Below, in pieces: positions 1-64,000 of a DNA stretch of 64,000 nucleotides. The stretch spans positions 124,001 to 188,000 of the forward strand of contig NZ_JAUYHK010000010.1 in NCBI RefSeq assembly GCF_030690045.1, read 5' to 3'. Each line of letters begins with the position of its first letter. Within the stretch, counting starts at the first letter, position 1. Both the position numbers and the translations under genes were made by a program. The notes under the pieces were generated by a model that did not search any database, was not told where the DNA came from, and saw only the letters and a program-made list of their open reading frames with translations. The DNA is from Thalassospira sp. GTDB lineage: Bacteria > Pseudomonadota > Alphaproteobacteria > Rhodospirillales > Thalassospiraceae.

Positions 1-25
1 GGCAGCTCCCACACAAGACGCACCT

Positions 26-61
26 CGGGCGTCCTGACCAAGGACCGGGTCAGGACGCCCG
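26..61. other. Perfect 14-bp hairpin
   Basis: Arms CGGGCGTCCTGACC (26-39) and its exact complement (48-61) enclose an 8-nt loop. No U-run follows on either strand, so it may be the end of an upstream transcript or an RNA structure rather than a classical terminator. Confidence 0.45.
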
Positions 62-179
62 CAAAGGACCACCGTAATGACTCTTCCACCCGCCGGTCAT
101 CCTCTTGCGGTTACGCCCGCCGATCTGTCTTTCGTTTTGCCGCTGCATCATCATCTCTTTCATGTGTCGCCAAACGTAA

Positions 180-210
180 AAACCCGCAAAGCACAAGGCT
201 TTGCGGGTTT
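180..210 (-). terminator. Rho-independent terminator
   Basis: Arms AAACCCGCAAAGC (180-192) and GCTTTGCGGGTTT (198-210) with a 5-nt loop. Read on the minus strand the stem is followed by five T residues, so it most likely ends the leftward transcript of the hydrolase at 380-1024. Confidence 0.65.
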
Positions 211-379
211 CGTCCGGGCGCATTTGCCCCGTTGATTTTTCTCTTATGCCACAATCAAAAGAACAAATCAAGAACTTTTTTCAAAAAATCTGAAAAAACT
301 TTGCATTCGTCCCGATTCTTGACAAAAAAAATGTTTTAAATCAATGGATTATGATGGAACAGCACCCATCCCAAAACCG

Positions 380-1024
380 TCATTCCCGCACAAGAAGACG
401 TCGGATAAACCCGTTCATTGCCAACACCGCATCGCCGATATTATCCGCCTGTGTCCGGCCCGTTGATATGCGCGGCACAAAATCATGATCGCCATCCGCA
501 ACCCAATGAAGGGAAATTGCCGGGGACAATCCATACTCCGCCACTTCATCGGGGCGGCCAAACGGGTCGCGGGTGCCATGTGCAATCAACGCCGGGGTGC
601 GCAAGGTTTTCAGATGCGTCACCCGCAATGTTTCGGGCTTTGCGGGCGGATGAAACGGATAACCAAGGCAAACCAACCCCATAACCCCCAATTCATCCGC
701 CATCATGCTTGCCACCCGGCCCCCCATCGATTTGCCGCCAATCACCAGCCTTTCCGGGTGGCCGATTTGCGCCACCACATCGCCCCAGCATTCCTGCAAG
801 ACCGCTGCCCGATCCGGGGCGCGTTTCCTGCCATCCTGCCGGGTTTTGGCCATATAGGGGAATTCAAACCGCGCCACCCGATATCCATGCGCGACAAGTC
901 CATCGGACATCATATTCATGAAATCGCTATCCATCGCCGCCCCGGCCCCGTGGGCCAGCACGATGGTCACACTTGCATCCTGTGGCCCGTCAAACCGCAG
1001 GACAATTTCTGTCTTTTCGCTCAT
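380..1024 (-). CDS. Alpha/beta family hydrolase (KANL3/Tex30-like)
   Basis: A 214-residue cytosolic alpha/beta hydrolase of the small COG3571/dienelactone-hydrolase-like group. The nucleophile elbow GKSMGG (Ser near residue 101) follows an early VLAHGAGA oxyanion segment; GTRDPFG and a GDHDF near the C-terminus supply the acid and histidine. The start MSEKTEIV was chosen because it gives the usual length and is preceded by a GGGG ribosome site; the longer open frame upstream is low complexity. It is transcribed divergently from the AbrB-type gene. Substrate unknown. Confidence 0.82.
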   Translation of the reverse strand: MSEKTEIVLRFDGPQDASVTIVLAHGAGAAMDSDFMNMMSDGLVAHGYRVARFEFPYMAKTRQDGRKRAPDRAAVLQECWGDVVAQIGHPERLVIGGKSMGGRVASMMADELGVMGLVCLGYPFHPPAKPETLRVTHLKTLRTPALIAHGTRDPFGRPDEVAEYGLSPAISLHWVADGDHDFVPRISTGRTQADNIGDAVLAMNGFIRRLLVRE

Positions 1025-1222
1025 TCCCCGGTCACTCCATTCATCGACCCTGGATAGAAAAACACGATTATCATACAGCCTCGCCATGATCCGATATTTC
1101 AGGCTATGATGATATGCCTTTTCAATCGGCTTTGCCCTTTTATGGCAAGGTTCCATATCCGCGCCCTGCCTTTTGATCACCCGAACGGATCCTCCGCCTT
1201 GACCAACACCCCGCCCCCCATA

Positions 1223-2302
1223 ATGCCGGATCGTCACCGGCTTGGCCGCCTGCCGCATCTTGTGCAATGGCTGTTGCTGATTGGCGGGTCGCTGGTGCTG
1301 TCTGTCCTGCTGCATGATGCCGATGTACCCGCAGCCCTTTTGCTGGGTCCGATGATTGTCGGCATTGTTCTGGGCACCAATGGCACGACGGTTGCCGTGC
1401 CGAAATCCGTCTATCTGGGGGCGCAATCGGTGCTCGGCACAATGGTTGGCGGGGCGATGACGGCGGGGATTGTCACATCTTTCCTGCATGACTGGCCGCT
1501 GGTGGTTGGTGTCACCTTGTTAACCCTGGTCGTCAGCAGCGCGCTCGGCTGGTTGCTGTGCGTCAAACAGGTCCTGCCCGGCACCGCCGGGATCTGGGGG
1601 GCCTATCCCGGTGCGGCATCGGCAATGGTGATCATGGCCGAGGCCTTCGGGGCCGATGCACGGCTGGTTGCCTTCATGCAATATGTCCGGGTGGTGATTG
1701 TCGTTGCTGTCGCCTCGACCGTGGCCGGTTTTTCAGTCGATCCGGCCCTTGCCGGGGCGGCGCATGAATGGTTTACACCCTTTGATATCGGCGATTTCGC
1801 CCTGACCCTTGCCCTTGCCGCCGCATTGTCAATCATCGGTGTGGTGTCGCGTCTGCCGTCCGGGGCGCTGTTGCTGCCGATCATTGTGGTGGCGGTACTC
1901 AGCATCACCGGCATGGTCGATATCGTTCTGCCGGAATGGTTTCTGGGCCTGACCTATGCGGTAATCGGGGCAACGATTGGCCTGCGTTTCACCCCGGCTG
2001 TGTTGCGCCATGCCACCTTTGCCCTGCCCAAAATCCTGCTGGCGATTTTTGTTCTGATTGCCTTTTGCGCCGGGATTTCGGTGTTGCTGGTGGTTTTTAT
2101 GGATGTCGATCCCCTGACCGCCTATCTCGCCACCAGTCCGGGCGGGCTGGACTCGGTCGCCATCATCGCGGCCAGCACCAATGTCGATCTGTCCTTTATT
2201 CTGGTCATCCAGTCGGCCCGGTTTTTCATGATCCTGCTGTTTGGGCCAAGTCTGGCCCGCATGGTGGCACGCCGCACCCGGCATATGCCTAAATCCTCGT
2301 AA
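1223..2302 (+). CDS. AbrB family membrane protein / transporter
   Basis: About 359 residues, almost entirely hydrophobic helices, matching the PF05145 'AbrB' (putative ammonia monooxygenase) family of duplicated inner-membrane proteins. Family-like segments PAALLLGPM near the N-terminus and [29 protein letters not shown] in the middle (about residues 118-147) are visible, and the second half repeats the layout ([17 protein letters not shown]-like). The start MPDRHRLGR places the first membrane helix where the family has it; ATGs at 1106 and 1142 are possible but add a non-conserved tail. Its last 14 bp overlap the convergent chemoreceptor gene. Transported substrate unknown. Confidence 0.8.
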
Positions 2303-3740
2303 TACTGCCGACAAAACCATCGACCCGCTGCGACAAATCCCGGCCCTGATCGTCCAGAACCCGTGCTGCCGCCGCCACATCCTGCAAAACCCCTTCGCCA
2401 TCGGCAATCGCGGTGCGGATCAGGGTGACCTGATCACTGACATGGCGGGCATCGGCCACGGCCCCGGCCACGTCATTGCTAATCTGCTGACAATTGCCCA
2501 GTTGTTGTGCGGTCTGATTGGCGGTCTGGCGGGCATTGTCCTGCAACCCGGTCATGGCATGGGCCATGCTGTCAACCGCACTGGCCGCCCCGGCAATCGC
2601 CCCGGTCACACTATCCATCCACAGGGCAATATCGCGGGTCGCATGTTCGGAATCATCGGCCAGTGCCTTGACCTCTTTGGCGACAATCGCAAAACCGCGC
2701 CCGGCTTCGCCCACCCGTGCCGCCTCGATCGAGGCATTCAGACCCAAAAGCTTGATCTGGCTGGCGATATCGGAAATGGTTTTCAACATCCGCCCGGCGT
2801 CGGATGCCCGGTCCTGCAAGGCACCAAAATCATCGCGGATGCGTGATGCCTGCTGCCCCAGCCGGTCGGTGGTTTCCAGATTATCCCCGGCATCCCGCCC
2901 GACACTCTCAAGCGTGGTGCGCAATCCTTCCATCTCGCGGGCGACATTTTCAATCCGCGCAAGGGCGGCGACCGCTGCCCGGTCAATCCCTTCGCTGCTG
3001 TCACGGGTGCGGGCATTTCCCTGTTCCAGAACACCCAGCGCCCCGCGCATCTGGCTGACGGCGGCCGCAAGCTGCCCAACCGTGCCCTGCACCTGAAGAT
3101 CAAAATCCTGCGCCAGACGGCGGCGCGATTCCCGCACCCCGTCGCGTTCCAGCGCACGCGCCACCTGTCCGCCGACAAATCCCAATAATTCCAGCATCTG
3201 CGCATCAAGGCTTGCCACCGCACGGCTGAAAAATTCGACCACCGCCACCACCTGCCCGTCCAGCCGCACCGGCAGGGCAAAACAGCCGCGCAACCCGTTG
3301 CGCCGCGCCCCGTCGGCCCGCAGAAACCCGGCTTTTGTGGTGACATCATCCAGACACACCGCCTGCCCCGATTGCGCCACCCCGCCAATCAGGCCCTGCC
3401 CGATCTCAAACCGCGTCGCTTCGGACTGATCGCAAAAAGCGCGCAAATCATCGCGGACAATCCCCTGCCCGATCGACCATATCTTTGCGGATTGCAACTG
3501 ATCTCCACCGCCCTCACCCGCGCCGACATGTCGCAAATAGGCATGGCCGACCGGCCACTGACAATGGCCGCACACCGCATCCAGAATCCGCGCCATCGCA
3601 CTTGTTGCATCGGGGGCTTCGTCCACAATGTCGCTGACATGGCGCAACAGCCGCAATGCCGATGCAAGATCGGACCCATTGGCCGCAACAGGCCGGATAT
3701 CGTCTTCGGGGGAAACAGAACGGATGAAAGCGGCGAACAT
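2289..3740 (-). CDS. Soluble methyl-accepting chemotaxis protein with GAF domain
   Basis: 483 residues without a membrane helix. An N-terminal GAF-like sensor (about residues 25-190, with [13 protein letters not shown] and a second half [20 protein letters not shown]) precedes coiled coil and an MCP signalling domain whose hairpin reads [20 protein letters not shown]. The canonical QTNLLALNA is altered to QIKLLGLNA. It would couple a cytoplasmic small-molecule or redox signal to CheA/CheW. The start MFAAFIRS has a GGAG ribosome site; a longer frame to 3872 is unlikely. Confidence 0.85.
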
Positions 3741-3905
3741 GGCACATCTCCGGGATGACTGACATTGACCACCGGCCCCAAAAAAGCCGGTCTTGCAATG
3801 CAGGCCCCGTTGCCCGCCAGATGTTCCGGCAACGTTACCAAAACATGACACCACCATAGCGCGTCTTCGCATGTGCGAAAAGCGTTTTGATCGGCGGGAT
3901 ATGAC

Positions 3906-4832
3906 TTAGCGGATAATCTTGCGGAACACCCCCGACGCCACCATCACCCCCAAAATCACCAAGGCGACCGCCAGCACCAACACCATACTGCCGGTCTCGC
4001 CCAGCAGGAAAACCCCGCCCAGCGCAACCAGTGCCGGGGTCAGGGCGCCAAAGGCCGCCGCCGCCGTCGATCCGATATGGCGCACTGCCATGCCATAGGT
4101 GACAACCGCTACCGCCCCGGCCAGCAAGCCCTGCGTCACCAGCAACAAGACAATGTCATCAATCGGGGCGGTGAAAACCGTGGTGCCGGTAAAAACCGCA
4201 ATCGCCGCCATGATCACAAAGGACCAGAACCCGACAAAAGCCGCCGCATCAATCGCGCCAAGGCCGCTTTGCCGCATCGCATGGGTATAGCACGCCCACA
4301 TCAACGCCCCGCCCGATACCAGCCCATAACCAAACAGCAATTCACCGCCGCCATCGCCTGCCTGTCCGGGTTTCAGTGCAATCAGCAAGCCGATCCCGAC
4401 AATCACCAACCCGTATCCACACAGCCGAACCTTTCCCGGCCGTTCACCAAACAGCAACACCGCAATCAATATCGCCCAGACCGACATCACACCGGGCAAC
4501 AAAATGCCGACATGGCTGGCCGGGACAAATGCCAACGCACTGGCCACCATCAGGGTATAAAACGCCCCCGATCCCGCCAGCATCACCAGACCATTGACCC
4601 ATGACAAGCCTCTGGGCCAGACACCGCGCTTGATCCAGACCGGCGCAAACACCACAAATGGCACCACAAACCGCAACAGCCCGATATCGACCGCTGTAAA
4701 GTTCGATGTCATGGCATAGCGCGTGACGATCAGCCACGACGCCCAGATGATCACAGTGGCAAGGGCAGCACTGATGCCGGTCAAACGGCTTTCAGCCGCA
4801 GGAACAGCGGCAGGGGAAGGATCGCGGGGCAT
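3906..4832 (-). CDS. EamA/DMT family exporter
   Basis: 308 residues with ten predicted membrane helices in two EamA repeats, the drug/metabolite transporter layout (RhaT/YdcZ-type inner-membrane carriers). The second repeat ends in the family-like segment AAAAFGALTPALVALGGVFLLGE. The start MPRDPSP was preferred to an ATG nine codons upstream. Such proteins usually export amino acids or small metabolites; the substrate cannot be read from sequence. Confidence 0.85.
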   Translation of the reverse strand: MPRDPSPAAVPAAESRLTGISAALATVIIWASWLIVTRYAMTSNFTAVDIGLLRFVVPFVVFAPVWIKRGVWPRGLSWVNGLVMLAGSGAFYTLMVASALAFVPASHVGILLPGVMSVWAILIAVLLFGERPGKVRLCGYGLVIVGIGLLIALKPGQAGDGGGELLFGYGLVSGGALMWACYTHAMRQSGLGAIDAAAFVGFWSFVIMAAIAVFTGTTVFTAPIDDIVLLLVTQGLLAGAVAVVTYGMAVRHIGSTAAAAFGALTPALVALGGVFLLGETGSMVLVLAVALVILGVMVASGVFRKIIR

Positions 4833-4971
4833 GATGAATTCGGGCTTTCGGGGCTGCAACAGGATGTGGGGCGATCAGGAAGATACGCCCACATACCAGC
4901 ACATCACACCCCCACTGGCAAGAATATGCTGCGGCGCACGGCTCTACCGAACCCGCCGCATCATGCCCGCC

Positions 4972-6597
4972 TTAAATCCCGAACTCGGCAAAGAAATCAT
5001 TGCCCTTGTCATCCATCACGATAAAGGCCGGGAAATCCTCGACTTCAATCCGCCAGACGGCTTCCATGCCCAGTTCCGGATATTCCAGAACCTCGACCTT
5101 TTTGATGCAATCCTGCGCCAGCCGCGCCGCCGGACCACCGATAGAGCCAAGATAAAACCCGCCATATTTCTGGCAGGCATCCTTGACCTGTTTCGACCGG
5201 TTGCCCTTTGCCAGCATGATCAACGATCCACCATTGGCCTGAAACAGATCGACATAGGCATCCATCCGCCCCGCCGTCGTCGGGCCAAAGGACCCGGATG
5301 GCATGCCTTCGGGGGTTTTGGCCGGACCGGCATAATAGACCGGATGATTTTTCAGATAATCGGGCATGCCCTGCCCGGCATCCAGGCGGTCCTTGATCTT
5401 GGCATGGGCAATGTCACGCGCCACAATCACCGTGCCAGTCAAGGACAAACGGGTTTTCACCGGATATTGCGACAATTGCCGCCGCATTTCAGCCATCGAC
5501 TGGTTCAAATCCACCTTGACCACCGTATCGTCCAGATGCTCGTCGGAAATTTCCGGCAGATATTTCGCCGGATTATGTTCCAGATCCTCGATGAAAATGC
5601 CGTCTTTGGTGATCTTGCCCAAAATCTGCCGGTCGGCCGAACAGGAAACACCAATCGCCACCGGGCAACTCGCCCCGTGGCGCGGCAGGCGCACAACACG
5701 CACATCATGGCAGAAATATTTGCCGCCAAACTGTGCGCCAATGCCCATCTGCCGGGTCATTTCCAGAACTTTCTGTTCCCATTCAAGGTCACGGTAAGCC
5801 TGCCCGTGCGCCCCGCCTTCGGTCGGCAGGCTGTCGTAATAACGCGCCGATGCCATCTTGACGGTTTTCAATGCCGCCTCGGCCGATGTCCCGCCAATCA
5901 CAATCGCCAGATGATAGGGCGGGCAGGCCGACGTGCCAAGTGTACGGATTTTCTCATCAAGGAATTTCACAAGACTGTCGGGGTTCAGCAATGCCTTGGT
6001 CTGCTGATACAAAAACGTCTTGTTGGCCGATCCGCCGCCCTTGGCCATGAACATGAATTTATATTCAGCCCCCGGTGTTGCATACAGATCGATCTGGGCC
6101 GGAAGGTTCGACCCGGTGTTTTTTTCCTCAAACATCGTCACCGGCGACACCTGCGAATACCGCAGATTATGTTCCTGATAGGCGCGCCACACGCCCTTGG
6201 AAATCGCTTCTTCATCCGTGCCATCGGTGATCACGCGACCACCGCGCTTGCCCATGACAATCGCCGTCCCGGTATCCTGACACATCGGCAGAACCCCGCC
6301 CGATGCGATATTGGCGTTTTTCAACAAATCCATCGCGACAAATTTGTCATTCGGGGTCGCTTCCGGGTCATCCAGAATCTTGCGCAATTGCGCCAGATGG
6401 CCGGGGCGCAACAGATGCGAACAATCAAAAAAGGCCTGAAGGGTCAGTTTTTCGATGGCCGCAGGGGCGACTTTCAAAAAAGTCTCGCCCTTGACCTCAA
6501 GGGTTTCAATCCCCTCATCGCCAATCTTGCGCCAGGGCGTGTCATCCTTGCCCAGTTCGAACATCGGTTTATAGACAAAATCATTCATGGCGCTCAT
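4972..6597 (-). CDS. fumA: Fumarate hydratase class I (4Fe-4S)
   Basis: 541 residues, the length of FumA/FumB-type single-chain class I fumarases that interconvert fumarate and malate in the TCA cycle. Three cluster cysteines stand in the expected places: MCQDTGTA (Cys106), SACPPYH (near 225) and VSCSAD (near 319). The C-terminal beta domain carries the [13 protein letters not shown] segment. It is oxygen-sensitive in known members. A second in-frame ATG three codons in (MNDFVYK) is an equally possible start. It stands alone between the EamA gene and sspB. Confidence 0.95.
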
Positions 6598-6680
6598 GGG
6601 AAATTTCTCGTCTCTCTCAAAAACAAGGTGGGTATTTGGTACGCGATAGCGGGATGGTTGAATTTAACCGGAAACAGACA

Positions 6681-6709
6681 AAAAAACAGCGGGCATTTCT
6701 GCCCGCTGC
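6681..6709 (-). terminator. Terminator of sspB
   Basis: AGCGGGCA (6688-6695) and TGCCCGCT (6700-6707) form a compact hairpin; on the minus strand it is followed by seven T residues. It lies 16 bp beyond the sspB stop codon. Confidence 0.8.
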
Positions 6710-6724
6710 ATATCAAATCCGCGC

Positions 6725-7249
6725 TTATTTCTTGCGAAAGGCATCCAGCGCGATGACTTCGCCGCTTTCGCCTGCCTTGGCATCTTTGGCCTTTTTGGCA
6801 GGGCGCGATTTCGGATCGGCAACAAGGGCCGGGCCGCTGTCGTCATCACCGGTATCGTCATCATCCAGAAAATCATCGTCGCTCATTTCTTCTTCGACGC
6901 TAAAGGTCAGCATGAAGTTGGCGGACGGATCGACAAAGGCCAGCATCGCATCAAACGGCACCACAACCACGGTGGGCATGCCGTCAAAACTCATGCCGAC
7001 AGAAAAGAAATCATCGCCGACTTTCAGATCCCAAAAGCGATGCTGCACGACAACGGTGATGTTGTCGGGATGCGCCTTGCGCTGATTTTCGGGCAATTGA
7101 ACGCCGGGGTGATTCGTCTGAAAGGTGACGTAATAATGATGCTCGCCGAAAAGGCCTTCTTTGGCCACGCGGGAAAGTATCTGCTTGACGACGCCACGCA
7201 GCGCCTGATCGACCATCAGGTCGTAACGGAATTCTTCCGGTTCGTGCAT
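6725..7249 (-). CDS. sspB: SspB-alpha ClpXP adaptor
   Basis: 174 residues matching alphaproteobacterial SspB (PF04386): a folded N-terminal domain (about 1-120, with YVTFQTNHPGVQLP and HRFWDLKVG) that binds ssrA-type degrons, an acidic linker (DDDFLDDDDTGDDD) and a short basic/hydrophobic tail GEVIALDAFRKK, the kind of C-terminal peptide that docks on the ClpX zinc domain. It delivers ssrA-tagged proteins to ClpXP. An AGGA ribosome site precedes the ATG. The tmRNA gene whose tag it should recognise lies directly upstream on the same strand. Confidence 0.93.
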   Translation of the reverse strand: MHEPEEFRYDLMVDQALRGVVKQILSRVAKEGLFGEHHYYVTFQTNHPGVQLPENQRKAHPDNITVVVQHRFWDLKVGDDFFSVGMSFDGMPTVVVVPFDAMLAFVDPSANFMLTFSVEEEMSDDDFLDDDDTGDDDSGPALVADPKSRPAKKAKDAKAGESGEVIALDAFRKK

Positions 7250-7377
7250 CGAAAATCCTGTGTCTGGCGGGAAACCCCGTCATTCATATGCGCCATCGTC
7301 CCCGTGACGCATTCCTCAGCCTCTATTCATAAACAAGCCGGGCTGAAAAACAAGAGCGGGGCGTTCTGTTGCTAGGT

Positions 7378-7685
7378 GCCCCTGACCCCACCAAATTACC
7401 GCTCCCGGCAACCGGAATTTTCGCTTTGGTGCTAGTGCCGCTTACGCAGCAACAGCAACCTGAGCATTATTGTCGTTTGCGTTTACAAACATTGGTCCGA
7501 TATCGGTGGTACCATGCCGAGCGCCAACAGAGGCCTTTACTACACACGTCGATCCTGTTTCGGCCCCCACAATCCCGCCTGAGTAGGGCAGGGAAAAGAG
7601 ATGGTGGAGCCGCCGGGTACCGCCCCCGGGTCCGTAATGCCTATTCCGCCAAGTCGTGTAACGCCATAGTCGGGTTGCCCCGACA
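7378..7685 (-). ncRNA. ssrA: Permuted two-piece tmRNA
   Basis: Read on the minus strand the acceptor piece comes first (about 7685 to 7602, ending GGCTCCACCA), then a roughly 33-nt spacer, then the coding piece starting GGGGGCCGAAACAGGATCG near 7568. GGGGCCG of the coding piece pairs with CGGCTCC of the acceptor piece to give a 7-bp acceptor stem with G-U as third pair, the alanyl-tRNA synthetase determinant. The tag frame at 7442-7480 encodes ANDNNAQVAVAA and a TAA stop. This order is the alphaproteobacterial permuted form that is processed into two RNAs. The T-loop reads GGCGGTA rather than TTCRANY. The outer ends are approximate. Confidence 0.95.
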
Positions 7686-7690
7686 GGTTT

Positions 7691-7720
7691 TATATAGGGG
7701 ATTCCCCCCCCACATCACAA
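7691..7720 (-). promoter_or_regulatory. Sigma70-type promoter of ssrA
   Basis: On the minus strand TTGTGA (7715-7720) and TATATA (7691-7696) are separated by 18 nt, placing the transcript start just upstream of the acceptor piece. Confidence 0.6.
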
Positions 7721-7882
7721 GGGAAATCGGGGGAAATATTTTTGAGGGTAACCGGGAACTTCACCGATATTCGCCATTGCCGCAGCCCGATGGGCGACCG
7801 CCAGCGCGGCGTAACGATCAGGGAAATACGCCCCACCCCTTCGCCCCACCCGAACGTGGGAACCCCATCTGCCCCAACACCG

Positions 7883-7911
7883 TTGCCGTCATCGGCTTTG
7901 CTGACTATGCT
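7883..7911 (+). promoter_or_regulatory. Putative thyA-folA promoter
   Basis: TTGCCG (7883-7888), a 17-nt spacer and TATGCT (7906-7911) would start transcription about 25 nt before the thyA ATG. Confidence 0.45.
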
Positions 7912-7942
7912 GCCCGAAACGATTCCAAAAACAGGACACGGC

Positions 7943-8737
7943 ATGCAGCAATATCTTGATCTGATGCGTCTGGTGCGCGACACCGGCACCCGCAAGGAAG
8001 ACCGCACCGGCACCGGCACCCTTTCGGTTTTCGGTCATCAGATGCGCTTTGATCTGGCGGTCGGTTTTCCGATGGCCACCACCAAAAAGCTGCATCTGAA
8101 GTCAATCATTCATGAATTGCTGTGGTTTCTGGCGGGCGATACCAATGTTGCCTATTTGCAGGAACATGGCGTGCGCATCTGGAATGAATGGGCCGATGAA
8201 AACGGCGATCTTGGCCCGGTTTATGGCGGGCAATGGCGATCCTGGCGCGGGGCGAACGGCGAAACGATTGACCAGATCAGCGACCTGATCACCCAGATCA
8301 AATCAAATCCCGATTCCCGCCGCCTGATTGTCTCGGCATGGAATGTCGCCGATGTGCCCAATATGGCCTTGCCGCCCTGCCATTGCCTGTTTCAATTCTA
8401 TGTCGCCGATGGCAAATTATCGTGTCAGCTGTATCAACGCAGCGCCGATATTTTTCTGGGCGTGCCGTTCAATATTGCCTCCTATGCGCTGTTGACCCTG
8501 ATGGTTGCGCAGGTTTGCGGCCTCAAACCCGGCGATTTCATCCACACCCTGGGCGATGCCCATCTTTATACCAACCACCTTGATCAGGTGGAATTGCAAC
8601 TGGCCCGCGACGTGCGGCCCCTGCCGGTGATGAAGATCAACCCGGCTGTCACCTCGATCTTTGATTTCAAATATGATGATTTCACCCTGACCGGCTATGA
8701 CCCGCACCCCCATATTGCGGGCAAGGTGGCCGTCTGA
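7943..8737 (+). CDS. thyA: Thymidylate synthase
   Basis: 264 residues, the same length as E. coli ThyA. It methylates dUMP to dTMP with methylenetetrahydrofolate. The catalytic cysteine is Cys146 in [26 protein letters not shown] and the C-terminal IAGKVAV (folate-closing tail) are all present. The ATG at 7943 gives the family length; upstream in-frame starts extend into unrelated sequence. Its TGA overlaps the folA ATG by one base, so the two are translationally coupled and the dihydrofolate produced is recycled by the next gene. Confidence 0.97.
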
Positions 8738-9267
8738 TGGCCCCGGCAAACAATAATGACCGGGTGGAACGCATTGCCGTGGTTGCCGCCGCCCAAAACG
8801 GCGCAATTGGCAAGGATGGCTGGATGCCGTGGCACCTGCCCGAAGATTTGAAACGGTTCAAATCCCTGACCATCGGCAAACCAATGATCATGGGCCGCGT
8901 GACATTCGAGGCAATTGGCAAGCCATTGCCGGGCCGCACCACGATTGTCGTTACCCGCGACCGAGACTGGACCTTTGACCATGACCGGGTGGTGGTCTGT
9001 CATGACATGGCCGATGCCATCACAAAGGCCGATGACATCGCCATCCGTGACGGGGTGAATGCCGTGATCATCGCCGGTGGGGCGCAGATTTATCGCCTCG
9101 CCCTGCCCTTCACCACCCGTTATGAACTGACCGAAGTCCATATTGATATTGATGGCGATGCGTTTCTTGATCCGCTCTCCCCCATGGAATGGCGCGAAAC
9201 TGCCCGTCACCGCATTCAGAACCCGGACGGCCCGGATTACAGCTTTGTCACGCTTGACCGCCGATGA
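8737..9267 (+). CDS. folA: Dihydrofolate reductase
   Basis: 176 residues. It reduces dihydrofolate to tetrahydrofolate with NADPH. The family segments IGKDGWMPWHLPEDLKRFK (active site with the acidic Asp/Glu), MGRVTFEAIGKPLPGR and IIAGGAQIY are seen in order. The N-terminus [12 protein letters not shown] is a little longer than usual. It overlaps the thyA stop (TGATG), as in many thyA-folA operons. Confidence 0.96.
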   Translation: MAPANNNDRVERIAVVAAAQNGAIGKDGWMPWHLPEDLKRFKSLTIGKPMIMGRVTFEAIGKPLPGRTTIVVTRDRDWTFDHDRVVVCHDMADAITKADDIAIRDGVNAVIIAGGAQIYRLALPFTTRYELTEVHIDIDGDAFLDPLSPMEWRETARHRIQNPDGPDYSFVTLDRR

Positions 9268-9306
9268 AACAAACACACTGCAAAACACTCACACGGGACG
9301 GCTATC

Positions 9307-9738
9307 ATGTTTGAAGAATTCAAGAAGTTTGCCCTGCGCGGCAATGTCGTTGATCTGGCGATTGGCGTGATCATCGGGGCGGCCTTTGGCAAGATCGTCA
9401 GTTCGCTGGTCGGCGACATCATCATGCCGGTGATTGGCTATATTACCGGCGGGCTTGATTTTTCCAATTATTTCATTGCCCTGTCTGATGCCGTTACGGC
9501 CACCAATTATACCGATGCCAAGGCGCAGGGTGCCGTCATCGGCTATGGCGAATTCATTACCATTGCGATCAATTTCACCATCATCGCCTGGGTGTTGTTC
9601 ATGGTCGTCAAGGCGATCAACAAGGCCAAACGCGCCGAAGACAAAAAAGCCGGGGAAACCCCGCCGCCCGCCACCCCCGAAGATGTCGCCCTGCTGCGCG
9701 AAATTCGCGATTTGCTGGCCACCGGAAAAGACGCATAG
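9307..9738 (+). CDS. mscL: Large-conductance mechanosensitive channel
   Basis: 143 residues with the MscL layout: amphipathic N-terminal helix ([21 protein letters not shown]), pore helix TM1 with [18 protein letters not shown], a periplasmic loop (about 45-80), TM2 ([19 protein letters not shown]) and a charged C-terminal bundle. It opens on osmotic downshock to release solutes. It follows folA after 39 bp and could be co-transcribed. Confidence 0.96.
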
Positions 9739-9792
9739 CGCCCCCCCCCCCACACACCCTCCTTGCCGCGCCGGGCGGACCGGATCATAATA

Positions 9793-9823
9793 AACCGGTC
9801 ATTCTGAAATCTGAAGACTGGTT
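9793..9823 (+). promoter_or_regulatory. Operator of the TetR gene
   Basis: AACCGGTC (9793-9800) and GACTGGTT (9816-9823) form an inverted repeat with 7 of 8 positions matching, ending five bases before the tetR ATG. Autorepression is the likely role. No Shine-Dalgarno sequence is visible between operator and ATG. Confidence 0.55.
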
Positions 9824-9828
9824 AAAAC

Positions 9829-10410
9829 ATGGCCCGCCCGCGCGCATTTGACGAGGAAAGCGTTCTTGATAACGCCATGAACATCTTCTGGAGCAAGGGG
9901 TTCGAGGCGACATCCATTCAGGAACTGGTGGCAGAAACCGGCCTGAACCGTGCCAGCATGTATGCCAGCTTTGGCGACAAAAAGGCCTTGTTCCTGCGGG
10001 TTCTGGATCATTACACACGCAAAATCAGCCAGCAACGCTTTGCCATCCTGACCGATGTACCCGACGGGCGTGCCGCCATCACCCAAACCTTTCGCGATGC
10101 TGTGCGTAATGGTTGCGGGCCGGGCCGGCACAAGGGCTGTCTGATGGTCAATTCCGGCATGGAACTGGCCCCGCATGATCCCGAAACCGCCGCCATCGCC
10201 CAGGCCTCCTTTCGCCGGATTGAGGCATTATTTGCCGATGCGCTGAAACGCGGGGTGGCGGCAGGAACCCTTTCGCCCGTCAAAAACACCCGCCAGATGG
10301 CCCGTTTTCTAACCGGGTCCATTCAGGCCGTCCATCTGATGGCGCGACGCGGCGCGGGCGAAGACACCCTGTCCGATTATGTCGATATGGCCCTCTCGAT
10401 ACTGGACTGA
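9829..10410 (+). CDS. TetR family transcriptional regulator
   Basis: 193 residues: an N-terminal TetR helix-turn-helix (about 10-56, with TSIQELVAETGLNRASMYASFGDKKALF) and a C-terminal ligand domain with the RHKGCLMVNSGMEL segment typical of the AcuR/TetR_C group that often senses reactive electrophiles. The inverted repeat directly before the start suggests autoregulation. The methyltransferase 52 bp downstream is the probable co-regulated partner. Confidence 0.88.
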   Translation: MARPRAFDEESVLDNAMNIFWSKGFEATSIQELVAETGLNRASMYASFGDKKALFLRVLDHYTRKISQQRFAILTDVPDGRAAITQTFRDAVRNGCGPGRHKGCLMVNSGMELAPHDPETAAIAQASFRRIEALFADALKRGVAAGTLSPVKNTRQMARFLTGSIQAVHLMARRGAGEDTLSDYVDMALSILD

Positions 10411-10462
10411 CCCGCCTGCTTCCCCCATAACGACAGAACAAAACCGATTGGGGAAATCGCCG

Positions 10463-11086
10463 ATGGATCGTAACCGCACATTCTGGGATAAAAATGCGCA
10501 GCGTTATGCGCGGCGTAAAATCGGCAATATGCCCGCCTATGAACAAACCCTGGCCCATGTCCGGCGCTATCTGTCAAAGGATCAGAAAGTCCTTGAAATC
10601 GGGTGCGGTACTGGCAGCACCGCCCTGTTGCTTGCCCCCGATGCCGGGCATATCACCGCAACCGATATTTCGCCCAACATGATCGCCATTGCCCGGGCCA
10701 AACCCGAAACTGCCGAACTTGGCAATGTCACCTTTACCGCCGCCGAACTTGCCGACGACAAAATTGGCGAGGGCATGTTTGACACGGTTCTGGCCTTTAA
10801 CCTTTTGCATCTTGTTCCGGAAACCGGCACCGCACTTCGTGCCATTCACCGGCGCCTTCGACCCGGCGGGTTGTTTATTTCCAAAACAGTCTGCCTTGCC
10901 GAATACACCATCTTTTTGCGTGCCCTGATCAGTGTGATGAAGGTCGCCCGCATTGCCCCCGATGTGCGTTATCTGTCATCCCAAAGCCTCAATACCGCCA
11001 TCGGCACGGCCGGGTTCGAGATTGTCGAAACCGCCCTTTATCCCGCATCGGGCCGCGCCCATTTCGTTGTGGCACGCAAGGTTTGA
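10463..11086 (+). CDS. Class I SAM-dependent methyltransferase
   Basis: 207 residues with the Rossmann methyltransferase core: motif I VLEIGCGTGSTAL (about 46-58), acidic post-I ITATDISPNMI, and LRPGGLFI as post-motif III. It belongs to the Methyltransf_11/25 type acting on small molecules. The start MDRNRTFWD has a GGGGA ribosome site; the longer frame overlaps tetR. Co-transcription with the TetR gene suggests inducible small-molecule methylation. Confidence 0.85.
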   Translation: MDRNRTFWDKNAQRYARRKIGNMPAYEQTLAHVRRYLSKDQKVLEIGCGTGSTALLLAPDAGHITATDISPNMIAIARAKPETAELGNVTFTAAELADDKIGEGMFDTVLAFNLLHLVPETGTALRAIHRRLRPGGLFISKTVCLAEYTIFLRALISVMKVARIAPDVRYLSSQSLNTAIGTAGFEIVETALYPASGRAHFVVARKV

Positions 11087-11094
11087 TCCGCCCC

Positions 11095-11571
11095 CTAAAC
11101 CGTATCAATCTTGTATAAAACTGCATCAACCCGTTGTGTCAGGCGGTCATACAGGCGTTGGGCATTATGGTTGTCGCCTGCTGTCAACCAATACAGACGC
11201 ACCCAGTCCTGCTGTTTTGCCTGTATTTTCAATGCGGCGATCAACTGTTTGCCAATTCCCTGCCCCCGTTGATCGGCAGGTACCCAGAAATCTTCCAGAT
11301 ACCCCACATTGCGCAGGGAAAATGTGTGGGGATGCACAATGATATGGGCCAGCCCAACCACTGCGGAATCATCTGCGGGATCATCCTTTTCCCCGCGACG
11401 ATCAACCGCCAGCCACGCCTGCATGGCATGATCCGAATCAAGGATGCGATGCCACAAAACATCAATCACATGATCCGTCATGTCGGCGGCACCAAAGTTG
11501 GCAATATTCTGACGCCATAACCGTTCCCACCCCGCACGATGCAGGGGCTCTGCCCTTACAATATCAATCAT
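11095..11571 (-). CDS. GNAT family N-acetyltransferase
   Basis: 158 residues of GCN5-type acetyltransferase fold. The acetyl-CoA loop DQRGQGIGKQLI (motif A, near residues 105-116) and YLEDFWVP before it are clear, followed by the motif B segment NAQRLYDRL. The start MIDIVRAE gives normal length; an upstream ATG would add 31 unrelated residues. Substrate unknown. It is convergent with the methyltransferase and divergent from the peroxiredoxin-like gene. Confidence 0.87.
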   Translation of the reverse strand: MIDIVRAEPLHRAGWERLWRQNIANFGAADMTDHVIDVLWHRILDSDHAMQAWLAVDRRGEKDDPADDSAVVGLAHIIVHPHTFSLRNVGYLEDFWVPADQRGQGIGKQLIAALKIQAKQQDWVRLYWLTAGDNHNAQRLYDRLTQRVDAVLYKIDTV

Positions 11572-11713
11572 GTCGTTCCTTTGGAATGCGTCATTGTCAT
11601 ATGTCCCGGCACTGTATCGGGCAGGATACCGTCGCACAACCATGTCAGGGCCGGGACTGATCATTCTGCCTGATCACAGATCGGTGAAAACCGCTTTTAT
11701 CCTTTGTCATTTC

Positions 11714-11727
11714 GGAATGATCATTCC
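11714..11727. promoter_or_regulatory. 14-bp palindrome in divergent promoter
   Basis: GGAATGATCATTCC is a perfect palindrome followed by CATATTG, 40 bp before the peroxiredoxin-like ATG. A related string (GGAATGATC ... GATCCATATTG) recurs at 13128-13157 in the promoter of the GST pair, suggesting a shared regulator. Confidence 0.4.
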
Positions 11728-11767
11728 ATATTGGTCGGCATATCTTCACCTCATGCAAAGGTTTATC

Positions 11768-12325
11768 ATGTCTGTCATTATCCCCCTGATGCCGCGCCAA
11801 AAGGTGCCCGCCCTTTCCGTTTCTCTGGCGGGTGGTGGTGTCTGGTCGCTTGCGGACCGGAACCCGGAAAATTTCACCATGATCGTGGTCTATCGCGGCC
11901 TGCATTGCCCGATCTGCGGCAAATATCTGGCCGATCTGAACAGCAAAATCGCCGAATTCGCCAAACGCGGGGTCGATGTTCTTGTCCTGTCATCCGACAC
12001 GCAGGACCGCGCCGAAACCGCCCGCACAAAATGGGGGCTTGATAACATTACGCTTGGCTATGGCCTGTCGCTGGATGTCGCCCGGAACTGGGGGCTTTAT
12101 ATTTCGTCGTCCAACGGCGTGACTTCTGCCGGGGTCGAGGAACCCGCCTTGTTTGCCGAACCGGGCCTGTTTTTGGTGCGCCCGGATGGCACATTGTATT
12201 TCGGCACAGTGCAAACCATGCCGTTCGCCCGCCCGGCCTTTGCCGATATTCTGGGCGCACTGGATTTCGTCATCGCCAAAAACTATCCGGCCCGTGGCGA
12301 AGTGATCGACCATAGCGCCGCCTGA
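11768..12325 (+). CDS. Peroxiredoxin-like (AhpC/TSA) protein
   Basis: 185 residues with a thioredoxin-fold redoxin domain. The region FTMIVVYRGLHCPICGKYL holds a CxxC (CPIC) where classical peroxiredoxins have PxxxTxxC, so it falls in the 'peroxiredoxin-like family' of uncertain activity. An AAAGG ribosome site sits 6 nt before the ATG at 11768; the much longer upstream frame crosses the promoter. It neighbours two GSTs, which fits a thiol-redox group. Confidence 0.83.
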   Translation: MSVIIPLMPRQKVPALSVSLAGGGVWSLADRNPENFTMIVVYRGLHCPICGKYLADLNSKIAEFAKRGVDVLVLSSDTQDRAETARTKWGLDNITLGYGLSLDVARNWGLYISSSNGVTSAGVEEPALFAEPGLFLVRPDGTLYFGTVQTMPFARPAFADILGALDFVIAKNYPARGEVIDHSAA

Positions 12326-12340
12326 CGCCGTCATTCTGGC

Positions 12341-12381
12341 AACACACACCACCCCGGCCTGATACCGGGATGGTGTGTGTT
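12341..12381. terminator. Bidirectional hairpin between convergent genes
   Basis: AACACACACCA and TGGTGTGTGTT, with an inner CCCGG/CCGGG, form a long stem between the peroxiredoxin-like gene and the minus-strand GST. A weak T-run means termination efficiency is uncertain. Confidence 0.55.
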
Positions 12382-12393
12382 GCGGTAAGTGCC

Positions 12394-13086
12394 TTATGCG
12401 TAATTCGACGGAAACAGGGCGCGTTTGGCGACATCATCCATATCGGATTTAAAGGCATGGTTCTGGCCGGCCTTGCGGGCACGCTCCACCGCCGGTCGGG
12501 TGCAAACGGCCTCGTACCAGCGTTTTATATTGGGATAATCAGCCAGCGGCGCGTCGCTTTTCAACACGAAAAAGGCGCGCTCAATCCATCCCCAGAGCGA
12601 CATATCAACAATCGTGTAACCCTCGCCAATCATAAAATCCCGTCCGGCCAGGTGATCATCCAGCACCTTGTAATGCCGTTTAATCTCATTGCGATAACGG
12701 TTCACTCCATAATCGTTCCCGACCGGGGCCACATGTTGAAAATGCACCGCCTGCCCGGAAAACGGGCCAAGACCGGTGGCAACAAACATCAGCCACGACA
12801 AAAGGTCGCCGCGATCCTCAGGCTTGCCCAGAAACGCACCAGTCTTTTCCGCCAGATAGATCAGGATCGCATTGGAATCAAAAACCCGGATTTCAGCACC
12901 ACCCGGCCCATCGCTATCGACAATCGCCGGAACCTTGCCGTTAGGGTTGATCGCCCGGAATGCCGGGCTGTGCTGGTCGCCCTTTTTGGTATCGACCGGA
13001 ATAATCTCATAAGGCAATCCGGTTTCTTCCAGAAACAGGGCAACTTTCGCCGGATTAGGCGTCGGGTGATAGTAAAAACGGATCAT
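12394..13086 (-). CDS. Glutathione S-transferase family protein (YfcG/YghU type)
   Basis: 230 residues: an N-terminal thioredoxin-like domain (MIRFYYHPTPNPAKVALFLEETG, NPNGKVPAIVD, FDSNAILIYLAEKTG) and a helical C-terminal domain with GEGYTIVDMSLWGWI. The TPN motif and DSNAI glutathione pocket resemble Nu-class disulfide-bond reductase GSTs. An AGGAGAA ribosome site supports this start. It is a paralogue of the divergent GST at 13223. Confidence 0.87.
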   Translation of the reverse strand: MIRFYYHPTPNPAKVALFLEETGLPYEIIPVDTKKGDQHSPAFRAINPNGKVPAIVDSDGPGGAEIRVFDSNAILIYLAEKTGAFLGKPEDRGDLLSWLMFVATGLGPFSGQAVHFQHVAPVGNDYGVNRYRNEIKRHYKVLDDHLAGRDFMIGEGYTIVDMSLWGWIERAFFVLKSDAPLADYPNIKRWYEAVCTRPAVERARKAGQNHAFKSDMDDVAKRALFPSNYA

Positions 13087-13127
13087 GAAATTCTCCTGCG
13101 GGGGTTCAGACAGCCCCCTTGTGTTTT

Positions 13128-13157
13128 GGAATGATCGTTTTAAATTGATCCATATTG
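13128..13157. promoter_or_regulatory. Possible shared operator between GST genes
   Basis: GGAATGATC (13128-13136) and GATCCATATTG (13147-13157) repeat the pieces of the palindromic site at 11714-11733. It lies between the two divergent GST genes and could control both. Confidence 0.35.
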
Positions 13158-13222
13158 AATCGGTTGGCAAGATGCATTCATCGTACGCCACCGCAAACCG
13201 ATACCACAGGAGGCCCTCCCTC

Positions 13223-13915
13223 ATGATCGATCTGTATTACTGGCCGACCCCAAACGGCCATAAAATCACGCTGTTTCTTGAAGAATCCGGGCAGGATTAC
13301 ACCATCATCCCGGTCAATATCGGCGCGGGCGATCAGTTCAAGCCCGAATTCCTGACCTTTTCGCCCAATAACCGCATGCCCGCCATCATTGACCATGCCC
13401 CCGCCGATGGCGGCGAAGCCATCACGGTGTTTGAATCCGGGGCAATTTTGCAATATCTGGCCGAAAAGACCGGCAAATTCCTGCCAAAGGATGTGCGCGG
13501 TCGCAAAACCGTGATGGAATGGCTGTTCTGGCAGATGGGCGGCCTTGGCCCGATGGCGGGGCAAAACCATCATTTCAGCGGCTATGCCCCGGAAAAAATC
13601 CCCTATGCCATCACCCGCTATGTCAATGAAACCAACCGGCTCTATGGGGTTTTGAACAAACGCCTTGCCGGTCGCAACTTCATTGCCGGTGACGATTACA
13701 CCATCGCCGATATGGCCTGTTATCCGTGGATTGTGTCGCATGAAAAACAACAACAGGATTTGAACGATTTCCCCGATCTCAAACGCTGGTTTGAGGCCAT
13801 CGCCGCCCGCCCGGCAACGATTGCCGCCTATCAAAAGGGCGAAGGCCTGCGTCAGGGGGAAATGACCGAAAAAGACAAGAAAATCCTGTTTGGACAGACA
13901 TCGAAAACCATCTGA
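13223..13915 (+). CDS. Glutathione S-transferase, YfcG-like
   Basis: 230 residues very close in pattern to E. coli YfcG: MIDLYYWPTPNGHKITLFLE, SPNNRMPAIIDH, FESGAILQYLAEKTG, WLFWQMGGLGPMAGQNHHF and a C-terminal GDDYTIADMACYPW. YfcG uses two glutathiones to reduce disulfides. An AGGAGG ribosome site lies 10 nt before the ATG. The C-terminus KKILFGQTSKTI looks complete, yet a second frame encoding a restriction-enzyme remnant begins across its stop codon. Confidence 0.92.
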   Translation: MIDLYYWPTPNGHKITLFLEESGQDYTIIPVNIGAGDQFKPEFLTFSPNNRMPAIIDHAPADGGEAITVFESGAILQYLAEKTGKFLPKDVRGRKTVMEWLFWQMGGLGPMAGQNHHFSGYAPEKIPYAITRYVNETNRLYGVLNKRLAGRNFIAGDDYTIADMACYPWIVSHEKQQQDLNDFPDLKRWFEAIAARPATIAAYQKGEGLRQGEMTEKDKKILFGQTSKTI

Positions 13916-13968
13916 TTACACAGCGCCAGGGCAAGCTTGAACTGTTTGGCAAGGAACATTTTCTGGAC

Positions 13969-14817
13969 TTGCCATGGCAATTGGATAAATGCGATCCAAC
14001 AGTCATTACAGAACGTTTCATGGTTGTTGATGAAAGCCAGTCGGGGCAGATCGATATCACCGACAAGGGCAAAGTCGAAATCCAGTTTGTCCGCCGGATG
14101 CAGGGGGAACTCGGTGCGGTTATTCAGGAACCGAACTGGACCTTACCCCGCCTTGCCAACTGGCTTGATATGGGCATTCCGCACCAAGACGTCACCAAAC
14201 CAAGTGCTATTTTATTCATTTTAGGGGCGATAGAAGCACTTGTTAAATCCGGGATCGATCTGGAAGTTCTGGCACGTAACAAATACGATTTGCGTAATTC
14301 CTTGTCTGCCTTGATCAACGAGCTTCGGGGTAATCGCGAAAACGGCAACTACAATTCTCTTTTCGCCGTAAACACAGAATCGTTTGCCACCAGTTCTGAT
14401 CTGGCAATGATTTTTGATGAAACGACATATGCCTATAATCAACCCTATTCCGGGACGACAAAGTTCAACAAACACTATACATCGCTGATTGGCGATCTGA
14501 AGCCGCAAGGCGAGGAATTTGACTGCGCTGTCTATCTGGACCGCCATGACAAGGTGCAATACTGGATCAGAAACGTCGATAGCAAGAAAACGTCCTTCTG
14601 GCTTCAGTTGCCCAGCGGCAAGTTCTATCCTGACTTTGTGGCAATGCTCCATGATGGCCGGATTATGGTTGTCGAATACAAAGGCGGGGATCGTTACGAC
14701 GCAGCAGCCCCGAAACGCCAAATTGGCGAAGTATGGGCCGAAGCCAGTCATGGAAAATGCCTGTTCTGTATGCCTAACAACCGGGATTTCACCGTAATTG
14801 ACAAGCTGATTGGATAG
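13969..14817 (+). pseudogene. C-terminal remnant of type III restriction Res / DEAD-helicase subunit
   Basis: An open frame of about 280 codons (TTG at 13969; the frame is open from about 13795 through the GST end) resembles only the C-terminal part of type III Res or related DEAD-helicase subunits: KFNKHYTSLIGDL, GEEFDCAVYLD, YWIRNVDSKKTSFWLQLPS, KFYPDFVAMLHDGRIMVVEYKG and a closing KCLFCMPNNRDF. The nuclease-like D...EYK pattern is kept, but the helicase domain, roughly 600 residues, is absent and no methylase is nearby. There is no proper start codon or ribosome site. Lower GC than neighbours suggests transfer. Read as a decayed fragment, not a working enzyme. Confidence 0.72.
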
Positions 14818-15010
14818 TCGGTAAGACCACCTGATCACACCGCACCCGCCGCACCTGCCGCCCGATGGATGCCTGTGGTCACGGGCATGACGGATATATT
14901 GAACCGGGAAACCCACCGCCACACCCGAGAACGCGGTTGTCCATCGGGCGGAAACGCGGTGTTCGCGGGTCGTTCCCTTTTCCCTGTTGCCACACGCTTC
15001 GTCTCGCGCT

Positions 15011-15036
15011 AAATGATATGTTATAACATATCATTT
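15011..15036 (+). promoter_or_regulatory. Zur box
   Basis: AAATGATATGTTA and TAACATATCATTT abut to make a perfect 26-bp palindrome ending 13 bp before the COG0523 ATG. The core GTTATAAC flanked by AT-rich arms matches proteobacterial Zur operators (consensus around GATATGTTATAACATATC), which control zinc-limitation genes. Confidence 0.8.
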
Positions 15037-15049
15037 ATGAGGATATACC

Positions 15050-16258
15050 ATGCACCGCCTTCCCGTCACCGTGCTGTCCGGCTTTTTGGGCGCGGGCAAA
15101 ACCACGCTTCTCAATCATGTATTGAATAACCGTTCCGGCCTGCGCGTTGCCGTCATTGTCAATGATATGAGCGAGGTCAATATCGACGCCGATCTGATCC
15201 GCGAAGGCGGGGCGGCCTTGTCGCAGATGGATGAAAAACTGGTTGAAATGACCAATGGCTGCATTTGCTGCACCTTGCGCGATGATTTGCTGGCCGAGGT
15301 TCGCCGTCTCGCTGCCGAAGGGCGATTTGATTATTTGCTGATTGAATCGACCGGCATTGCCGAACCTTTGCCGGTAGCTGCCACCTTTGATTTCCGCGAT
15401 GCCGACGGCCAGTCGCTTGGCGATGTCGCACGGCTTGATACCATGGTCACTGTGGTGGATGGCGCACGCCTGATTGCCGATTATTCATCACAGGATTTTC
15501 TGCGGGATCGCGGGGAATCACTGGGTGACGAGGATGACCGCACCCTGGTTGATCTTCTCGTCGATCAGATCGAATTTGCCGATATCATCATCCTGAACAA
15601 AACCGACCTGATCAGTACTGCACAACGCGATACCGTGCTGACCATCATCCGCGCCCTGAATGCCGATGCCGACATCATCGAAACCGATCACGGGCGGGTG
15701 GACCCGGCCCGCATTCTCAATACCGGGCGCTTTGATTTTGACCGGGCACAAGACCATCCCCTCTGGGCCAAAGAATTGTACGGCTTTGCCGATCATGTGC
15801 CCGAAACCGAGGAATACGGCATACAAAGTTTTGTCTATCGCTGTGCGTTGCCGTTTCATCCGCAACGCTTTTACGATTTTCTGAATTCCGAATGGCCCGG
15901 CGTGATCCGCGCCAAGGGTCATTTCTGGATCGCCACCCGTCCCGATTGGGTCGGCGAACTCAGTCAGGCCGGGGCGGCGGTCAAGCACGAAGCCCTGGGC
16001 ACATGGTGGGTTGCCGTTCCGCGCAACCGCTGGCCTGATGATGAAAACTGGCGCGAAACCGTGATGCGCAACTGGCACCCGGTTCTAGGCGACCGGCGTC
16101 AGGAAATTGTCTTTATTGGCACCGGCATGAACGAAGCACAGATCCGCGCCCGCCTTGATGCCTGCCTGATTGACGATGACAGCGCCATTGATCAGGGCCA
16201 TTTTGACCCGGCACACTATGCCACCCTGCCCGATCCGTTTCCGGTCTGGCGACGTTAG
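15050..16258 (+). CDS. COG0523 GTPase, putative zinc metallochaperone (ZigA/CobW-like)
   Basis: 402 residues. The G3E GTPase domain shows Walker A GFLGAGKT (11-18), the metal-binding CxCC in NGCICC (69-74), ESTGIAEP and the guanine motif NKTD (near 182); a CobW_C domain follows (about 270-380). With a Zur-type palindrome directly upstream, it is most likely made under zinc starvation to hand zinc to essential enzymes, as proposed for ZigA. The ribosome site GAGGA overlaps the operator edge. It is monocistronic, closed by the terminator at 16312. Confidence 0.9.
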
Positions 16259-16311
16259 GGGCTTTCAGCGCTTCCCGACCACAAAACACAGATTATAAAT
16301 ATCTGGCACAA

Positions 16312-16347
16312 AAAACCCGCCAGCCTGTCACCGGGCTGGCGGGTTTT
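16312..16347. terminator. Bidirectional terminator
   Basis: AAAACCCGCCAGCC (16312-16325) and GGCTGGCGGGTTTT (16334-16347) form a 14-bp stem with A/T tracts on both sides, ending both the COG0523 gene and the convergent chemoreceptor. Confidence 0.88.
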
Positions 16348-16363
16348 CTGTCACGTTGCGGTG

Positions 16364-18055
16364 TTACGCGCTGCGCACTTCGGCCAAAAACGCCTCGACC
16401 GATTTGCTCAGCACATCGGCCTGTCTGCCCAAATCCTGCGCCAACCCCAGAACCTCGCCCGACAGTTTTTCGGCATCCCCGGCGGCGGACGAAACCCCGG
16501 TGATGTTTTCCGATACATCGCGGGTGCCGTGGGCGGCCTGCTCGACATTCCGCGCGATTTCGTGGGTCGCGGCTCCCTGTTCCTCAACGGCGGCGGCAAT
16601 CGCCGTTGTCGCCCCGTCAAGCTGACGGATGGTCTGGGCGATTTCGGCAATCGCGGTGACGGCATGCGATGTTGCCACCTGAATATCGCCGACTTGCGAC
16701 CGGATATCCTCGGTCGCCCGTGCGGTCTGGCTGGCAAGGGTTTTGACCTCGTTGGCCACCACGGCAAATCCCTTGCCCGCATCCCCGGCCCGTGCGGCCT
16801 CGATCGTGGCATTCAGCGCCAGAAGATTGGTCTGTTCGGCGATGCTGGTAATCAGCGATACCACTTCGCCAATCTGGTTGGCGGCATCGGCAAGGGCTTC
16901 GATTTTCTGATGGGTATCATCGGAAATCCGCACCGCGCCATTGGCAATCGCCGAGGATTGCGCGACCTGATTGCTGATTTCGGCAATTGATGTCGATAAT
17001 TCTTCGGCGGCGGAGGCCACGGTTTCGACATTGGTGGACATTTCCTGCGAGGCGGACGACACCACCATCGATTTCTGCCCGACCTGTTCGGCGGTATGGG
17101 TCATGGCATTGGCCGATGTTTGCATATGGCCCGATGCCGCAATCACCTGACCCACAACCTGCCCGACGCTGGCCTCGAAACTGTCGGCCATTTTGTGCAT
17201 AGCTTCGCGCTTTTCGATTTCGGTCCGGCGTTCCTGCTCTTCGCGCTGGGTGCGCATTTCTTCCATTTCGATGGTTTTGGCCTTGAAAATATCCATCGCA
17301 CGGGCCAGATCGCCGATCTCGCTTTGCTGATCGGTATATTTGACCTCGATATTATGATCCCCCCGCGACAGACGCAGCATATTGTCCGAAATCGCAAAAA
17401 GCGGCCGGGTAATCCCCCGGCTGATCAAAAGCGACACCCCGACAACCGCACACAACACCGCCAGCGCCACCGCACCCATCACCATCAGGCTTTTCATGAA
17501 AACCGCATTGACATCGTCAATGTAAATGCCGGTGGCAACGATCCAGCCCCACGGCTTGAAATTGCTGACATAGGACAGTTTGGGCCGCAGATTATCGGAA
17601 TTGGGCACCTGATAGGTATAATCGACAAAGCCCGACCCGTCTTCGCGCGCCACCCGGGCAAATTCGCGGTAATGATGCTTGCCCGATCCATCGACCGACT
17701 CACTCATATTCTTGCCGACCAGTTCCGGCTTGATATCATGAATGATCACAACCGGCGTCGCATCGAAAACGAAAAAGTAATTATCCCGGTCATAGCGCAA
17801 GGCCCCCACCGCCTTCTTGGCGGCATCCTGTGCCGCGTCGGTGCTCATCGCCCCCGCTTGTTCAAGGGCATGATAATGCCCGACCAGGCTGATTGTCGCA
17901 TCGACAAGGTCTTTGGTTTTCGCCTTGCGATCTTCCAGCATGTTATAACGCAGTTCAGACAGACCAAAGGCCCCGACCAGCAAGGCCGCCAGAATGGCTC
18001 CCGCCACGATAATCAGCATCCGTGTGCCGATTTTCATCGAATTCAGATTGAACAT
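16364..18055 (-). CDS. Methyl-accepting chemotaxis protein with Cache domain
   Basis: 563 residues: N-terminal membrane helix, a single periplasmic sCache_2-like sensor (about 35-180, with [24 protein letters not shown] and [13 protein letters not shown]), second helix (about 190-212), HAMP ([19 protein letters not shown]), and the MCP signalling domain with [24 protein letters not shown] split over two stretches. sCache_2 receptors usually bind carboxylates or similar ligands. Start [10 protein letters not shown] follows GGGGA; a TTG at 18121 with AAGGAG is an alternative that adds 22 residues. Confidence 0.9.
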
Positions 18056-18193
18056 TTCGATCCCCATATCCTGTTTGCCAAACTTTTGCTGTGATATTTG
18101 GCTTTGTTTGCCGGTTTTCAAGACTCCTTTTGGGTCCTGACCATTCCTGCCCCACCGAAACGGCAGGAAACCTCAGGAAATCCTAAAACAATA

Positions 18194-18210
18194 TTGCATA
18201 ATATATGCAA
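18194..18210. promoter_or_regulatory. 17-bp palindrome upstream of chemoreceptor
   Basis: TTGCATA and TATGCAA flank a 3-bp centre without mismatch, about 140 bp upstream of the chemoreceptor start and 130 bp upstream of the VOC gene. It has the form of a dimeric regulator operator; the regulator is unknown. Confidence 0.45.
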
Positions 18211-18224
18211 CTACAGGCTTTGAC

Positions 18225-18240
18225 AGTGACAGCAGTCACT
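18225..18240. promoter_or_regulatory. 16-bp palindrome upstream of VOC gene
   Basis: AGTGAC and GTCACT flank AGCA, 15 bp from the previous palindrome and about 100 bp before the VOC start. A second possible operator in this divergent promoter. Confidence 0.35.
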
Positions 18241-18340
18241 TTGCCCGGCTTTCATTCTTTTGCACTTTGTCAAAGACAACAGGCCGCCATAATGGCACCC
18301 TTGCCCTTGATCATTGGCATCTTGTGATGGGGAAACAGTC

Positions 18341-18784
18341 ATGCGCGAAACCACAAACGGTTCCTTGCCGGGTGGCGTTATCATCCCGGCCCTGCAATAT
18401 GACGATGTGGCAACCGCCATCGATTTTCTGTGTCGTGCCTTTGGTTTTGAACGCCATGCGGTCTATGAAACCGAAGACGGCATCATCAACCATGCGCAAC
18501 TGGTTTTTGGCAATGGCATGATCATGCTGGGACAGGCGCAAAAACCCGGCAGCGAAACCGGATTTGGCAAATTCACCTGCCGCCCGCGTGACGCCGGAGG
18601 TGTGACGCAAAGCCTCTATATCGTCGTACCCGATGCCGACAACCATTATGCCCGCGCCATTGCGGCCAGCGCCGAAATTATCCTGCCGATCCGCGACGAG
18701 GATTATGGCGGGCGCGGCTATTCCGCCCGCGATCCTGAGGGACATGTCTGGACATTCGGTACCTATGATCCCTATCGCCCCTGA
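18341..18784 (+). CDS. VOC family (glyoxalase/PhnB-like) protein
   Basis: 147 residues with the vicinal-oxygen-chelate fold: two beta-alpha-beta-beta-beta halves, the second ending GRGYSARDPEGHVWTFGTYDP with the typical DPEGH metal-ligand segment. Similar PhnB-like proteins include antibiotic- or toxin-binding members, but no function can be assigned. The ATG at 18341 follows GGGGA. TspO starts 73 bp downstream. Confidence 0.83.
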   Translation: MRETTNGSLPGGVIIPALQYDDVATAIDFLCRAFGFERHAVYETEDGIINHAQLVFGNGMIMLGQAQKPGSETGFGKFTCRPRDAGGVTQSLYIVVPDADNHYARAIAASAEIILPIRDEDYGGRGYSARDPEGHVWTFGTYDPYRP

Positions 18785-18857
18785 AATGCCCCTTGCAAAT
18801 ACCGCCATTTCGGCAATTTATAAGGCGCAGCAGCCCCTGACCGGCAAGGATTTTGAC

Positions 18858-19370
18858 ATGCCCGACACACCCGCCCAGACCCTGACCCACCGCACGCGGT
18901 TCTTTGCCCTGATCGCCTTTATGGTGCTGTGTCTGATCATTTCCGCCGCAGGCGGGGCCGTCACCGCCACCAGTGTCGGCGACTGGTATCAAACCCTGAC
19001 CAAACCGTTTTTCAGCCCGCCTGACTGGCTGTTTGCCCCGGTCTGGACGGTCATTTATTTCATGATTGCCCTGTCGGGCTGGCGGGCATGGCTGGTGGGC
19101 GGCTTTCGCCAGCGCACCGGCGGGCGAGATGCCTTTGCGATTTATGGCGCACAATTATTCCTTAATCTGGCGTGGTCGTTCCTGTTTTTCGGCGCACAAT
19201 CCCCTATCGCAGGCCTGGTCGGCATCGTGCCGCTATTCTGCCTGATCATCGTCAATATCATGCTGTTTGCCCGCATTGATCGTTGGGCGGCGTATCTGCT
19301 TGTACCTTATGCAGTGTGGGTTGGTTTTGCCACCGCGCTCAATGGCGCGATCTGGTGGCTCAACCGATAA
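18858..19370 (+). CDS. tspO: TspO/MBR family tryptophan-rich sensory protein
   Basis: 170 residues with five membrane helices and the family motifs WYQTLTKPFFSPPDWLFAPVWTVIYFMIALSGW and LNLAWSFLFFGAQSP (each spread over conserved Trp/Pro positions), ending ALNGAIWWLNR. TspO binds porphyrins and cholesterol-like ligands and in alphaproteobacteria modulates tetrapyrrole and stress responses. It may share a transcript with the VOC gene. Confidence 0.93.
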   Translation: MPDTPAQTLTHRTRFFALIAFMVLCLIISAAGGAVTATSVGDWYQTLTKPFFSPPDWLFAPVWTVIYFMIALSGWRAWLVGGFRQRTGGRDAFAIYGAQLFLNLAWSFLFFGAQSPIAGLVGIVPLFCLIIVNIMLFARIDRWAAYLLVPYAVWVGFATALNGAIWWLNR

Positions 19371-19376
19371 CGCGCA

Positions 19377-20186
19377 TCACGGCATTTCGGCCGCTTCGGC
19401 AGTGCCGTTTTTGTCGTCCTGATGATCGGGAATATTTTGCATGCCCAGCCGCCCGACAGACGGCAGGCGCAAGGCCGGACGATTGAAATCAATCCCGAAA
19501 TTCAGGCCCAGCACATTGAATTCCAGCCCTTCCTCAACCCCTGCGGTCAGGCCGAGCAAGCCAAACAGATTGGCCTGAACCCCGGTGCCCGATGGCGACA
19601 AGCCGACCGGGTTGGTCGCCCCGCGATAATCCTTGCCAATCGCATTGGCTGGCATATCAAGGGTCAGGGATGGCACCTCGCGACCGATATGGGCGACAAA
19701 GGTGTTGCTGTTGGGGCCGGGATAGCTGCGATATTGATCGGGGTAGGGATAACTTGCCACCGCCGCCTCGATCTCGTCGATCATGGCATCCACCCCGTCG
19801 CCGCGATGATCGGCCAGAACTTCGGGGGTTGATCCAAACCACAAACCATCGGGCAGGGCATAATTCTGGCGCACAACCTTGCCGCCGCCCCAGCCCACCA
19901 CGTCATAGCGGCGATAGGCGGTTTCACCGCTACGCTTGGTAATAATCCACGGATGCACGGCAAAATACCCGCGCCAGCCATAGGTCGGCGCGGCCATCAC
20001 CTGCACAATCGCCGTATCGGCAAAGGCCACCGGGTCCGGCGCAATGCCGCTGGCATGACGCGGCGCGGTGCGCCATGTCTGACGTTCCTCGGCCTTTTTG
20101 GCAGGCGGGTCCTGTGCCAGGCTCAAGCCGAAAGGTGCCACCAGAATGGCCAGCAAACTCAGGCAAAATATCGTTCGTGATCTCAC
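19377..20186 (-). CDS. DUF3750 domain-containing periplasmic protein
   Basis: 269 residues. A Sec signal peptide (MRSRTIFCLSLLAILVAPFGLSLAQ) precedes the DUF3750 domain, recognised from FAVHPWIITKR, RRYDVVGWGGG, LWFGSTPEVLADHRG, YPGPNSNTFVAHI and a closing LLGLTAGVEEGLEFNVLGLNFGID split across two segments. No enzymatic role is established for the family; the conserved His, Asn-Ser-Asn and Gly-rich end hint at an enzyme. Convergent with tspO, 6 bp apart. Confidence 0.82.
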   Translation of the reverse strand: MRSRTIFCLSLLAILVAPFGLSLAQDPPAKKAEERQTWRTAPRHASGIAPDPVAFADTAIVQVMAAPTYGWRGYFAVHPWIITKRSGETAYRRYDVVGWGGGKVVRQNYALPDGLWFGSTPEVLADHRGDGVDAMIDEIEAAVASYPYPDQYRSYPGPNSNTFVAHIGREVPSLTLDMPANAIGKDYRGATNPVGLSPSGTGVQANLFGLLGLTAGVEEGLEFNVLGLNFGIDFNRPALRLPSVGRLGMQNIPDHQDDKNGTAEAAEMP

Positions 20187-20273
20187 AGGGCTATTTCCGC
20201 TTAAACATATGTTTCAGATTTAATACGGTTAAACCGGCAAAACGGAGCAAAAAAATGGCAAAATACCCGTTTT

Positions 20274-21161
20274 TTACGGCCACGCTGCAAATGTATCATC
20301 ACGAATGCGCAGTTCGGCGCGTTTCAACCGGCGATAGGCCCCCGGCGCTTCGCCCATATAGCGTTTGAAAAACCGGCTGAAATAGGCCGGATCGCGAAAA
20401 CCAAGGCCATAGGCGATTTGCGCCACCGCCAGCGGCGATTGTTCCAGCCGCAAACACGCCTCGCGGATCACCCGGTCATGGATCAACAACAAGGGTGGCT
20501 TGCCGGTTGCCCGCATCGCCGCCGATGACAGACGGCGTTCGCTGATCCCCAGAATGCGGGCATAATCCACCACATTCCAGTGTTCGCGAAAATGCAGTTC
20601 CAGCACCTGCAAAAACCGCTGAAAGGTCACCGAACCGGGACTTTGATCATCGCGTCGCTCCATCATACCGTCGGCAAGGCGCAAAATCCCGGTCAGGATA
20701 ATCTGAAGATACGCCCCGATCACCAGCCCCGCCCCCACCGTATTGCGCCGCAATTCGGCATGGATAGCGGCAAAGGATTGCGTGATTCCCGCCAAATCCG
20801 GGCCGTCTTCCTCCGGCGTTACTGCGTGCACCGTATCGGCGACAAAGCGCAACGGCAACCCACCGGCACCCGATCCGGCATACCGCGCTACCAGATCCTC
20901 GGATACCGAAAAAACATATCCGCCGGCCCCCGCCGTCATCGCAAAGGATTGGGTTTCCCCCACCGGCAACCACACCAGCGCCGGTGCCGCGAAATCCAGC
21001 CCCCCTTGCCGCAATTGCGCCCGCCCGCGCCCCGCCAGCAACAAAACTGCATGGCATCGTTCGCGCTGCGCCGCATCGCCAATCACCCATTCCTGCGTCG
21101 ATAACGGCGCGTCAAACCGGTCCATGACCGCTTGCAACGTTACCGGCGACGGATCAAACAT
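20274..21161 (-). CDS. AraC family transcriptional regulator
   Basis: 295 residues: an N-terminal cupin-like sensor (about 1-170) and a C-terminal double helix-turn-helix of AraC type (VVDYARILGISERRLSSAAMRATGKPP, then VAQIAYGLGFRDPAYFSRFFKRYMGEAPGAYRR split over two stretches), the hallmark second-HTH consensus. It is divergent from the aldehyde dehydrogenase and may activate it, in line with AraC-type control of aromatic degradation genes. Confidence 0.88.
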   Translation of the reverse strand: MFDPSPVTLQAVMDRFDAPLSTQEWVIGDAAQRERCHAVLLLAGRGRAQLRQGGLDFAAPALVWLPVGETQSFAMTAGAGGYVFSVSEDLVARYAGSGAGGLPLRFVADTVHAVTPEEDGPDLAGITQSFAAIHAELRRNTVGAGLVIGAYLQIILTGILRLADGMMERRDDQSPGSVTFQRFLQVLELHFREHWNVVDYARILGISERRLSSAAMRATGKPPLLLIHDRVIREACLRLEQSPLAVAQIAYGLGFRDPAYFSRFFKRYMGEAPGAYRRLKRAELRIRDDTFAAWP

Positions 21162-21250
21162 GCCTTTTCACCCCCGATCCATAACCATTAAATTATATGT
21201 AAAATAGTACAATTTTTCGTCTGAAAATGTCAATTTCGGTGTCTTTACAT

Positions 21251-21263
21251 TGGAAGCGTTCCA
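21251..21263. promoter_or_regulatory. TGGAA-N3-TTCCA palindrome
   Basis: TGGAAGCGTTCCA is a perfect inverted repeat just upstream of a TATAAA box. The shape recalls LacI-type operators, but no LacI regulator is nearby; the AraC protein is the local candidate. Confidence 0.35.
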
Positions 21264-21362
21264 TCGCTTACTAGTATAAACATGGCATTATCGCCAAAAT
21301 GAAAAAATAAAAAACAATGCGTTGGTTTTGTCTCGCATCTGCGTAACAAAACAAGGGAGGAT

Positions 21363-21410
21363 ATGGCGTTATTTTACTTTGACCTTCAAAGTAAGCCGGA
21401 CGTCCATTAA
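21363..21410 (+). CDS. 15-codon leader-like ORF
   Basis: ATG at 21363 lies 3 bp after GGGAGG and reads MALFYFDLQSKPDVH then TAA. Ribosome site and start are better than those of many real genes, but the peptide is too short to judge; it could be a leader peptide of the dehydrogenase transcript or the relic of a longer gene. Confidence 0.25.
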   Translation: MALFYFDLQSKPDVH

Positions 21411-21526
21411 TCCCACCCTTTTGATACGCAACGATTTTTGCGACCCAAACAAGAAACCGGCTGCGGTCTGGCTTTTTCCGGCAAACACCGCATCAGGCAG
21501 AAACGACATCACACGGAGAAACGTTC

Positions 21527-22987
21527 ATGACCGAGATTAAATTGCTGATCGACAACGAAGACATCAGCGCCACAAACAACCGCACATTCGAGCGTAAAAA
21601 CCCGATCACCGGCAAAACCGCCACCATCGCTGCTGCTGCCAATGCTGCGGACGCCCGCAAGGCCGCAACGGCGGCCGCCGCTGCCTTTCCGGCATGGTCG
21701 AAAATGGGGCCGGGTGCCCGGCGCAAAATCCTGCTCAAAGCTGCCGACATCATGGAATCAAAGGGTGCCGAATTTGGCCGTCTTGTGGTCGAGGAAACCG
21801 GCAGCACCGCCATGTGGGGCGGTTTCAACGCCCATCTTGCCGCCAATATGCTGCGCGAAGCCGGTGGCATGACCACGCAAATTCAAAGCAACATCATCCC
21901 GTCCGACACGCCGGGCCTGATGGCAATGGGCATCCGTCAGCCGGTCGGGGTTGTTTTGGGTATCGCCCCGTGGAATGCCCCGGTCATTCTCGGCACCCGC
22001 GCCATCGCCATGCCGCTGGCCTGTGGCAATACCGTGGTGTTGAAGGCATCCGAACTGTGCCCCGCCATCCATCATCTGATCGCCCAATGCCTGGTCGAGG
22101 CAGGCGCACCCGCCGGTGTGGTCAATGTCGTGACCAACGCCCCCGAAGATGCGCCGGAAATCGTCGAAACCCTGATCGCGCACCCCGCCGTGCGCCGCAT
22201 CAATTTCACCGGATCCACCCGGGTTGGCCGCATCATCGCCAAACTGGCCGCCGAACATCTCAAACCGGTTCTGCTCGAACTGGGCGGCAAGGCGCCGTTT
22301 CTCGTACTTGATGACGCCGATCTGGACGAGGCCGTCAACGCCGCTGCCTTTGGTGCCTATATGAATCAGGGCCAAATCTGCATGTCCACCGAACGCCTTG
22401 TCGTCGATAACGCCATTGCCGATGATTTCGTTGAAAAACTTGCCGCCAAGGCCAGAACCCTGACCGCAGGCGACCCGTCCAAGGACAACCACAACCACAT
22501 TCTGGGCGGGGTGGTGAATGTCGAGGCCGTCAACCGGATCGAGGAACTGGTCAAGGATGCGATATCGAAAGGAGCCAAACTGGTCGCCGGTTCCGGCAAG
22601 GCCGATGGTGTTTTGATGGATGCCACCCTGCTTGATCACGTCACCCCCGCCATGCGGATTTATAGCGAGGAAAGCTTTGGCCCGGTCTGCGTCGTCATCC
22701 GTGCCGGGAACGAGAACGAAGCCGTGCGCATTGCCAATGACAGCGAATATGGCCTCTCCTCGGCGGTTTTCTCGCAAAATATCACCCGTGCCATGGCCGT
22801 TGCGGGCCGGATCGAAAGCGGCATCTGCCACATCAACAGCCCGACGGTGCAAGATGAAGCCCAGATGCCGTTTGGCGGCGTGAAATCCAGCGGCTATGGC
22901 CGCTTTGGCTCCAACGCCTCGATTGACGAATTCACCGAACTGCGCTGGATCACAATCCAAAGCGGCAAACGCCATTATCCGTTCTGA
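21527..22987 (+). CDS. Aldehyde dehydrogenase, salicylaldehyde/vanillin type
   Basis: 486 residues of NAD-dependent ALDH. Asn in GIAPWNAPVILG, the NAD loop FTGSTRVGR, catalytic Glu in LELGGKAPF and catalytic Cys in NQGQICMSTER are all present; the C-terminus QMPFGGVKSSGYGRFG and TELRWITIQ match salicylaldehyde/vanillin dehydrogenases (DoxF/NahF/Vdh group) that oxidise aromatic aldehydes to acids. An ACGGAGA ribosome site precedes the ATG. Divergent AraC gene is the likely regulator; no ring-cleavage genes are nearby. Confidence 0.9.
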   Translation: MTEIKLLIDNEDISATNNRTFERKNPITGKTATIAAAANAADARKAATAAAAAFPAWSKMGPGARRKILLKAADIMESKGAEFGRLVVEETGSTAMWGGFNAHLAANMLREAGGMTTQIQSNIIPSDTPGLMAMGIRQPVGVVLGIAPWNAPVILGTRAIAMPLACGNTVVLKASELCPAIHHLIAQCLVEAGAPAGVVNVVTNAPEDAPEIVETLIAHPAVRRINFTGSTRVGRIIAKLAAEHLKPVLLELGGKAPFLVLDDADLDEAVNAAAFGAYMNQGQICMSTERLVVDNAIADDFVEKLAAKARTLTAGDPSKDNHNHILGGVVNVEAVNRIEELVKDAISKGAKLVAGSGKADGVLMDATLLDHVTPAMRIYSEESFGPVCVVIRAGNENEAVRIANDSEYGLSSAVFSQNITRAMAVAGRIESGICHINSPTVQDEAQMPFGGVKSSGYGRFGSNASIDEFTELRWITIQSGKRHYPF

Positions 22988-22997
22988 TCACACCGCA
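22984..22997. other. Stop-codon-spanning 14-mer shared with 14831
   Basis: CTGATCACACCGCA spans the dehydrogenase stop codon. The same 14 bases occur at 14831-14844, just after the restriction remnant, and a near copy at 13912-13925 spans the GST stop. Confidence 0.3.
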
Positions 22998-23003
22998 AAA
23001 CAC

Positions 23004-23036
23004 AAAGCCGGGCAGCCCCTATACTGCCCGGCTTTT
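23004..23036 (+). terminator. Terminator of aldehyde dehydrogenase
   Basis: AAAGCCGGGCAG (23004-23015) pairs with CTGCCCGGCTTT (23024-23035), followed by further T residues on the plus strand. It can also end the convergent hipA transcript. Confidence 0.85.
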
Positions 23037-23057
23037 TCATTACCGCCGTTCTCAAAA

Positions 23058-24386
23058 TCACACGTCGCCGATATGCTCAATCCCCATCTGCAATACCCGG
23101 CCACGGGCCTCTATTCCCCGCGTGATTGATGCGGCAAGTTCCGGGGGAAAATCATCGGGAAGTGTTTGGTAGGTTTCCTCTATCGCCTGCGGAATCCGGT
23201 CCTGCATATCGGCCATCAATTCCGCCACCAGACCAACCCCAAAGCCCGCCGCCCTGGCCGATTGCACAAAATGCCGGGGGGCAATTTCATCAACCCGGGA
23301 ATGGTTCGCATCCCCCACTGACATCGCCAGTCTGACCTGCCTGTGCCGCACTTGCCCGTCATCGCAAACCTTTTGCACCGACAAAATATCATAAAGCGGC
23401 GTCATGACAAATCCGCCGCCTGGCTGTAAAAACAGGCTGAAATTCTTGGCATGCCCATCGGTTGCCGCCAGCATCCAGAACAGGATTTGCGCCCGAAAAA
23501 AAGCAATCTGATCCTCTGTCGGCCTGTCGCTGCCGCTCAAGAGATCGACACAGGTCACAATGCCCGGCCCGCCATCCGACTGATATTTCCGGCTTGGCGG
23601 ATACCCCGTCGCCTGACAGAAATCTTCCTGCGGCAATCGCAACAATTTGCCCGATTGCATCCATTGACGATCAAACCGTTTGATCACCAATGCACGGCAA
23701 TCCTCGAAATCATGGATTTCCACATCGGCAATATCCGCCCCCATCGCCTTGCAAAACCGCATACAGAAAAATTCGTTTTCCACACTGTCTTGCAAATCAA
23801 TGCCGCCGGGCATGGTGCCAATCTGCGTCTTGAGGATATGCGTGGTGGGCGTCATGCCAGATGGCTTTATCCACGCCCCGTCATAATGCAAAAGCGCGGT
23901 TTTTTCCTGCGCCCCGGCAAGAGAAATACGAAAATCATGATCTCGCTCAATCCCCAACGGGACCGTTGCCAGATTTTTCAGAATATCGGCAATCTGCCGC
24001 TCCGAAAGAATATCACCCGTAATCTCACTCGTCGGATTTTCGCCGTCATAATCAACAACGAACTGCAACGCTCCGACGCAATCCCGCCCGATTTTTTCCA
24101 GCAGATGATACGCACCCGTCCCCGTTGCCCCCACTTTGGCCGCCACGCGCTCGCGAATAACCTGATTATCCGGCAAAAGATTTTCCAACCACGCAATCAC
24201 CGCTGCACCACGATAGGCCTGCTCGCCAAGCGGCAAGGACCGCGAAACCGGCAAGGCATATTCCCGATCCAGCCAGCCTTGATCATATTGAAAGCTGATC
24301 GCCCCGCTTGATGCCATGCGGATGGCCCCGACAAGCCGCCCATTCAGCAAAACCGTCAAAGGCCGGTGGCGCGAGGATTTCTTCAT
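23058..24386 (-). CDS. hipA: HipA family serine/threonine kinase toxin
   Basis: 442 residues with the full HipA layout: an N-terminal Couple_hipA domain (about 8-110) and the kinase C-domain with the Ser-containing loop RISLAGAQEKT (154-163; the Ser is the usual autophosphorylation site), catalytic DGHAKNFS (near 310-317) and PLYD metal motif (330-333). Known HipA phosphorylates glutamyl-tRNA synthetase and causes persistence. ATGA overlap with hipB shows translational coupling. All key residues are kept, so it should be active. Confidence 0.92.
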   Translation of the reverse strand: MKKSSRHRPLTVLLNGRLVGAIRMASSGAISFQYDQGWLDREYALPVSRSLPLGEQAYRGAAVIAWLENLLPDNQVIRERVAAKVGATGTGAYHLLEKIGRDCVGALQFVVDYDGENPTSEITGDILSERQIADILKNLATVPLGIERDHDFRISLAGAQEKTALLHYDGAWIKPSGMTPTTHILKTQIGTMPGGIDLQDSVENEFFCMRFCKAMGADIADVEIHDFEDCRALVIKRFDRQWMQSGKLLRLPQEDFCQATGYPPSRKYQSDGGPGIVTCVDLLSGSDRPTEDQIAFFRAQILFWMLAATDGHAKNFSLFLQPGGGFVMTPLYDILSVQKVCDDGQVRHRQVRLAMSVGDANHSRVDEIAPRHFVQSARAAGFGVGLVAELMADMQDRIPQAIEETYQTLPDDFPPELAASITRGIEARGRVLQMGIEHIGDV

Positions 24387-24637
24387 GAAAAGACATCCTC
24401 AATGCTGAGCGTGGTCGATTTGCCCCGATCTTGCAGAACAAATTCAAGATCAAGGGCGGTCAGAACACTGACAAGCGTGCGAAGCTGCGTCCCCGGATCG
24501 CCATTTTCCAGTGACGAGATCGTGGCGACACGCAGATTGGTCCGGTCGCTGATATCCTTCTGGGTCAGGCCCTTCGCCTTGCGAAACCGCCGCAACGACT
24601 GACCGATTTGCTCCGGGGTTCGGGCCTTGAGTTCCAT
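24383..24637 (-). CDS. hipB: HipB-like XRE antitoxin
   Basis: 84 residues with a Cro/C1 helix-turn-helix (about 8-62; GLTQKDISDRTNLRVATISSLENG) and a tail IEDVFS. It should neutralise HipA and repress the operon. Start MELKARTP was chosen because AGGGG stands 5-6 nt before it and because operator O1 lies just upstream; the longer frame would run through that operator. Confidence 0.9.
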   Translation of the reverse strand: MELKARTPEQIGQSLRRFRKAKGLTQKDISDRTNLRVATISSLENGDPGTQLRTLVSVLTALDLEFVLQDRGKSTTLSIEDVFS

Positions 24638-24654
24638 TTTACGCCCCTGATAAT

Positions 24655-24724
24655 TTACGCGATAGCGTAACAATACAAAATTTACGCTACAGAGTAAATA
24701 ATCATTTATTACGCCACAGCGTAA
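24655..24724 (-). promoter_or_regulatory. Triple operator of hipBA
   Basis: Three copies of TTACGC-N4-GCGTAA lie at 24655-24670, 24682-24697 and 24709-24724. The outer two are perfect, the middle one has GAGTAA. Start-to-start spacing is exactly 27 bp twice. They cover the presumed hipBA promoter, so cooperative binding of HipB (with HipA) is the natural reading. Confidence 0.85.
24670..24698 (-). promoter_or_regulatory. Putative hipBA promoter
   Basis: On the minus strand TTTACT (24693-24698), a 17-nt spacer and TATTGT (24670-24675) fit a sigma70 promoter whose -35 box lies inside the middle operator and whose -10 box touches O1. Confidence 0.5.
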
Positions 24725-24736
24725 ATTTTAATCCCG

Positions 24737-25225
24737 TCACCCACGCAAAACCGCCTGCACCATAACTTCCAGCGCGCTTAAAAACCGCGACCGATCTTTG
24801 GGGGTAAATCCGGCATTGCGGCCCTGCTCGCCGGTGACTTCGCGCATATGCGCCGCCATTTCGCGGCCCGCCAGCGCATTGCCGATATTGGCATTGGAAA
24901 ATTCCTGCCCGTTGGCGCGGATCACCCGCGCCCCGATCGCAAGCCCGCGCGATGCCAGCGGAATATCATTGGTGACAATCACATCACCCGACCGCGCATT
25001 TTCGGCAATCCAGTCATCGGCGGCATCCGGTTCGGGCGGCACAATCACATTGCGCACCAGCGGATTGCGCGACGGGCGAATACCGCCATTTGACACCACA
25101 ATCATTTCCAGGCGGTGCCGTTCGGCCACACGTTCACATTCCGCCTTGACCGGGCAGGCATCGGCATCGACAAACAGGCGGGGTTTGGAGTGTTGCATCT
25201 CATTCATGGCCGCGATCATCGACAT
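24737..25225 (-). CDS. YaiI/YqxD family protein (DUF188)
   Basis: 162 residues. RLFVDADACPVK near the N-terminus, VSNGGIRPSRNPLV, DIPLASRGLAIGARVI and a terminal GFTPKDRSRFLSALE match the YaiI/YqxD family, a PIN-related fold with conserved Asp residues suggesting a nuclease, though no activity is established. Three ATGs compete for the start (25225, 25207, 25198); the longest is given. The start lies inside a 26-bp direct repeat found again at 27253. Confidence 0.85.
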   Translation of the reverse strand: MSMIAAMNEMQHSKPRLFVDADACPVKAECERVAERHRLEMIVVSNGGIRPSRNPLVRNVIVPPEPDAADDWIAENARSGDVIVTNDIPLASRGLAIGARVIRANGQEFSNANIGNALAGREMAAHMREVTGEQGRNAGFTPKDRSRFLSALEVMVQAVLRG

Positions 25226-25242
25226 GTGCGATGCAAAGTCAA
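25217..25242 (+). repeat. 26-bp direct repeat, left copy
   Basis: CATCGACAT, two variable bases, then GCGATGCAAAGTCAA. It overlaps the 5' end of the YaiI gene. The other copy is at 27253-27278 in the same orientation with 24 of 26 bases identical. Confidence 0.7.
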
Positions 25243-25246
25243 GAAA

Positions 25247-26515
25247 TCATGCCTGTTGCGGTGTGACTTCTTCCTGTGGTGCATCCCGGATAACCAGCAA
25301 CGACAAACCGCCGATAGCGGCAATAAGCCCCGACACCACGACCGTCGCATGAAACGAATACCAGTGGGCGATGGTTCCCATCAAAAGATTGCCGGTCAAA
25401 CCGCCAACAAACAATGTGCTGACATAATAACCGGTTGCGATACCGGGTCGATTGCGGGCAAAATTTTGCACAAAAGTCATGCCAATGGCCGCAAACAGCC
25501 CGTAATAAAGCCCGTCAAGTGCACCAAGGGCCAGAACATGCAGCAAGGTTTGCGCATGATACACCAGAATAAAAAACACCACCGCACAGCCTGCGGCAAT
25601 CATAAGCCCCATCCGTTCGCCAATACGGCGGATCAACCGGGCAGAAGCATAAATGGCAATCACCTCGACAAAACATTTCACCGTCAGTTCGAACCCGGCG
25701 CTTGATGGCGGCAAACCCAGGCCGGTTGTGAAATAAAGCGGCATGGCGGTTAAAAACAAAACATGCCCGGTCGCAATCAGATAAACGGGAATGCAGGCCA
25801 ACACCAAACCACGATTGAACGGCACCTTTTCACCCGCCTTCAAACTACCCGGATGATGCGACCGAAACACCGCAGGCAGGATCAGCACACAAACGCCAAA
25901 CCACACCCCCGCCAAAACCGCGATGCTGTAATAGGTCGCCGTAAAACCGAACGCCCCAAACAGCGATAGCGACGCCGCAGGCCCGATCATCCAGCCCAGC
26001 GAGGTTTGTATCCGCAAAAGACTGTTAAATTTGACGACATCGCGCCCGGTCTGTTCGGCAAACAATCGGCCAAAGGAATACATCACCGATAGCGCACCGG
26101 ACCCGATCCCCAGCAGGATCGACACCAGACACAGATAAACCCAGTAAATCTGAAACGTGCCCAAAATCACCATGCCGGTCGCAAAGCACAGAATGCTTGA
26201 GATCAGCAAAATCCTGACCGGAACACCCCGGTCAATCGCCCGGCCAAAACTGCGATTGGTCAAAAGCGTGACACACACCTGCACCACCGCCACCATGCTG
26301 AGCTTCCACGGCGGTTCGCCCAGCCCCTCGACAACAAACAACCCGGCCAGCGGTGCCGCCGAAGACGATGTCAGCGCACCGACAAATAATAGGCCCAGCA
26401 CCAAAAACGGATAGCGGTCCAGAAAAGCCAGTCCACCCGTAAGCGCCACCCGCCCGATGCCACCAACACCACCATTATCCTTGCCAACCCCGTCGCGCAT
26501 CCCGTTCCCCATCAC
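25247..26515 (-). CDS. MFS transporter, sugar-efflux (Set)-like
   Basis: 422 residues with 12 predicted membrane helices. The order of features (first helix after FLDRYPFLVLGLLFVGALT, GRAIDRGVPVR loop between helices 2 and 3, LRIQTSLGWMIGPA in helix 5, ARLIRRIGERMG loop in the second half) resembles sugar efflux transporters of the SetA/B type. It ends 21 bp before YaiI. Together with the toxin-antitoxin pair it is enclosed by 26-bp direct repeats, so it may be an acquired gene. Confidence 0.8.
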   Translation of the reverse strand: MMGNGMRDGVGKDNGGVGGIGRVALTGGLAFLDRYPFLVLGLLFVGALTSSSAAPLAGLFVVEGLGEPPWKLSMVAVVQVCVTLLTNRSFGRAIDRGVPVRILLISSILCFATGMVILGTFQIYWVYLCLVSILLGIGSGALSVMYSFGRLFAEQTGRDVVKFNSLLRIQTSLGWMIGPAASLSLFGAFGFTATYYSIAVLAGVWFGVCVLILPAVFRSHHPGSLKAGEKVPFNRGLVLACIPVYLIATGHVLFLTAMPLYFTTGLGLPPSSAGFELTVKCFVEVIAIYASARLIRRIGERMGLMIAAGCAVVFFILVYHAQTLLHVLALGALDGLYYGLFAAIGMTFVQNFARNRPGIATGYYVSTLFVGGLTGNLLMGTIAHWYSFHATVVVSGLIAAIGGLSLLVIRDAPQEEVTPQQA

Positions 26516-26623
26516 ACCTGATCAGGGAAACTTTTTAGCGCAACAACCGAAAATGGCGAATGCTTTTATCCGCCAGAACAAAATTGTCACAATCGCCACA
26601 TCAGGCGGACCGGTAGCCTTATT

Positions 26624-26645
26624 CCCACATATGTGCTAATGTGGG
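26624..26645 (+). promoter_or_regulatory. Operator of the RelBE-type module
   Basis: CCCACAT (26624-26630) and ATGTGGG (26639-26645) are exact inverted arms with an 8-bp centre, 27 bp before the antitoxin ATG. Autorepression by the antitoxin is expected. Confidence 0.6.
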
Positions 26646-26672
26646 TTTGTGTAGTTCTACGGAGATTACCCC

Positions 26673-26924
26673 ATGAGCCGCCTGACAATCGACATAACCG
26701 ACCGGCAGCACCAAAGCCTGAAGGCGCTGGCCGCCTTGCAGGGCAAGACCATCAAGCAATACGCCCTTGAACGCTTGTTTCCTGACGATACGGCTGCCGA
26801 TCAGGCATGGCAGGAACTGAAAACCTTGCTGGAAAACCGCATCAATGACGGGCTTGTCGGCAACGTGTCCACAAAAAGCATCGCTGAAATTCTGGATGAA
26901 GAACTGGCCGCGGGGCGAGATTGA
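26673..26924 (+). CDS. Antitoxin of a type II module (ParD/RelB-like)
   Basis: 83 residues. The N-terminus MSRLTIDITDRQHQSLKALAALQGKTIKQYALERL is a ribbon-helix-helix-like DNA-binding fold, and the C-terminal half (AEILDEELAAGRD) is the kind of tail that wraps the toxin. A GGAG ribosome site lies 9 nt before the ATG. The last four bases overlap the toxin's TTG start. Confidence 0.85.
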   Translation: MSRLTIDITDRQHQSLKALAALQGKTIKQYALERLFPDDTAADQAWQELKTLLENRINDGLVGNVSTKSIAEILDEELAAGRD

Positions 26925-27238
26925 CAGCCTACATCCTCACGGCGGAGGCAGAATCCGATCTGCGCGGCATCATCCGCTATACGCGCAAAGAGTGGGGCGC
27001 GACGCAGGTCCGACGCTATATCGCCAGGCTGGAACAAGGCATTACTGACCTTGCCGTCGGACAAGGTTCATTCAAGGATTTGTCCGACCTTTTTCCAACG
27101 TTGCGGATGGCGCGTTGCGAACATCATTACGTCTTCTGCCTGCCACGCGAAAATGCGCCTGCATTGGTCGTGGCGATTTTTCACGAGCGGATGGACCTCA
27201 TGACGCGATTGGCAGACAGGATTGACCGGGAAAGTTAG
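26921..27238 (+). CDS. RelE/ParE family toxin
   Basis: 105 residues with the RelE/ParE fold: MTAYILTAEAESDLRGIIRYTRKEWG, YIARLEQGITDLAVG, a central FPTLRMARCEHHYVFC and C-terminal ALVVAIFHERMDLMTRL. The ParE-like pattern of R...HERMD suggests gyrase inhibition or mRNA cleavage; which one cannot be told. It begins with TTG overlapping the antitoxin stop (TTGA), giving tight translational coupling. Confidence 0.87.
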   Translation: MTAYILTAEAESDLRGIIRYTRKEWGATQVRRYIARLEQGITDLAVGQGSFKDLSDLFPTLRMARCEHHYVFCLPRENAPALVVAIFHERMDLMTRLADRIDRES

Positions 27239-27252
27239 CACACACCCAAAGG

Positions 27253-27278
27253 CATCGACATACGCGATGCAAAGTCAA
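27253..27278 (+). repeat. 26-bp direct repeat, right copy
   Basis: Same sequence as 25217-25242 apart from two adjacent bases. It lies between the toxin gene and the amino acid ABC operon; start-to-start distance is 2036 bp. Confidence 0.7.
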
Positions 27279-27284
27279 CTTCCT

Positions 27285-28013
27285 TCAACCCAACCCACCC
27301 ACAAACTGCGCCAGTTCTGCCGTTTTCGGGCTGGCGAAAACGTCTTCGGGTTTGCCGGTTTCATGAATGCGGCCCTGATGCATGAATACCAGCTTGTCGC
27401 ACACTTCGCGGGCAAAGCGCATTTCGTGTGTCACCATCACCAGCGTCATGCCTTCTTCGGCCAGTTTGCGCACCACTGCCAAAACCTCATTCACCAGTTC
27501 CGGGTCCAGGGCCGATGTGACCTCGTCGCACAACAGCACACGGGGCTTCATCGCAAGCGCCCTTGCAATCGCCACGCGCTGTTGCTGCCCGCCTGAAAGC
27601 TGATCGGGATAATGCAGCATCTTGTCGGCAAGCCCGACCTTGGCCAGCATTTCCTCTGCAATCACCTTGGCCTCGGCTTTGGATTGTTTCTTGACGACCT
27701 GCGGCGACAACATGACATTTTCAAGGGCGGTGTAATGCGGAAACAGATTGAATTGCTGAAACACCATCCCGACATTCAGGCGCAAGTCGCGCAAATCGGT
27801 ATCCTTGTCGCCAATCTTTTTGCCCGCCACCATGATCGTGCCGTCATCAATGGTTTCAAGGCCGTTGATGGTGCGCAGCAATGTGCTTTTGCCCGATCCG
27901 CTGCGCCCGATCAGGGCAATTACCTGCCCCTCGTCAATGGTCAGGTCAATGCCTTTCAGAACTTCCACATCGCCAAAACTTTTGTAAATCGCATGCAGTT
28001 CAACGAGCGACAT
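27285..28013 (-). CDS. Polar amino acid ABC transporter ATP-binding protein
   Basis: 242 residues, GlnQ/HisP type. Walker A GRSGSGKST (about 36-44), Q-loop FQQFNLFPH, signature LSGGQQQR, Walker B VLLCDEVTSALDP (Glu present, Cys in place of Phe) and H-loop VTHEM are complete. It powers the two permeases encoded just upstream, whose second gene it overlaps by 14 bp. Confidence 0.95.
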   Translation of the reverse strand: MSLVELHAIYKSFGDVEVLKGIDLTIDEGQVIALIGRSGSGKSTLLRTINGLETIDDGTIMVAGKKIGDKDTDLRDLRLNVGMVFQQFNLFPHYTALENVMLSPQVVKKQSKAEAKVIAEEMLAKVGLADKMLHYPDQLSGGQQQRVAIARALAMKPRVLLCDEVTSALDPELVNEVLAVVRKLAEEGMTLVMVTHEMRFAREVCDKLVFMHQGRIHETGKPEDVFASPKTAELAQFVGGLG

Positions 28014-28650
28014 GGAGCTTTCCTTCCAGATGGCGGGCATAAAGCGAGAGCGGATAACAAATGATAAAATAATACAGCGCGACACAGCCATAGACCGTAA
28101 AGGGCGCAAAGGTGGCATTGGTGATCATGGTGCCCGCCTTGGTCAGTTCGACAAAGCCGATGATCGAGGTCAGGGCCGTACCCTTGACCACCTGCACCGA
28201 AAACCCGACGGTCGGCGCAATTGCAATGCGCATCGCCTGCGGCAGGATGATCCAGCGCATCTGTTCGCGAAAATTCATGCCAAGGCTGGCCGAGGCCTCC
28301 CACTGCCCCTTGCCAATCGCCTCGACACAACCACGCCAGATTTCCGCCAGAAACGCGCTGGTAAACAATGTCAGCGCCAATGTCGCCGCCATCCATGGCG
28401 ATACATCGATGCCGATCAAAGGCAGGCCGAAAAACACCAGAAACAACTGCATCAAAAGCGGCGTGCCCTGAAACAGTTCGACATAGCCAATGGTCAACCG
28501 CACCAGCCACCGCCGCCCAGATACCCGCAGCATCAGAATCAGCAACCCGACAATCCCGCCACAGACAAACGCAATCAGCGACAGCAACACCGTCCAGCGC
28601 GCCGCCAGCATCAGATTATAAACAATGACCCCAAGCGTAAAATCAGACAT
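28000..28650 (-). CDS. Amino acid ABC transporter permease
   Basis: 216 residues, HisM/GlnP family, with about five membrane helices and the coupling (EAA) segment EASASLGMNFREQMRWIILPQA. YVELFQGTPLLMQLF near residue 56 is the family's characteristic second-helix stretch. It overlaps both neighbours (14 bp with the ATPase, 8 bp with the other permease), so the operon is translated as a block. Confidence 0.94.
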   Translation of the reverse strand: MSDFTLGVIVYNLMLAARWTVLLSLIAFVCGGIVGLLILMLRVSGRRWLVRLTIGYVELFQGTPLLMQLFLVFFGLPLIGIDVSPWMAATLALTLFTSAFLAEIWRGCVEAIGKGQWEASASLGMNFREQMRWIILPQAMRIAIAPTVGFSVQVVKGTALTSIIGFVELTKAGTMITNATFAPFTVYGCVALYYFIICYPLSLYARHLEGKLHVAR

Positions 28651-29314
28651 GGCGGCGACGCTCGAACATGCGGTTTCCGATCTTTTTCAACAACCAGCGC
28701 AGCACAATCGACATCACCAGATACAGCCCGGCAACGACAAAATAGACCTCAAACGCCCGGAAATTGCGCGACTGGATGTAATTGGCGGCAAAGGTCAGTT
28801 CCTCGGCGGCAATCTGCGAACATACCGACGATCCCAACATCACAATGACAATCTGGCTGGACAAGGCCGGCCAGATTTTTTTAAGGGCGGGTAAAATCAC
28901 CACATATCGGAAAATCTGCACCCGGTTCATCGCAAGACTGGCGGCCGCCTCAATCTGCCCCCTGGGGATCGATTGAATCCCCGCCCGGATGATTTCGGTG
29001 GAATAGGCACCCAGATTGACGACCATCGCCAAAACGGCGGCCTCAAACTCGCCCATGCGCACACCAAGGGCGGGCAACCCGAAAAAGATAAAAAACAATT
29101 GCACCAAAAACGGGGTATTGCGGATCAGTTCGACATAAATGCCGACAATCGGGCTGATCACCGGGGTTTTTGCCGACCGCGCCCATGCGCCCAACGTGCC
29201 CAGCGCCACCCCGAACACCGCACCGATAACCGTCAACTCGGTTGTCAGGACAATCCCGTGCAACAGCATATCCCAATAAGGCAGGATCGTACTGAAATCG
29301 AATTTATATGCCAT
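28643..29314 (-). CDS. Amino acid ABC transporter permease
   Basis: 223 residues, second HisQ/GlnP-type permease. YVELIRNTPFLVQLFFIFFGLP and the EAA loop EAAASLAMNRVQIFRYVVILPA (each over conserved positions) identify it. The heterodimer with the neighbouring permease forms the membrane channel. The start MAYKFDFS is in register with the family; an upstream frame adds 23 unrelated residues. It follows the binding-protein gene by 35 bp. Confidence 0.94.
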   Translation of the reverse strand: MAYKFDFSTILPYWDMLLHGIVLTTELTVIGAVFGVALGTLGAWARSAKTPVISPIVGIYVELIRNTPFLVQLFFIFFGLPALGVRMGEFEAAVLAMVVNLGAYSTEIIRAGIQSIPRGQIEAAASLAMNRVQIFRYVVILPALKKIWPALSSQIVIVMLGSSVCSQIAAEELTFAANYIQSRNFRAFEVYFVVAGLYLVMSIVLRWLLKKIGNRMFERRRHV

Positions 29315-29349
29315 CGGTGCGGTCCGGTTTGAAAGACGAAAGGTCTGGT

Positions 29350-30141
29350 TTACAGATCGGCTGGCAGGCTGATGCCCAGCCATTTCTGCGAAATCGCTTC
29401 CAGACGGCCATCGGTTTTGGCTACGGCAATGATCTCGTTCACCTTGGCCTGAAATGCCGGTTCTTCCTTGTTCAGCCCGACATAGCAGGGCGAATTCTTG
29501 ATCAGGAATTTCGGTTCCGGTTTTTTAGGCGGATTGCGTTCGATAATGGCCGCGGCGACGACATTGCCGGTCGCCACCAGATCAACCTGCCCGGACAAAA
29601 ACGCCGAAATCGTCCCGTTATTATCTTCATAACGTTTGATATCGGCATCCGCCGGGGCAATTTTGGTCAGTTCCAGATCTTCGATTGATCCACGCGTCAC
29701 ACCAACCGTTTTGCCCGACAATCCGGCTGCATCCGAAACCTCGATATCGGCAGGGCCGAAAACGCCGTTAAAGAACGGGGCATAGGCATCGGAAAAATCA
29801 ATCACCGCTTCACGTTCGGCATTTTTGCCCAGGCTGGAAATCACCAGATCAACCTTGCCTGTCGTCAGATACGGAATGCGGTTGGTGCTGGCAACCGGGA
29901 CAATTTCAACGGCAACACCCAGATCATTGGCAATCAGGGCCGCCATATCAACATCATACCCTTGTGCGGTCATATCCGCCCCGACCGAGCCAAAAGGCGG
30001 AAAATCCTGTGGCACCGCCACCTTCAAAACACCTGCATCAGCAATCGATTTCAACGCGCCATCGGCCGCCGTCGCCGCCCCTGGCAGCACCACCGCCATT
30101 GCCATCGCCACAATCGCGGATTTGATCTTTTTATGCATCAC
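29350..30141 (-). CDS. Amino acid ABC transporter substrate-binding protein
   Basis: 263 residues with a Sec signal peptide (cleavage near ATAADG) and the SBP_bac_3 fold: LKVAVPQDFPPFG, QGYDVDMAALIANDLG, NRIPYLTTGKVDLVISS and KTVGVTRGS. The Asp/Arg ligand pocket typical for alpha-amino acids (R in NRIPYL..., T-R-G) is present, but the specific ligand cannot be assigned. First gene of a leftward SBP-permease-permease-ATPase operon, divergent from a FadR-type regulator. Confidence 0.92.
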   Translation of the reverse strand: MMHKKIKSAIVAMAMAVVLPGAATAADGALKSIADAGVLKVAVPQDFPPFGSVGADMTAQGYDVDMAALIANDLGVAVEIVPVASTNRIPYLTTGKVDLVISSLGKNAEREAVIDFSDAYAPFFNGVFGPADIEVSDAAGLSGKTVGVTRGSIEDLELTKIAPADADIKRYEDNNGTISAFLSGQVDLVATGNVVAAAIIERNPPKKPEPKFLIKNSPCYVGLNKEEPAFQAKVNEIIAVAKTDGRLEAISQKWLGISLPADL

Positions 30142-30200
30142 TCAGCCTCTACCCGTTCTGATCATGCCCGCTTCGCCCCGGCCCGTCCGCAGCACGCAAG

Positions 30201-30217
30201 CATGTTTTTTAAACATG
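30201..30217. promoter_or_regulatory. 17-bp palindrome upstream of SBP gene
   Basis: CATGTTT and AAACATG flank TTT exactly, 60 bp upstream of the binding-protein start. Confidence 0.4.
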
Positions 30218-30241
30218 AATAATAACTGACTAAATTTTATG

Positions 30242-30255
30242 CTATTGTCCAATAG
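30242..30255. promoter_or_regulatory. 14-bp palindrome in divergent promoter
   Basis: CTATTG and CAATAG flank TC. It sits mid-way between the ABC operon and the GntR gene and resembles FadR-subfamily half-sites. Confidence 0.35.
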
Positions 30256-30343
30256 TAATTTGAATACCAAAACTGCAAAAACTACGTATTCCAATTTTTA
30301 TGTATATATTTCTTGGATTTATTTGATTTTCAGGGAATTATAT

Positions 30344-30356
30344 CTGGTCTGACCAG
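30344..30356 (+). promoter_or_regulatory. FadR-type operator
   Basis: CTGGTC-T-GACCAG is a perfect inverted repeat containing TGGT-N3-ACCA, the core of FadR-subfamily operators. It ends 16 bp before the GntR gene start, so autorepression is likely. Confidence 0.6.
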
Positions 30357-30372
30357 TTGCAAAGGATTTCCA

Positions 30373-31050
30373 ATGCCCCGCGCCCTTTCCGCGCCCGAAC
30401 ATGCCGCCCGCCGCATTCGGGAACTGATTAAAACCAAAAACTTGCAGGCCGGGGACAGCCTGCCGGGGCAGCGCGACCTTGCCCGCGATCTCGGCATCAG
30501 CCGCGCCAGCCTGCGCGAGGCCCTCGCCACCCTCGAAGCCCTCGGTCTGGTGCGAATCCGCGCCGCCAAGGGGGCTTTTGTCGCCGACCCCTCCACCCGG
30601 CAATTGCCCAGCGGCGACCATGCAAGGCACGCCGCCCAAGTCTATCAGTTCCGCCTTGCCATCGAACCCTATGTTGCCGGGCTGGCGGCCCAATCGCGCA
30701 GCCGCGATCATCTTGATGCATTGACCGCCAGCATTGCCGACATGGCCGACGCCCTCAAACAGGATGACCTGATCACCGCCTCGCGCGCCGATATCGAATT
30801 TCATCAGATTTTGCTGGGCGCATCGGGCAACCCGATGTTTGGCGAGGCAATGGCCCCCGCCGCCGACACCATCCACGAAAACCAGATGCTGCCCTTCGCC
30901 AACCCGGCAGCAATCAGCGCCCCCTTGCGCGAACATGAACAGATTTTACGCTATATCCGCGACCGCAACCCGTCGGGTGCCCGCGACGCCATGCATTTCC
31001 ATGTGCTGAGTGCCGCCACCCGGGCAGGTATTGCCTTTTTGCGCCCGTAA
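30373..31050 (+). CDS. GntR/FadR family transcriptional regulator
   Basis: 225 residues: winged helix-turn-helix (about 8-72; DSLPGQRDLARDLGISRASLREALATLEALGLV spans the recognition helix) and an FCD ligand domain (about 90-215) with the metal-ligand pattern D...H...H (EFHQILL, HEQILRYI, HFHVLSAA). AAAGGA precedes the ATG. With a TGGT/ACCA operator before it and the divergent amino acid ABC operon, it likely controls both. Confidence 0.9.
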   Translation: MPRALSAPEHAARRIRELIKTKNLQAGDSLPGQRDLARDLGISRASLREALATLEALGLVRIRAAKGAFVADPSTRQLPSGDHARHAAQVYQFRLAIEPYVAGLAAQSRSRDHLDALTASIADMADALKQDDLITASRADIEFHQILLGASGNPMFGEAMAPAADTIHENQMLPFANPAAISAPLREHEQILRYIRDRNPSGARDAMHFHVLSAATRAGIAFLRP

Positions 31051-31106
31051 TCCTGCGCGCGGCCCCATGGCAGAGCAGAATCGATCCAGCGAAACGCCCC
31101 AAAACA

Positions 31107-31138
31107 AAACCCCCGCCCGGTTTCCCGGACAGGGGTTT
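31107..31138 (-). terminator. Terminator of the cold-shock gene
   Basis: On the minus strand AAACCCC and GGGGTTT close a stem with inner CCGG pairs, followed by a T-rich tract. It lies 38 bp after the csp stop codon. Confidence 0.65.
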
Positions 31139-31176
31139 CGCACATTCGCAGCCGTCCCGAAGGACAGAAAGCCGAA

Positions 31177-31386
31177 TTAGGCAGCGGTCAGATCGTCAGC
31201 CGAAACGCGGCCCGAACGTGAGTCGGTGCGCAGTTCGTAGTTGATCTTGTCGCCTTCCTGCGGGTGGCTCATGCCAGCGCGTTCAACGGCGCTGATGTGC
31301 AGGAACACGTCATTTCCGCCTTCGTCCGGCTGAATGAAACCAAAGCCTTTGGTTGCGTTAAACCATTTTACGGTACCAGTTGCCAT
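31177..31386 (-). CDS. cspA: Cold-shock protein (CspA family)
   Basis: 69 residues, a single cold-shock domain with both RNA-binding motifs: RNP1 KGFGFIQ and RNP2 DVFLHISAV. It binds single-stranded RNA and melts secondary structure. It follows the DEAD-box helicase on the same strand by 81 bp; a shared role in RNA remodelling at low temperature is plausible. An AAGGAGAG ribosome site precedes it. Confidence 0.95.
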   Translation of the reverse strand: MATGTVKWFNATKGFGFIQPDEGGNDVFLHISAVERAGMSHPQEGDKINYELRTDSRSGRVSADDLTAA

Positions 31387-31467
31387 TTTAATCTCTCCTT
31401 GAGTATAGTTGGCCCAAACTGTCAGACAAAACCCCGCGTGGGTCCTGCCCGTCTTTTTTGGAAATCT

Positions 31468-33216
31468 TCAGGCGACAGAGCGCCCGGTGCGATTTCCGGT
31501 ACTTGCCCGGCGACGATCATTCCCCGAAGGCCCGGAGGCCTTGCCGGTACGGGCGGCATTACCGCCCGCTGATCCCGCCGAATTTCCAGATTTTCTGCCA
31601 TTTCCGTTGGCCTTGCCCAGAAACGCGACATTCGACGCGATCTTGTTCTGGCCTTCAGAAGCAGCATTGTTGCGATTGCCGTTTTGACCGGCATTGCCAT
31701 TTGACCGTGCCGGACGGTCACCATTGGGGCGGGCATTGGACTTGCCATTCCCGTTCCCAAACACTGCGCCGCCATTGCCGCCGTCCTGGTCGCGCGGAGC
31801 GTCCCGACGGGTCGTGTCACGTTGCTGCGCAGCAGCGGCGTCATTTCGTTTCAGCCCGCCCTTGTAACGGGACGCGGCAGCGGCCTGATTGGCCGAACCG
31901 GTTGAAGCATCGCGGCCTTCGGCTGTGCGATTGCCACCAGATGCCGCCGGGCGTTGGCCGCCCCGGCTGTTCTGGTTGCGACCGCCGCCATTGCGGCCAT
32001 TCCGCCCGGCACCATCCCCGCGATTGTCACGCCCCCGGCCAGAAGGCCGGGTTTCTGCCGCAATCGCTTCCTGCGCTGCGGCTTCCTTGGCGTCACGACG
32101 ATCAATCGACGGGATGCTTTGACGGGTGGTGCGTTCGATATCTTTCAGCAAGCTGCGCTCGTCATCGGCGCAAAAGGCAATGGCCGTGCCAACCGCCCCG
32201 GCGCGCGCGGTGCGGCCGATCCGGTGGACATAGCTTTCAGGCACATTGGGTAATTCGTAATTGACGACATGGGTCACGCCATCAACATCAATGCCGCGTG
32301 CGGCAATGTCGGTCGCGACCAGAACGCGGGTCTGACCATCCTTGAAGGCGGCCAAGGCACGTTCACGCTGATTCTGGCTTTTATTGCCATGAATGGCAGC
32401 CGCACTGATCTTGCAGGATTCCAGATGCCGGGCCACACGGTCCGCCCCGCGTTTGGTGCGGGTGAAAACCAGGGTCCGGGCAAATTCCGGCGCATCGAGC
32501 AATTCAGACAGCAAATTGCGCTTGCGTGATGATTCGATGAAATAAACGCTTTGGCTGACGCGCTCGGCCGTGGTGGCAACCGGGGTCACCGATACCTTGA
32601 CAGGATCGCGCAGCATATCCCCGGCCAGCTGCCCGATCTGGGTCGGCATGGTGGCAGAGAAAAACAGGTTCTGGCGGCTTTTCGGCAGCATTTTGACAAT
32701 GCGTTTGATCGGCGGCAAAAAACCAAGATCCAGCATATGATCGGCTTCGTCCAGCACAACCACTTCAACCGCATCAAGCCGCAGCTTGCCGCTATCGACA
32801 TGGTCCAGCAAACGCCCCGGTGTTGCCACCAGAACGTCAACGCCCGGCGTAATCGCCTTGATTTGCGGCCCGGCAGAAACACCGCCAACCACAACGGCAA
32901 CGGTCAGTTTCAGGAAACGACCATAGGCGCGAAAACTTTCGCCAATCTGGGCGGCCAACTCGCGGGTCGGTGCCAGAACCAGCACACGACAGCTTTTGGC
33001 CGGGGTGCGGGTGGTGGATTTGGACAAACGGTCAAGGATTGGCAGGGCAAATGCGGCAGTTTTGCCGGTACCCGTCTGGGCGATGCCCAAAAGATCCTTG
33101 CCTTGAAGAAGGGAGGGAATCGCCTGCGCCTGGATCGGCGTGGGCTTGTCATAGCCTTCGTGCGTCAGGGCGCGAAGGACGGGCTCGGCGAGGCCGAGAT
33201 CCGAAAATTGGGTCAA
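31468..33216 (-). CDS. DEAD-box RNA helicase (RhlE-like) with long N/R/G-rich tail
   Basis: 582 residues. The helicase core (1-370) shows the Q motif PTPIQAQAIP, AQTGTGKT (46-53), DEAD (156-159), SAT and HRIGRTARAG (331-340). Residues from about 375 form a low-complexity tail rich in Asn, Arg, Gly and Ser (GRDNRGDGAGRNGRNGGGR-like runs), probably disordered and RNA-binding. RhlE/DeaD helicases act in ribosome assembly and cold adaptation, which fits the csp gene just downstream. Confidence 0.93.
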   Translation of the reverse strand: MTQFSDLGLAEPVLRALTHEGYDKPTPIQAQAIPSLLQGKDLLGIAQTGTGKTAAFALPILDRLSKSTTRTPAKSCRVLVLAPTRELAAQIGESFRAYGRFLKLTVAVVVGGVSAGPQIKAITPGVDVLVATPGRLLDHVDSGKLRLDAVEVVVLDEADHMLDLGFLPPIKRIVKMLPKSRQNLFFSATMPTQIGQLAGDMLRDPVKVSVTPVATTAERVSQSVYFIESSRKRNLLSELLDAPEFARTLVFTRTKRGADRVARHLESCKISAAAIHGNKSQNQRERALAAFKDGQTRVLVATDIAARGIDVDGVTHVVNYELPNVPESYVHRIGRTARAGAVGTAIAFCADDERSLLKDIERTTRQSIPSIDRRDAKEAAAQEAIAAETRPSGRGRDNRGDGAGRNGRNGGGRNQNSRGGQRPAASGGNRTAEGRDASTGSANQAAAASRYKGGLKRNDAAAAQQRDTTRRDAPRDQDGGNGGAVFGNGNGKSNARPNGDRPARSNGNAGQNGNRNNAASEGQNKIASNVAFLGKANGNGRKSGNSAGSAGGNAARTGKASGPSGNDRRRASTGNRTGRSVA

Positions 33217-33713
33217 AAAATAGGTCTCTTAAGTTCTTCGGCAGCAGACAAACAGGGAATCGGCCCCAAGTTAATTTTAAACAGGTCTGCGCGATGCATC
33301 TTCCTGGGAAAAGCCCGCGTAGTAGGGCCGTTCAGTGCGGTTATTCCACGATATACTCACAAGCCTGAAACTGAAAAACAGTTCCCTCTACGCTACCGGA
33401 GCAATCGAATGACGGCCCCACCATGCGCAGAGTTTTGCAAGCTTGTCAAACAGGATATTTGCAACACCCCCGAACCATGTGAACAAAATCATGCAATGAC
33501 AATAACGTACCGCGTTGCTGTGCGCTGTATGTCTCCTAAAGGGCAGGCGAATAGAGAGTAAGTTCTCCGCCAAAACTTCATTCAAAAATGAGTCACGATC
33601 CAGATATTGAAATTCCCTCTGCGCACAATCACATAAGACATATCTAAAACAGGCAGTCATTCCACAATCGCGCATTGCGATGCGCAGCTATGCCATAATG
33701 ACAGGGGTACATC
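33217..33713. other. 497-bp intergenic region before chemoreceptor
   Basis: The left part is probably the promoter and leader of the helicase. A 50-codon frame at 33409-33561 (+) with five cysteines and a GGAG upstream is seen but has no recognisable similarity. A small palindrome lies at 33670. Composition is more AT-rich than the flanking genes. Confidence 0.4.
33670..33685. promoter_or_regulatory. GCGCAT-N4-ATGCGC palindrome
   Basis: A perfect 6-bp inverted repeat with TGCG centre, ending 28 bp before the GTG start of the chemoreceptor; an operator or a leader-RNA hairpin. Confidence 0.3.
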
Positions 33714-35789
33714 GTGTTTGGAACGTCGATCTCGCGATTGATTATCGTGCTGCAAGGCATTTTGCTTGTTGGTTTTGTCGGCGTCATGGCGATTGTCGCC
33801 GTGCTCAGTTGGCGGGATGCCACGGATGCCTCCAATATTCTGGATGCCACCACCACCGACAAATTGCTGTTTGATGCCATGATCGGCGTCCGCCAACAAA
33901 TCGCCAGCACCCAAACCGCGATTGTCTCGCGCGACGATCTGGTATCCGCCCTTGGCGACACCCGCAGCATTGCCGATACCAGCTTTCAGTCCGCCCTTTC
34001 GGCGATGGCCGCCCTCGACATTCCCGGCAAGGATGCGCAGGTCAGTACCCTCGAAGCCGCATGGCGGGAGATGAAACAGCGCGAGGCGCAGATCGACGCC
34101 CTTGCCTCCACCCCGAAAGCCGATCGTGACCTGAAAGCAGCCGCCCCGTGGTCCGACGCCGTGCGCGGCGTGGTCAATGCGATTTCGGACGCCTCGTTGC
34201 TGGTCGGCAACAATGTCCGGCTTCTGGACCCCTTTGTCGCAGAAATGATCCAGATTCGCCGCTCTGCCTGGCAGGTGCGCGACCATTACGGATCGCAATG
34301 TTCACTGTTGCGTCCCTTCATTTCCCAAAACCAGCCCCTGACCGTCGAGGCGCTGTCAAAATGGCAAAACGGCATTGGTTCCTATCAGGTGGCGTGGGGG
34401 GCGATTGATTTGCTGCTGGCGCGTCCCGGCGCACCGGCGCAACTGGTCGCCGCCGTCGCCAGCGCCCAAAAAGCAACCGCCGACGCCCAAGGCAGCATGA
34501 ATACACTGGTCGAAAAACTCGACAATAGCGGCCAGCCCGTCATCGCGCCGGTCGAATATACCGCCATGTGCAATGGTCCGTTCGATAGAATCGTCGATAT
34601 CGGCCATATGGCAATGGACGAAGCCGTCACGCATGGCAAAAATGCGCTGGCCACAGCGCAGGTCGTTCTGGGCTTTTCCGCCCTGACCCTTCTTCTGGTT
34701 CTGGCATTATCGTTTTTCGCCATCACCTCGGTTTTGCGGCGTTTCTCGCGCCCGATCAGCATCCTGATGACGGCGGTTGGCAAATTGTCGATGCGCCATT
34801 TCGCCGAACCGGTCCCGGCCCTGCCCTATCCCGATGAACTGGGCCGCCTGTCCACAGCCCTTGAAGAACTGCGCCACAACGCCCTTGAGGCCGAACGCCT
34901 TCAGGCAGAACAACAGGCCCAGCAACAACATCAGATCGAACGTGGCGAAAAACTGGCCACCGCCGTCAGCAGCTTTGAACGCGGCATTTCGCGCGTTGTC
35001 ACTGCGGTGCGCGATGCCTCCATCCATATGCAGGCCAATGCACAAAATCTTTCGGTTCTTGCCGAAGACGCCAACAGCCGGTCTGTCACGGTTGCCCATG
35101 CCTCCGAAGAAGCATCGGGCAATGTCCAGACCGTCGCCGCCGCCTCCGAAGAACTCAGCGCCTCGATCAGCGAGGTCAACCAGCAGATCAACAATTCATC
35201 GCGCATGGCTACCGAAGCCGTGGGCGAGGTAGACCGCACCAATGAAAGCTTCGAGGATCTCAAGACCGCCGCCGAAAAGATCGGTGCCGTGGTCGAACTG
35301 ATCCAGAATATCGCCTCCCAGACCAATTTGCTGGCGCTGAACGCCACCATTGAATCGGCCCGGGCGGGCGAAGCGGGCAAAGGCTTTGCCGTCGTCGCCA
35401 ACGAGGTCAAAACGCTGGCGACCCAGACCCACAAGGCGACCGAGGATATCTCCGCCCAGATCGCCGGAATGCAATCGGCCGTTGGCGGCTGCATCACCGC
35501 CATTGCCACCATCGGTCATAAAATCCGCACTATTGACGAAGCCATCTCGGCGATTTCAGCGGCGACCGAGGAACAATCCTCTGCCACCCAGGAAATCGCC
35601 CGCAATGTCCAGCATGCCGCCGCCGGCACGGCAGAGGTTTCCGATAACATCTCGTCGGTCACGGAAATGGCGGGCAAAACCGGCCTGCTCTCGTCCGATG
35701 TTCTCGAAGCCTCCTCGCAATTGTCCGCACAGGCCGATGCGTTGGGGCAGGAGGTCGAACATTTCCTGACCGAAGTCCGGGCGATCTGA
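33714..35789 (+). CDS. Methyl-accepting chemotaxis protein with large helical sensor
   Basis: 691 residues starting at GTG. An N-terminal helix (about 8-32), a long all-alpha periplasmic sensor (about 35-310) with two Cys (SQCSLL, AMCNGP), second helix (about 312-340, [19 protein letters not shown]), HAMP ([18 protein letters not shown]) and MCP domain with [24 protein letters not shown] over two stretches. The sensor resembles NIT/4HB-type helical domains, but the ligand is unknown. Terminator at 35813 follows. Confidence 0.9.
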
Positions 35790-35812
35790 CCCCGCCCATC
35801 CCGTTCCCGATC

Positions 35813-35840
35813 AGGCCCGGCATCCCCGCCGGGCCTTTTT
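35813..35840 (+). terminator. Terminator of chemoreceptor gene
   Basis: AGGCCCGGC (35813-35821) and GCCGGGCCT (35828-35836) form a stem followed by TTTT. Confidence 0.88.
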
Positions 35841-35909
35841 CTTGACGCCCCTGCCCCGGCGGCGCAAAAGCAATAAAACGATATGACGGCACAAAGGGGA
35901 TCAGACACA

Positions 35910-36554
35910 ATGACAGAATACACCGGCCCGGAATCCATCGGTGGCAAGTCGGTTTTGTTCGTGATGGCCGCCCGGCCCGAATATGGCCCGCATTTGCAAG
36001 CCCGCATCCGCCCCCTGATGACCGGGATCGGCCCGGTCGAGGCCGCCGTCAATCTGACCAGCGTCCTTGCCGGATGCCATGCCAAAGGGGAACGCCCCGA
36101 TCTGGTCGTCTCATTGGGTTCCGCCGGATCGCGCAGCCTGCAACAGGCCGAAATCTATCAGGCAACCTCGGTATCCTACCGCGATATGGATGCCTCGGCC
36201 CTTGGCTTTGAAAAGGGCCGGACCCCCTTGCTGGATCTGCCTGCCATTCTTGATATGCCCCTGCGCATTCCGGGCATTGCCCCGGCGCGGCTGTCCACCG
36301 GCGCCAATATTGTGTCGGGGGCCGCCTATGACGGCATTGATGCCGATATGGTCGATATGGAAACCTTTGCCGTCCTGCGGGCCTGCCACAAATTCAATCT
36401 GCCGCTGATCGGGTTGCGCGGCATTTCCGATGGCGTGGCCGAATTGAAACATATCGGCGACTGGACCGAATATCTGCATATCATCGATGAAAAACTGGCG
36501 GATGCGGTCGATCGTCTCGAAACCGCAATCCGCCAGCAAGTCATTGTCCTGTAA
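35910..36554 (+). CDS. 5'-methylthioadenosine/S-adenosylhomocysteine nucleosidase-like protein
   Basis: 214 residues of the PNP/MTAN fold. MTGIGPVEAAVNLT, VVSLGSAGS, the ligand segment DADMVDMETFAVLRA (with the Met-Glu that contacts ribose) and LRGISDGV are in family order. It would cleave adenine from MTA or SAH. The start at 35910 is preceded by AAGGGG; an ATG nine codons earlier is less likely. The gene ends 2 bp from the convergent NPC-repeat gene. Confidence 0.87.
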   Translation: MTEYTGPESIGGKSVLFVMAARPEYGPHLQARIRPLMTGIGPVEAAVNLTSVLAGCHAKGERPDLVVSLGSAGSRSLQQAEIYQATSVSYRDMDASALGFEKGRTPLLDLPAILDMPLRIPGIAPARLSTGANIVSGAAYDGIDADMVDMETFAVLRACHKFNLPLIGLRGISDGVAELKHIGDWTEYLHIIDEKLADAVDRLETAIRQQVIVL

Positions 36555-36556
36555 TC

Positions 36557-36946
36557 CTATTGTGCCCCTGCGCCGCAAGGATTGATCGCGGCACACGGGT
36601 TCACTGCGGCGCAGGGATTTATCGCCGCACAAGGATTGGCAGGCGCACAAGGACTGGCGGCACAGGGATTACCCGCACCACACGGATTATAGGCCCCGCA
36701 TGGATTGGCTGCACAAGGGTTCCCGGCAGCACAAGGGTTCATCGCCCCACACGGGTTGCCCGCAGCACAGGGATTCCCTGCCGCACACGGATTTGCCGCA
36801 CCACACGGATTGCCACCGTCATCTGGCACCGCCGCCGGGCGGGCAATTGCCGCCGGGTTGGGCTGATTCGCGATATGATCGGCGGCCACCGCCCCGGTTG
36901 CGGCCAGAAACACCGCGCCATATAAAAGATAATTGCGTTCGCTCAT
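36557..36946 (-). CDS. Cys-rich NPC(A/G)A hexapeptide-repeat protein
   Basis: 129 residues. A hydrophobic signal/anchor (about 7-22: LLYGAVFLAATGAVAA) leads into about 14 tandem units of the form NPCAAx or NPCGAx (from residue 46 to the end), giving 14 cysteines mostly six residues apart and no other Cys. The underlying DNA is an 18-bp repeat. Its ATG overlaps the stop of the YeeE/YedE gene (ATGA), so they are coupled. Similar NPCAAK-type strings exist in uncharacterised proteobacterial exported proteins. Metal or sulfane-sulfur binding outside the cytoplasm is an inference from composition and context. Confidence 0.75.
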   Translation of the reverse strand: MSERNYLLYGAVFLAATGAVAADHIANQPNPAAIARPAAVPDDGGNPCGAANPCAAGNPCAAGNPCGAMNPCAAGNPCAANPCGAYNPCGAGNPCAASPCAPANPCAAINPCAAVNPCAAINPCGAGAQ

Positions 36947-38160
36947 TTCTTTTTAAATCCATCAAGCCCAAACAGCGGACGCAGCCAAATCCCGATCAGA
37001 CTGCCGCCAAAGGCCGCACCAAACCATAACCAGCCATGCAAACTGCCCGAGGCAATGCCGCTAAACAGCGCCCCGATATTGCAGCCAAAGGCCAGCCTGG
37101 CGCCATAACCCATCAGAAGCCCGCCAATCGCCGCCGCCAGCAACGATGCCAGCGGCACCGCAACCTTTGGTGCAAATTTCCCGGCCAATGCGGCGGCAAG
37201 GGCCGCGCCAATCACAATGCCGAAATTCATCACCGATGTTGTATCCATCAACACCGACCGCGACAGCGCCAAGGCCGGTCCGGGCCAGTTCCAGAATTCC
37301 CACGTCGCCACCGGAATGCCGACCGCCTGCGCAATCTTCGCCCCCCACAGGCCAAACCCAAACGTGATCGACCACGGATGACCGGCAATCAGCAAGGTGG
37401 CAATATTGATTGCGGCCAGTAAAATACCGGTCCCGACCAGCGGCCACGGCCCATGCAGCACCCGCGCCAGCCCCGACCGCGCCGCAGGTGCGGCGGCTTC
37501 CAGCGATCCATGCGCCCGGCGTTCAATCACAATCGTTGCCAGAACCACCAGTGCCAGCACCCCGAACGTCACCGCAACACCGCCAAAAATGCCCAGTTCA
37601 GTCCCCAGACTGATCGGCGGCAAGGACGGCAGCGCCAGCCATGCGGGCAAATGCGCCGACCCGATCACCGCCCCGATGATGAAAAACACCAGCGTCACCA
37701 ACATCCGCGCACTGCCACCGCCCACGGTAAACAGCGTGCCCGATCCGCATCCGCCGCCCAATTGCATGCCCAGCCCGAACAGGGCCGCACCAAACAGTAC
37801 CGATACCCCGACCGGGGCCATCGCCCCGACAATCGGTTGCCCAAAGGGCGAACCAAGCGCCAGCAACGGAATAAAGGCGACCGTCGCCACCGCAATCATT
37901 ACCATCTGGGCACGCATCGCCCGCCCGCGCCGCTCGACGGCCAACCGGCGCCAGCCGCCGGTAAAACCGAACGCCGCATGATACAGCGCCATGCCCAGCA
38001 CCCCGCCCATGCCATACAGCACGGCCTGACGCAGACCGGCGGCCTGCGCAATCGCAATGGCACCAAGAACAAAAATCGCGGCAATCAGGGCCGCAGCCCC
38101 GCGATCAAACGGCACCCGGCCCGGCATGGAACCGGCGGACGAAAGACGGATTTCACTCAT
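36943..38160 (-). CDS. YeeE/YedE family sulfur transporter
   Basis: 405 residues, about ten membrane helices in two repeats. The conserved cysteine signatures GGGCGSGTL (Cys138) and FGCNIGALFSG (Cys360) match YeeE/TsuA, the thiosulfate uptake channel in which such cysteines relay thiosulfate. The neighbours (periplasmic rhodanese upstream, Cys-repeat protein downstream, ATGA overlap) support a sulfur-compound substrate. Some YeeE homologues are instead linked to selenium, so thiosulfate is likely but unproven. Confidence 0.9.
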   Translation of the reverse strand: MSEIRLSSAGSMPGRVPFDRGAAALIAAIFVLGAIAIAQAAGLRQAVLYGMGGVLGMALYHAAFGFTGGWRRLAVERRGRAMRAQMVMIAVATVAFIPLLALGSPFGQPIVGAMAPVGVSVLFGAALFGLGMQLGGGCGSGTLFTVGGGSARMLVTLVFFIIGAVIGSAHLPAWLALPSLPPISLGTELGIFGGVAVTFGVLALVVLATIVIERRAHGSLEAAAPAARSGLARVLHGPWPLVGTGILLAAINIATLLIAGHPWSITFGFGLWGAKIAQAVGIPVATWEFWNWPGPALALSRSVLMDTTSVMNFGIVIGAALAAALAGKFAPKVAVPLASLLAAAIGGLLMGYGARLAFGCNIGALFSGIASGSLHGWLWFGAAFGGSLIGIWLRPLFGLDGFKKK

Positions 38161-38249
38161 GACAAAGCCTTGTCAAACACCAAAAATCAAACGCCACCGC
38201 ACCCGGTATGATGTCGGGATGCGGTGGCACATCACAAAGTCATAACAGA

Positions 38250-39185
38250 TTATTGTGCCGGAACAACCACATCGCGCGATGCATCGGCCGCCCATTCGGT
38301 CATCGATCCGTCATACATGCGGGTATTTTTATTCCCCATCACTTCCGACAGACCAAACCACGCCACAGACGCCCAGTGGCCAGTATTGCAATAGGCAATC
38401 TCGTCGGCCTCCGGTGCCACACCGGCGGTCCCCACCAGTTGCGCAATCACATCCGATGCCACAAACGCGCCTTTCTGATCATCATAAAACGCGCTTTGTT
38501 CGATATTGACCGCACCGGGAATCGCCCCGGCCCGCGCAACAATCGGGCTGGTTTGCTGGCCCAGATATTGCGCCTTGGGCCGCGCATCGATCAGGGCCAC
38601 ACCGTTGGCCTGTGCGGCGGCAACATCATCGGCATCGGCCAGCAATTCCGGCCGGAAATTCGCATTGAACGCCACGGTTTCCGGCGTTACCACATCGGTC
38701 GAAGTCTCGCCATTCGCCGCGATCCATGCGCGCTGTCCACCATCAAGGATCGTCACCGCGTCATGACCCAAAACCTTGAAGGTCCAATAAACACGGGTCG
38801 CCGACCCGAAATCGCTGGAATTTTCACCCGCCGGGACGATCACCACCTGGGTGTCGTTATCAATGCCAAGGCTGCCGATTTTCGCCGAAATATCCTCGAC
38901 CGGCGGCAATTGCCCGACCACATCGCCCACCTTGGTGCGCCAGCCAAACTGCGCATAAGACGCCCAGACCGCACCGGGAATATGCCCCACGGCATACGGA
39001 TTGGCATCCTTGGTCGCATCGCGCACATCAACCACCACCAAGGACGGATGATCCAGATTCCCTTCCAGCCACGCCGCATCGACCAATGGCTGATCGGTCA
39101 GACGCTCCGCCTGGGCGGACGAAACCGCCACACCGGAAAAAACAAAAGCAACAGCCGCAACACCGGCCACAAGGAAAGAACGCAT
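38250..39185 (-). CDS. Periplasmic sulfurtransferase with two rhodanese domains
   Basis: 311 residues with a Sec signal peptide (cleavage after SSAQA). The N-terminal rhodanese domain (about 30-155) lacks a catalytic Cys; the C-terminal one (about 175-300) carries Cys266 in the loop YCNTGHWAS. This tandem form is that of thiosulfate/3-mercaptopyruvate sulfurtransferases, which move sulfane sulfur onto thiol acceptors. Its placement 89 bp before the YeeE gene suggests that it processes sulfur compounds outside the inner membrane. Confidence 0.92.
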   Translation of the reverse strand: MRSFLVAGVAAVAFVFSGVAVSSAQAERLTDQPLVDAAWLEGNLDHPSLVVVDVRDATKDANPYAVGHIPGAVWASYAQFGWRTKVGDVVGQLPPVEDISAKIGSLGIDNDTQVVIVPAGENSSDFGSATRVYWTFKVLGHDAVTILDGGQRAWIAANGETSTDVVTPETVAFNANFRPELLADADDVAAAQANGVALIDARPKAQYLGQQTSPIVARAGAIPGAVNIEQSAFYDDQKGAFVASDVIAQLVGTAGVAPEADEIAYCNTGHWASVAWFGLSEVMGNKNTRMYDGSMTEWAADASRDVVVPAQ

Positions 39186-39336
39186 CGGATATCCTCCGTT
39201 AAAATTTTATGTGATACTTATATATTCACCATCTAATTAATGTCAATAATTCATAAAATACAATTTTATTTTGTTATTAATACCCTCAACAAACCTTACC
39301 CACCGGAAAATGGGCACAGCCCAAAACCCACAGTCA

Positions 39337-39354
39337 TTCCCGCGAATGCGGGAA
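39337..39354. repeat. REP-like hairpin
   Basis: TTCCCGC-GAAT-GCGGGAA, with GTCA before it, resembles the GTCATTCCCGCGAA-type palindromes scattered between genes of many proteobacteria. Only this copy is present in the window. It may also help end the leftward tetR transcript. Confidence 0.4.
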
Positions 39355-39419
39355 ACCATATTTTATATCAACATGTTATGGGTTTCGGGGCATTCTTGAA
39401 GGAAACGCCCCATGCAGGA

Positions 39420-40169
39420 TCACGGCCTCAAACTATTCAAATACCGCGCAAATTCCCGCGAGAATGCCGCATGGGTTTCGCTGCTGCGCAAGGATGGCGG
39501 GCGGGTCAGAAAGCCATGCAGGGTAGCAATGATGAATTCGGCGACCGAGGCCGGTTCGGCGTCGGTGCGGATGAAATGGCCGAATTGCGACCGGCTGATA
39601 TGCCCGGCCAGCCCGCGCCGCCAATGCCGGTATGCCCCGTCAATCCGGCGGCGCAAATTATCGTCAAGATCGGCGGCCTCGGCCGCAAACCGCGCCAGCG
39701 GGCAACCCCCATCAAGGGCGGCGGGGGCCGCATCGCTGCCCAGAATATCAACCTGCGCCATCAAAACCGGCAACACATCCTCCTGCCCGGCCAGCGGATC
39801 CAGCCACACAGTGTTGATATAATCAGGCAGGCATTCCTCGATCACCGCATGGCCCAGCTTCGCCTTGCCGGGAAAATGATGATACAGCGCCCCCTTGGTC
39901 ACGCCGGTTTTATCCAGAATCCGCGCAATCGACGCCCCGGAAAATCCGGCATGGCGGATTTCGGCAAAGGCCGCGTCCAGCAGCATCCGGCGCGTTGCCG
40001 CCCCGGCGGCTTCCTTGCGCATCATCGCCACCCGTCGCCCGTCGCGCGGCACAATCCCGGCAGGAACACCTGCATTTCCCCCGGCATTCCCCCCGGTCTC
40101 GGAGCCTTCCGGGGCCGATACCACAGAAAGATCAGACGGATCAGCAGGATGCAGGGGCGGATGGGTCAT
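39420..40169 (-). CDS. TetR family transcriptional regulator
   Basis: 249 residues as called. The TetR helix-turn-helix (GFSGASIARILDKTGVTKGALYHHFPGKAKLG) begins only about 65 residues in; the preceding part is a Pro/Ala/Gly-rich extension (NAGGNAGVPAG). Starts at 40214, 40169 and 40025 are all possible; the last gives normal family length, and the extension may be untranslated. The C-terminal domain resembles TetR_C_6-type AcrR relatives with GGCPLARFAAEA. Target unknown. Confidence 0.8.
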   Translation of the reverse strand: MTHPPLHPADPSDLSVVSAPEGSETGGNAGGNAGVPAGIVPRDGRRVAMMRKEAAGAATRRMLLDAAFAEIRHAGFSGASIARILDKTGVTKGALYHHFPGKAKLGHAVIEECLPDYINTVWLDPLAGQEDVLPVLMAQVDILGSDAAPAALDGGCPLARFAAEAADLDDNLRRRIDGAYRHWRRGLAGHISRSQFGHFIRTDAEPASVAEFIIATLHGFLTRPPSLRSSETHAAFSREFARYLNSLRP

Positions 40170-40301
40170 GGCGATCTTTCGGATCGGGTTCTGATCGGGT
40201 TCGAGCTGTTTCATTATGCCCGCAGGGTCGCGTCTTTTGCCGCCAAGGTCAATATCGCAACGCGCACTCCCACAGCCGCCCCTTGCAATTCCATGATTTT
40301 C

Positions 40302-40357
40302 GGTCTCTATTTGCCTGTCATTGCAAGAAGGTCTCTATTAACCAGTCATTGCAAGAA
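40302..40357 (+). repeat. Two tandem 28-bp repeats before nadK
   Basis: Units at 40302-40329 and 40330-40357 share GGTCTCTATT at the start and GTCATTGCAAGAA at the end and differ only at three or four inner positions. They end 23 bp before the nadK ATG. Confidence 0.75.
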
Positions 40358-40380
40358 ACCCCGTCGATTGCGGACAGAAG

Positions 40381-41148
40381 ATGCACATTCATTCCATCGC
40401 CTTTGTGGCGGCCGACACCAAAATCGCGCAGGACGCCATGTACCGGCTCAAGCATCGCTATGGCCACCTGTCGCCTGACAAGGCCGATGTCATTGTCGCG
40501 CTGGGCGGCGATGGCTTCATGCTCGAAACCCTGCATCGTTATATGGGCCGCAAGGTGCCGATTTATGGCATGAATCGCGGTACTGTCGGCTTTTTGATGA
40601 ATGAATTTCGCGAATCCGATTTGCCCGAACGCATTGCCGAGGCCCAAACCGTCGCCCTTTCGCCCCTGCAAATGGAGGCCCACACCGTCAGCGGTGAAAG
40701 CCTGTGTGCGCTGGCGATCAACGAGGTATCGTTGCTGCGCGAAACGCGGCAGGCCGCCAAATTGCGCATTCGCATTGATGGCATCGAACGGCTGGCCGAA
40801 CTGGTCTGTGACGGTGCCCTGGTTTGCACCCCGGCAGGCAGCACCGCCTATAACCTGTCGGCGCACGGGCCGATCCTGCCCATGGGAAGCGGCCTTTTGG
40901 CCTTAACCCCGATCAGCCCCTTTCGCCCCCGACGCTGGCGCGGGGCGCTGTTGCCGCATGCGGCCACCGTTACCTTTGACGTGCAGGACCCGGACAAACG
41001 CCCGGTATCGGCCGTCGCCGATTATACCGAAGTCCGCGATGTCGCCCGTGTCACCATCCGCGAGGATCAAACCCTGAAAATCCGTTTGCTGTTTGATCCC
41101 GAACACAATCTCGAAGAACGCATTCTCAAGGAACAGTTTGTCGAATGA
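40381..41148 (+). CDS. nadK: NAD kinase
   Basis: 255 residues, the short alphaproteobacterial form. It phosphorylates NAD to NADP with ATP. The catalytic GGDGFML (about 42-48), [37 protein letters not shown] and [10 protein letters not shown] follow family order. The ATG has little ribosome-site support; it is preceded by two 28-bp tandem repeats. It overlaps argE by 4 bp (ATGA). Confidence 0.95.
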
Positions 41149-42341
41149 ACCCTGAATCCGACCGCCCCGCCCGCCCAGCCGAACCGTCTTCAGCCACCCT
41201 GTCCTGGCTGAAACGTCTGATCGCCCATCAAACGGTCAGCCTGACCTCCAACCTTGCCCTGATCAAGGATGTGCAGGCTTTTCTGGAGGGTCTGGGTTAT
41301 CGCTGTGTGACGGTATTTGACGAAACCCACGGCAAGGCCAATCTTTATGCCACCATCGGCCCGGACCTTCCGGGCGGCATTATTCTTTCCGGCCACAGCG
41401 ACGTCGTCCCGGTCGAGGGTCAGAACTGGACAACCGGCCCGTTTGACGCCGATATCCGAGGCGGGCGGCTGTATGGCCGCGGGGCCTGCGACATGAAGGG
41501 TTTTCTGGCCTGCCTGCTGGCAAAGGCCGAATCCTTTGCCGGGGCTCCCTTGCGCGTGCCGGTCCATCTCGCCTTTACCTATGACGAAGAAGTCGGTTGT
41601 CTGGGCGTGCCATCCCTGGTCGAGGCGATCAACGCCCTGCCGCACAAACCCGCCATGTGCATCGTCGGCGAGCCAACCAATATGCAGGTGATCACCCAGC
41701 ACAAGGGCAAATATTCCGCCCGTGCCCATTTCACCGGCCGCGCCGGTCATTCATCGCTGCCGGGTGAAGGGGTGAATGCAGTGGAATTTGCCGCCGAATT
41801 TGTGGTGTTCTTGCGCAGGCTCGGCCAGAAATTCCGCACCGATGGCCCGCATGATGATGATTTCACCCCCAACCACACGACATTTCATAGCGGCGTCATT
41901 CAGGGCGGCACGCAGCTTAACATCATCCCGCAAAACTGCTTTGTCGATTTTGAATTCCGCAACCTGCCCAATCATGACCGCGACGAGCTGAAATCCCTGG
42001 TTTTCCAGTATCTCGACACGATCCTGATCCCGCAAATGCGTGAGATTTACCCCGATGTCGGCGTAGAGATCGAGGTGGTATCGGACATGCCCGGCCTTGC
42101 CACCGGCGACGATGCGCAAATCACAAAACTGGTGATGGAACTGACCGGGGCCAACACCACTGGCAAGGTCAGCTTCGGCACCGAAGCCGGGGTGTTTTCC
42201 GCAATGGGCGACATCCCCACCGTGGTTTGTGGCCCCGGCAACATCGAACAGGCCCACAAACCCGACGAATATATAGAACTCGACCAACTCGCCCGCTGCG
42301 AGGTGTTTCTCGATAAACTGACGGCGGTTTTGGGGCGGTAA
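41145..42341 (+). CDS. argE: Acetylornithine deacetylase (M20 family)
   Basis: 398 residues of the ArgE/DapE metallopeptidase group. Metal ligands: His in SGHSDVVPV, Asp in GRGACDMKG, Glu-Glu in TYDEEVG, Glu in IVGEPT and the distal His in AHKPDEY. A dimerisation domain lies between ([12 protein letters not shown]). It would release ornithine from N-acetylornithine in arginine synthesis. Translationally coupled to nadK. Confidence 0.92.
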
Positions 42342-42401
42342 TAATAGTCATAGACCAATTCACGACTTGACGAACCGGTCAGGATCGCCAAAAACAAAAG
42401 A

Positions 42402-42425
42402 GCGGATACTGTTTCCAGTATCCGC
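42402..42425. terminator. Hairpin after argE
   Basis: GCGGATACTG and CAGTATCCGC form a perfect 10-bp stem 60 bp after the argE stop; the following tract is only moderately T-rich. Confidence 0.6.
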
Positions 42426-42500
42426 CCTCTCTTCACGCGCACGACGGCGGGGTCGGGGGACTTGCAGATTTATTCTGCATACCGTCGCGAGCGCGACCGC

Positions 42501-42532
42501 AAGGCCGGTCCGGGTTTATCCGGACCGGCCTT
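42501..42532. terminator. Bidirectional terminator of RND operon
   Basis: AAGGCCGGTCCGG (42501-42513) and its exact complement (42520-42532) flank a 6-nt loop, with TTGTTGTTT on the plus side. It is 5 bp from the RND pump stop codon. Confidence 0.7.
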
Positions 42533-42537
42533 GTTGT

Positions 42538-45500
42538 TTATTCTGCCGGGTGCTGCTGCGGGGCTTCCACCTCGCCTGCGGCCTGACGTTTGCGCGAAAA
42601 CGCCCCGACAATCACGATAAAGAACAGTGGCACAAAGAAGATGGCAAGAACCGTTGCGGCAATCATGCCGCCCATCACCCCGGTCCCAACCGCGACCCGC
42701 GCCCCGGCCCCGGCCCCGGTGCTGATCGCCAGCGGCAAAACACCAAGGGTAAAGGCCATCGAGGTCATGATGATCGGGCGCAAGCGCTGCCGTGCGGCTT
42801 CCACGGTGGCGTCCAGCAACGTCATCCCCTCGTCATACAAATCGCGGGCGAACTCGACAATCAGGATGGCGTTTTTCGCTGACAGCCCGATGGTCGTCAG
42901 CAAGGCCACCTGAAAATACACGTCATCGGGCAATCCGCGCAGCAAGGCCGCCGCAACCGCACCCAAAACGCCCAGCGGCACCACCATCATCACCGAGAAC
43001 GGGATCGACCAGCTTTCATACAAGGCCGCCAGACACAGGAACACCACAATCATCGACAAGGCATAAAGGGCGGGGGCCTGCGCCCCGGCTTCGCGTTCCT
43101 CATAGGAAAGCCCGGTCCATTCCAGTCCGATCCCCGGCGGCAATTGCGCCACCATCTGTTCCATGGCGGCCATTGCCTCGCCGGAACTGATACCCGGCGC
43201 CGCCTGCCCCTGAATATTCAGGGATGACAGGCCGGTAAACCGTTCCAGACGCGGCGACCCAAAGGTCCAGTCGCTGGTCGCAAAGGCCGATACCGGCACC
43301 ATTTCGCCCAGATTGTTGCGGACATACCATTTATCAAGGTCTTCGGGCATCATGCGCGACGGCGCATCGGCCTGCACATACACCTTTTTGACCCGGCCCT
43401 TTTCGGTATAGTCGTTGATATAGGACGACCCCCAGGCCGTGGCCAGCGTCTGGTTGATATCGCCAATCGCAAGGCCCAGCGCACTGGCCTTTTCCTGATC
43501 GATATCGATGCGGAATTGCGGCGTGTCGGCCATGCCATTGGGCCGCACCCCGACCACCGCCGGGTTTTGCCCGGCCATGCCCAGCAACTGGTTGCGTGCC
43601 GCCATCAGGGCGGTGTGCCCGATGCCACCCCGATCGACAAGCTGCATGTCAAAGCCGGTCGCCGTACCCAGTTCGATAATCGCAGGCGGGGCAAAGGCAA
43701 AAACCATCGCCTCGCGGATCTGGGCAAAGGCCCCATAGGCCCGCCCGATGATCGCATTCACCGATTGTTGCGGCTCGGTCCGGTCAGACCAGTCGGCCAG
43801 ATTGACAAAGGCAATCCCGGCATTCTGGCCGCTGCCGGCAAAGCTGAAGCCCGCCACGGTAAACAGACCGCGCACATTGTCCTTTTCGCCTTCCATGAAA
43901 TGGGTTTCGATTTTTTTCAAAACCTCGACGGTACGTTCCTGCGAGGCCCCCGCCGGAAGCTGAACCATCGAAAACATGATCCCCTGATCTTCATCAGGCA
44001 GGAACGAACTGGGCAATCTGGTAAACAGCAGCACCAGAACACCGACCAGCGCCCCATACACCACCAGATAGCGCCATTTGCGATGCACAACATGGCCGAC
44101 ACTGCCCTGATAGAACCGGTTGGTTTTATCAAATCCCCGGTTGAACCAGCCAAAAAAACCGCGTTTTTCATTCGGATCGGTATGGCCGGGTTTAAGCAGG
44201 GTGGCGCACAATGCCGGGGTCAGGACAATCGCGACAATCACCGACAATACCATCGCCGAAACAATGGTGATCGAAAACTGGCGGTAAATCGCCCCGGTCG
44301 ATCCGGCAAAAAACGCCATCGGCACAAACACCGCCGACAGAACCAGCGCAATACCAACAAGCGCACCGGTGATCTGGCCCATCGATTTGCGGGTTGCCTC
44401 ACGCGGGCCCAGCCCGTCTTCATGCATCACACGTTCAACGTTTTCAACAACGACGATGGCGTCATCGACCAAAAGGCCGATTGCCAGCACCATGCCAAAC
44501 ATCGTCAGGGTATTGATCGAATAGCCAAATGCCGCCAAAACCCCGAAAGTTCCCAGCAACACCACCGGCACCGCAATCGTCGGGATCAGGGTGGCGCGGA
44601 AATTCTGCAAGAACAGGAACATCACAAGGAAAACCAGAACCACTGCTTCAAACAGGGTTTTGACCACTTCCTCGATCGAGATTTGCACAAATGGCGTCGT
44701 GTCATAGGGATAGACGACTTCAACGCCATCGGGGAAGAATTCCGACAATTCGGCAACCCGGCTTTTGATCGCCTCGGCGGTATCAAGCGCATTGGCCCCG
44801 GTCGCCAGATTGACGCCGATACCACTGGCGGTCTTGCCGTTATAACGGGCAACCATGTTATAGCTTTCGGCACCGACTTCGATCCGCGCCACATCGCCCA
44901 GCCGCACCTGCGACCCGTCCGTATTGACCCGCACCAGAATGTTGGCGAATTCTTCGGGGGTTTCAAGGCGGCTTTGCGCCGTAATGGTGGCGTTGATCTG
45001 CTGTCCGGCCACCGCCGGCGTGCCGCCGATCTGGCCCAGCGTGATTTCGGTATTCTGGGCGGAAATCGCACTGCTGACATCCGTCACCGACAGGCCATAA
45101 CTCAGCATGCGGTGCGGGTCCAGCCAGATGCGCATAGCGTGTTGCGCCCCGAACACCGTGACATCGCCCACACCGTTGACCCGCGATAACGGGTCCTTGA
45201 CCGTGTTGGTAACAAAATCCGAAAGATCGTTGCCGCTCATGCTGCCATCGGCGGAAACAAAACCGATAACCATCAAAAAGCTGCCACTGGATTTGGTGAC
45301 CGTAACACCCTGTTCCTGCACTTCCTGCGGCAGGGATGCCATCGCGCCTTGCAACTTGTTTTGCACCTGAACCTGGGCGATATCGGGGTCGGCTTCGGCC
45401 TCGAATGTCAGGGTAATGCTGGCGCTGCCCGCCCCGTCACTGGTCGCCGACATATAACGCAGATGATCCAGCCCGCTCATCTGCTGTTCGATGATCTGGG

Positions 45501-45684
45501 TCACGGTGTTTTCCACCGTCTGGGCCGATGCCCCCGGATAGGTCGCGCTGATTTCCACGGTCGGCGGCGCGATGGAAGGATATTGCTCCACCGGCAACTG
45601 CATAATGGACAAACCGCCCGCCAGCATGATCACCAGGGCGATCACCCAGGCAAAGACCGGCCTGTCGATAAAAAATCTTGCCAT
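42538..45684 (-). CDS. RND efflux pump inner-membrane subunit (AcrB/MexB type)
   Basis: 1048 residues, the usual HAE1 length. The proton-relay pair in [16 protein letters not shown] (near 400-415), the Lys in [12 protein letters not shown] (near 940) and the opening [17 protein letters not shown] are intact, so it should be a working multidrug proton antiporter. It follows the adaptor gene by 12 bp. No outer-membrane channel gene follows, so a TolC/OprM protein encoded elsewhere must serve it. Confidence 0.96.
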
Positions 45685-45696
45685 CAGATAAAATCC

Positions 45697-46884
45697 TTAC
45701 TGGGCCGCTGCCTGCTGGGCATTTGCATCATCCATCGAAACCGGGGTCACAGGGGCACCCGGCCCGATCATCAAAACACCGTCCACCGCAATACGGTCGC
45801 CATCCTCAAGACCGGCGCTGACCACCCAGGCATCTTTCTGGGATTGTTCAATCGTCACATCCTTGGACACAATCGTATTGTCATCGGCAATGGCATAGAC
45901 ATAGGCCGACCCGTCAGGACGCCGCATCACAGAACGCTGCGGCACCAGAAACGCATTTTCAACACGCCCCTGATCAACCGATGCCCGCACAAACATGCCC
46001 GGCAACAAGGTGCCGTCCGGATTGGGGAATACGGCGCGCAGGCGCACGGTGCCGGTGGTTTCATTCACCGTCACTTCGGAAAACTGCAATTTGCCGACAT
46101 GACCATATTCGCCACCGGTTGAATCAATGGTCAGACGCACATCGATTTCACCATCGTCAAATCCCTTGATCCGCCCCGTCGCAATCGCATCGCGGATTTG
46201 CAACAATTTGCCGCCCGCCTGCGTCACATCGACATAAATCGGGTCCAACTGGGTGATGGTTGCAAGGGCATCGGCCTGACTGGCGGTAACCAGGGCACCT
46301 TCGGTAATCCGAGAACTGCCGATCCGGCCCGAAATCGGGGCGACAACACTGGTATATTCCAGATTGATCCGTGCCTTGTCGAGACTGGCCCGTGCGGCCG
46401 CAACCAATGCCTTGCCTTCGGCCTCGTCGGCCACCGCATCGTCATAGGACTGGGTGCTGGCGGCCTGGGTTTTTACCAGTTGTTCATACCGCACGCGGTT
46501 TTTGGCCGCCCGGTCAAGGCTGGCGCGCTGGCGGGCCAGTTCGGCCTCGGCGGCGTCCACTTCGGCCAGATACACATCCTGATTGATCAGATAAAGCTGC
46601 TGCCCGGCCTCAACCAGCGTGCCTTCGGTAAAGCTGCGTTCCTTGACGATCCCGTCCACCTGCGGGCGGATATCTGCCATGCGAAACGCCACGGTCCGAC
46701 CCGGCATTTCACCGCTCAGACCAACCGTCTGCGCCTTCAGGGTCACAAAACCAACCTGCGTTGCCGGGGGCTGTTGCTGTTCGCCCCCTCCCTGTGCGGT
46801 ATCTTCCTGACCGCAGCCCGCCAACAGCAGCGCGAAAGCCGCCAGTCCAACAAATTTGGCATATGAACGAATGGACAAAATCAT
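45697..46884 (-). CDS. RND efflux periplasmic adaptor (AcrA/MexA type)
   Basis: 395 residues. A lipoprotein signal with lipobox LLAGC (Cys near residue 24), then barrel-sandwich halves (VDGIVKERSFTEGTLVEAGQ and TSVVAPISGRIG), a coiled-coil hairpin (about 100-165) and a membrane-proximal domain. It links the pump to an outer-membrane channel. Start MILSIRSY is 49 codons into nothing conserved, and matches a short 5' leader downstream of the TetR operator. Confidence 0.94.
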   Translation of the reverse strand: MILSIRSYAKFVGLAAFALLLAGCGQEDTAQGGGEQQQPPATQVGFVTLKAQTVGLSGEMPGRTVAFRMADIRPQVDGIVKERSFTEGTLVEAGQQLYLINQDVYLAEVDAAEAELARQRASLDRAAKNRVRYEQLVKTQAASTQSYDDAVADEAEGKALVAAARASLDKARINLEYTSVVAPISGRIGSSRITEGALVTASQADALATITQLDPIYVDVTQAGGKLLQIRDAIATGRIKGFDDGEIDVRLTIDSTGGEYGHVGKLQFSEVTVNETTGTVRLRAVFPNPDGTLLPGMFVRASVDQGRVENAFLVPQRSVMRRPDGSAYVYAIADDNTIVSKDVTIEQSQKDAWVVSAGLEDGDRIAVDGVLMIGPGAPVTPVSMDDANAQQAAAQ

Positions 46885-46944
46885 GATCCTTCTGGGTCCC
46901 GACAACAAGGCGATGAAAGCAACCTTGCCATTGTAATTTTCAAT

Positions 46945-46959
46945 ACTGTACGGTACAGT
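46945..46959. promoter_or_regulatory. TetR operator between efflux operon and repressor gene
   Basis: ACTGTAC-G-GTACAGT is a perfect inverted repeat midway between the divergent adaptor and tetR starts, like sites bound by repressors of other RND pumps. One site can control both directions. Confidence 0.7.
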
Positions 46960-47006
46960 ACAGATGATGCGTTGCGAAATCAAGAGGCAAAAAAGGCTTT
47001 TTAATC

Positions 47007-47657
47007 ATGACAGAAACGTCCGAAACCCCTGATACCGAAGAAAAACATCCGTCGCGTGGTGCGGCGCGCAAGCGCGCCATGATGGATTGCGCCTGGGATA
47101 TTCTGATGGAATCGGGTTTTTCCGGCGTCACTCTCAACGAAGTCATTTCCCGTTCTGGTGGCTCGCGCACGACATTGTACGAGGCCTTTGGCGGAAAAGA
47201 TGGCCTGATTGCTGCGGTTCTTGCCGAACGGTGCCACGAATTTTCGGTCGAACTGCTGATCGCACTCGAAACCGATTTACCCCCGCGTGACGCCCTGACC
47301 GACTTTGCAATCAAACTGGCCCGCAAAATACTATCCGAGGATGCGATCCGTATCACCCAAATTCTGTTGTCCGAAGGTCATCATTTTCCCGGCATTACAG
47401 ATACTTTCCTGTCCAGCGGCCCCGATTGCACAACATCGCGTCTGGCAAGCTATCTGGAACGGCAGGCCAAAACCGGCGCAATCATGATTGATGACCCGAC
47501 GCACGCGGCGGAAATACTGGTCTCGATGGTTCAGGGACAATGGTTGCATCGCATGTTGAAAAAACCGCCATCCCCGCCGGTTTCAGACGCCGAAATCGCA
47601 AAACGCGCCACCCGTGCCGTGGATATTTTCCTGGGTGGTGTCGCCAGAAATTCCTGA
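47007..47657 (+). CDS. TetR/AcrR family repressor of the RND pump
   Basis: 216 residues: helix-turn-helix (GFSGVTLNEVISRSGGSRTTLYEAFGGKDGL, about 35-66) and a TetR_C helical domain. It is divergent from the efflux operon with a perfect palindrome between them, the standard arrangement for local drug-responsive repression. Preceded by AAGAGGC and an A-rich spacer. Confidence 0.9.
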   Translation: MTETSETPDTEEKHPSRGAARKRAMMDCAWDILMESGFSGVTLNEVISRSGGSRTTLYEAFGGKDGLIAAVLAERCHEFSVELLIALETDLPPRDALTDFAIKLARKILSEDAIRITQILLSEGHHFPGITDTFLSSGPDCTTSRLASYLERQAKTGAIMIDDPTHAAEILVSMVQGQWLHRMLKKPPSPPVSDAEIAKRATRAVDIFLGGVARNS

Positions 47658-47733
47658 AAATCTGCCCTGACTTCACCAGAATTGACGCGCATGATAGATT
47701 TCTGTCAGATCATTTTTTTCAGGGATCGCTTCC

Positions 47734-48921
47734 ATGAGCCGTTTTGCGCAACCGTTTTGGCCTGTTTCCCGCCTTTTGCCGATGGCCGCCTTGTGCGGCT
47801 TGTCGCTGGTGATCTTTCCGGGCGACCGGGCCCATGCCCTTGAACCGGCCAAGGCCCGCCAGATTGTCGATGCCATCCTGATGCAGCATGGCATTGATGC
47901 GACCGAACGCGACATCCAGACGGAAAACGGCGCGGTGACGCTGCATTATGATGATGTCCGGCTTGATCTGACCGGATACCGCACGGCCCGCGAACTGGTG
48001 ATGTCCGATGTCGCCGTCACCCTGCGCGATACCGGCAATCCCGATATTGTCGATATTGATGTGACCCTGCCCGAAACCGCCCAAATGCTGGCAGAAAAAA
48101 CCACCGATGCCCGCGAGATAACCCTGCGCGATGCACGGGGGACACTGGCATGGAACCATGTCACCGCCACGCCCAAATCCTTTAATGCGGCGGCGGCCAT
48201 GCTGGTCGGCGACGAACCGGTGTCGCGCAAACACTGGTTGATGAACAATCTGAAAGTATTGCTGGATGAAACCCGCGCTACCATTTCATGGGGGGCGTCC
48301 GAATGGACCGGAGCCAACCGCGAAAAAATGGGTGCCGTGCAATCGGCCAGCTTTGATCTTTATCCCGGCCCGGACGGCGAAACCCGCCTTGATTACGCCC
48401 ATGACGGATTATGGCTGCCCAATCTGATCCAGCCGCGCACCGTGCGCCTGCAAACCCACAGTGCCGGTGTGCCATGGACTGAGGCCCGCCCGATCCTGCA
48501 ACAGGGCATCAACGATATGATGACCGGCAAATCGCCGCGCCAGACCCGACGCGATATCGGCAATGCCCTGTGGCGCAAGGCCGCGGCCAGCGGCCAGCCG
48601 ATCCTGATTGACGAAATCTATGTCGAGGGCCGCGGCCTCGAAGCCCGCGGCGACGGGCAACTTCTGGCCCGCGACAATGCCCGTTATGGCTTTCAGGGCG
48701 ATCTTGATGTCAATCTGGTCGGCCGTGATCGTCTGGAATTCCTGATCGGCACCCCGGCCAGCCCGACCCTGCTCGGTGCGCTGGTGCCCTTTGCGGTCGA
48801 AGGCCTTGCCGCCGGTCTCCCCGGCCCCCAGGAAACCACCGCCTATAACATCGAATTGCTGCCCGATGGCCGCCTGATCATCAATGGCGTCACCGTCATG
48901 GACCGGGCAACGGGCGGCTGA
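47734..48921 (+). CDS. Uncharacterised exported protein
   Basis: 395 residues. A signal peptide (about 1-36, ending AHA) is followed by a mature protein starting LEPAKARQIVDAILMQHGIDA. The rest is beta-rich with repeated polar strands (VTLHYDDVRLDLTG, SFDLYPGPDGETRLDYAHDGLWL, LIDEIYVEGRGLEARGDGQLL) ending in a strand INGVTVMDRATGG. The pattern recalls periplasmic lipid- or polymer-handling beta proteins and DUF2125/DUF945-like families, but I cannot assign it. Stands alone; convergent with the SDR gene. Confidence 0.75.
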   Translation: MSRFAQPFWPVSRLLPMAALCGLSLVIFPGDRAHALEPAKARQIVDAILMQHGIDATERDIQTENGAVTLHYDDVRLDLTGYRTARELVMSDVAVTLRDTGNPDIVDIDVTLPETAQMLAEKTTDAREITLRDARGTLAWNHVTATPKSFNAAAAMLVGDEPVSRKHWLMNNLKVLLDETRATISWGASEWTGANREKMGAVQSASFDLYPGPDGETRLDYAHDGLWLPNLIQPRTVRLQTHSAGVPWTEARPILQQGINDMMTGKSPRQTRRDIGNALWRKAAASGQPILIDEIYVEGRGLEARGDGQLLARDNARYGFQGDLDVNLVGRDRLEFLIGTPASPTLLGALVPFAVEGLAAGLPGPQETTAYNIELLPDGRLIINGVTVMDRATGG

Positions 48922-48941
48922 GACAGCCGCACAACACGCGC

Positions 48942-49742
48942 CTATCGCGTCGTACAGGACAGCCCGCCATCAACCGGAATATCCGCCCCGGTAATATATT
49001 TTGCCGCGTCGGAGGCCAGAAACACCACGGCCTCCGCCACATCCCACGCATCGCCCATATGGCCCATCGGCACCTGGGCATGACGTTTGGCGATGATGCG
49101 GCTGATTTCCACCCCGTCATACAGCCGCGCCAGCGACGCCGTCACCAGCGGCGTATCGATCAATCCCGGGATCACCGCATTGACCCGCACCCCGTGCGGC
49201 GCATATTCCACCGCCAACGACCGGGTCAGTTGCACCAGTGCCGCCTTTGCCGCCGCATAGGCCGGATAATCAATGCCGATCTGGCGCGCCCCGCCGATGG
49301 AACCGATATTGACCACCGCCCCGGATTTGCGCTTGCGCATGGCGGGCATTACCGCCTGACAGGTGTGGAAAAACCCGGTGACATTGACATCAAACGCCGC
49401 CTGCCAGCGTTCAGCGGTCAAATCTTCCAGCCCGCCACCCGTCACCACCCCGACATTGTTCAGCAAAACATCAATCTCGCCAAGCGCCTCGCGACAAGTC
49501 AGAACCGCCCGGTCAATCTGATCGCGCCGGGTGATATCGCCGCCAAGCGCAATGGCGTTCCCGCCTTCTTCAAGGATCAGCGCAACGGTTTCTTCTGCCG
49601 CCGCCTTGTGGATATCGACCACCGCCACCTTCGCCCCGGCACGGGCCAGCAAAACCGACGCCGCCTTGCCATTGCCCCAGCCGGGCGCACAGGACCCGCC
49701 GCCAAACACCAGTGCCGTCTTCCCCAACAAACGCCGATCCAT
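48942..49742 (-). CDS. Short-chain dehydrogenase/reductase
   Basis: 266 residues of classical SDR fold. The NAD(P) loop is odd: GGGSCAPGWGNGKA in place of TGxxxGxG, with an insertion. NNVGVV, the Ser in GSIGG, YAAAK catalytic pair and PGLIDTPLV follow normally. A GGAGGA ribosome site supports MDRRLLG as the start. The altered loop is seen in SDR relatives with 'GWGNGKA'-type coenzyme binding. Substrate unknown. Confidence 0.88.
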   Translation of the reverse strand: MDRRLLGKTALVFGGGSCAPGWGNGKAASVLLARAGAKVAVVDIHKAAAEETVALILEEGGNAIALGGDITRRDQIDRAVLTCREALGEIDVLLNNVGVVTGGGLEDLTAERWQAAFDVNVTGFFHTCQAVMPAMRKRKSGAVVNIGSIGGARQIGIDYPAYAAAKAALVQLTRSLAVEYAPHGVRVNAVIPGLIDTPLVTASLARLYDGVEISRIIAKRHAQVPMGHMGDAWDVAEAVVFLASDAAKYITGADIPVDGGLSCTTR

Positions 49743-49838
49743 TTTATCCTCCCGGGTTTTGGATAACTCTATCAGAGGTTCCACACACCGCAAAGGACCA
49801 CCCGCCTGCGCAAGGCGGGTCTGGGCCACGCAACAGCA

Positions 49839-49868
49839 AAACGGCCGCCCCAAATGGCGCGGCCGTTT
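49839..49868. terminator. Terminator after TonB receptor
   Basis: AAACGGCCGC and GCGGCCGTTT form a 10-bp stem 22 bp after the receptor stop on the minus strand. The loop is 10 nt; a second small GC hairpin lies at 49801-49819. Confidence 0.65.
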
Positions 49869-49890
49869 GCCGTGTAAAGCCGGAAAAAAC

Positions 49891-52326
49891 CTACCAGCTA
49901 TATTTCAACGTCGCCAGAACCGTGCGGCCATCGCCATAAAAACGGCTGCCGAATGTATTGGACGATACATATTCCCGGTCCAGCAGATTGGTCGCATTGA
50001 CCGCCAGATCGACATTGTCCGTCACCTTGTAATTCACCATCGCATCCATCACCGTATGCGATCCCAGCAAATCGGCATTGGCATCATTGTTATAGCGCGA
50101 CCCGACAAAGCGCAGCCCGGTGCCAAAGGTCAGGTCCCCCCGCTCCCCGCTTTCGGGGATGGTATAATCGATCCATGCCGATGCGGCATGTTCGGGGACA
50201 TTTGACGGACGATTACCGATATTGGCCGTCACCACATCGTCTTTGATTTCGGCTTCAAGATAGGTATAGGCCAGCGTCACATTGGTCCGCGCATCAAGCG
50301 CCATCTTGCCCTCAAGCTCCAGCCCGCGCGAATTGATTTCACCAATCTGTTGATAGGTGGCCGTGTTTGCGTTCCACTGCGAAACATTTTCCTGCGTCAG
50401 ATCAAACAGGGCAGCGGTGAACATCGCATCCATGCCGGCGGGCTGATATTTGACACCAACCTCGTATTGCGTCCCTTCCTGTGGCTTGGTACCGCCCGGT
50501 CTGGACGCGGTGCTACCATAAACCGGCTGGAACGATTCCGAATAATTCCCGTAAACCGAAACTTCGTCACTCGCCTTGTAAGTCAGGCCAAGGCGCGAGG
50601 TAAATTGATGATCATCGCGTTCCTCGGTTGCCCCGCTGCTCAGCGTGTCGGTATCGCTTTGAACATAATCAAACCGCCCGCCAATGGTCGCAATCCAGTC
50701 TTCGGCAATCGTCAATTGTTCCTGCGCATAAAGCCCATAGGCCGCCTGGGTGATTTCCGTATCCGAGGTAAAATTAAGGTTCACACAGGACAGACCGCAA
50801 TAGGACGGGTTGTAAGGATCAATCGGCGATGCCGACCCGTCATATCGTTTCTCTCGGTTCACATCCCGATTGAAGTCGATCCCCACCAGCGTCTTGCTGT
50901 CGAGGTTTTTGTTAATCGCCGTGTCATATTGCATCTGGTTGTCGATGGCAAAACGGTCCAGCTCGCCATAAATCGCAAAGGCCCAACGATTGCCCAGCGG
51001 TGTGGTATCGTTCAGATAAACTGTCTCGTAATCCAGATCGACATGGGTATAGCGCGCATTCTGCCGGAATTGCAGCTTGTCGGTAATCTGGTGGGAAAAT
51101 TCATATCCCAGATTGGTTTCTTCGGTATCGAATGTGTTGAAATCCGGTTCGCCGAAAAAGGCATCACGGCTGGTTTCAATCCCGGTCGGAAAACCATAAC
51201 CCAGATTGCTTTCACGCTTGCTATAGCTGGTCAGGATCGTCAGTTCCGTTCCCGCCTTCGGCTTGTAGGTAAAGGCCGGTGCCACATAAAGGCGGTCATC
51301 CTGCGAATAATCCTGACTGCGTTCCGCATCCTGCCACATCCCGGTCAGGCGATAGGTCCAGTTGCTGTCTTGCGCAACCGGGCCGGTCACATCCCCGCCG
51401 CCCCGTACATGGTTTTCCCCAATGGTCGTGAAAACCTCGCCACCTTCCTCGTCCTGCGGGCGCTTGGTCACCAGATTGACCAGACCGCCCGGGCCATTCA
51501 TGCCAAACAGGCTCGATGTCGATCCTTTCAAAACATCAACCTGCTGAAGCCCATAGGGTTCCTGCCGCGCGGTCGTGAAATTATAGTTGCGCGACGACAA
51601 CCCGTCGCGATAGGTCGAAAGCGACGAATAAAATCCCCGGATACGCACATAATCATAGCGCACATCCGATCCATATTCGCCCGCCTGCACGCCTGCGGTA
51701 TAGGCCACCGCCTGCTGCACATCCTGCACATTGCGGGTTTCCATTTCCTTTTGCGTAATCACCGAAACGGCGGCTGGATCATCCAGAATCGGCGTATCGG
51801 TTTTCGAGGCCGTCTTGCTGCGCCCGGCGACAAAGCTTTCGGTTGTCGGGCCATAGGGGCCAAAGGCCGTATCGCTTCCGGCATGGCCTTCAACCCGCAC
51901 CGGGTCAAGGGTGCCATCCGCATCGCCTGCCCCTTGCGCCACCTGATCAACCACAATCGTCGCATCATCGGCCACGGTATAAAACAGCCCGGTCCCGGCA
52001 AACATCCGGTCCAGCGCCTGCGCCGGTGTCATGTTGCCGCGAATTTCCGGTGCCGTCACATCGCGCACCAGCGCCCCGTCCACGGTAATCTGCAATCCCG
52101 ATTGCTGCCCGAACAGGGCAAGGGCACGGGTCATTGGCTGGGCCGCAATATCGAAATCATGCTGACCATCCAGCACGCCGGACGCACCACCGGTCACCCC
52201 TTGCTGCTGTGCCAATGCCGGTGTGGCGATCACGACCGGGACAAGCGCCGTCGTCATCATCAGCGCCCCGGTCAAAACCAGCCTCAGGCGGCACCCCCGC
52301 ATCCCCGCTTTTTCCCCTGTAGACAT
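49891..52326 (-). CDS. TonB-dependent siderophore receptor with signalling domain
   Basis: 811 residues. Signal peptide (to about 39), an STN/secretin-like signalling domain (about 52-120: FDIAAQPMTRALALFGQQSGLQITVDG), a plug domain (DDPAAVSVITQKEMETRNVQDVQQA) and a 22-strand barrel ending TLKYSW. The STN domain contacts FecR and triggers the FecI sigma factor when ligand binds. Gene order FecI-FecR-receptor on one strand and a Fur-like site upstream point to ferric siderophore uptake. Ligand unknown. Confidence 0.94.
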   Translation of the reverse strand: MSTGEKAGMRGCRLRLVLTGALMMTTALVPVVIATPALAQQQGVTGGASGVLDGQHDFDIAAQPMTRALALFGQQSGLQITVDGALVRDVTAPEIRGNMTPAQALDRMFAGTGLFYTVADDATIVVDQVAQGAGDADGTLDPVRVEGHAGSDTAFGPYGPTTESFVAGRSKTASKTDTPILDDPAAVSVITQKEMETRNVQDVQQAVAYTAGVQAGEYGSDVRYDYVRIRGFYSSLSTYRDGLSSRNYNFTTARQEPYGLQQVDVLKGSTSSLFGMNGPGGLVNLVTKRPQDEEGGEVFTTIGENHVRGGGDVTGPVAQDSNWTYRLTGMWQDAERSQDYSQDDRLYVAPAFTYKPKAGTELTILTSYSKRESNLGYGFPTGIETSRDAFFGEPDFNTFDTEETNLGYEFSHQITDKLQFRQNARYTHVDLDYETVYLNDTTPLGNRWAFAIYGELDRFAIDNQMQYDTAINKNLDSKTLVGIDFNRDVNREKRYDGSASPIDPYNPSYCGLSCVNLNFTSDTEITQAAYGLYAQEQLTIAEDWIATIGGRFDYVQSDTDTLSSGATEERDDHQFTSRLGLTYKASDEVSVYGNYSESFQPVYGSTASRPGGTKPQEGTQYEVGVKYQPAGMDAMFTAALFDLTQENVSQWNANTATYQQIGEINSRGLELEGKMALDARTNVTLAYTYLEAEIKDDVVTANIGNRPSNVPEHAASAWIDYTIPESGERGDLTFGTGLRFVGSRYNNDANADLLGSHTVMDAMVNYKVTDNVDLAVNATNLLDREYVSSNTFGSRFYGDGRTVLATLKYSW

Positions 52327-52359
52327 TCTGTCATCTCCGTTTCAGGTCATCTGCTCAAT

Positions 52360-52390
52360 GCGAATGAGAATAAAAACGCTTCTCATTCGC
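52360..52390 (-). promoter_or_regulatory. Fur-box-like inverted repeat
   Basis: GCGAATGAGAA and TTCTCATTCGC are exact inverted arms with a 9-bp centre, 34 bp upstream of the receptor start. The AATGAGAAT/ATTCTCATT core is Fur-like, though the arms are further apart than in a standard 19-bp box. Confidence 0.55.
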
Positions 52391-52473
52391 GCATAAGACA
52401 CAAAACGCCTGTCGGGATTGTTTTTTCAAAAAAAGTTCCGGATTTTTTTAAATTATTGAGATTGAACAGGTTT

Positions 52474-53487
52474 TCAGGATGCCGACACCAGAATAACCCA
52501 CGGCGTCACCTGCCGGATAACGGCATTCTGCGCCCGCGCAATCCCGCGCAAGGCGGCCAGCGGATCGGCAAGATGATAAACCCCCGTCACCGGTCGCCGG
52601 GCAAGGGCCGCATCGGTAATAAGGATAGTACCGGGATAATACCGGCGCAGACCGTCAATCACGGTTGACAGGGGCTGATCCTGCGCAATCAGTTGCTGAT
52701 GCCGCCATGTCGCAATCTGCCCGTCAGGCACATCATCACGCACCACATCGCCCGCCCATGACACGCGAGCGCGTTGCCCCGCCGTCAGCATATCGGCAAG
52801 GGGCGCCTCCCCGTCCTCCATATCCACCCGCACCAGACCATGTTCCACGGCCACATCCGTGCCGTTTTCCCCGCGCCGGACATCAAACCCCGTGCCCAGA
52901 ACCGTAACATCAATACTGTCTGACGATACCCGGAACGGGTGCCTTTCATCGGGTGTCACCTCGAAAAACGCTTCGCCGCGCAACAGATCGATCTGGCGTT
53001 CGCCCCCTTCAAACCGCACCCGGATGGCACTTTGCGGGGCCAGCATGACAACGCTCTGATCGGCCAGAACGATGGCCCGCGTTTCCGCCGTTTGCGTGCT
53101 GTAATCGGCCTGAAAATCAATGACAATTCCCGGCCCGGCCATCACCGCCACCAGCAGGGATGCCGCAATCGCCAATCCGCCCAGCACCCGCCGCCATCCC
53201 CGCCGGTTGTCATTGCTGGCGACCGGATGGGCCACCGCATCGCGGCTTGCACTCAGAAACGGTTGCCAGCGCCCGGCATGCCTTGGCACCCCCTGCGCCA
53301 TCAGACCGGCGGCATGACGGGTTTCCTCCCATGCGACAAGATGGGCGGGGCTGGCATTGCACCAGTCCTGAAACTGCTGCGCCACCTCCATATCGTCGGG
53401 GTCTTCCTGCAACAGGATCAACCAGCCGGTCGCCTCTTTTGATGCCTTGTCCCGGATCGGGTCGGTATGTCTTTTCATGCGTGTCAT
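52474..53487 (-). CDS. FecR family anti-sigma/sigma-regulator
   Basis: 337 residues. A cytoplasmic N-terminal domain (about 12-65; ATGWLILLQEDPDDMEVAQQFQDWCN) binds the sigma factor, a membrane helix follows (about 97-117), then the periplasmic FecR domain (RAIVLADQSVVMLAPQSAIRV, RQIDLLRGEAFFEV) and a C-terminal STN-like segment. It relays receptor occupancy to the FecI protein. Start at MTRMKRHT; 142 bp separate it from fecI. Confidence 0.9.
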   Translation of the reverse strand: MTRMKRHTDPIRDKASKEATGWLILLQEDPDDMEVAQQFQDWCNASPAHLVAWEETRHAAGLMAQGVPRHAGRWQPFLSASRDAVAHPVASNDNRRGWRRVLGGLAIAASLLVAVMAGPGIVIDFQADYSTQTAETRAIVLADQSVVMLAPQSAIRVRFEGGERQIDLLRGEAFFEVTPDERHPFRVSSDSIDVTVLGTGFDVRRGENGTDVAVEHGLVRVDMEDGEAPLADMLTAGQRARVSWAGDVVRDDVPDGQIATWRHQQLIAQDQPLSTVIDGLRRYYPGTILITDAALARRPVTGVYHLADPLAALRGIARAQNAVIRQVTPWVILVSAS

Positions 53488-53628
53488 GATCCCTGACCGG
53501 TTCCGGCAATTGCCCGTATCGCTGCCCCGATGATCCCCAATATCCCGCCATGCGGGTTTGCGTTTAAAACGCCCCTTCTTACTAAACGCATCGACCGGGC
53601 TTTTTTCTATAAATTTTCGCAAAAACCG

Positions 53629-54141
53629 TCATGACCGGCCCAGACGCTGCTTGCAATGATCAATCCCTTCCGCCACCAACTTGTGCGCCAGCGGCACCGA
53701 AATTCCCAGAAACGCGGCAATTTCGCGCAATTTCGCCCCGCCAAACCGGTGCATTTCACAGGCAATCTGCGTGCGTTCGGGCAATTCGGCCAGGGCCGCC
53801 ATCGCGGTTTCATATTCATCCCGATAAAGGGCGACGGTTTCCGGGTCGGCGGCGGGATCGGGCGATATACGGGCAATTTCGTCAAAATCGGCCGAACTGG
53901 TCATGCGGCTTTCACGGGCCATAGTGCGTCGGCTGTCAAAGGCCAGATTGCGCACGATGCGGTATAAATACCCGGTGGCATCCTCGATCAACCGCCCGTC
54001 CGACGCCGCATCAAACCGCAACCACGCTTCCTGCACCAGATCCTCGGCCTGCCCCCAATTGCCGGTAATCCGGCAGGCATAATTCACCAGCGCCGCACGA
54101 TGGGACACAAACAGGGCAAGGGGGGTCGGGCTTCCCGGCAA
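53629..54141 (-). CDS. FecI-type ECF sigma factor
   Basis: 170 residues of a group IV sigma70: region 2 (ALVNYACRITGNWGQAEDLVQEAWLRF, about 17-45) and region 4 (LPERTQIACEMHRFGGAKLREIAAFLGISVPLAHKLVAEGI, about 118-160). It should direct transcription of the receptor gene when signalled by FecR. First gene of the iron locus; a weak Fur-like site lies upstream. Confidence 0.92.
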   Translation of the reverse strand: MPGSPTPLALFVSHRAALVNYACRITGNWGQAEDLVQEAWLRFDAASDGRLIEDATGYLYRIVRNLAFDSRRTMARESRMTSSADFDEIARISPDPAADPETVALYRDEYETAMAALAELPERTQIACEMHRFGGAKLREIAAFLGISVPLAHKLVAEGIDHCKQRLGRS

Positions 54142-54212
54142 AGGTACATCTTCCTTTTGATCGGGCGTAAACGGGCACTCTTACGCCGCGATGATGTACC
54201 TATCGAAGTTAA

Positions 54213-54229
54213 GACTAATTATCAATAGC
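54213..54229 (-). promoter_or_regulatory. Weak Fur-box-like site before fecI
   Basis: GACTAATTATCAATAGC (minus strand GATAATTAG core) partly matches the GATAATGATAATC consensus. It is the only iron-box candidate between fecI and the cytochrome gene. Confidence 0.3.
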
Positions 54230-54329
54230 TTTTGGATCTCACCCCGACACTTTCCGAACCCGGCAAAATCCGCTACCACATAGGGAATGATCGACCCGCA
54301 CCGAAACAACATCTTGCAAAGAGACCGCC

Positions 54330-54773
54330 ATGCGCCCCGCATCTGCCTTTCTGTTTCCGTTTTTGCTGACGGCTCTGCTTGTGCTTTCCCCCGGCCTTGC
54401 GACCGCAGGCGGCCCCCCCGATACATCCGACAGCCCGGTGCCCCCGCTGCCCGATTCCCCGGAAAATGCCCCCGACCTGCAAGGCAGCATCGATCAGGGC
54501 CGGACCATCGCCCAAACCACCTGCCTGAATTGCCATACCGAATTTGCAGGGGACCCGGCCCCCAATCCCGCCATCCAGAACGCCCCGCCTTTGGCCAGTT
54601 TCGGTCAGAAATGGCCGCTTGAAAACCTTCAGGAAGCCCTGGCCGAAGGCATCACCGTCGGCCATGACGCCACCATGATGCCCGAATTCTCCCTGGCCCC
54701 GGAAACCATCGCCGATCTGCTGGCCTATCTCGGCGATCTTTCCCAAAAGGCCGATGCCAAACCGGCGAACTGA
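54330..54773 (+). CDS. Small c-type cytochrome
   Basis: 147 residues. A signal peptide (to about 26, ATAGG) and a Pro-rich linker lead into one class I cytochrome c domain with the haem motif CLNCH (Cys65, Cys68, His69) and a probable axial Met in DATMMPEF (near 116). It is a periplasmic electron carrier; the partner is unknown. The 203-bp gap after it leads to the autotransporter gene. Confidence 0.88.
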   Translation: MRPASAFLFPFLLTALLVLSPGLATAGGPPDTSDSPVPPLPDSPENAPDLQGSIDQGRTIAQTTCLNCHTEFAGDPAPNPAIQNAPPLASFGQKWPLENLQEALAEGITVGHDATMMPEFSLAPETIADLLAYLGDLSQKADAKPAN

Positions 54774-54840
54774 TCCGGTCGGGTGGCGGCCCCGCCCCCT
54801 GCCGACGGATGGTCCTTTTATCTCAAAAAATCTGCCAAAC

Positions 54841-54875
54841 ATCCACTTTGCGCAACCCGATATCCACATTGCGCA
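54841..54875 (+). promoter_or_regulatory. Direct repeats 21 bp apart before autotransporter
   Basis: ATCCACTTTGCGCA (54841-54854) and ATCCACATTGCGCA (54862-54875) differ at one base and are spaced by 21 bp, two helical turns, as is common for activator pairs. They lie about 100-135 bp before the start codon. Confidence 0.4.
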
Positions 54876-54976
54876 GAATAAAGTCCACGGCCTCAGATAG
54901 CGGGTTGTGCCCTTCTCAAAAGTCGCCCAAAGGAATGGGAAATCATCATTTCTCATGACCGAAGGCGTGCTTTCAT

Positions 54977-57900
54977 ATGGGCCTGCATCAACCATCCCGG
55001 CGGGCACGTCAATTCTCCTGCTGGCGCGGTATCTTTGCGCATGCCCGATACGGCCTTGTCCCCCTGATCCTGTTATGCACCGCACCGGCAGGATCGGCAC
55101 AGGCCGCAACTTTCAATGTGACCAACACCGCCGATAGCGGTGCCGGTTCGCTACGTCAGGCGATTTTTGATGCCAATGCTGCGGGCGGCACCAACACCAT
55201 CGATGTCCAGAACGGTCTGGGCACCATCACGCTGACCAGCGGCGATCTGAACGCGCTGAACAGCAACATCACGCTGAACGGGAATGGCAATACGCTCAGT
55301 GGCAATAACGCGTTTCGCGGCCTGTTCGTTTATTCCGGCACCGTGGCAATCAACGACCTGACCATTGAAAACGCCGTTGCTTCCGGCGGCGACGCAGGCC
55401 AGGCCACAGGCGGCGGCGCCGGGCTTGGCGGTGCGCTGTTCGTCAAGGATGGCGCAAGCGTCACCATCAGCAATCTTGTCGCGCAAAACAACGCCGCAAC
55501 CGGCGGTGATGGCGGCGCACAAACCGCAGCGGGGATCACTGGCGGCGGCGGCGGCATGGGGGGCGATGGCGGCGTTGCTGCCGGTGGCATTTCCGGCGGC
55601 GGCGGCGGCCTTGGCAGCGGGGCAACCGGTGGATCAAATGGTGGAAATGGCGGCGACGGGATCGCCCAGGGCGAAGGTGCCGGTGGGGATGGCGTCAATT
55701 CCGGCGGCGGTGGCGGCACGGGTGGCAATAATGGCGGCGGCGGTGGCACGGGTGATAACTTCCCCGCAGGCGGCGGTGTCAACGGCACCGATGGCTCGTT
55801 AACCGACGACCCCGATGGCGGTTTTGGTGGCGGCGGCAGCAATTCTGGCACTGGCGGTTTTGGCGGCGGGGGTGGCGCATTCCGGGGCGATGGCGGTTTT
55901 GGTGGCGGGGGTGGTGGCGGCGGCCTTGGCAGCACCGCCAATGTCGGTCAGGGCGGATTTGGGGCTGGCGACGGTGTCTCGAGCGGTACCGTCGCTCAGG
56001 CTGCCGGGGGTGGTGGCCTTGGTGCCGGGGGCGCAATCTTTGTCATGGAAGGTGCAACCCTGACCATTGCCGGAACCCTGACCGTCAATAACAACACCGT
56101 CACTGGCGGAACCGGCGGAACCGGTGCGGCGGGCACGGCCCAGAGCGGCTCTGCCTTTGGCGATGGTGTTTTCCTGCAAGGCAGCGGCACCCTGACCTTC
56201 AATCCTGATACCGGCAACACGCAAACCCTTGCCAATACCATCACCGATCAGGCCGGATCGGGCGGCACCGGAAGCTGGGCACTAACCAAAAACGGCGCAG
56301 GCACCCTGACACTCAGTGCCGCCAACAGCTATACCGGTGCAACAAATCTTTCGGCCGGGACATTATCCCTGTCAGGATCGGGAACACTTGGAAATGCCGC
56401 CGGGGCACTTAACCTGACCGGCGGAACGCTTGATCTCGGCACGACGACACAGACCCGAACCGGCACCATCACACTCAATGGCGCAACCGTGTCAAATGGC
56501 ACATTGTCATCATCGGGCACTTTCGCGACCCAGTCAGGCACGATCAGTGCCGTTCTGGCCGGGACCGGCGCACTGACCAAAACCGGAACCGGCACCGTCA
56601 CATTAAGTGCGGCCAACACCTATACCGGCGCAACAGACCTTTCGGCGGGCACATTATCCCTGTCAGGATCGGGAACACTCGGGGATGCCGCCGGGGTGCT
56701 TAACCTGACCGGCGGAACACTTGATCTCGGCACGACGACACAGACCCGAACCGGCACCATCACACTCAATGGTGCAACCGTGTCAAACGGCACATTGTCA
56801 TCATCGGGCACCTTCGATACCCGGTCGGGCACGATCAGTGCCGTTCTGGCCGGGACCGGCGCGCTGACCAAAACCGGGACCGGCACCGTCACACTCAGTG
56901 CGGCCAACACCTATTCCGGCACCACGACCGTCTCGGCAGGACGCCTTTCGGTTGACGGGTCGATTACCTCGGCACTCACGGTTGCGAACGGTGCCACCCT
57001 TGGCGGCACGGGAACCCTCGCAGCCACCACGATTTCCTCTGGCGGCATTCATGCGCCGGGCAATTCCATCGGCACACAAACCGTCAATGGTGCCTATGTC
57101 CTCAATGCCGGTTCCATCCTCGAGATCGAGGTGGATGATGCCGGCAATTCCGACAAGGTCATCGTGACCGGCACGGTCGATATCACCGGCTCGACGCTGC
57201 GGGTCAAAGGCGTATCGGGTAACAATTTCTCCGGTCAAACCACCTATAGTTACGTGATCATCGAAAATGATGGCGTTGATGCGATTACCGGCGATTTCGC
57301 AACGATTGACAATCAGCTTGCCTTTTATGACGCCGCCCGTTCAACCGTCGGCGGCACCGGTAATGATGTCTCCCTGACACTGACACGCAACGCCAGCAGC
57401 TTTACCGACATTGCCACAACCCCTAATCAAAAAGCCGTCGCAGGCCAGATCGGCAACCTTTCGGACACGGACGGCACCACCATCAGCAACGCCATTCTCG
57501 GCCTGACGAATGCCGGGGCACAGCGCGCCTATCAACAGCTCTCGGGCGATATCTATGCCGCCGCCCTGAATGACCGCATCACCCATCAGGCCACCGGCCA
57601 GATCGGGGCGCGCCTTGCCGATCTGAACCGCAACCGCAGCATTGACACCACCAGCGGGTCCCTTGTCGCCGCCAGCACCCTGTCCCCCGCAGCACTTACC
57701 GGCTTTGCCCGTTCCGGCCCGATGGCAAGTGACAGTGAAATATATGCCAGTGACGCAAACATGCTGTCGCTGGGGGCTGAAAATGTGCCACAGGCCGCCT
57801 CCGCCATCTGGCTTCAGGCCATCGGGGCAACCGGCCGGATCGACGGCGATGGCAATGCCGACACCACCGATTACCAATGGACCGGCATGGTTGGCGGCTT

Positions 57901-58630
57901 TGATACACAGCTTTCCGACACCACCATTCTGGGGGGCTATTTCGGTTATGCCGACGCCAAAAACCGTCAGGCTGGCCGGGATGCCACCCTCGATAGCCAC
58001 AATTTCATGGCCGGGTTTTATGGTACGCACGATCTTGGCAATGACTTGCGGCTTTCCGGGCAGGCCGGATGGACCCGAACGGCAAATGACAGCCGCCGTA
58101 ACCTTGATTTTGGCGGCATTGATCGCACGGCAACGGCGGATTACACCGACAACGCGCTCAATGCCAATCTTGAACTGGCCAGGGGATTTGACGTTGCCCA
58201 TAACTGGCGGGTTGCGCCCTATGGCGGGCTGGGCGTGCTCTGGAACGATCATGACGCCTTTACCGAAACCGGGGCCGGATCGGCCAATCTGTCACGCGCG
58301 TCTGACAGCACCCTGACCGGCACCGCAAGCCTTGGCCTGCGGATGGCGGGCCTGTATGAAACCGGCAATGGCAAAACCCTGATCCCGCAATTCCGGCTCG
58401 GCTGGGACCATCACCTTGGGCCGACAGCCAACAGCACCACACTGGCCTTTACCGGCACATCCTCCTTCACGGTCGCAGGCAGCGAAACCGACCGCGATAC
58501 GCTGGTCGGCAATCTCGGCATGGCGCTGGCTGATGATGACGGATGGAGCCTATATGCCGACTACCAGCCCTCAATATCGGAAAACAACCGCGAACACGCC
58601 TTTGGTGCCGGTTTCCGCATGAAATTCTAG
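54977..58630 (+). CDS. Autotransporter (type Va) with PATR repeats
   Basis: 1217 residues. A long N-terminal signal (to about residue 43, GSAQA) precedes a SLRQAI segment (residues 58-63) typical of beta-helix surface proteins, then a strongly Gly-rich stretch (about 140-355), three passenger-associated repeats of the LTKxGxGTLTLSAANxYTGAT type (about 435-680), a linker and the C-terminal 12-strand beta-barrel (about 935-1217) ending in Phe. It should export and display a filamentous passenger. Two of the repeats are near-identical 97-codon copies. It begins 203 bp after the cytochrome gene. Confidence 0.92.
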   Translation: MGLHQPSRRARQFSCWRGIFAHARYGLVPLILLCTAPAGSAQAATFNVTNTADSGAGSLRQAIFDANAAGGTNTIDVQNGLGTITLTSGDLNALNSNITLNGNGNTLSGNNAFRGLFVYSGTVAINDLTIENAVASGGDAGQATGGGAGLGGALFVKDGASVTISNLVAQNNAATGGDGGAQTAAGITGGGGGMGGDGGVAAGGISGGGGGLGSGATGGSNGGNGGDGIAQGEGAGGDGVNSGGGGGTGGNNGGGGGTGDNFPAGGGVNGTDGSLTDDPDGGFGGGGSNSGTGGFGGGGGAFRGDGGFGGGGGGGGLGSTANVGQGGFGAGDGVSSGTVAQAAGGGGLGAGGAIFVMEGATLTIAGTLTVNNNTVTGGTGGTGAAGTAQSGSAFGDGVFLQGSGTLTFNPDTGNTQTLANTITDQAGSGGTGSWALTKNGAGTLTLSAANSYTGATNLSAGTLSLSGSGTLGNAAGALNLTGGTLDLGTTTQTRTGTITLNGATVSNGTLSSSGTFATQSGTISAVLAGTGALTKTGTGTVTLSAANTYTGATDLSAGTLSLSGSGTLGDAAGVLNLTGGTLDLGTTTQTRTGTITLNGATVSNGTLSSSGTFDTRSGTISAVLAGTGALTKTGTGTVTLSAANTYSGTTTVSAGRLSVDGSITSALTVANGATLGGTGTLAATTISSGGIHAPGNSIGTQTVNGAYVLNAGSILEIEVDDAGNSDKVIVTGTVDITGSTLRVKGVSGNNFSGQTTYSYVIIENDGVDAITGDFATIDNQLAFYDAARSTVGGTGNDVSLTLTRNASSFTDIATTPNQKAVAGQIGNLSDTDGTTISNAILGLTNAGAQRAYQQLSGDIYAAALNDRITHQATGQIGARLADLNRNRSIDTTSGSLVAASTLSPAALTGFARSGPMASDSEIYASDANMLSLGAENVPQAASAIWLQAIGATGRIDGDGNADTTDYQWTGMVGGFDTQLSDTTILGGYFGYADAKNRQAGRDATLDSHNFMAGFYGTHDLGNDLRLSGQAGWTRTANDSRRNLDFGGIDRTATADYTDNALNANLELARGFDVAHNWRVAPYGGLGVLWNDHDAFTETGAGSANLSRASDSTLTGTASLGLRMAGLYETGNGKTLIPQFRLGWDHHLGPTANSTTLAFTGTSSFTVAGSETDRDTLVGNLGMALADDDGWSLYADYQPSISENNREHAFGAGFRMKF
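56329..56910 (+). repeat. Two tandem 291-bp repeats inside the autotransporter
   Basis: Units 56329-56619 and 56620-56910 (97 codons each) are nearly identical at DNA level, with long stretches unchanged. They encode two PATR passenger units. Recent duplication or gene conversion is likely. Confidence 0.85.
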
Positions 58631-58694
58631 GGCGCGCCACCTGCCACTGTCCCCGCCCCTTCCCGCAACCTCACAATCATGTGACTGCCATTTG

Positions 58695-58716
58695 ATTAAA
58701 TCGCACACGATTTAAT
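58695..58716. promoter_or_regulatory. 22-bp operator-like palindrome
   Basis: ATTAAATCG and CGATTTAAT flank CACA without mismatch, about 90 bp before the secreted hydrolase gene. The form is that of MarR-family sites; no MarR gene is in the window. Confidence 0.5.
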
Positions 58717-58806
58717 ATTGCGATAATTAATTTTGCGCGTTACAAGCATCTCATCGCAACACGGTGCCCCGCCATTCCGGCGGAACCGGCCACACGGAGA
58801 GATGAA

Positions 58807-59604
58807 ATGTTGAATGTCAAAAATCTGGTCAAGGCCGCCGCCATCACCGCCGCCATGCTGACCGCCCAGACCGCCGCCTCCGCCGCCGAAACTGCGGCAA
58901 AACGCCCGACCATCGTCATGGCGCACGGGGCCTTTGCGGCGTCGGACAGTTGGGATGCCGTATCGGGCATTCTTCTGGATGCCGGATACCCGGTCATTAG
59001 CGTCGCCAACCCGCTGCGCGGTGTTGCCGCTGATGCGGCCCATGCCCGTTCCATCATCGATACGATTGACGGTGATGTTGTTCTGGTCGGCCATTCTTAC
59101 GGCGGGCCGGTGATCGACACGGCGGCCAACGGGGCCACCAATGTCAAATCGCTGGTGTTTGTCGCCTCTTTTGCCCCTGAAAAGGGCGAAACCATCGCCG
59201 AACTGTCCGGGAAATTCCCCGGCGGCACATTGGGCGAGGCATTGGCCGCACCGGTTCCGCTGGGCGACGGCGTCCATGATCTTTACATCGATCAGGCCAA
59301 ATTCCATGCCCAGTTCGCCGCCGACCTGCCGGTTGAACGCGCCCGCCTGATGGCCGTCGCACAGCGCCCGGTGACAGACGCCGCCCTCAACGAACCTCTG
59401 GGCGATCCGTCATGGAAGGTGTTGCCGTCCTACCATATCTTTGGCACGGCGGATAAAAACATCCCGGTTGCCGCCATGCAATTCATGGCCGACCGTGCCG
59501 GATCACGCAAAACCGTCACGGTCGAGGGGGCATCACATGTCGTGATGATCTCGCACCCGCAAGCCGTCGCCGATCTGATCATCGAGGCCGCCAACGCGAA
59601 CTGA
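58807..59604 (+). CDS. Exported alpha/beta hydrolase
   Basis: 265 residues. A Sec signal peptide (to about 27, ASAAE) is followed by an alpha/beta hydrolase with oxyanion segment AHGAFAASDSW, nucleophile elbow GHSYGG (Ser near 98), Asp in FGTADKNIP and His in EGASHVV. It resembles salicylate-esterase/EstC-like hydrolases that act on small esters. Export is unusual within this family. AGAGATGAA includes the ribosome site. Confidence 0.87.
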   Translation: MLNVKNLVKAAAITAAMLTAQTAASAAETAAKRPTIVMAHGAFAASDSWDAVSGILLDAGYPVISVANPLRGVAADAAHARSIIDTIDGDVVLVGHSYGGPVIDTAANGATNVKSLVFVASFAPEKGETIAELSGKFPGGTLGEALAAPVPLGDGVHDLYIDQAKFHAQFAADLPVERARLMAVAQRPVTDAALNEPLGDPSWKVLPSYHIFGTADKNIPVAAMQFMADRAGSRKTVTVEGASHVVMISHPQAVADLIIEAANAN

Positions 59605-59633
59605 TCCCGGACCGGCCCCACATCCTGCCCGTC

Positions 59634-59668
59634 AGACGCCCCGCATTCCCCGATGCGGGGCGTCTTTT
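59634..59668 (+). terminator. Terminator of exported hydrolase
   Basis: AGACGCCCCGCAT and ATGCGGGGCGTCT form a 13-bp stem with a 6-nt loop, followed by TTT. Confidence 0.88.
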
Positions 59669-59743
59669 GTCGCACCCCCTATAAATGACATTTTCGCTTC
59701 CTATATAACCTTAAGTTTAATTTTTACATGCAAAGGCATCGGC

Positions 59744-60541
59744 ATGATCCTTCGCACCCGCGCAGTCTCTTTTGGTCTTGTGCTGTTTTTCACGGCAATG
59801 ACCGCGCGCGCCTCCGAACCATCAAGGATCGAACCGCCGATGACCGAAACACTGGTTGTCGTCACCAATGATTATCCGCCCTATGCCATCGCCGGGGCCG
59901 ATAACAGCTTCCTGCCCGATCTGTTTGACGCAATCGGCGACCGGATGGGCGTGCAGTTTGATATCCGCTTCATGCCATGGCGGCGCGGTGAACAGGAAGT
60001 CGCCACCGGTCAGGCATGGGGCACCTTCCCCTACACCCCCAACGAGGACCGCCTCAAAATCCATGATTTTTCCGAAACGATCTATTTCTCCGACGCCCAT
60101 TTTTTCACCTATGACCCAGATGGCACACGCCCGCCGATTCTGTATGAAAAACTGGAAGACCTCAAAGGCCTGCGCATGGGCGGCATTTACGGATATTATT
60201 ACGAACACTGGTTTGAACAGGCCGGGCTGGATACCGATTTCGCCCATTCCGAGGAACAAAATCTGCGGCGTCTGTATCTGGGCCGCATCGATCTGGTTCC
60301 GCTGTCCACAACGCTTGGCTGGTATCTGATCGGGCAGATTTTCCCGCCCGACATCGCCGCCCGTTTCAAAACCGTTGAAAAACCCCTGATCGATGGCGGC
60401 GGCCTGCATCTGATGACCTCCCGCGATTATCCGCAAAATGACAGGCTGCTCGTCCGCTTCAACCGCGCCCTTGATGCCGTCAAAAAAGACGGCACCTATG
60501 CCCGCCTTGTCGAAAAGCACGGTCTTTTGCTGCGTTACTGA
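59744..60541 (+). CDS. Periplasmic solute-binding protein (SBP_bac_3 type)
   Basis: 265 residues with signal peptide (to about 23, ARASE). TLVVVTNDYPPYAI, LPDLFDAIGDRMGVQFDIRFMPWRRGEQEV and a closing VKKDGTYARLVEKHGL follow the amino acid-binding protein fold, but the ligand-contact Arg region differs from the operon SBP at 29350, and no permease is next to it. Orphan binding proteins of this group often serve a sensor or a shared transporter. Ligand unknown. Confidence 0.82.
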   Translation: MILRTRAVSFGLVLFFTAMTARASEPSRIEPPMTETLVVVTNDYPPYAIAGADNSFLPDLFDAIGDRMGVQFDIRFMPWRRGEQEVATGQAWGTFPYTPNEDRLKIHDFSETIYFSDAHFFTYDPDGTRPPILYEKLEDLKGLRMGGIYGYYYEHWFEQAGLDTDFAHSEEQNLRRLYLGRIDLVPLSTTLGWYLIGQIFPPDIAARFKTVEKPLIDGGGLHLMTSRDYPQNDRLLVRFNRALDAVKKDGTYARLVEKHGLLLRY

Positions 60542-60611
60542 TCCGCCCGGCCAGACCATCGCCACGCCCTCCCCCCATAAAAACATCACCGCTCGTTTCA
60601 TTTTTCTTGAC

Positions 60612-60662
60612 TTGAACCGATTCAATCCTGAAATTGGTCTGACGTCTGACGACATACCAAAT
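60612..60662 (+). promoter_or_regulatory. Candidate operators before GntR operon
   Basis: TTGAA-CCGA-TTCAA at 60612-60625 is a perfect palindrome. Further on, ATTGGT and ACCAAAT (60633-60662) form imperfect outer arms around a doubled GTCTGAC. These could be autorepressor sites of the GntR protein. Confidence 0.4.
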
Positions 60663-60707
60663 GTCGATCCGGGCGAACCAACAGGATCACGTTAAAGCAG
60701 GTGCGAT

Positions 60708-61430
60708 GTGCCACAACCGATGGGGCTTGCCATTCGACCAATTGATTCTTCCGGGCGTCGCGATGCGATTCTGGAAGCCCTGACCCTTTATATCGTTCAA
60801 TCAAACCTTCAGCCCGGCGACCAGTTGCCGCCCGAACGCGAATTGATGGCCGGGTTGAAAGTCGGCCGTTCCAGCATCCGCGAAGTCATCGGTCATCTAC
60901 AGGCACTGGGCATTGTCGAAATCCGGCGCGGGTCGGGCACCTATCTGAAACGCGCGCTCAGCGAAAAAACCGTGTTCATGCCGCTGTCAATCGCCACCCA
61001 GCGCGACGGCCTGCTGCAAACGCTTGAAGTCCGGCGCGGATTGGAGATCGAGGCCAGCATGCTGGCCGCCAAACGTGCCAGTGCCGATGACATCGCAAAA
61101 ATGCGTACCGCCCTTGAGGTAATGGAAGCCGAACATCTGGAAAAAGGCACCGCCGGTCAGGCCGATCTGTTGTTCCATCTGTCGATTTACCGGGCGTCGG
61201 GCAATCCGTTGTTTGAACAATTGCTGGGCCAGATGCGCGCCGCATTTGAATCCTTTTTCGCCCAGCCCTTCAACCGGCCCGATTTTGCCCGTGATTCCTT
61301 TGAATTTCACCGCATGTTGTTTGACGCAATCGCGCGCCACGACCCCAAAGCCGCCCGCGCCCATACCATCGCCATCCTGGAAATCGTCGAAAACGACATT
61401 GTGAGAATGTCCAATGAACAACAATCATAA
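60708..61430 (+). CDS. GntR/FadR family transcriptional regulator
   Basis: 240 residues beginning with GTG, preceded by AGG. Winged helix-turn-helix (about 18-82; DQLPPERELMAGLKVGRSSIREVIGHLQALGIVEIRRGSG over two stretches) and FCD domain (about 100-230; LLFHLSIYRASGN, EFHRMLFDAI, HTIAILE). Its 3' end overlaps the PLP enzyme gene by 17 bp, so the regulator is coupled to the enzyme it probably controls. Confidence 0.9.
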   Translation: MPQPMGLAIRPIDSSGRRDAILEALTLYIVQSNLQPGDQLPPERELMAGLKVGRSSIREVIGHLQALGIVEIRRGSGTYLKRALSEKTVFMPLSIATQRDGLLQTLEVRRGLEIEASMLAAKRASADDIAKMRTALEVMEAEHLEKGTAGQADLLFHLSIYRASGNPLFEQLLGQMRAAFESFFAQPFNRPDFARDSFEFHRMLFDAIARHDPKAARAHTIAILEIVENDIVRMSNEQQS

Positions 61431-62586
61431 AGACGTCTTTGGTGCGGCCGCCACCATTGTCGCCTATGACGAACCCCACATTGCCGGTGCCGTGGTGCCA
61501 CCGATTTTTCAAAATTCGCTGTTTACCTTTTCCTCGTTCGAGGAAATGGCCGAAACCTATGCCGGGCAGAAAACCCGCCCGGTCTATAGCCGCGGCCTGA
61601 ACCCCACCGTGCGCGCCTTCGAGGAAAAAGTCGCCGCCCTCGAAGGCTGCGACGATGCCCTGGGTTTTGCATCGGGTATGGCCGCCATTTCATCGGCGGT
61701 CCTTTCCGTGGTGCGGCCGGGCGACCGCATTGTCGCCGTCGAACATCTTTATCCCGATGCCTTCCGGTTTTTTGAAATGGTGCTGCGTGATCTTGATATC
61801 ACGGTCGATTATGTCGATGGCCGCGATCATGCGGCGGTGGAACGCGCCATGCCCGGTGCGCGGGTGCTGTATCTCGAAAGCCCGACAAGCTGGATGTTTC
61901 ACACCCATGACCTGTCTGCCCTTGCTGCCATTGCCCGCCGTCACGGGGCCGTATCGATGATCGACAACAGTTGGGCCTCGCCGGTGTTTCAAAACCCGGC
62001 CCGGCTGGGCTGCGATGTGGTCATTCATTCGGCATCGAAATATCTGGGCGGGCATAGCGATGTCGTCGCCGGGATTGTCGCCGGATCGTCTGATTTCATC
62101 GCCCGGCTGCGCACGCATATCCTGCCCTATCTGGGCGGCAAACTTTCGGCGTTCGAGGCATGGTTGCTGTTGCGCGGCCTGCGCACCCTGCCTGCCCGCA
62201 TGCGCGAACATCAACGATCCGCATTGATGATTGCGCAAAAACTGGCCGATCACCCCGAAACTGTTGCCCTTCATCATCCCGGCCTTGCCGGGCCGTTGCC
62301 CGACGGGCTGAACGGGACATCGGGGCTTTTTTCCTTTGAATTTTCACCCCGCATCAACATCCCGGTTTTTTGCAATGCGCTGCGCATTTTCAAGATCGGT
62401 GTCAGTTGGGGCGGACATGAAAGCCTTGTTGTTCCCGCACAGGTAACGCGGGTTCAGACCGGCGGCCCCAATTCGGCGCTGCGCTTTGGCGTGCCCGAAC
62501 AGCTGGTCCGCCTGCATATCGGCCTCGAAAACCCGGACGACCAATGGTCGGACCTCAAACAGGCGATCGAGGCCAGCCTGAGATAA
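61414..62586 (+). CDS. Trans-sulfuration-type PLP enzyme (cystathionine gamma-synthase/beta-lyase family)
   Basis: 390 residues of Cys/Met metabolism PLP fold. PVYSRGLNPTVRAFEEKVAALEG, FASGMAAISSAVLSVVRPGD, YLESPTSWMFHTHDL and the PLP lysine in HSASKYLGGHSDVVAG (Lys near 209) are all present. The family includes lyases and synthases, and here GFASGMAA and the Lys loop are normal. Its coupling to a FadR-type regulator and a sugar-type ABC transporter is unusual and suggests a catabolic lyase for an imported compound rather than methionine synthesis. Confidence 0.88.
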   Translation: MNNNHKDVFGAAATIVAYDEPHIAGAVVPPIFQNSLFTFSSFEEMAETYAGQKTRPVYSRGLNPTVRAFEEKVAALEGCDDALGFASGMAAISSAVLSVVRPGDRIVAVEHLYPDAFRFFEMVLRDLDITVDYVDGRDHAAVERAMPGARVLYLESPTSWMFHTHDLSALAAIARRHGAVSMIDNSWASPVFQNPARLGCDVVIHSASKYLGGHSDVVAGIVAGSSDFIARLRTHILPYLGGKLSAFEAWLLLRGLRTLPARMREHQRSALMIAQKLADHPETVALHHPGLAGPLPDGLNGTSGLFSFEFSPRINIPVFCNALRIFKIGVSWGGHESLVVPAQVTRVQTGGPNSALRFGVPEQLVRLHIGLENPDDQWSDLKQAIEASLR

Positions 62587-62651
62587 GTGCCCAAAAAAGT
62601 GCCTGGGATTAACCCCTCCAATGATCAAACGTCCACAACAGGGGACTTCAC

Positions 62652-63917
62652 ATGAACTGGAAAACAATTCTTCTGGCCGGCGTCACATCCTTTGTTCTGA
62701 CCGGTCAGGCCCATGCCGACACCACGCTTAAACTGGTGGAAGTCATCACCAGCCCGGAACGCACCGAAACCCTCAAGGGTCTGGTCGCCGAATATGAACA
62801 GGCAAACCCCGGCGTCACTGTCGAAATCATCTCGCTGCCCTGGGGGCAGGCCTTTGAAAAATTCGCCACCATGGTCTCGGCCGGGCAATTGCCCGATATT
62901 GTTGAAATGCCCGATACCTGGCTGACGCTCTATGCCAATAACAACATGCTCGAAAGCCTCGAACCCTATCTCGATAACTGGGATGCGACCAATGGCTTGA
63001 ACAGCCGCACCCTTGAATTCGCCCGCGCCGCCGGGGACGAAGCCTATATGCTGCCTTACGGGTTTTATCTGCGTGCCCTGTTTTACAACAAAAAAATGTT
63101 CGCCGAGGCAGGCGTGGAAGAACCGCCCCAAACCCTTGAGGAATTCCGCGCCATTGCCGAAAAAATATCGGCAACACCGGGCAAATATGGCTATTGCATG
63201 CGCGGCGGGCCGGGTGGCCTGAATGGCTGGGTGATGTTTGGTGCCACCGCCGCCGGGTCGAACGATTTTTTCACGCCGGACGGCAACAGCACCTTTGATT
63301 CCCCCGGCTGGCAGGATGGCATTGCCTATCTGACCCAACTTTACAAGGACGGTCTTGCCCCAAAGGACAGCCTGAACTGGGGCTTTAACGAAATCGTCAG
63401 CGGATTTTATTCCGGCACCTGTGCCATGCTCGATCAGGATCCCGACGCCCTGATCGCCATTGCCAGCCGCATGAACCCGGATGATTTCGGCGTCACCACC
63501 ATGCCCAAGGGTCCGTCGGGCAAGGCCTTTCCGACAATCGGCTATGCCGGATGGTCGATGTTTTCAGCCAGCGAAAACAAGGATGCGGCATGGGGCCTGA
63601 TTTCCCACCTGTCGGGCCGGGAATCCAATCTGGAATGGAACAAACGCATCGGTGCCCTGCCAATTTACGAAGGGGCGGAATCCGATCCGTTTTATGCCAC
63701 CCCGCAATTTGAAGGCTGGTTTGCCGAATTGTCCGACCCCGATGTCTTTCCGACCGTTATGCCGACCCATCTGGAAGAATTCGCCTTTTTCAAGGATTCC
63801 CTTGTGGTACGCACCAGTCAGGAAGCCATGCTGGACCGGATCAGTGCCGAAGAACTGGCCAGACAATGGGCCGAATATCTGACCCCGGCCCAGAAAAAAT
63901 GGTTGGCAGCCCAGTGA
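62652..63917 (+). CDS. Carbohydrate-type ABC transporter substrate-binding protein
   Basis: 421 residues with a signal peptide (to about 22, GQAHA) and SBP_bac_1 family order: TLVAEYEQANPGVTVEIISLPWGQ-like start, GQLPDIVEMPDTWL, YMLPYGFYLRALFYNKKMFAEAG, GKYGYCMRGGPGG and FPTIGYAGWSMFSASENKDAAWGLISHLSG over several stretches. It resembles maltose/glycerol-3-phosphate-type binding proteins. The ligand is unknown. GTGA overlap with the next gene. Confidence 0.92.
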   Translation: MNWKTILLAGVTSFVLTGQAHADTTLKLVEVITSPERTETLKGLVAEYEQANPGVTVEIISLPWGQAFEKFATMVSAGQLPDIVEMPDTWLTLYANNNMLESLEPYLDNWDATNGLNSRTLEFARAAGDEAYMLPYGFYLRALFYNKKMFAEAGVEEPPQTLEEFRAIAEKISATPGKYGYCMRGGPGGLNGWVMFGATAAGSNDFFTPDGNSTFDSPGWQDGIAYLTQLYKDGLAPKDSLNWGFNEIVSGFYSGTCAMLDQDPDALIAIASRMNPDDFGVTTMPKGPSGKAFPTIGYAGWSMFSASENKDAAWGLISHLSGRESNLEWNKRIGALPIYEGAESDPFYATPQFEGWFAELSDPDVFPTVMPTHLEEFAFFKDSLVVRTSQEAMLDRISAEELARQWAEYLTPAQKKWLAAQ

Positions 63918-64000
63918 CCCTGTTGGCTGACGCCGGAAAACGTCCCGTCGCAAGGCGGGGCGTTCTCTCCCGCAAATGGTCCGGCATTCTTGAACCGTAT
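63914..64000 (+). CDS. Start of ABC transporter permease (cut by window edge)
   Basis: A GTG start overlaps the binding-protein stop (GTGA) and opens a frame that runs to the end of the window, 29 codons: polar N-terminus with LSRKWSGILEPY, as in the cytoplasmic N-terminus of MalF/UgpA-type permeases just before the first helix. Position and overlap make a permease very likely, but the domain itself lies outside the window. Confidence 0.6.
   Translation, partial: MTLLADAGKRPVARRGVLSRKWSGILEPY

Follow-up and report, generated by a model that had tools for sequence, protein, structure and literature searches.

A conserved gene unit of rhodanese, YeeE-family transporter and cysteine-repeat protein in Thalassospira and related bacteria, with a possible role in sulfur handling

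According to excerpts of a published account (PMC11582611), the entry of sulfur into the cytoplasm is poorly understood. These excerpts describe TsuA as a transporter that imports thiosulfate with the aid of conserved cysteines, of which Cys91 and Cys293 of the S. thermophila protein are said to be indispensable, and report that SoxT1A and SoxT1B of Hyphomicrobium denitrificans have been proposed to hand sulfur on to either the cytoplasm or a regulator. A one-helix protein of 56 amino acids in the SoxT1A/SoxT1B setting has no Cys, and within the same excerpts the SoxT1A/SoxT1B account contains no Cys-repeat protein and the term "cysteine-rich" is absent. The Thalassospira locus analyzed here has the Sulf_transp family and the indispensable Cys pair in common with TsuA/TsuB, but its operon also encodes a rhodanese and a Cys-containing arm (in relatives, also a member of the family DUF6969), and TsuB is absent from the proteins scanned. 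SoxT1A and SoxT1B are likewise YeeE-like proteins of an alphaproteobacterium, although, in contrast to the operon of the window, they are encoded alongside sulfur-oxidation genes.

Two further groups of systems are of relevance. One is formed by PmpAB, which is a split YeeE, and the bigR-type operons; as stated in excerpts of PMC5823870, the bigR operon encodes the sulfurtransferase/dioxygenase Blh. The other comprises the bufferins and MNIO-modified peptides, which consist of signal-bearing precursors with Cys motifs that are accompanied by a maturase and in this respect resemble the Cys-repeat proteins. However, no match to MNIO (PF05114) was found in the source genome, which is 97% complete, and DUF6969 is a different Pfam family. 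No description of the Cys-repeat protein was present among the literature matches listed, and DUF6969 as a term was not found in the literature searched.

The rhodanese, YeeE and Cys-repeat genes

The window, namely the whole stretch of 64,000 nucleotides analyzed from the 4.23-Mb source genome, contains three genes that its open reading frames place head to tail on the minus strand and that encode a rhodanese, a YeeE transporter and a Cys-repeat protein. The earlier note had described this trio with its rhodanese Cys266, YeeE Cys pair, NPC repeats and ATGA overlap, all of which were confirmed from the sequence.

Rhodaneses transfer sulfane sulfur to thiols via a catalytic Cys. The rhodanese gene (38250..39185, minus strand) encodes a two-domain sulfurtransferase of 311 amino acids, an assignment based on its open reading frame, on Pfam, which identified the Rhodanese family in two stretches, and on sequence matches to sulfurtransferases in the PDB (best E 8.5e-34). 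The catalytic Cys is in the C-terminal domain: Cys266 is the sole Cys of the protein, is located in the loop YCNTGHWAS and is kept in all 83 aligned sequences, the one from the window included. The scores were below the NCBIfam equivalog cut-offs for SseA (3-mercaptopyruvate sulfurtransferase; 105 versus 250 bits) and ExtH (80.1 versus 200 bits). The protein is probably periplasmic, as its N-terminus, MRSFLVAGVAAVAFVFSGVAVSSAQA, was judged by eye to be signal-like. Upstream of this gene, a TetR-family regulator was identified with Pfam (39420..40214, minus strand).

The second gene (36943..38160, minus strand; 405 amino acids) was assigned to the YeeE/YedE-family transporters (Sulf_transp) by Pfam and by alignment to the TsuA structure 6leo. 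It scored 245.8 bits for Sulf_transp (PF04143) against a cut-off of 27, and no other PF04143 match of full length is found in the genome, since a second match is partial. Its sole cysteines, C138 and C360, are kept in 105 and 104 of the 105 aligned sequences, respectively, and align with TsuA residues 91 and 293, as counted from the printed alignment to 6leo. In that alignment, residue 22 of TsuA is a Cys, for which the window YeeE has no Cys counterpart. The protein remained far below the TsuA equivalog and exception cut-offs of NCBIfam (63.9 of 400 and 49 of 645 bits), so that thiosulfate is not a given as its substrate. No TusA-like TsuB was present among the 7 window proteins scanned, namely, the products of the three genes and of four neighbors.

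The start of the third gene overlaps the stop of the YeeE gene in an ATGA (36943..36946, minus strand; sequence ..AAATGAGC..). This gene (36557..36946, minus strand), recognized from its open reading frame and homologues, encodes the Cys-repeat protein, which has 129 amino acids and 14 Cys. The protein is apparently exported or membrane-tethered, given an N-terminal hydrophobic segment, read by eye as an anchor or signal (MSERNYLLYGAVFLAATGAVAADH; 36875..36946, minus strand). All 14 Cys, located between positions 48 and 124 of the protein, are preceded by Pro, 13 of them as NPC, and form part of [N/S]PC[A/G] units in a tail (36560..36811, minus strand) in which Cys spacings are 5 or 6 only and no CxxC pair occurs. 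There was no Pfam or NCBIfam match, known bufferin/MNIO precursor families included, with the new profiles of PMC12452194 itself lying outside this comparison, and a plasmid search gave no match. FLVCR2, the sole PDB match (E 0.2), was judged to be due to chance.

Conservation of the locus

At a threshold of E 0.001, the repeat protein had a match in all 29 genomes of the genus (the source genome and 28 others) as well as in 6 of 31 additional genomes from the order. YeeE directly adjoins it in 27 of the 28 loci of the relatives, the 28th starting at a contig end, and these figures argue that the trio is not a product of chance. All ten Thalassospira loci of 20 kb contained the rhodanese and TetR genes upstream, the latter at a distance of about 4 kb in L069, L074, and L078, and a DEAD-box helicase gene 0.3 to 1.2 kb downstream. 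Among the loci examined, TetR upstream of the rhodanese is a Thalassospira feature.

For the comparison beyond the genus, named genomes were scanned with a YeeE alignment and the best 80 of 256 confirmed loci were evaluated; the resulting figures consequently describe this YeeE subfamily rather than all YeeE proteins, and the 80 loci are mutually related and are not independent events. The hosts include Devosia, Aminobacter, Mesorhizobium, Chelativorans, Pelagibacterium, Sinorhizobium, Martelella, Caenispirillum, Oceanibacterium, and Thalassospira, as well as MAGs and others. A rhodanese gene is found directly upstream of YeeE, on the same strand and within 400 bases, in 74 of these best 80 loci; of the remaining six, two (L135 and L210) are cut off by the contig edge and four (L156, L158, L172, and L201) are without it. 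The tethered Cys protein follows directly downstream in 78 of the best 80, the two exceptions being L185, at a contig edge, and L201, where fewer than 400 bases are left. Of these 78 copies, 72 were caught by the first anchor pattern and 6 have a variant start, including L195, whose frame is broken; five copies are cut by contig ends. The start offset of the Cys protein relative to YeeE is the same as in the window in 74 of the 78. DUF6969 is encoded downstream in 58 of the best 80 loci. The 22 loci where it does not follow comprise 11 from Thalassospira, five at contig ends (L131, L143, L167, L174, and L185), two from Caenispirillum with DUF6969 upstream of the rhodanese, L201 with DUF6969 elsewhere, and L142, L168, and L184 with none. 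Across the regions flanking 36 non-Thalassospira loci, neither a regulator nor an additional gene recurred among the 25 commonest of 99 families, and no Pfam family occurred in more than 3 of the 111 flanking ORFs scanned, from a total of 173. As conservation does not extend beyond the quartet, the quartet represents the unit.

The part shared by the entire family is an N-terminal anchor start, [R/K]N..L[F/Y][G/A], right after YeeE, which was present in 78 of the best 80 loci, and the tail is composed of [N/A/S]PC[A/S/G]A units; the window protein fits this definition. Among the 73 copies that end in a stop codon, the number of Cys ranges from 2 to 31, with a median of 6, and NPC occurs in 27; APC or SPC is also used by orthologues. 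NPC is therefore a lineage variant of the more general unit, and its status as the defining feature, which the earlier note had assumed, could not be maintained.

A different arrangement was found in another class. DUF6969 was present in 20 of 398 sampled genomes of the phylum, and three species of one genus possess, in a row, genes for two YeeE halves, an exported-looking NPC protein of 77 amino acids, DUF6969, a rhodanese-domain protein, and an ArsR regulator, which in two of the three listings is followed by a small YgaP-like membrane gene (Pfam run on L348). This ArsR matches BigR with 102 bits, below the equivalog cut-off of 155. The row is thus similar to PmpAB and bigR-type operons in its two YeeE halves and its BigR-like ArsR, but differs from the Blh-encoding bigR operon in that it encodes a rhodanese-domain protein of 325 amino acids, the NPC protein, and DUF6969. 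In the alphaproteobacterium G659, the order is YeeE, a tethered SPC/NPC protein, DUF6969, and rhodanese. The different order and the split YeeE suggest either a separate assembly or a strong rearrangement; whichever origin applies, the operon parts travel together. The proposal that the genes constitute one sulfur-handling unit is well supported by the above counts at the YeeE loci and by this second class with its BigR-like regulator. The gene set put forward originally was correct for the rhodanese, YeeE, and repeat protein but had missed the most general partner, DUF6969.

DUF6969 and other Cys-repeat proteins

A Pfam scan of 120 of the 155 ORFs at 23 loci outside the genus revealed that DUF6969 is the commonest neighbor of NPC genes (13 cases), followed by FGE-sulfatase (5 cases). 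In the 385 genomes of the class, NPC matches (E <=1e-6) were obtained for 27 and DUF6969 for 90; all genomes with NPC matches except G353, i.e., 26 of 27, also have DUF6969 (Fisher p 4e-17, uncorrected for phylogeny). Each of the 29 Thalassospira genomes has exactly one DUF6969 copy, which is not part of the rhodanese/YeeE/repeat operon. In the source genome it is on contig C13, where the order is TRAP, UspA, NPC paralogue, FGE-like gene, and DUF6969, and the same applies to L079 and L080.

Among 94 DUF6969 loci of at most 12 kb, a strict PC-repeat protein was identified in 38, as compared to none of 20 arbitrary control stretches taken from 16 of the same genomes (p 1e-4). Other Cys repeats were recognized by eye in 7 further loci, and 49 have no Cys-repeat protein by the strict or by-eye criteria. 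L295, counted among these 49, covers a tethered protein with 3 Cys. A cruder measure, at least 8 Cys within a 40-residue stretch of any ORF, was positive for 51 of the 94 loci and for 1 of the 20 controls. By tblastn with one query each, an FGE-like gene was detected in 29 of the 94 loci, a P460 domain in 26, YeeE in 7, and rhodanese in 2; none of these was detected in the 20 controls, which were also devoid of Cys repeats by the strict and by-eye criteria.

An alignment of the distinct DUF6969 sequences of more than 150 amino acids, drawn from 160 matching ORFs, showed that H60, H62, H73, H75, H89, D50, and N108 are present in all 81 sequences, E70 in 79, and H71 in 77. This set of conserved residues may resemble a metal site. 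Inspection by eye revealed no obvious signal peptide, and a PDB profile search up to E 10 gave no match among the sequences of solved structures.

NPC repeats elsewhere were noted in short proteins that look secreted and in many proteins with a C-terminal P460-like domain, and some NPC proteins carry a CxxCH domain that by eye resembles a mono-haem cytochrome c. When three NPC proteins were tested for the P460-like domain, that of L064 was just below the Pfam cut-off. There is thus a link between NPC proteins of other loci and the cytochrome P460 family, whereas the window repeat protein has no haem domain; the terms looked for were not found in the P460 review PMC11928373. In 27 loci with NPC proteins of these other kinds, rhodanese was found in none, a YeeE relative (39-51% identity) in 5, and DUF6969 in 21. 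The expectation that the repeat protein stays beside YeeE and rhodanese consequently holds for the tethered orthologues but not for NPC proteins of other architecture. Taken literally, for the NPC motif, the homologues are indeed mostly away from sulfur genes, but this is not the case for the tethered orthologues.

Possible functions of the Cys-repeat protein

The trio, often with DUF6969, suggests an undescribed handling of reactive sulfur outside the cell membrane. The reading that we prefer, and to which we give an even chance, is that of a sulfur-handling operon with a periplasmic rhodanese, YeeE, a tethered Cys-repeat arm and, in many lineages, DUF6969, in which the arm serves as a sulfur relay. 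With thiosulfate, polysulfide, or some other compound as the donor, the rhodanese would transfer sulfane sulfur to thiols. The N-terminal helix of the arm would anchor it in the inner membrane, and the arm would extend into the periplasm, where its several independent thiols would take up sulfur and present it at the mouth of YeeE, which in turn would pass the presented sulfur (or thiosulfate) inward. The number of arm units would set the capacity, which may be the reason why 2 to 31 units are tolerated. Because DUF6969 accompanies Cys-repeat proteins also without YeeE, it may act on or with these proteins in general; the likeliest role for this histidine-rich partner would be in their maturation or repair.

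The principal competitor of this sulfur-arm reading is copper handling. The Cys tail would then be a periplasmic buffer of copper or another soft metal, like the bufferins, and the rhodanese and YeeE would supply or remove sulfur in metal or thiol stress; we consider this possible but somewhat unlikely. At L352, a DUF6969/Cys-repeat pair is located directly beside genes for an MNIO bufferin maturase (MNIO_BufB, 382 bits versus a cut-off of 310), DUF2063, and DoxX. In 19 NPC proteins of the short or P460 kind, CxxC accounts for 202 of 496 spacings. An FGE-like gene is present in 11 of the 27 loci with NPC proteins of other kinds, its CxxC being conserved in 37 of the 38 sequences aligned, and excerpts of the MNIO survey (PMC12452194) mention that bufferins are in a few cases fused to domains of the cytochrome c and FGE types and refer to FGE as a cuproenzyme. 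The P460- and FGE-type NPC proteins and the MNIO-adjacent pair thus point towards metal or copper handling, and with the CxxC richness of the other NPC proteins they make metal chemistry a serious competing explanation for a part of the superset. However, CxxC is nearly absent from the YeeE-linked arms (2 of 580 spacings in 72 copies), in which Cys are mostly 5-6 apart, and this argues mildly against classical metal chelation. Also opposed to a metal guard are orthologues with merely 2-4 Cys, the lack of a recurrent metal transporter or sensor among the 25 commonest flank families listed, and the above-mentioned absence of an MNIO match from the source genome. Cys units that are isolated, nearly identical, and tolerated in numbers of 2 to 31 are more easily reconciled with a multi-site carrier than with a folded metal site.

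The fact that the family has its anchor start in common while the number of Cys varies about 15-fold, and that some tails of YeeE-linked proteins are mainly Pro-rich, would agree with a passive linker or scaffold, i.e., a structural subunit of YeeE that provides an extra helix and a low-complexity Pro/Ala/Cys tail whose Cys serve for disulfide cross-linking or attachment. This appears quite improbable to us, since 642 of 650 Cys follow a Pro in the 72 copies caught by the first anchor pattern, no complete, unbroken copy from the best 80 of 256 YeeE loci has lost its Cys, and DUF6969 is also found with Cys-repeat proteins lacking YeeE. A chance neighborhood of unrelated sulfur genes was rejected on the basis of conservation and has hardly any probability left, given that order, overlap, and partner set are conserved in dozens of species and that the same parts are arranged differently in another class.

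A more far-reaching proposal, which we regard as tentative and rather unlikely, concerns DUF6969 itself. It may represent a new class of cytosolic metalloenzymes that modify the Cys of repeated exported Cys proteins prior to export, in a RiPP-like manner unrelated to MNIO, and its substrate repeats would include NPCAA, APCAG, ACGACG, GCCAAE, and others. The window protein would accordingly be a modified thiol polymer functioning as the sulfur-relay arm before YeeE, and the haem-fused forms would use the same arm for redox or metal chemistry.

DUF6969 gains a candidate role as a partner of Cys-repeat proteins, and the transporter, sulfurtransferase, and tethered multi-thiol arm, as a transferable unit of fixed composition, offer a compact model that can be tested in harmless environmental bacteria, Thalassospira and Devosia among them.

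Flank of the repeat gene and a second NPC locus

In the window, two genes at 33714-36554, one for methyl-accepting chemotaxis and one of the nucleosidase family (PNP_UDP_1), separate the repeat gene from a DEAD-box helicase gene. In 10 other Thalassospira 20-kb loci examined, a DEAD-box helicase lies about 0.3-1.2 kb past the repeat gene. As assembled, another genome, G372, has the YeeE frame in two pieces (L053, 1741-2964), and downstream of it lies a short tethered protein with just 3 Cys.

The window's own genome carries a second NPC-repeat protein on contig C13 (L068, 8979-11367), adjoining DUF6969 and an exported-looking FGE-like protein with a CxxC motif. This group sits downstream of a TRAP transporter and a UspA gene, and the gene order is identical in L079 and L080. 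FGE-like proteins near NPC genes (for example L002, 2071-3036) have kept GCGxC near KGGSWDD in 37 of 38 cases; the spacing probably differs from that between the two paired cysteines in classical FGE.

NPC repeats joined to haem-type domains

At 17 loci, a P460-type haem domain is fused to 10-37 NPC units in large proteins, such as those of L092 (9311-10468), L086 (10009-11115), and L099 (8967-10145), and 14 of these 17 stretches also contain DUF6969. Elsewhere, NPC repeats are joined to a CxxCH domain (L351, 4587-5327; L353, 6265-7113; L357, 6606-7427; L354, 4723-5391) that, from its sequence, looks like a mono-haem cytochrome c.

DUF6969 beside other Cys-repeat proteins

A bufferin-type MNIO, DUF2063, DoxX, a CG-rich Cys-repeat protein, and DUF6969 stand in one row in L352 (3138-6662). 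Exported-looking Cys-repeat proteins also adjoin DUF6969 in L223, L236, L287, L290, L293, L302, and L356. Since the motifs of the proteins in these seven loci, namely, ACGACG, KCGACG, GCCAAE, and CSPCGA, are quite unlike NPC, the sequences suggest that Cys periodicity, and not the NPC motif, is what matters.
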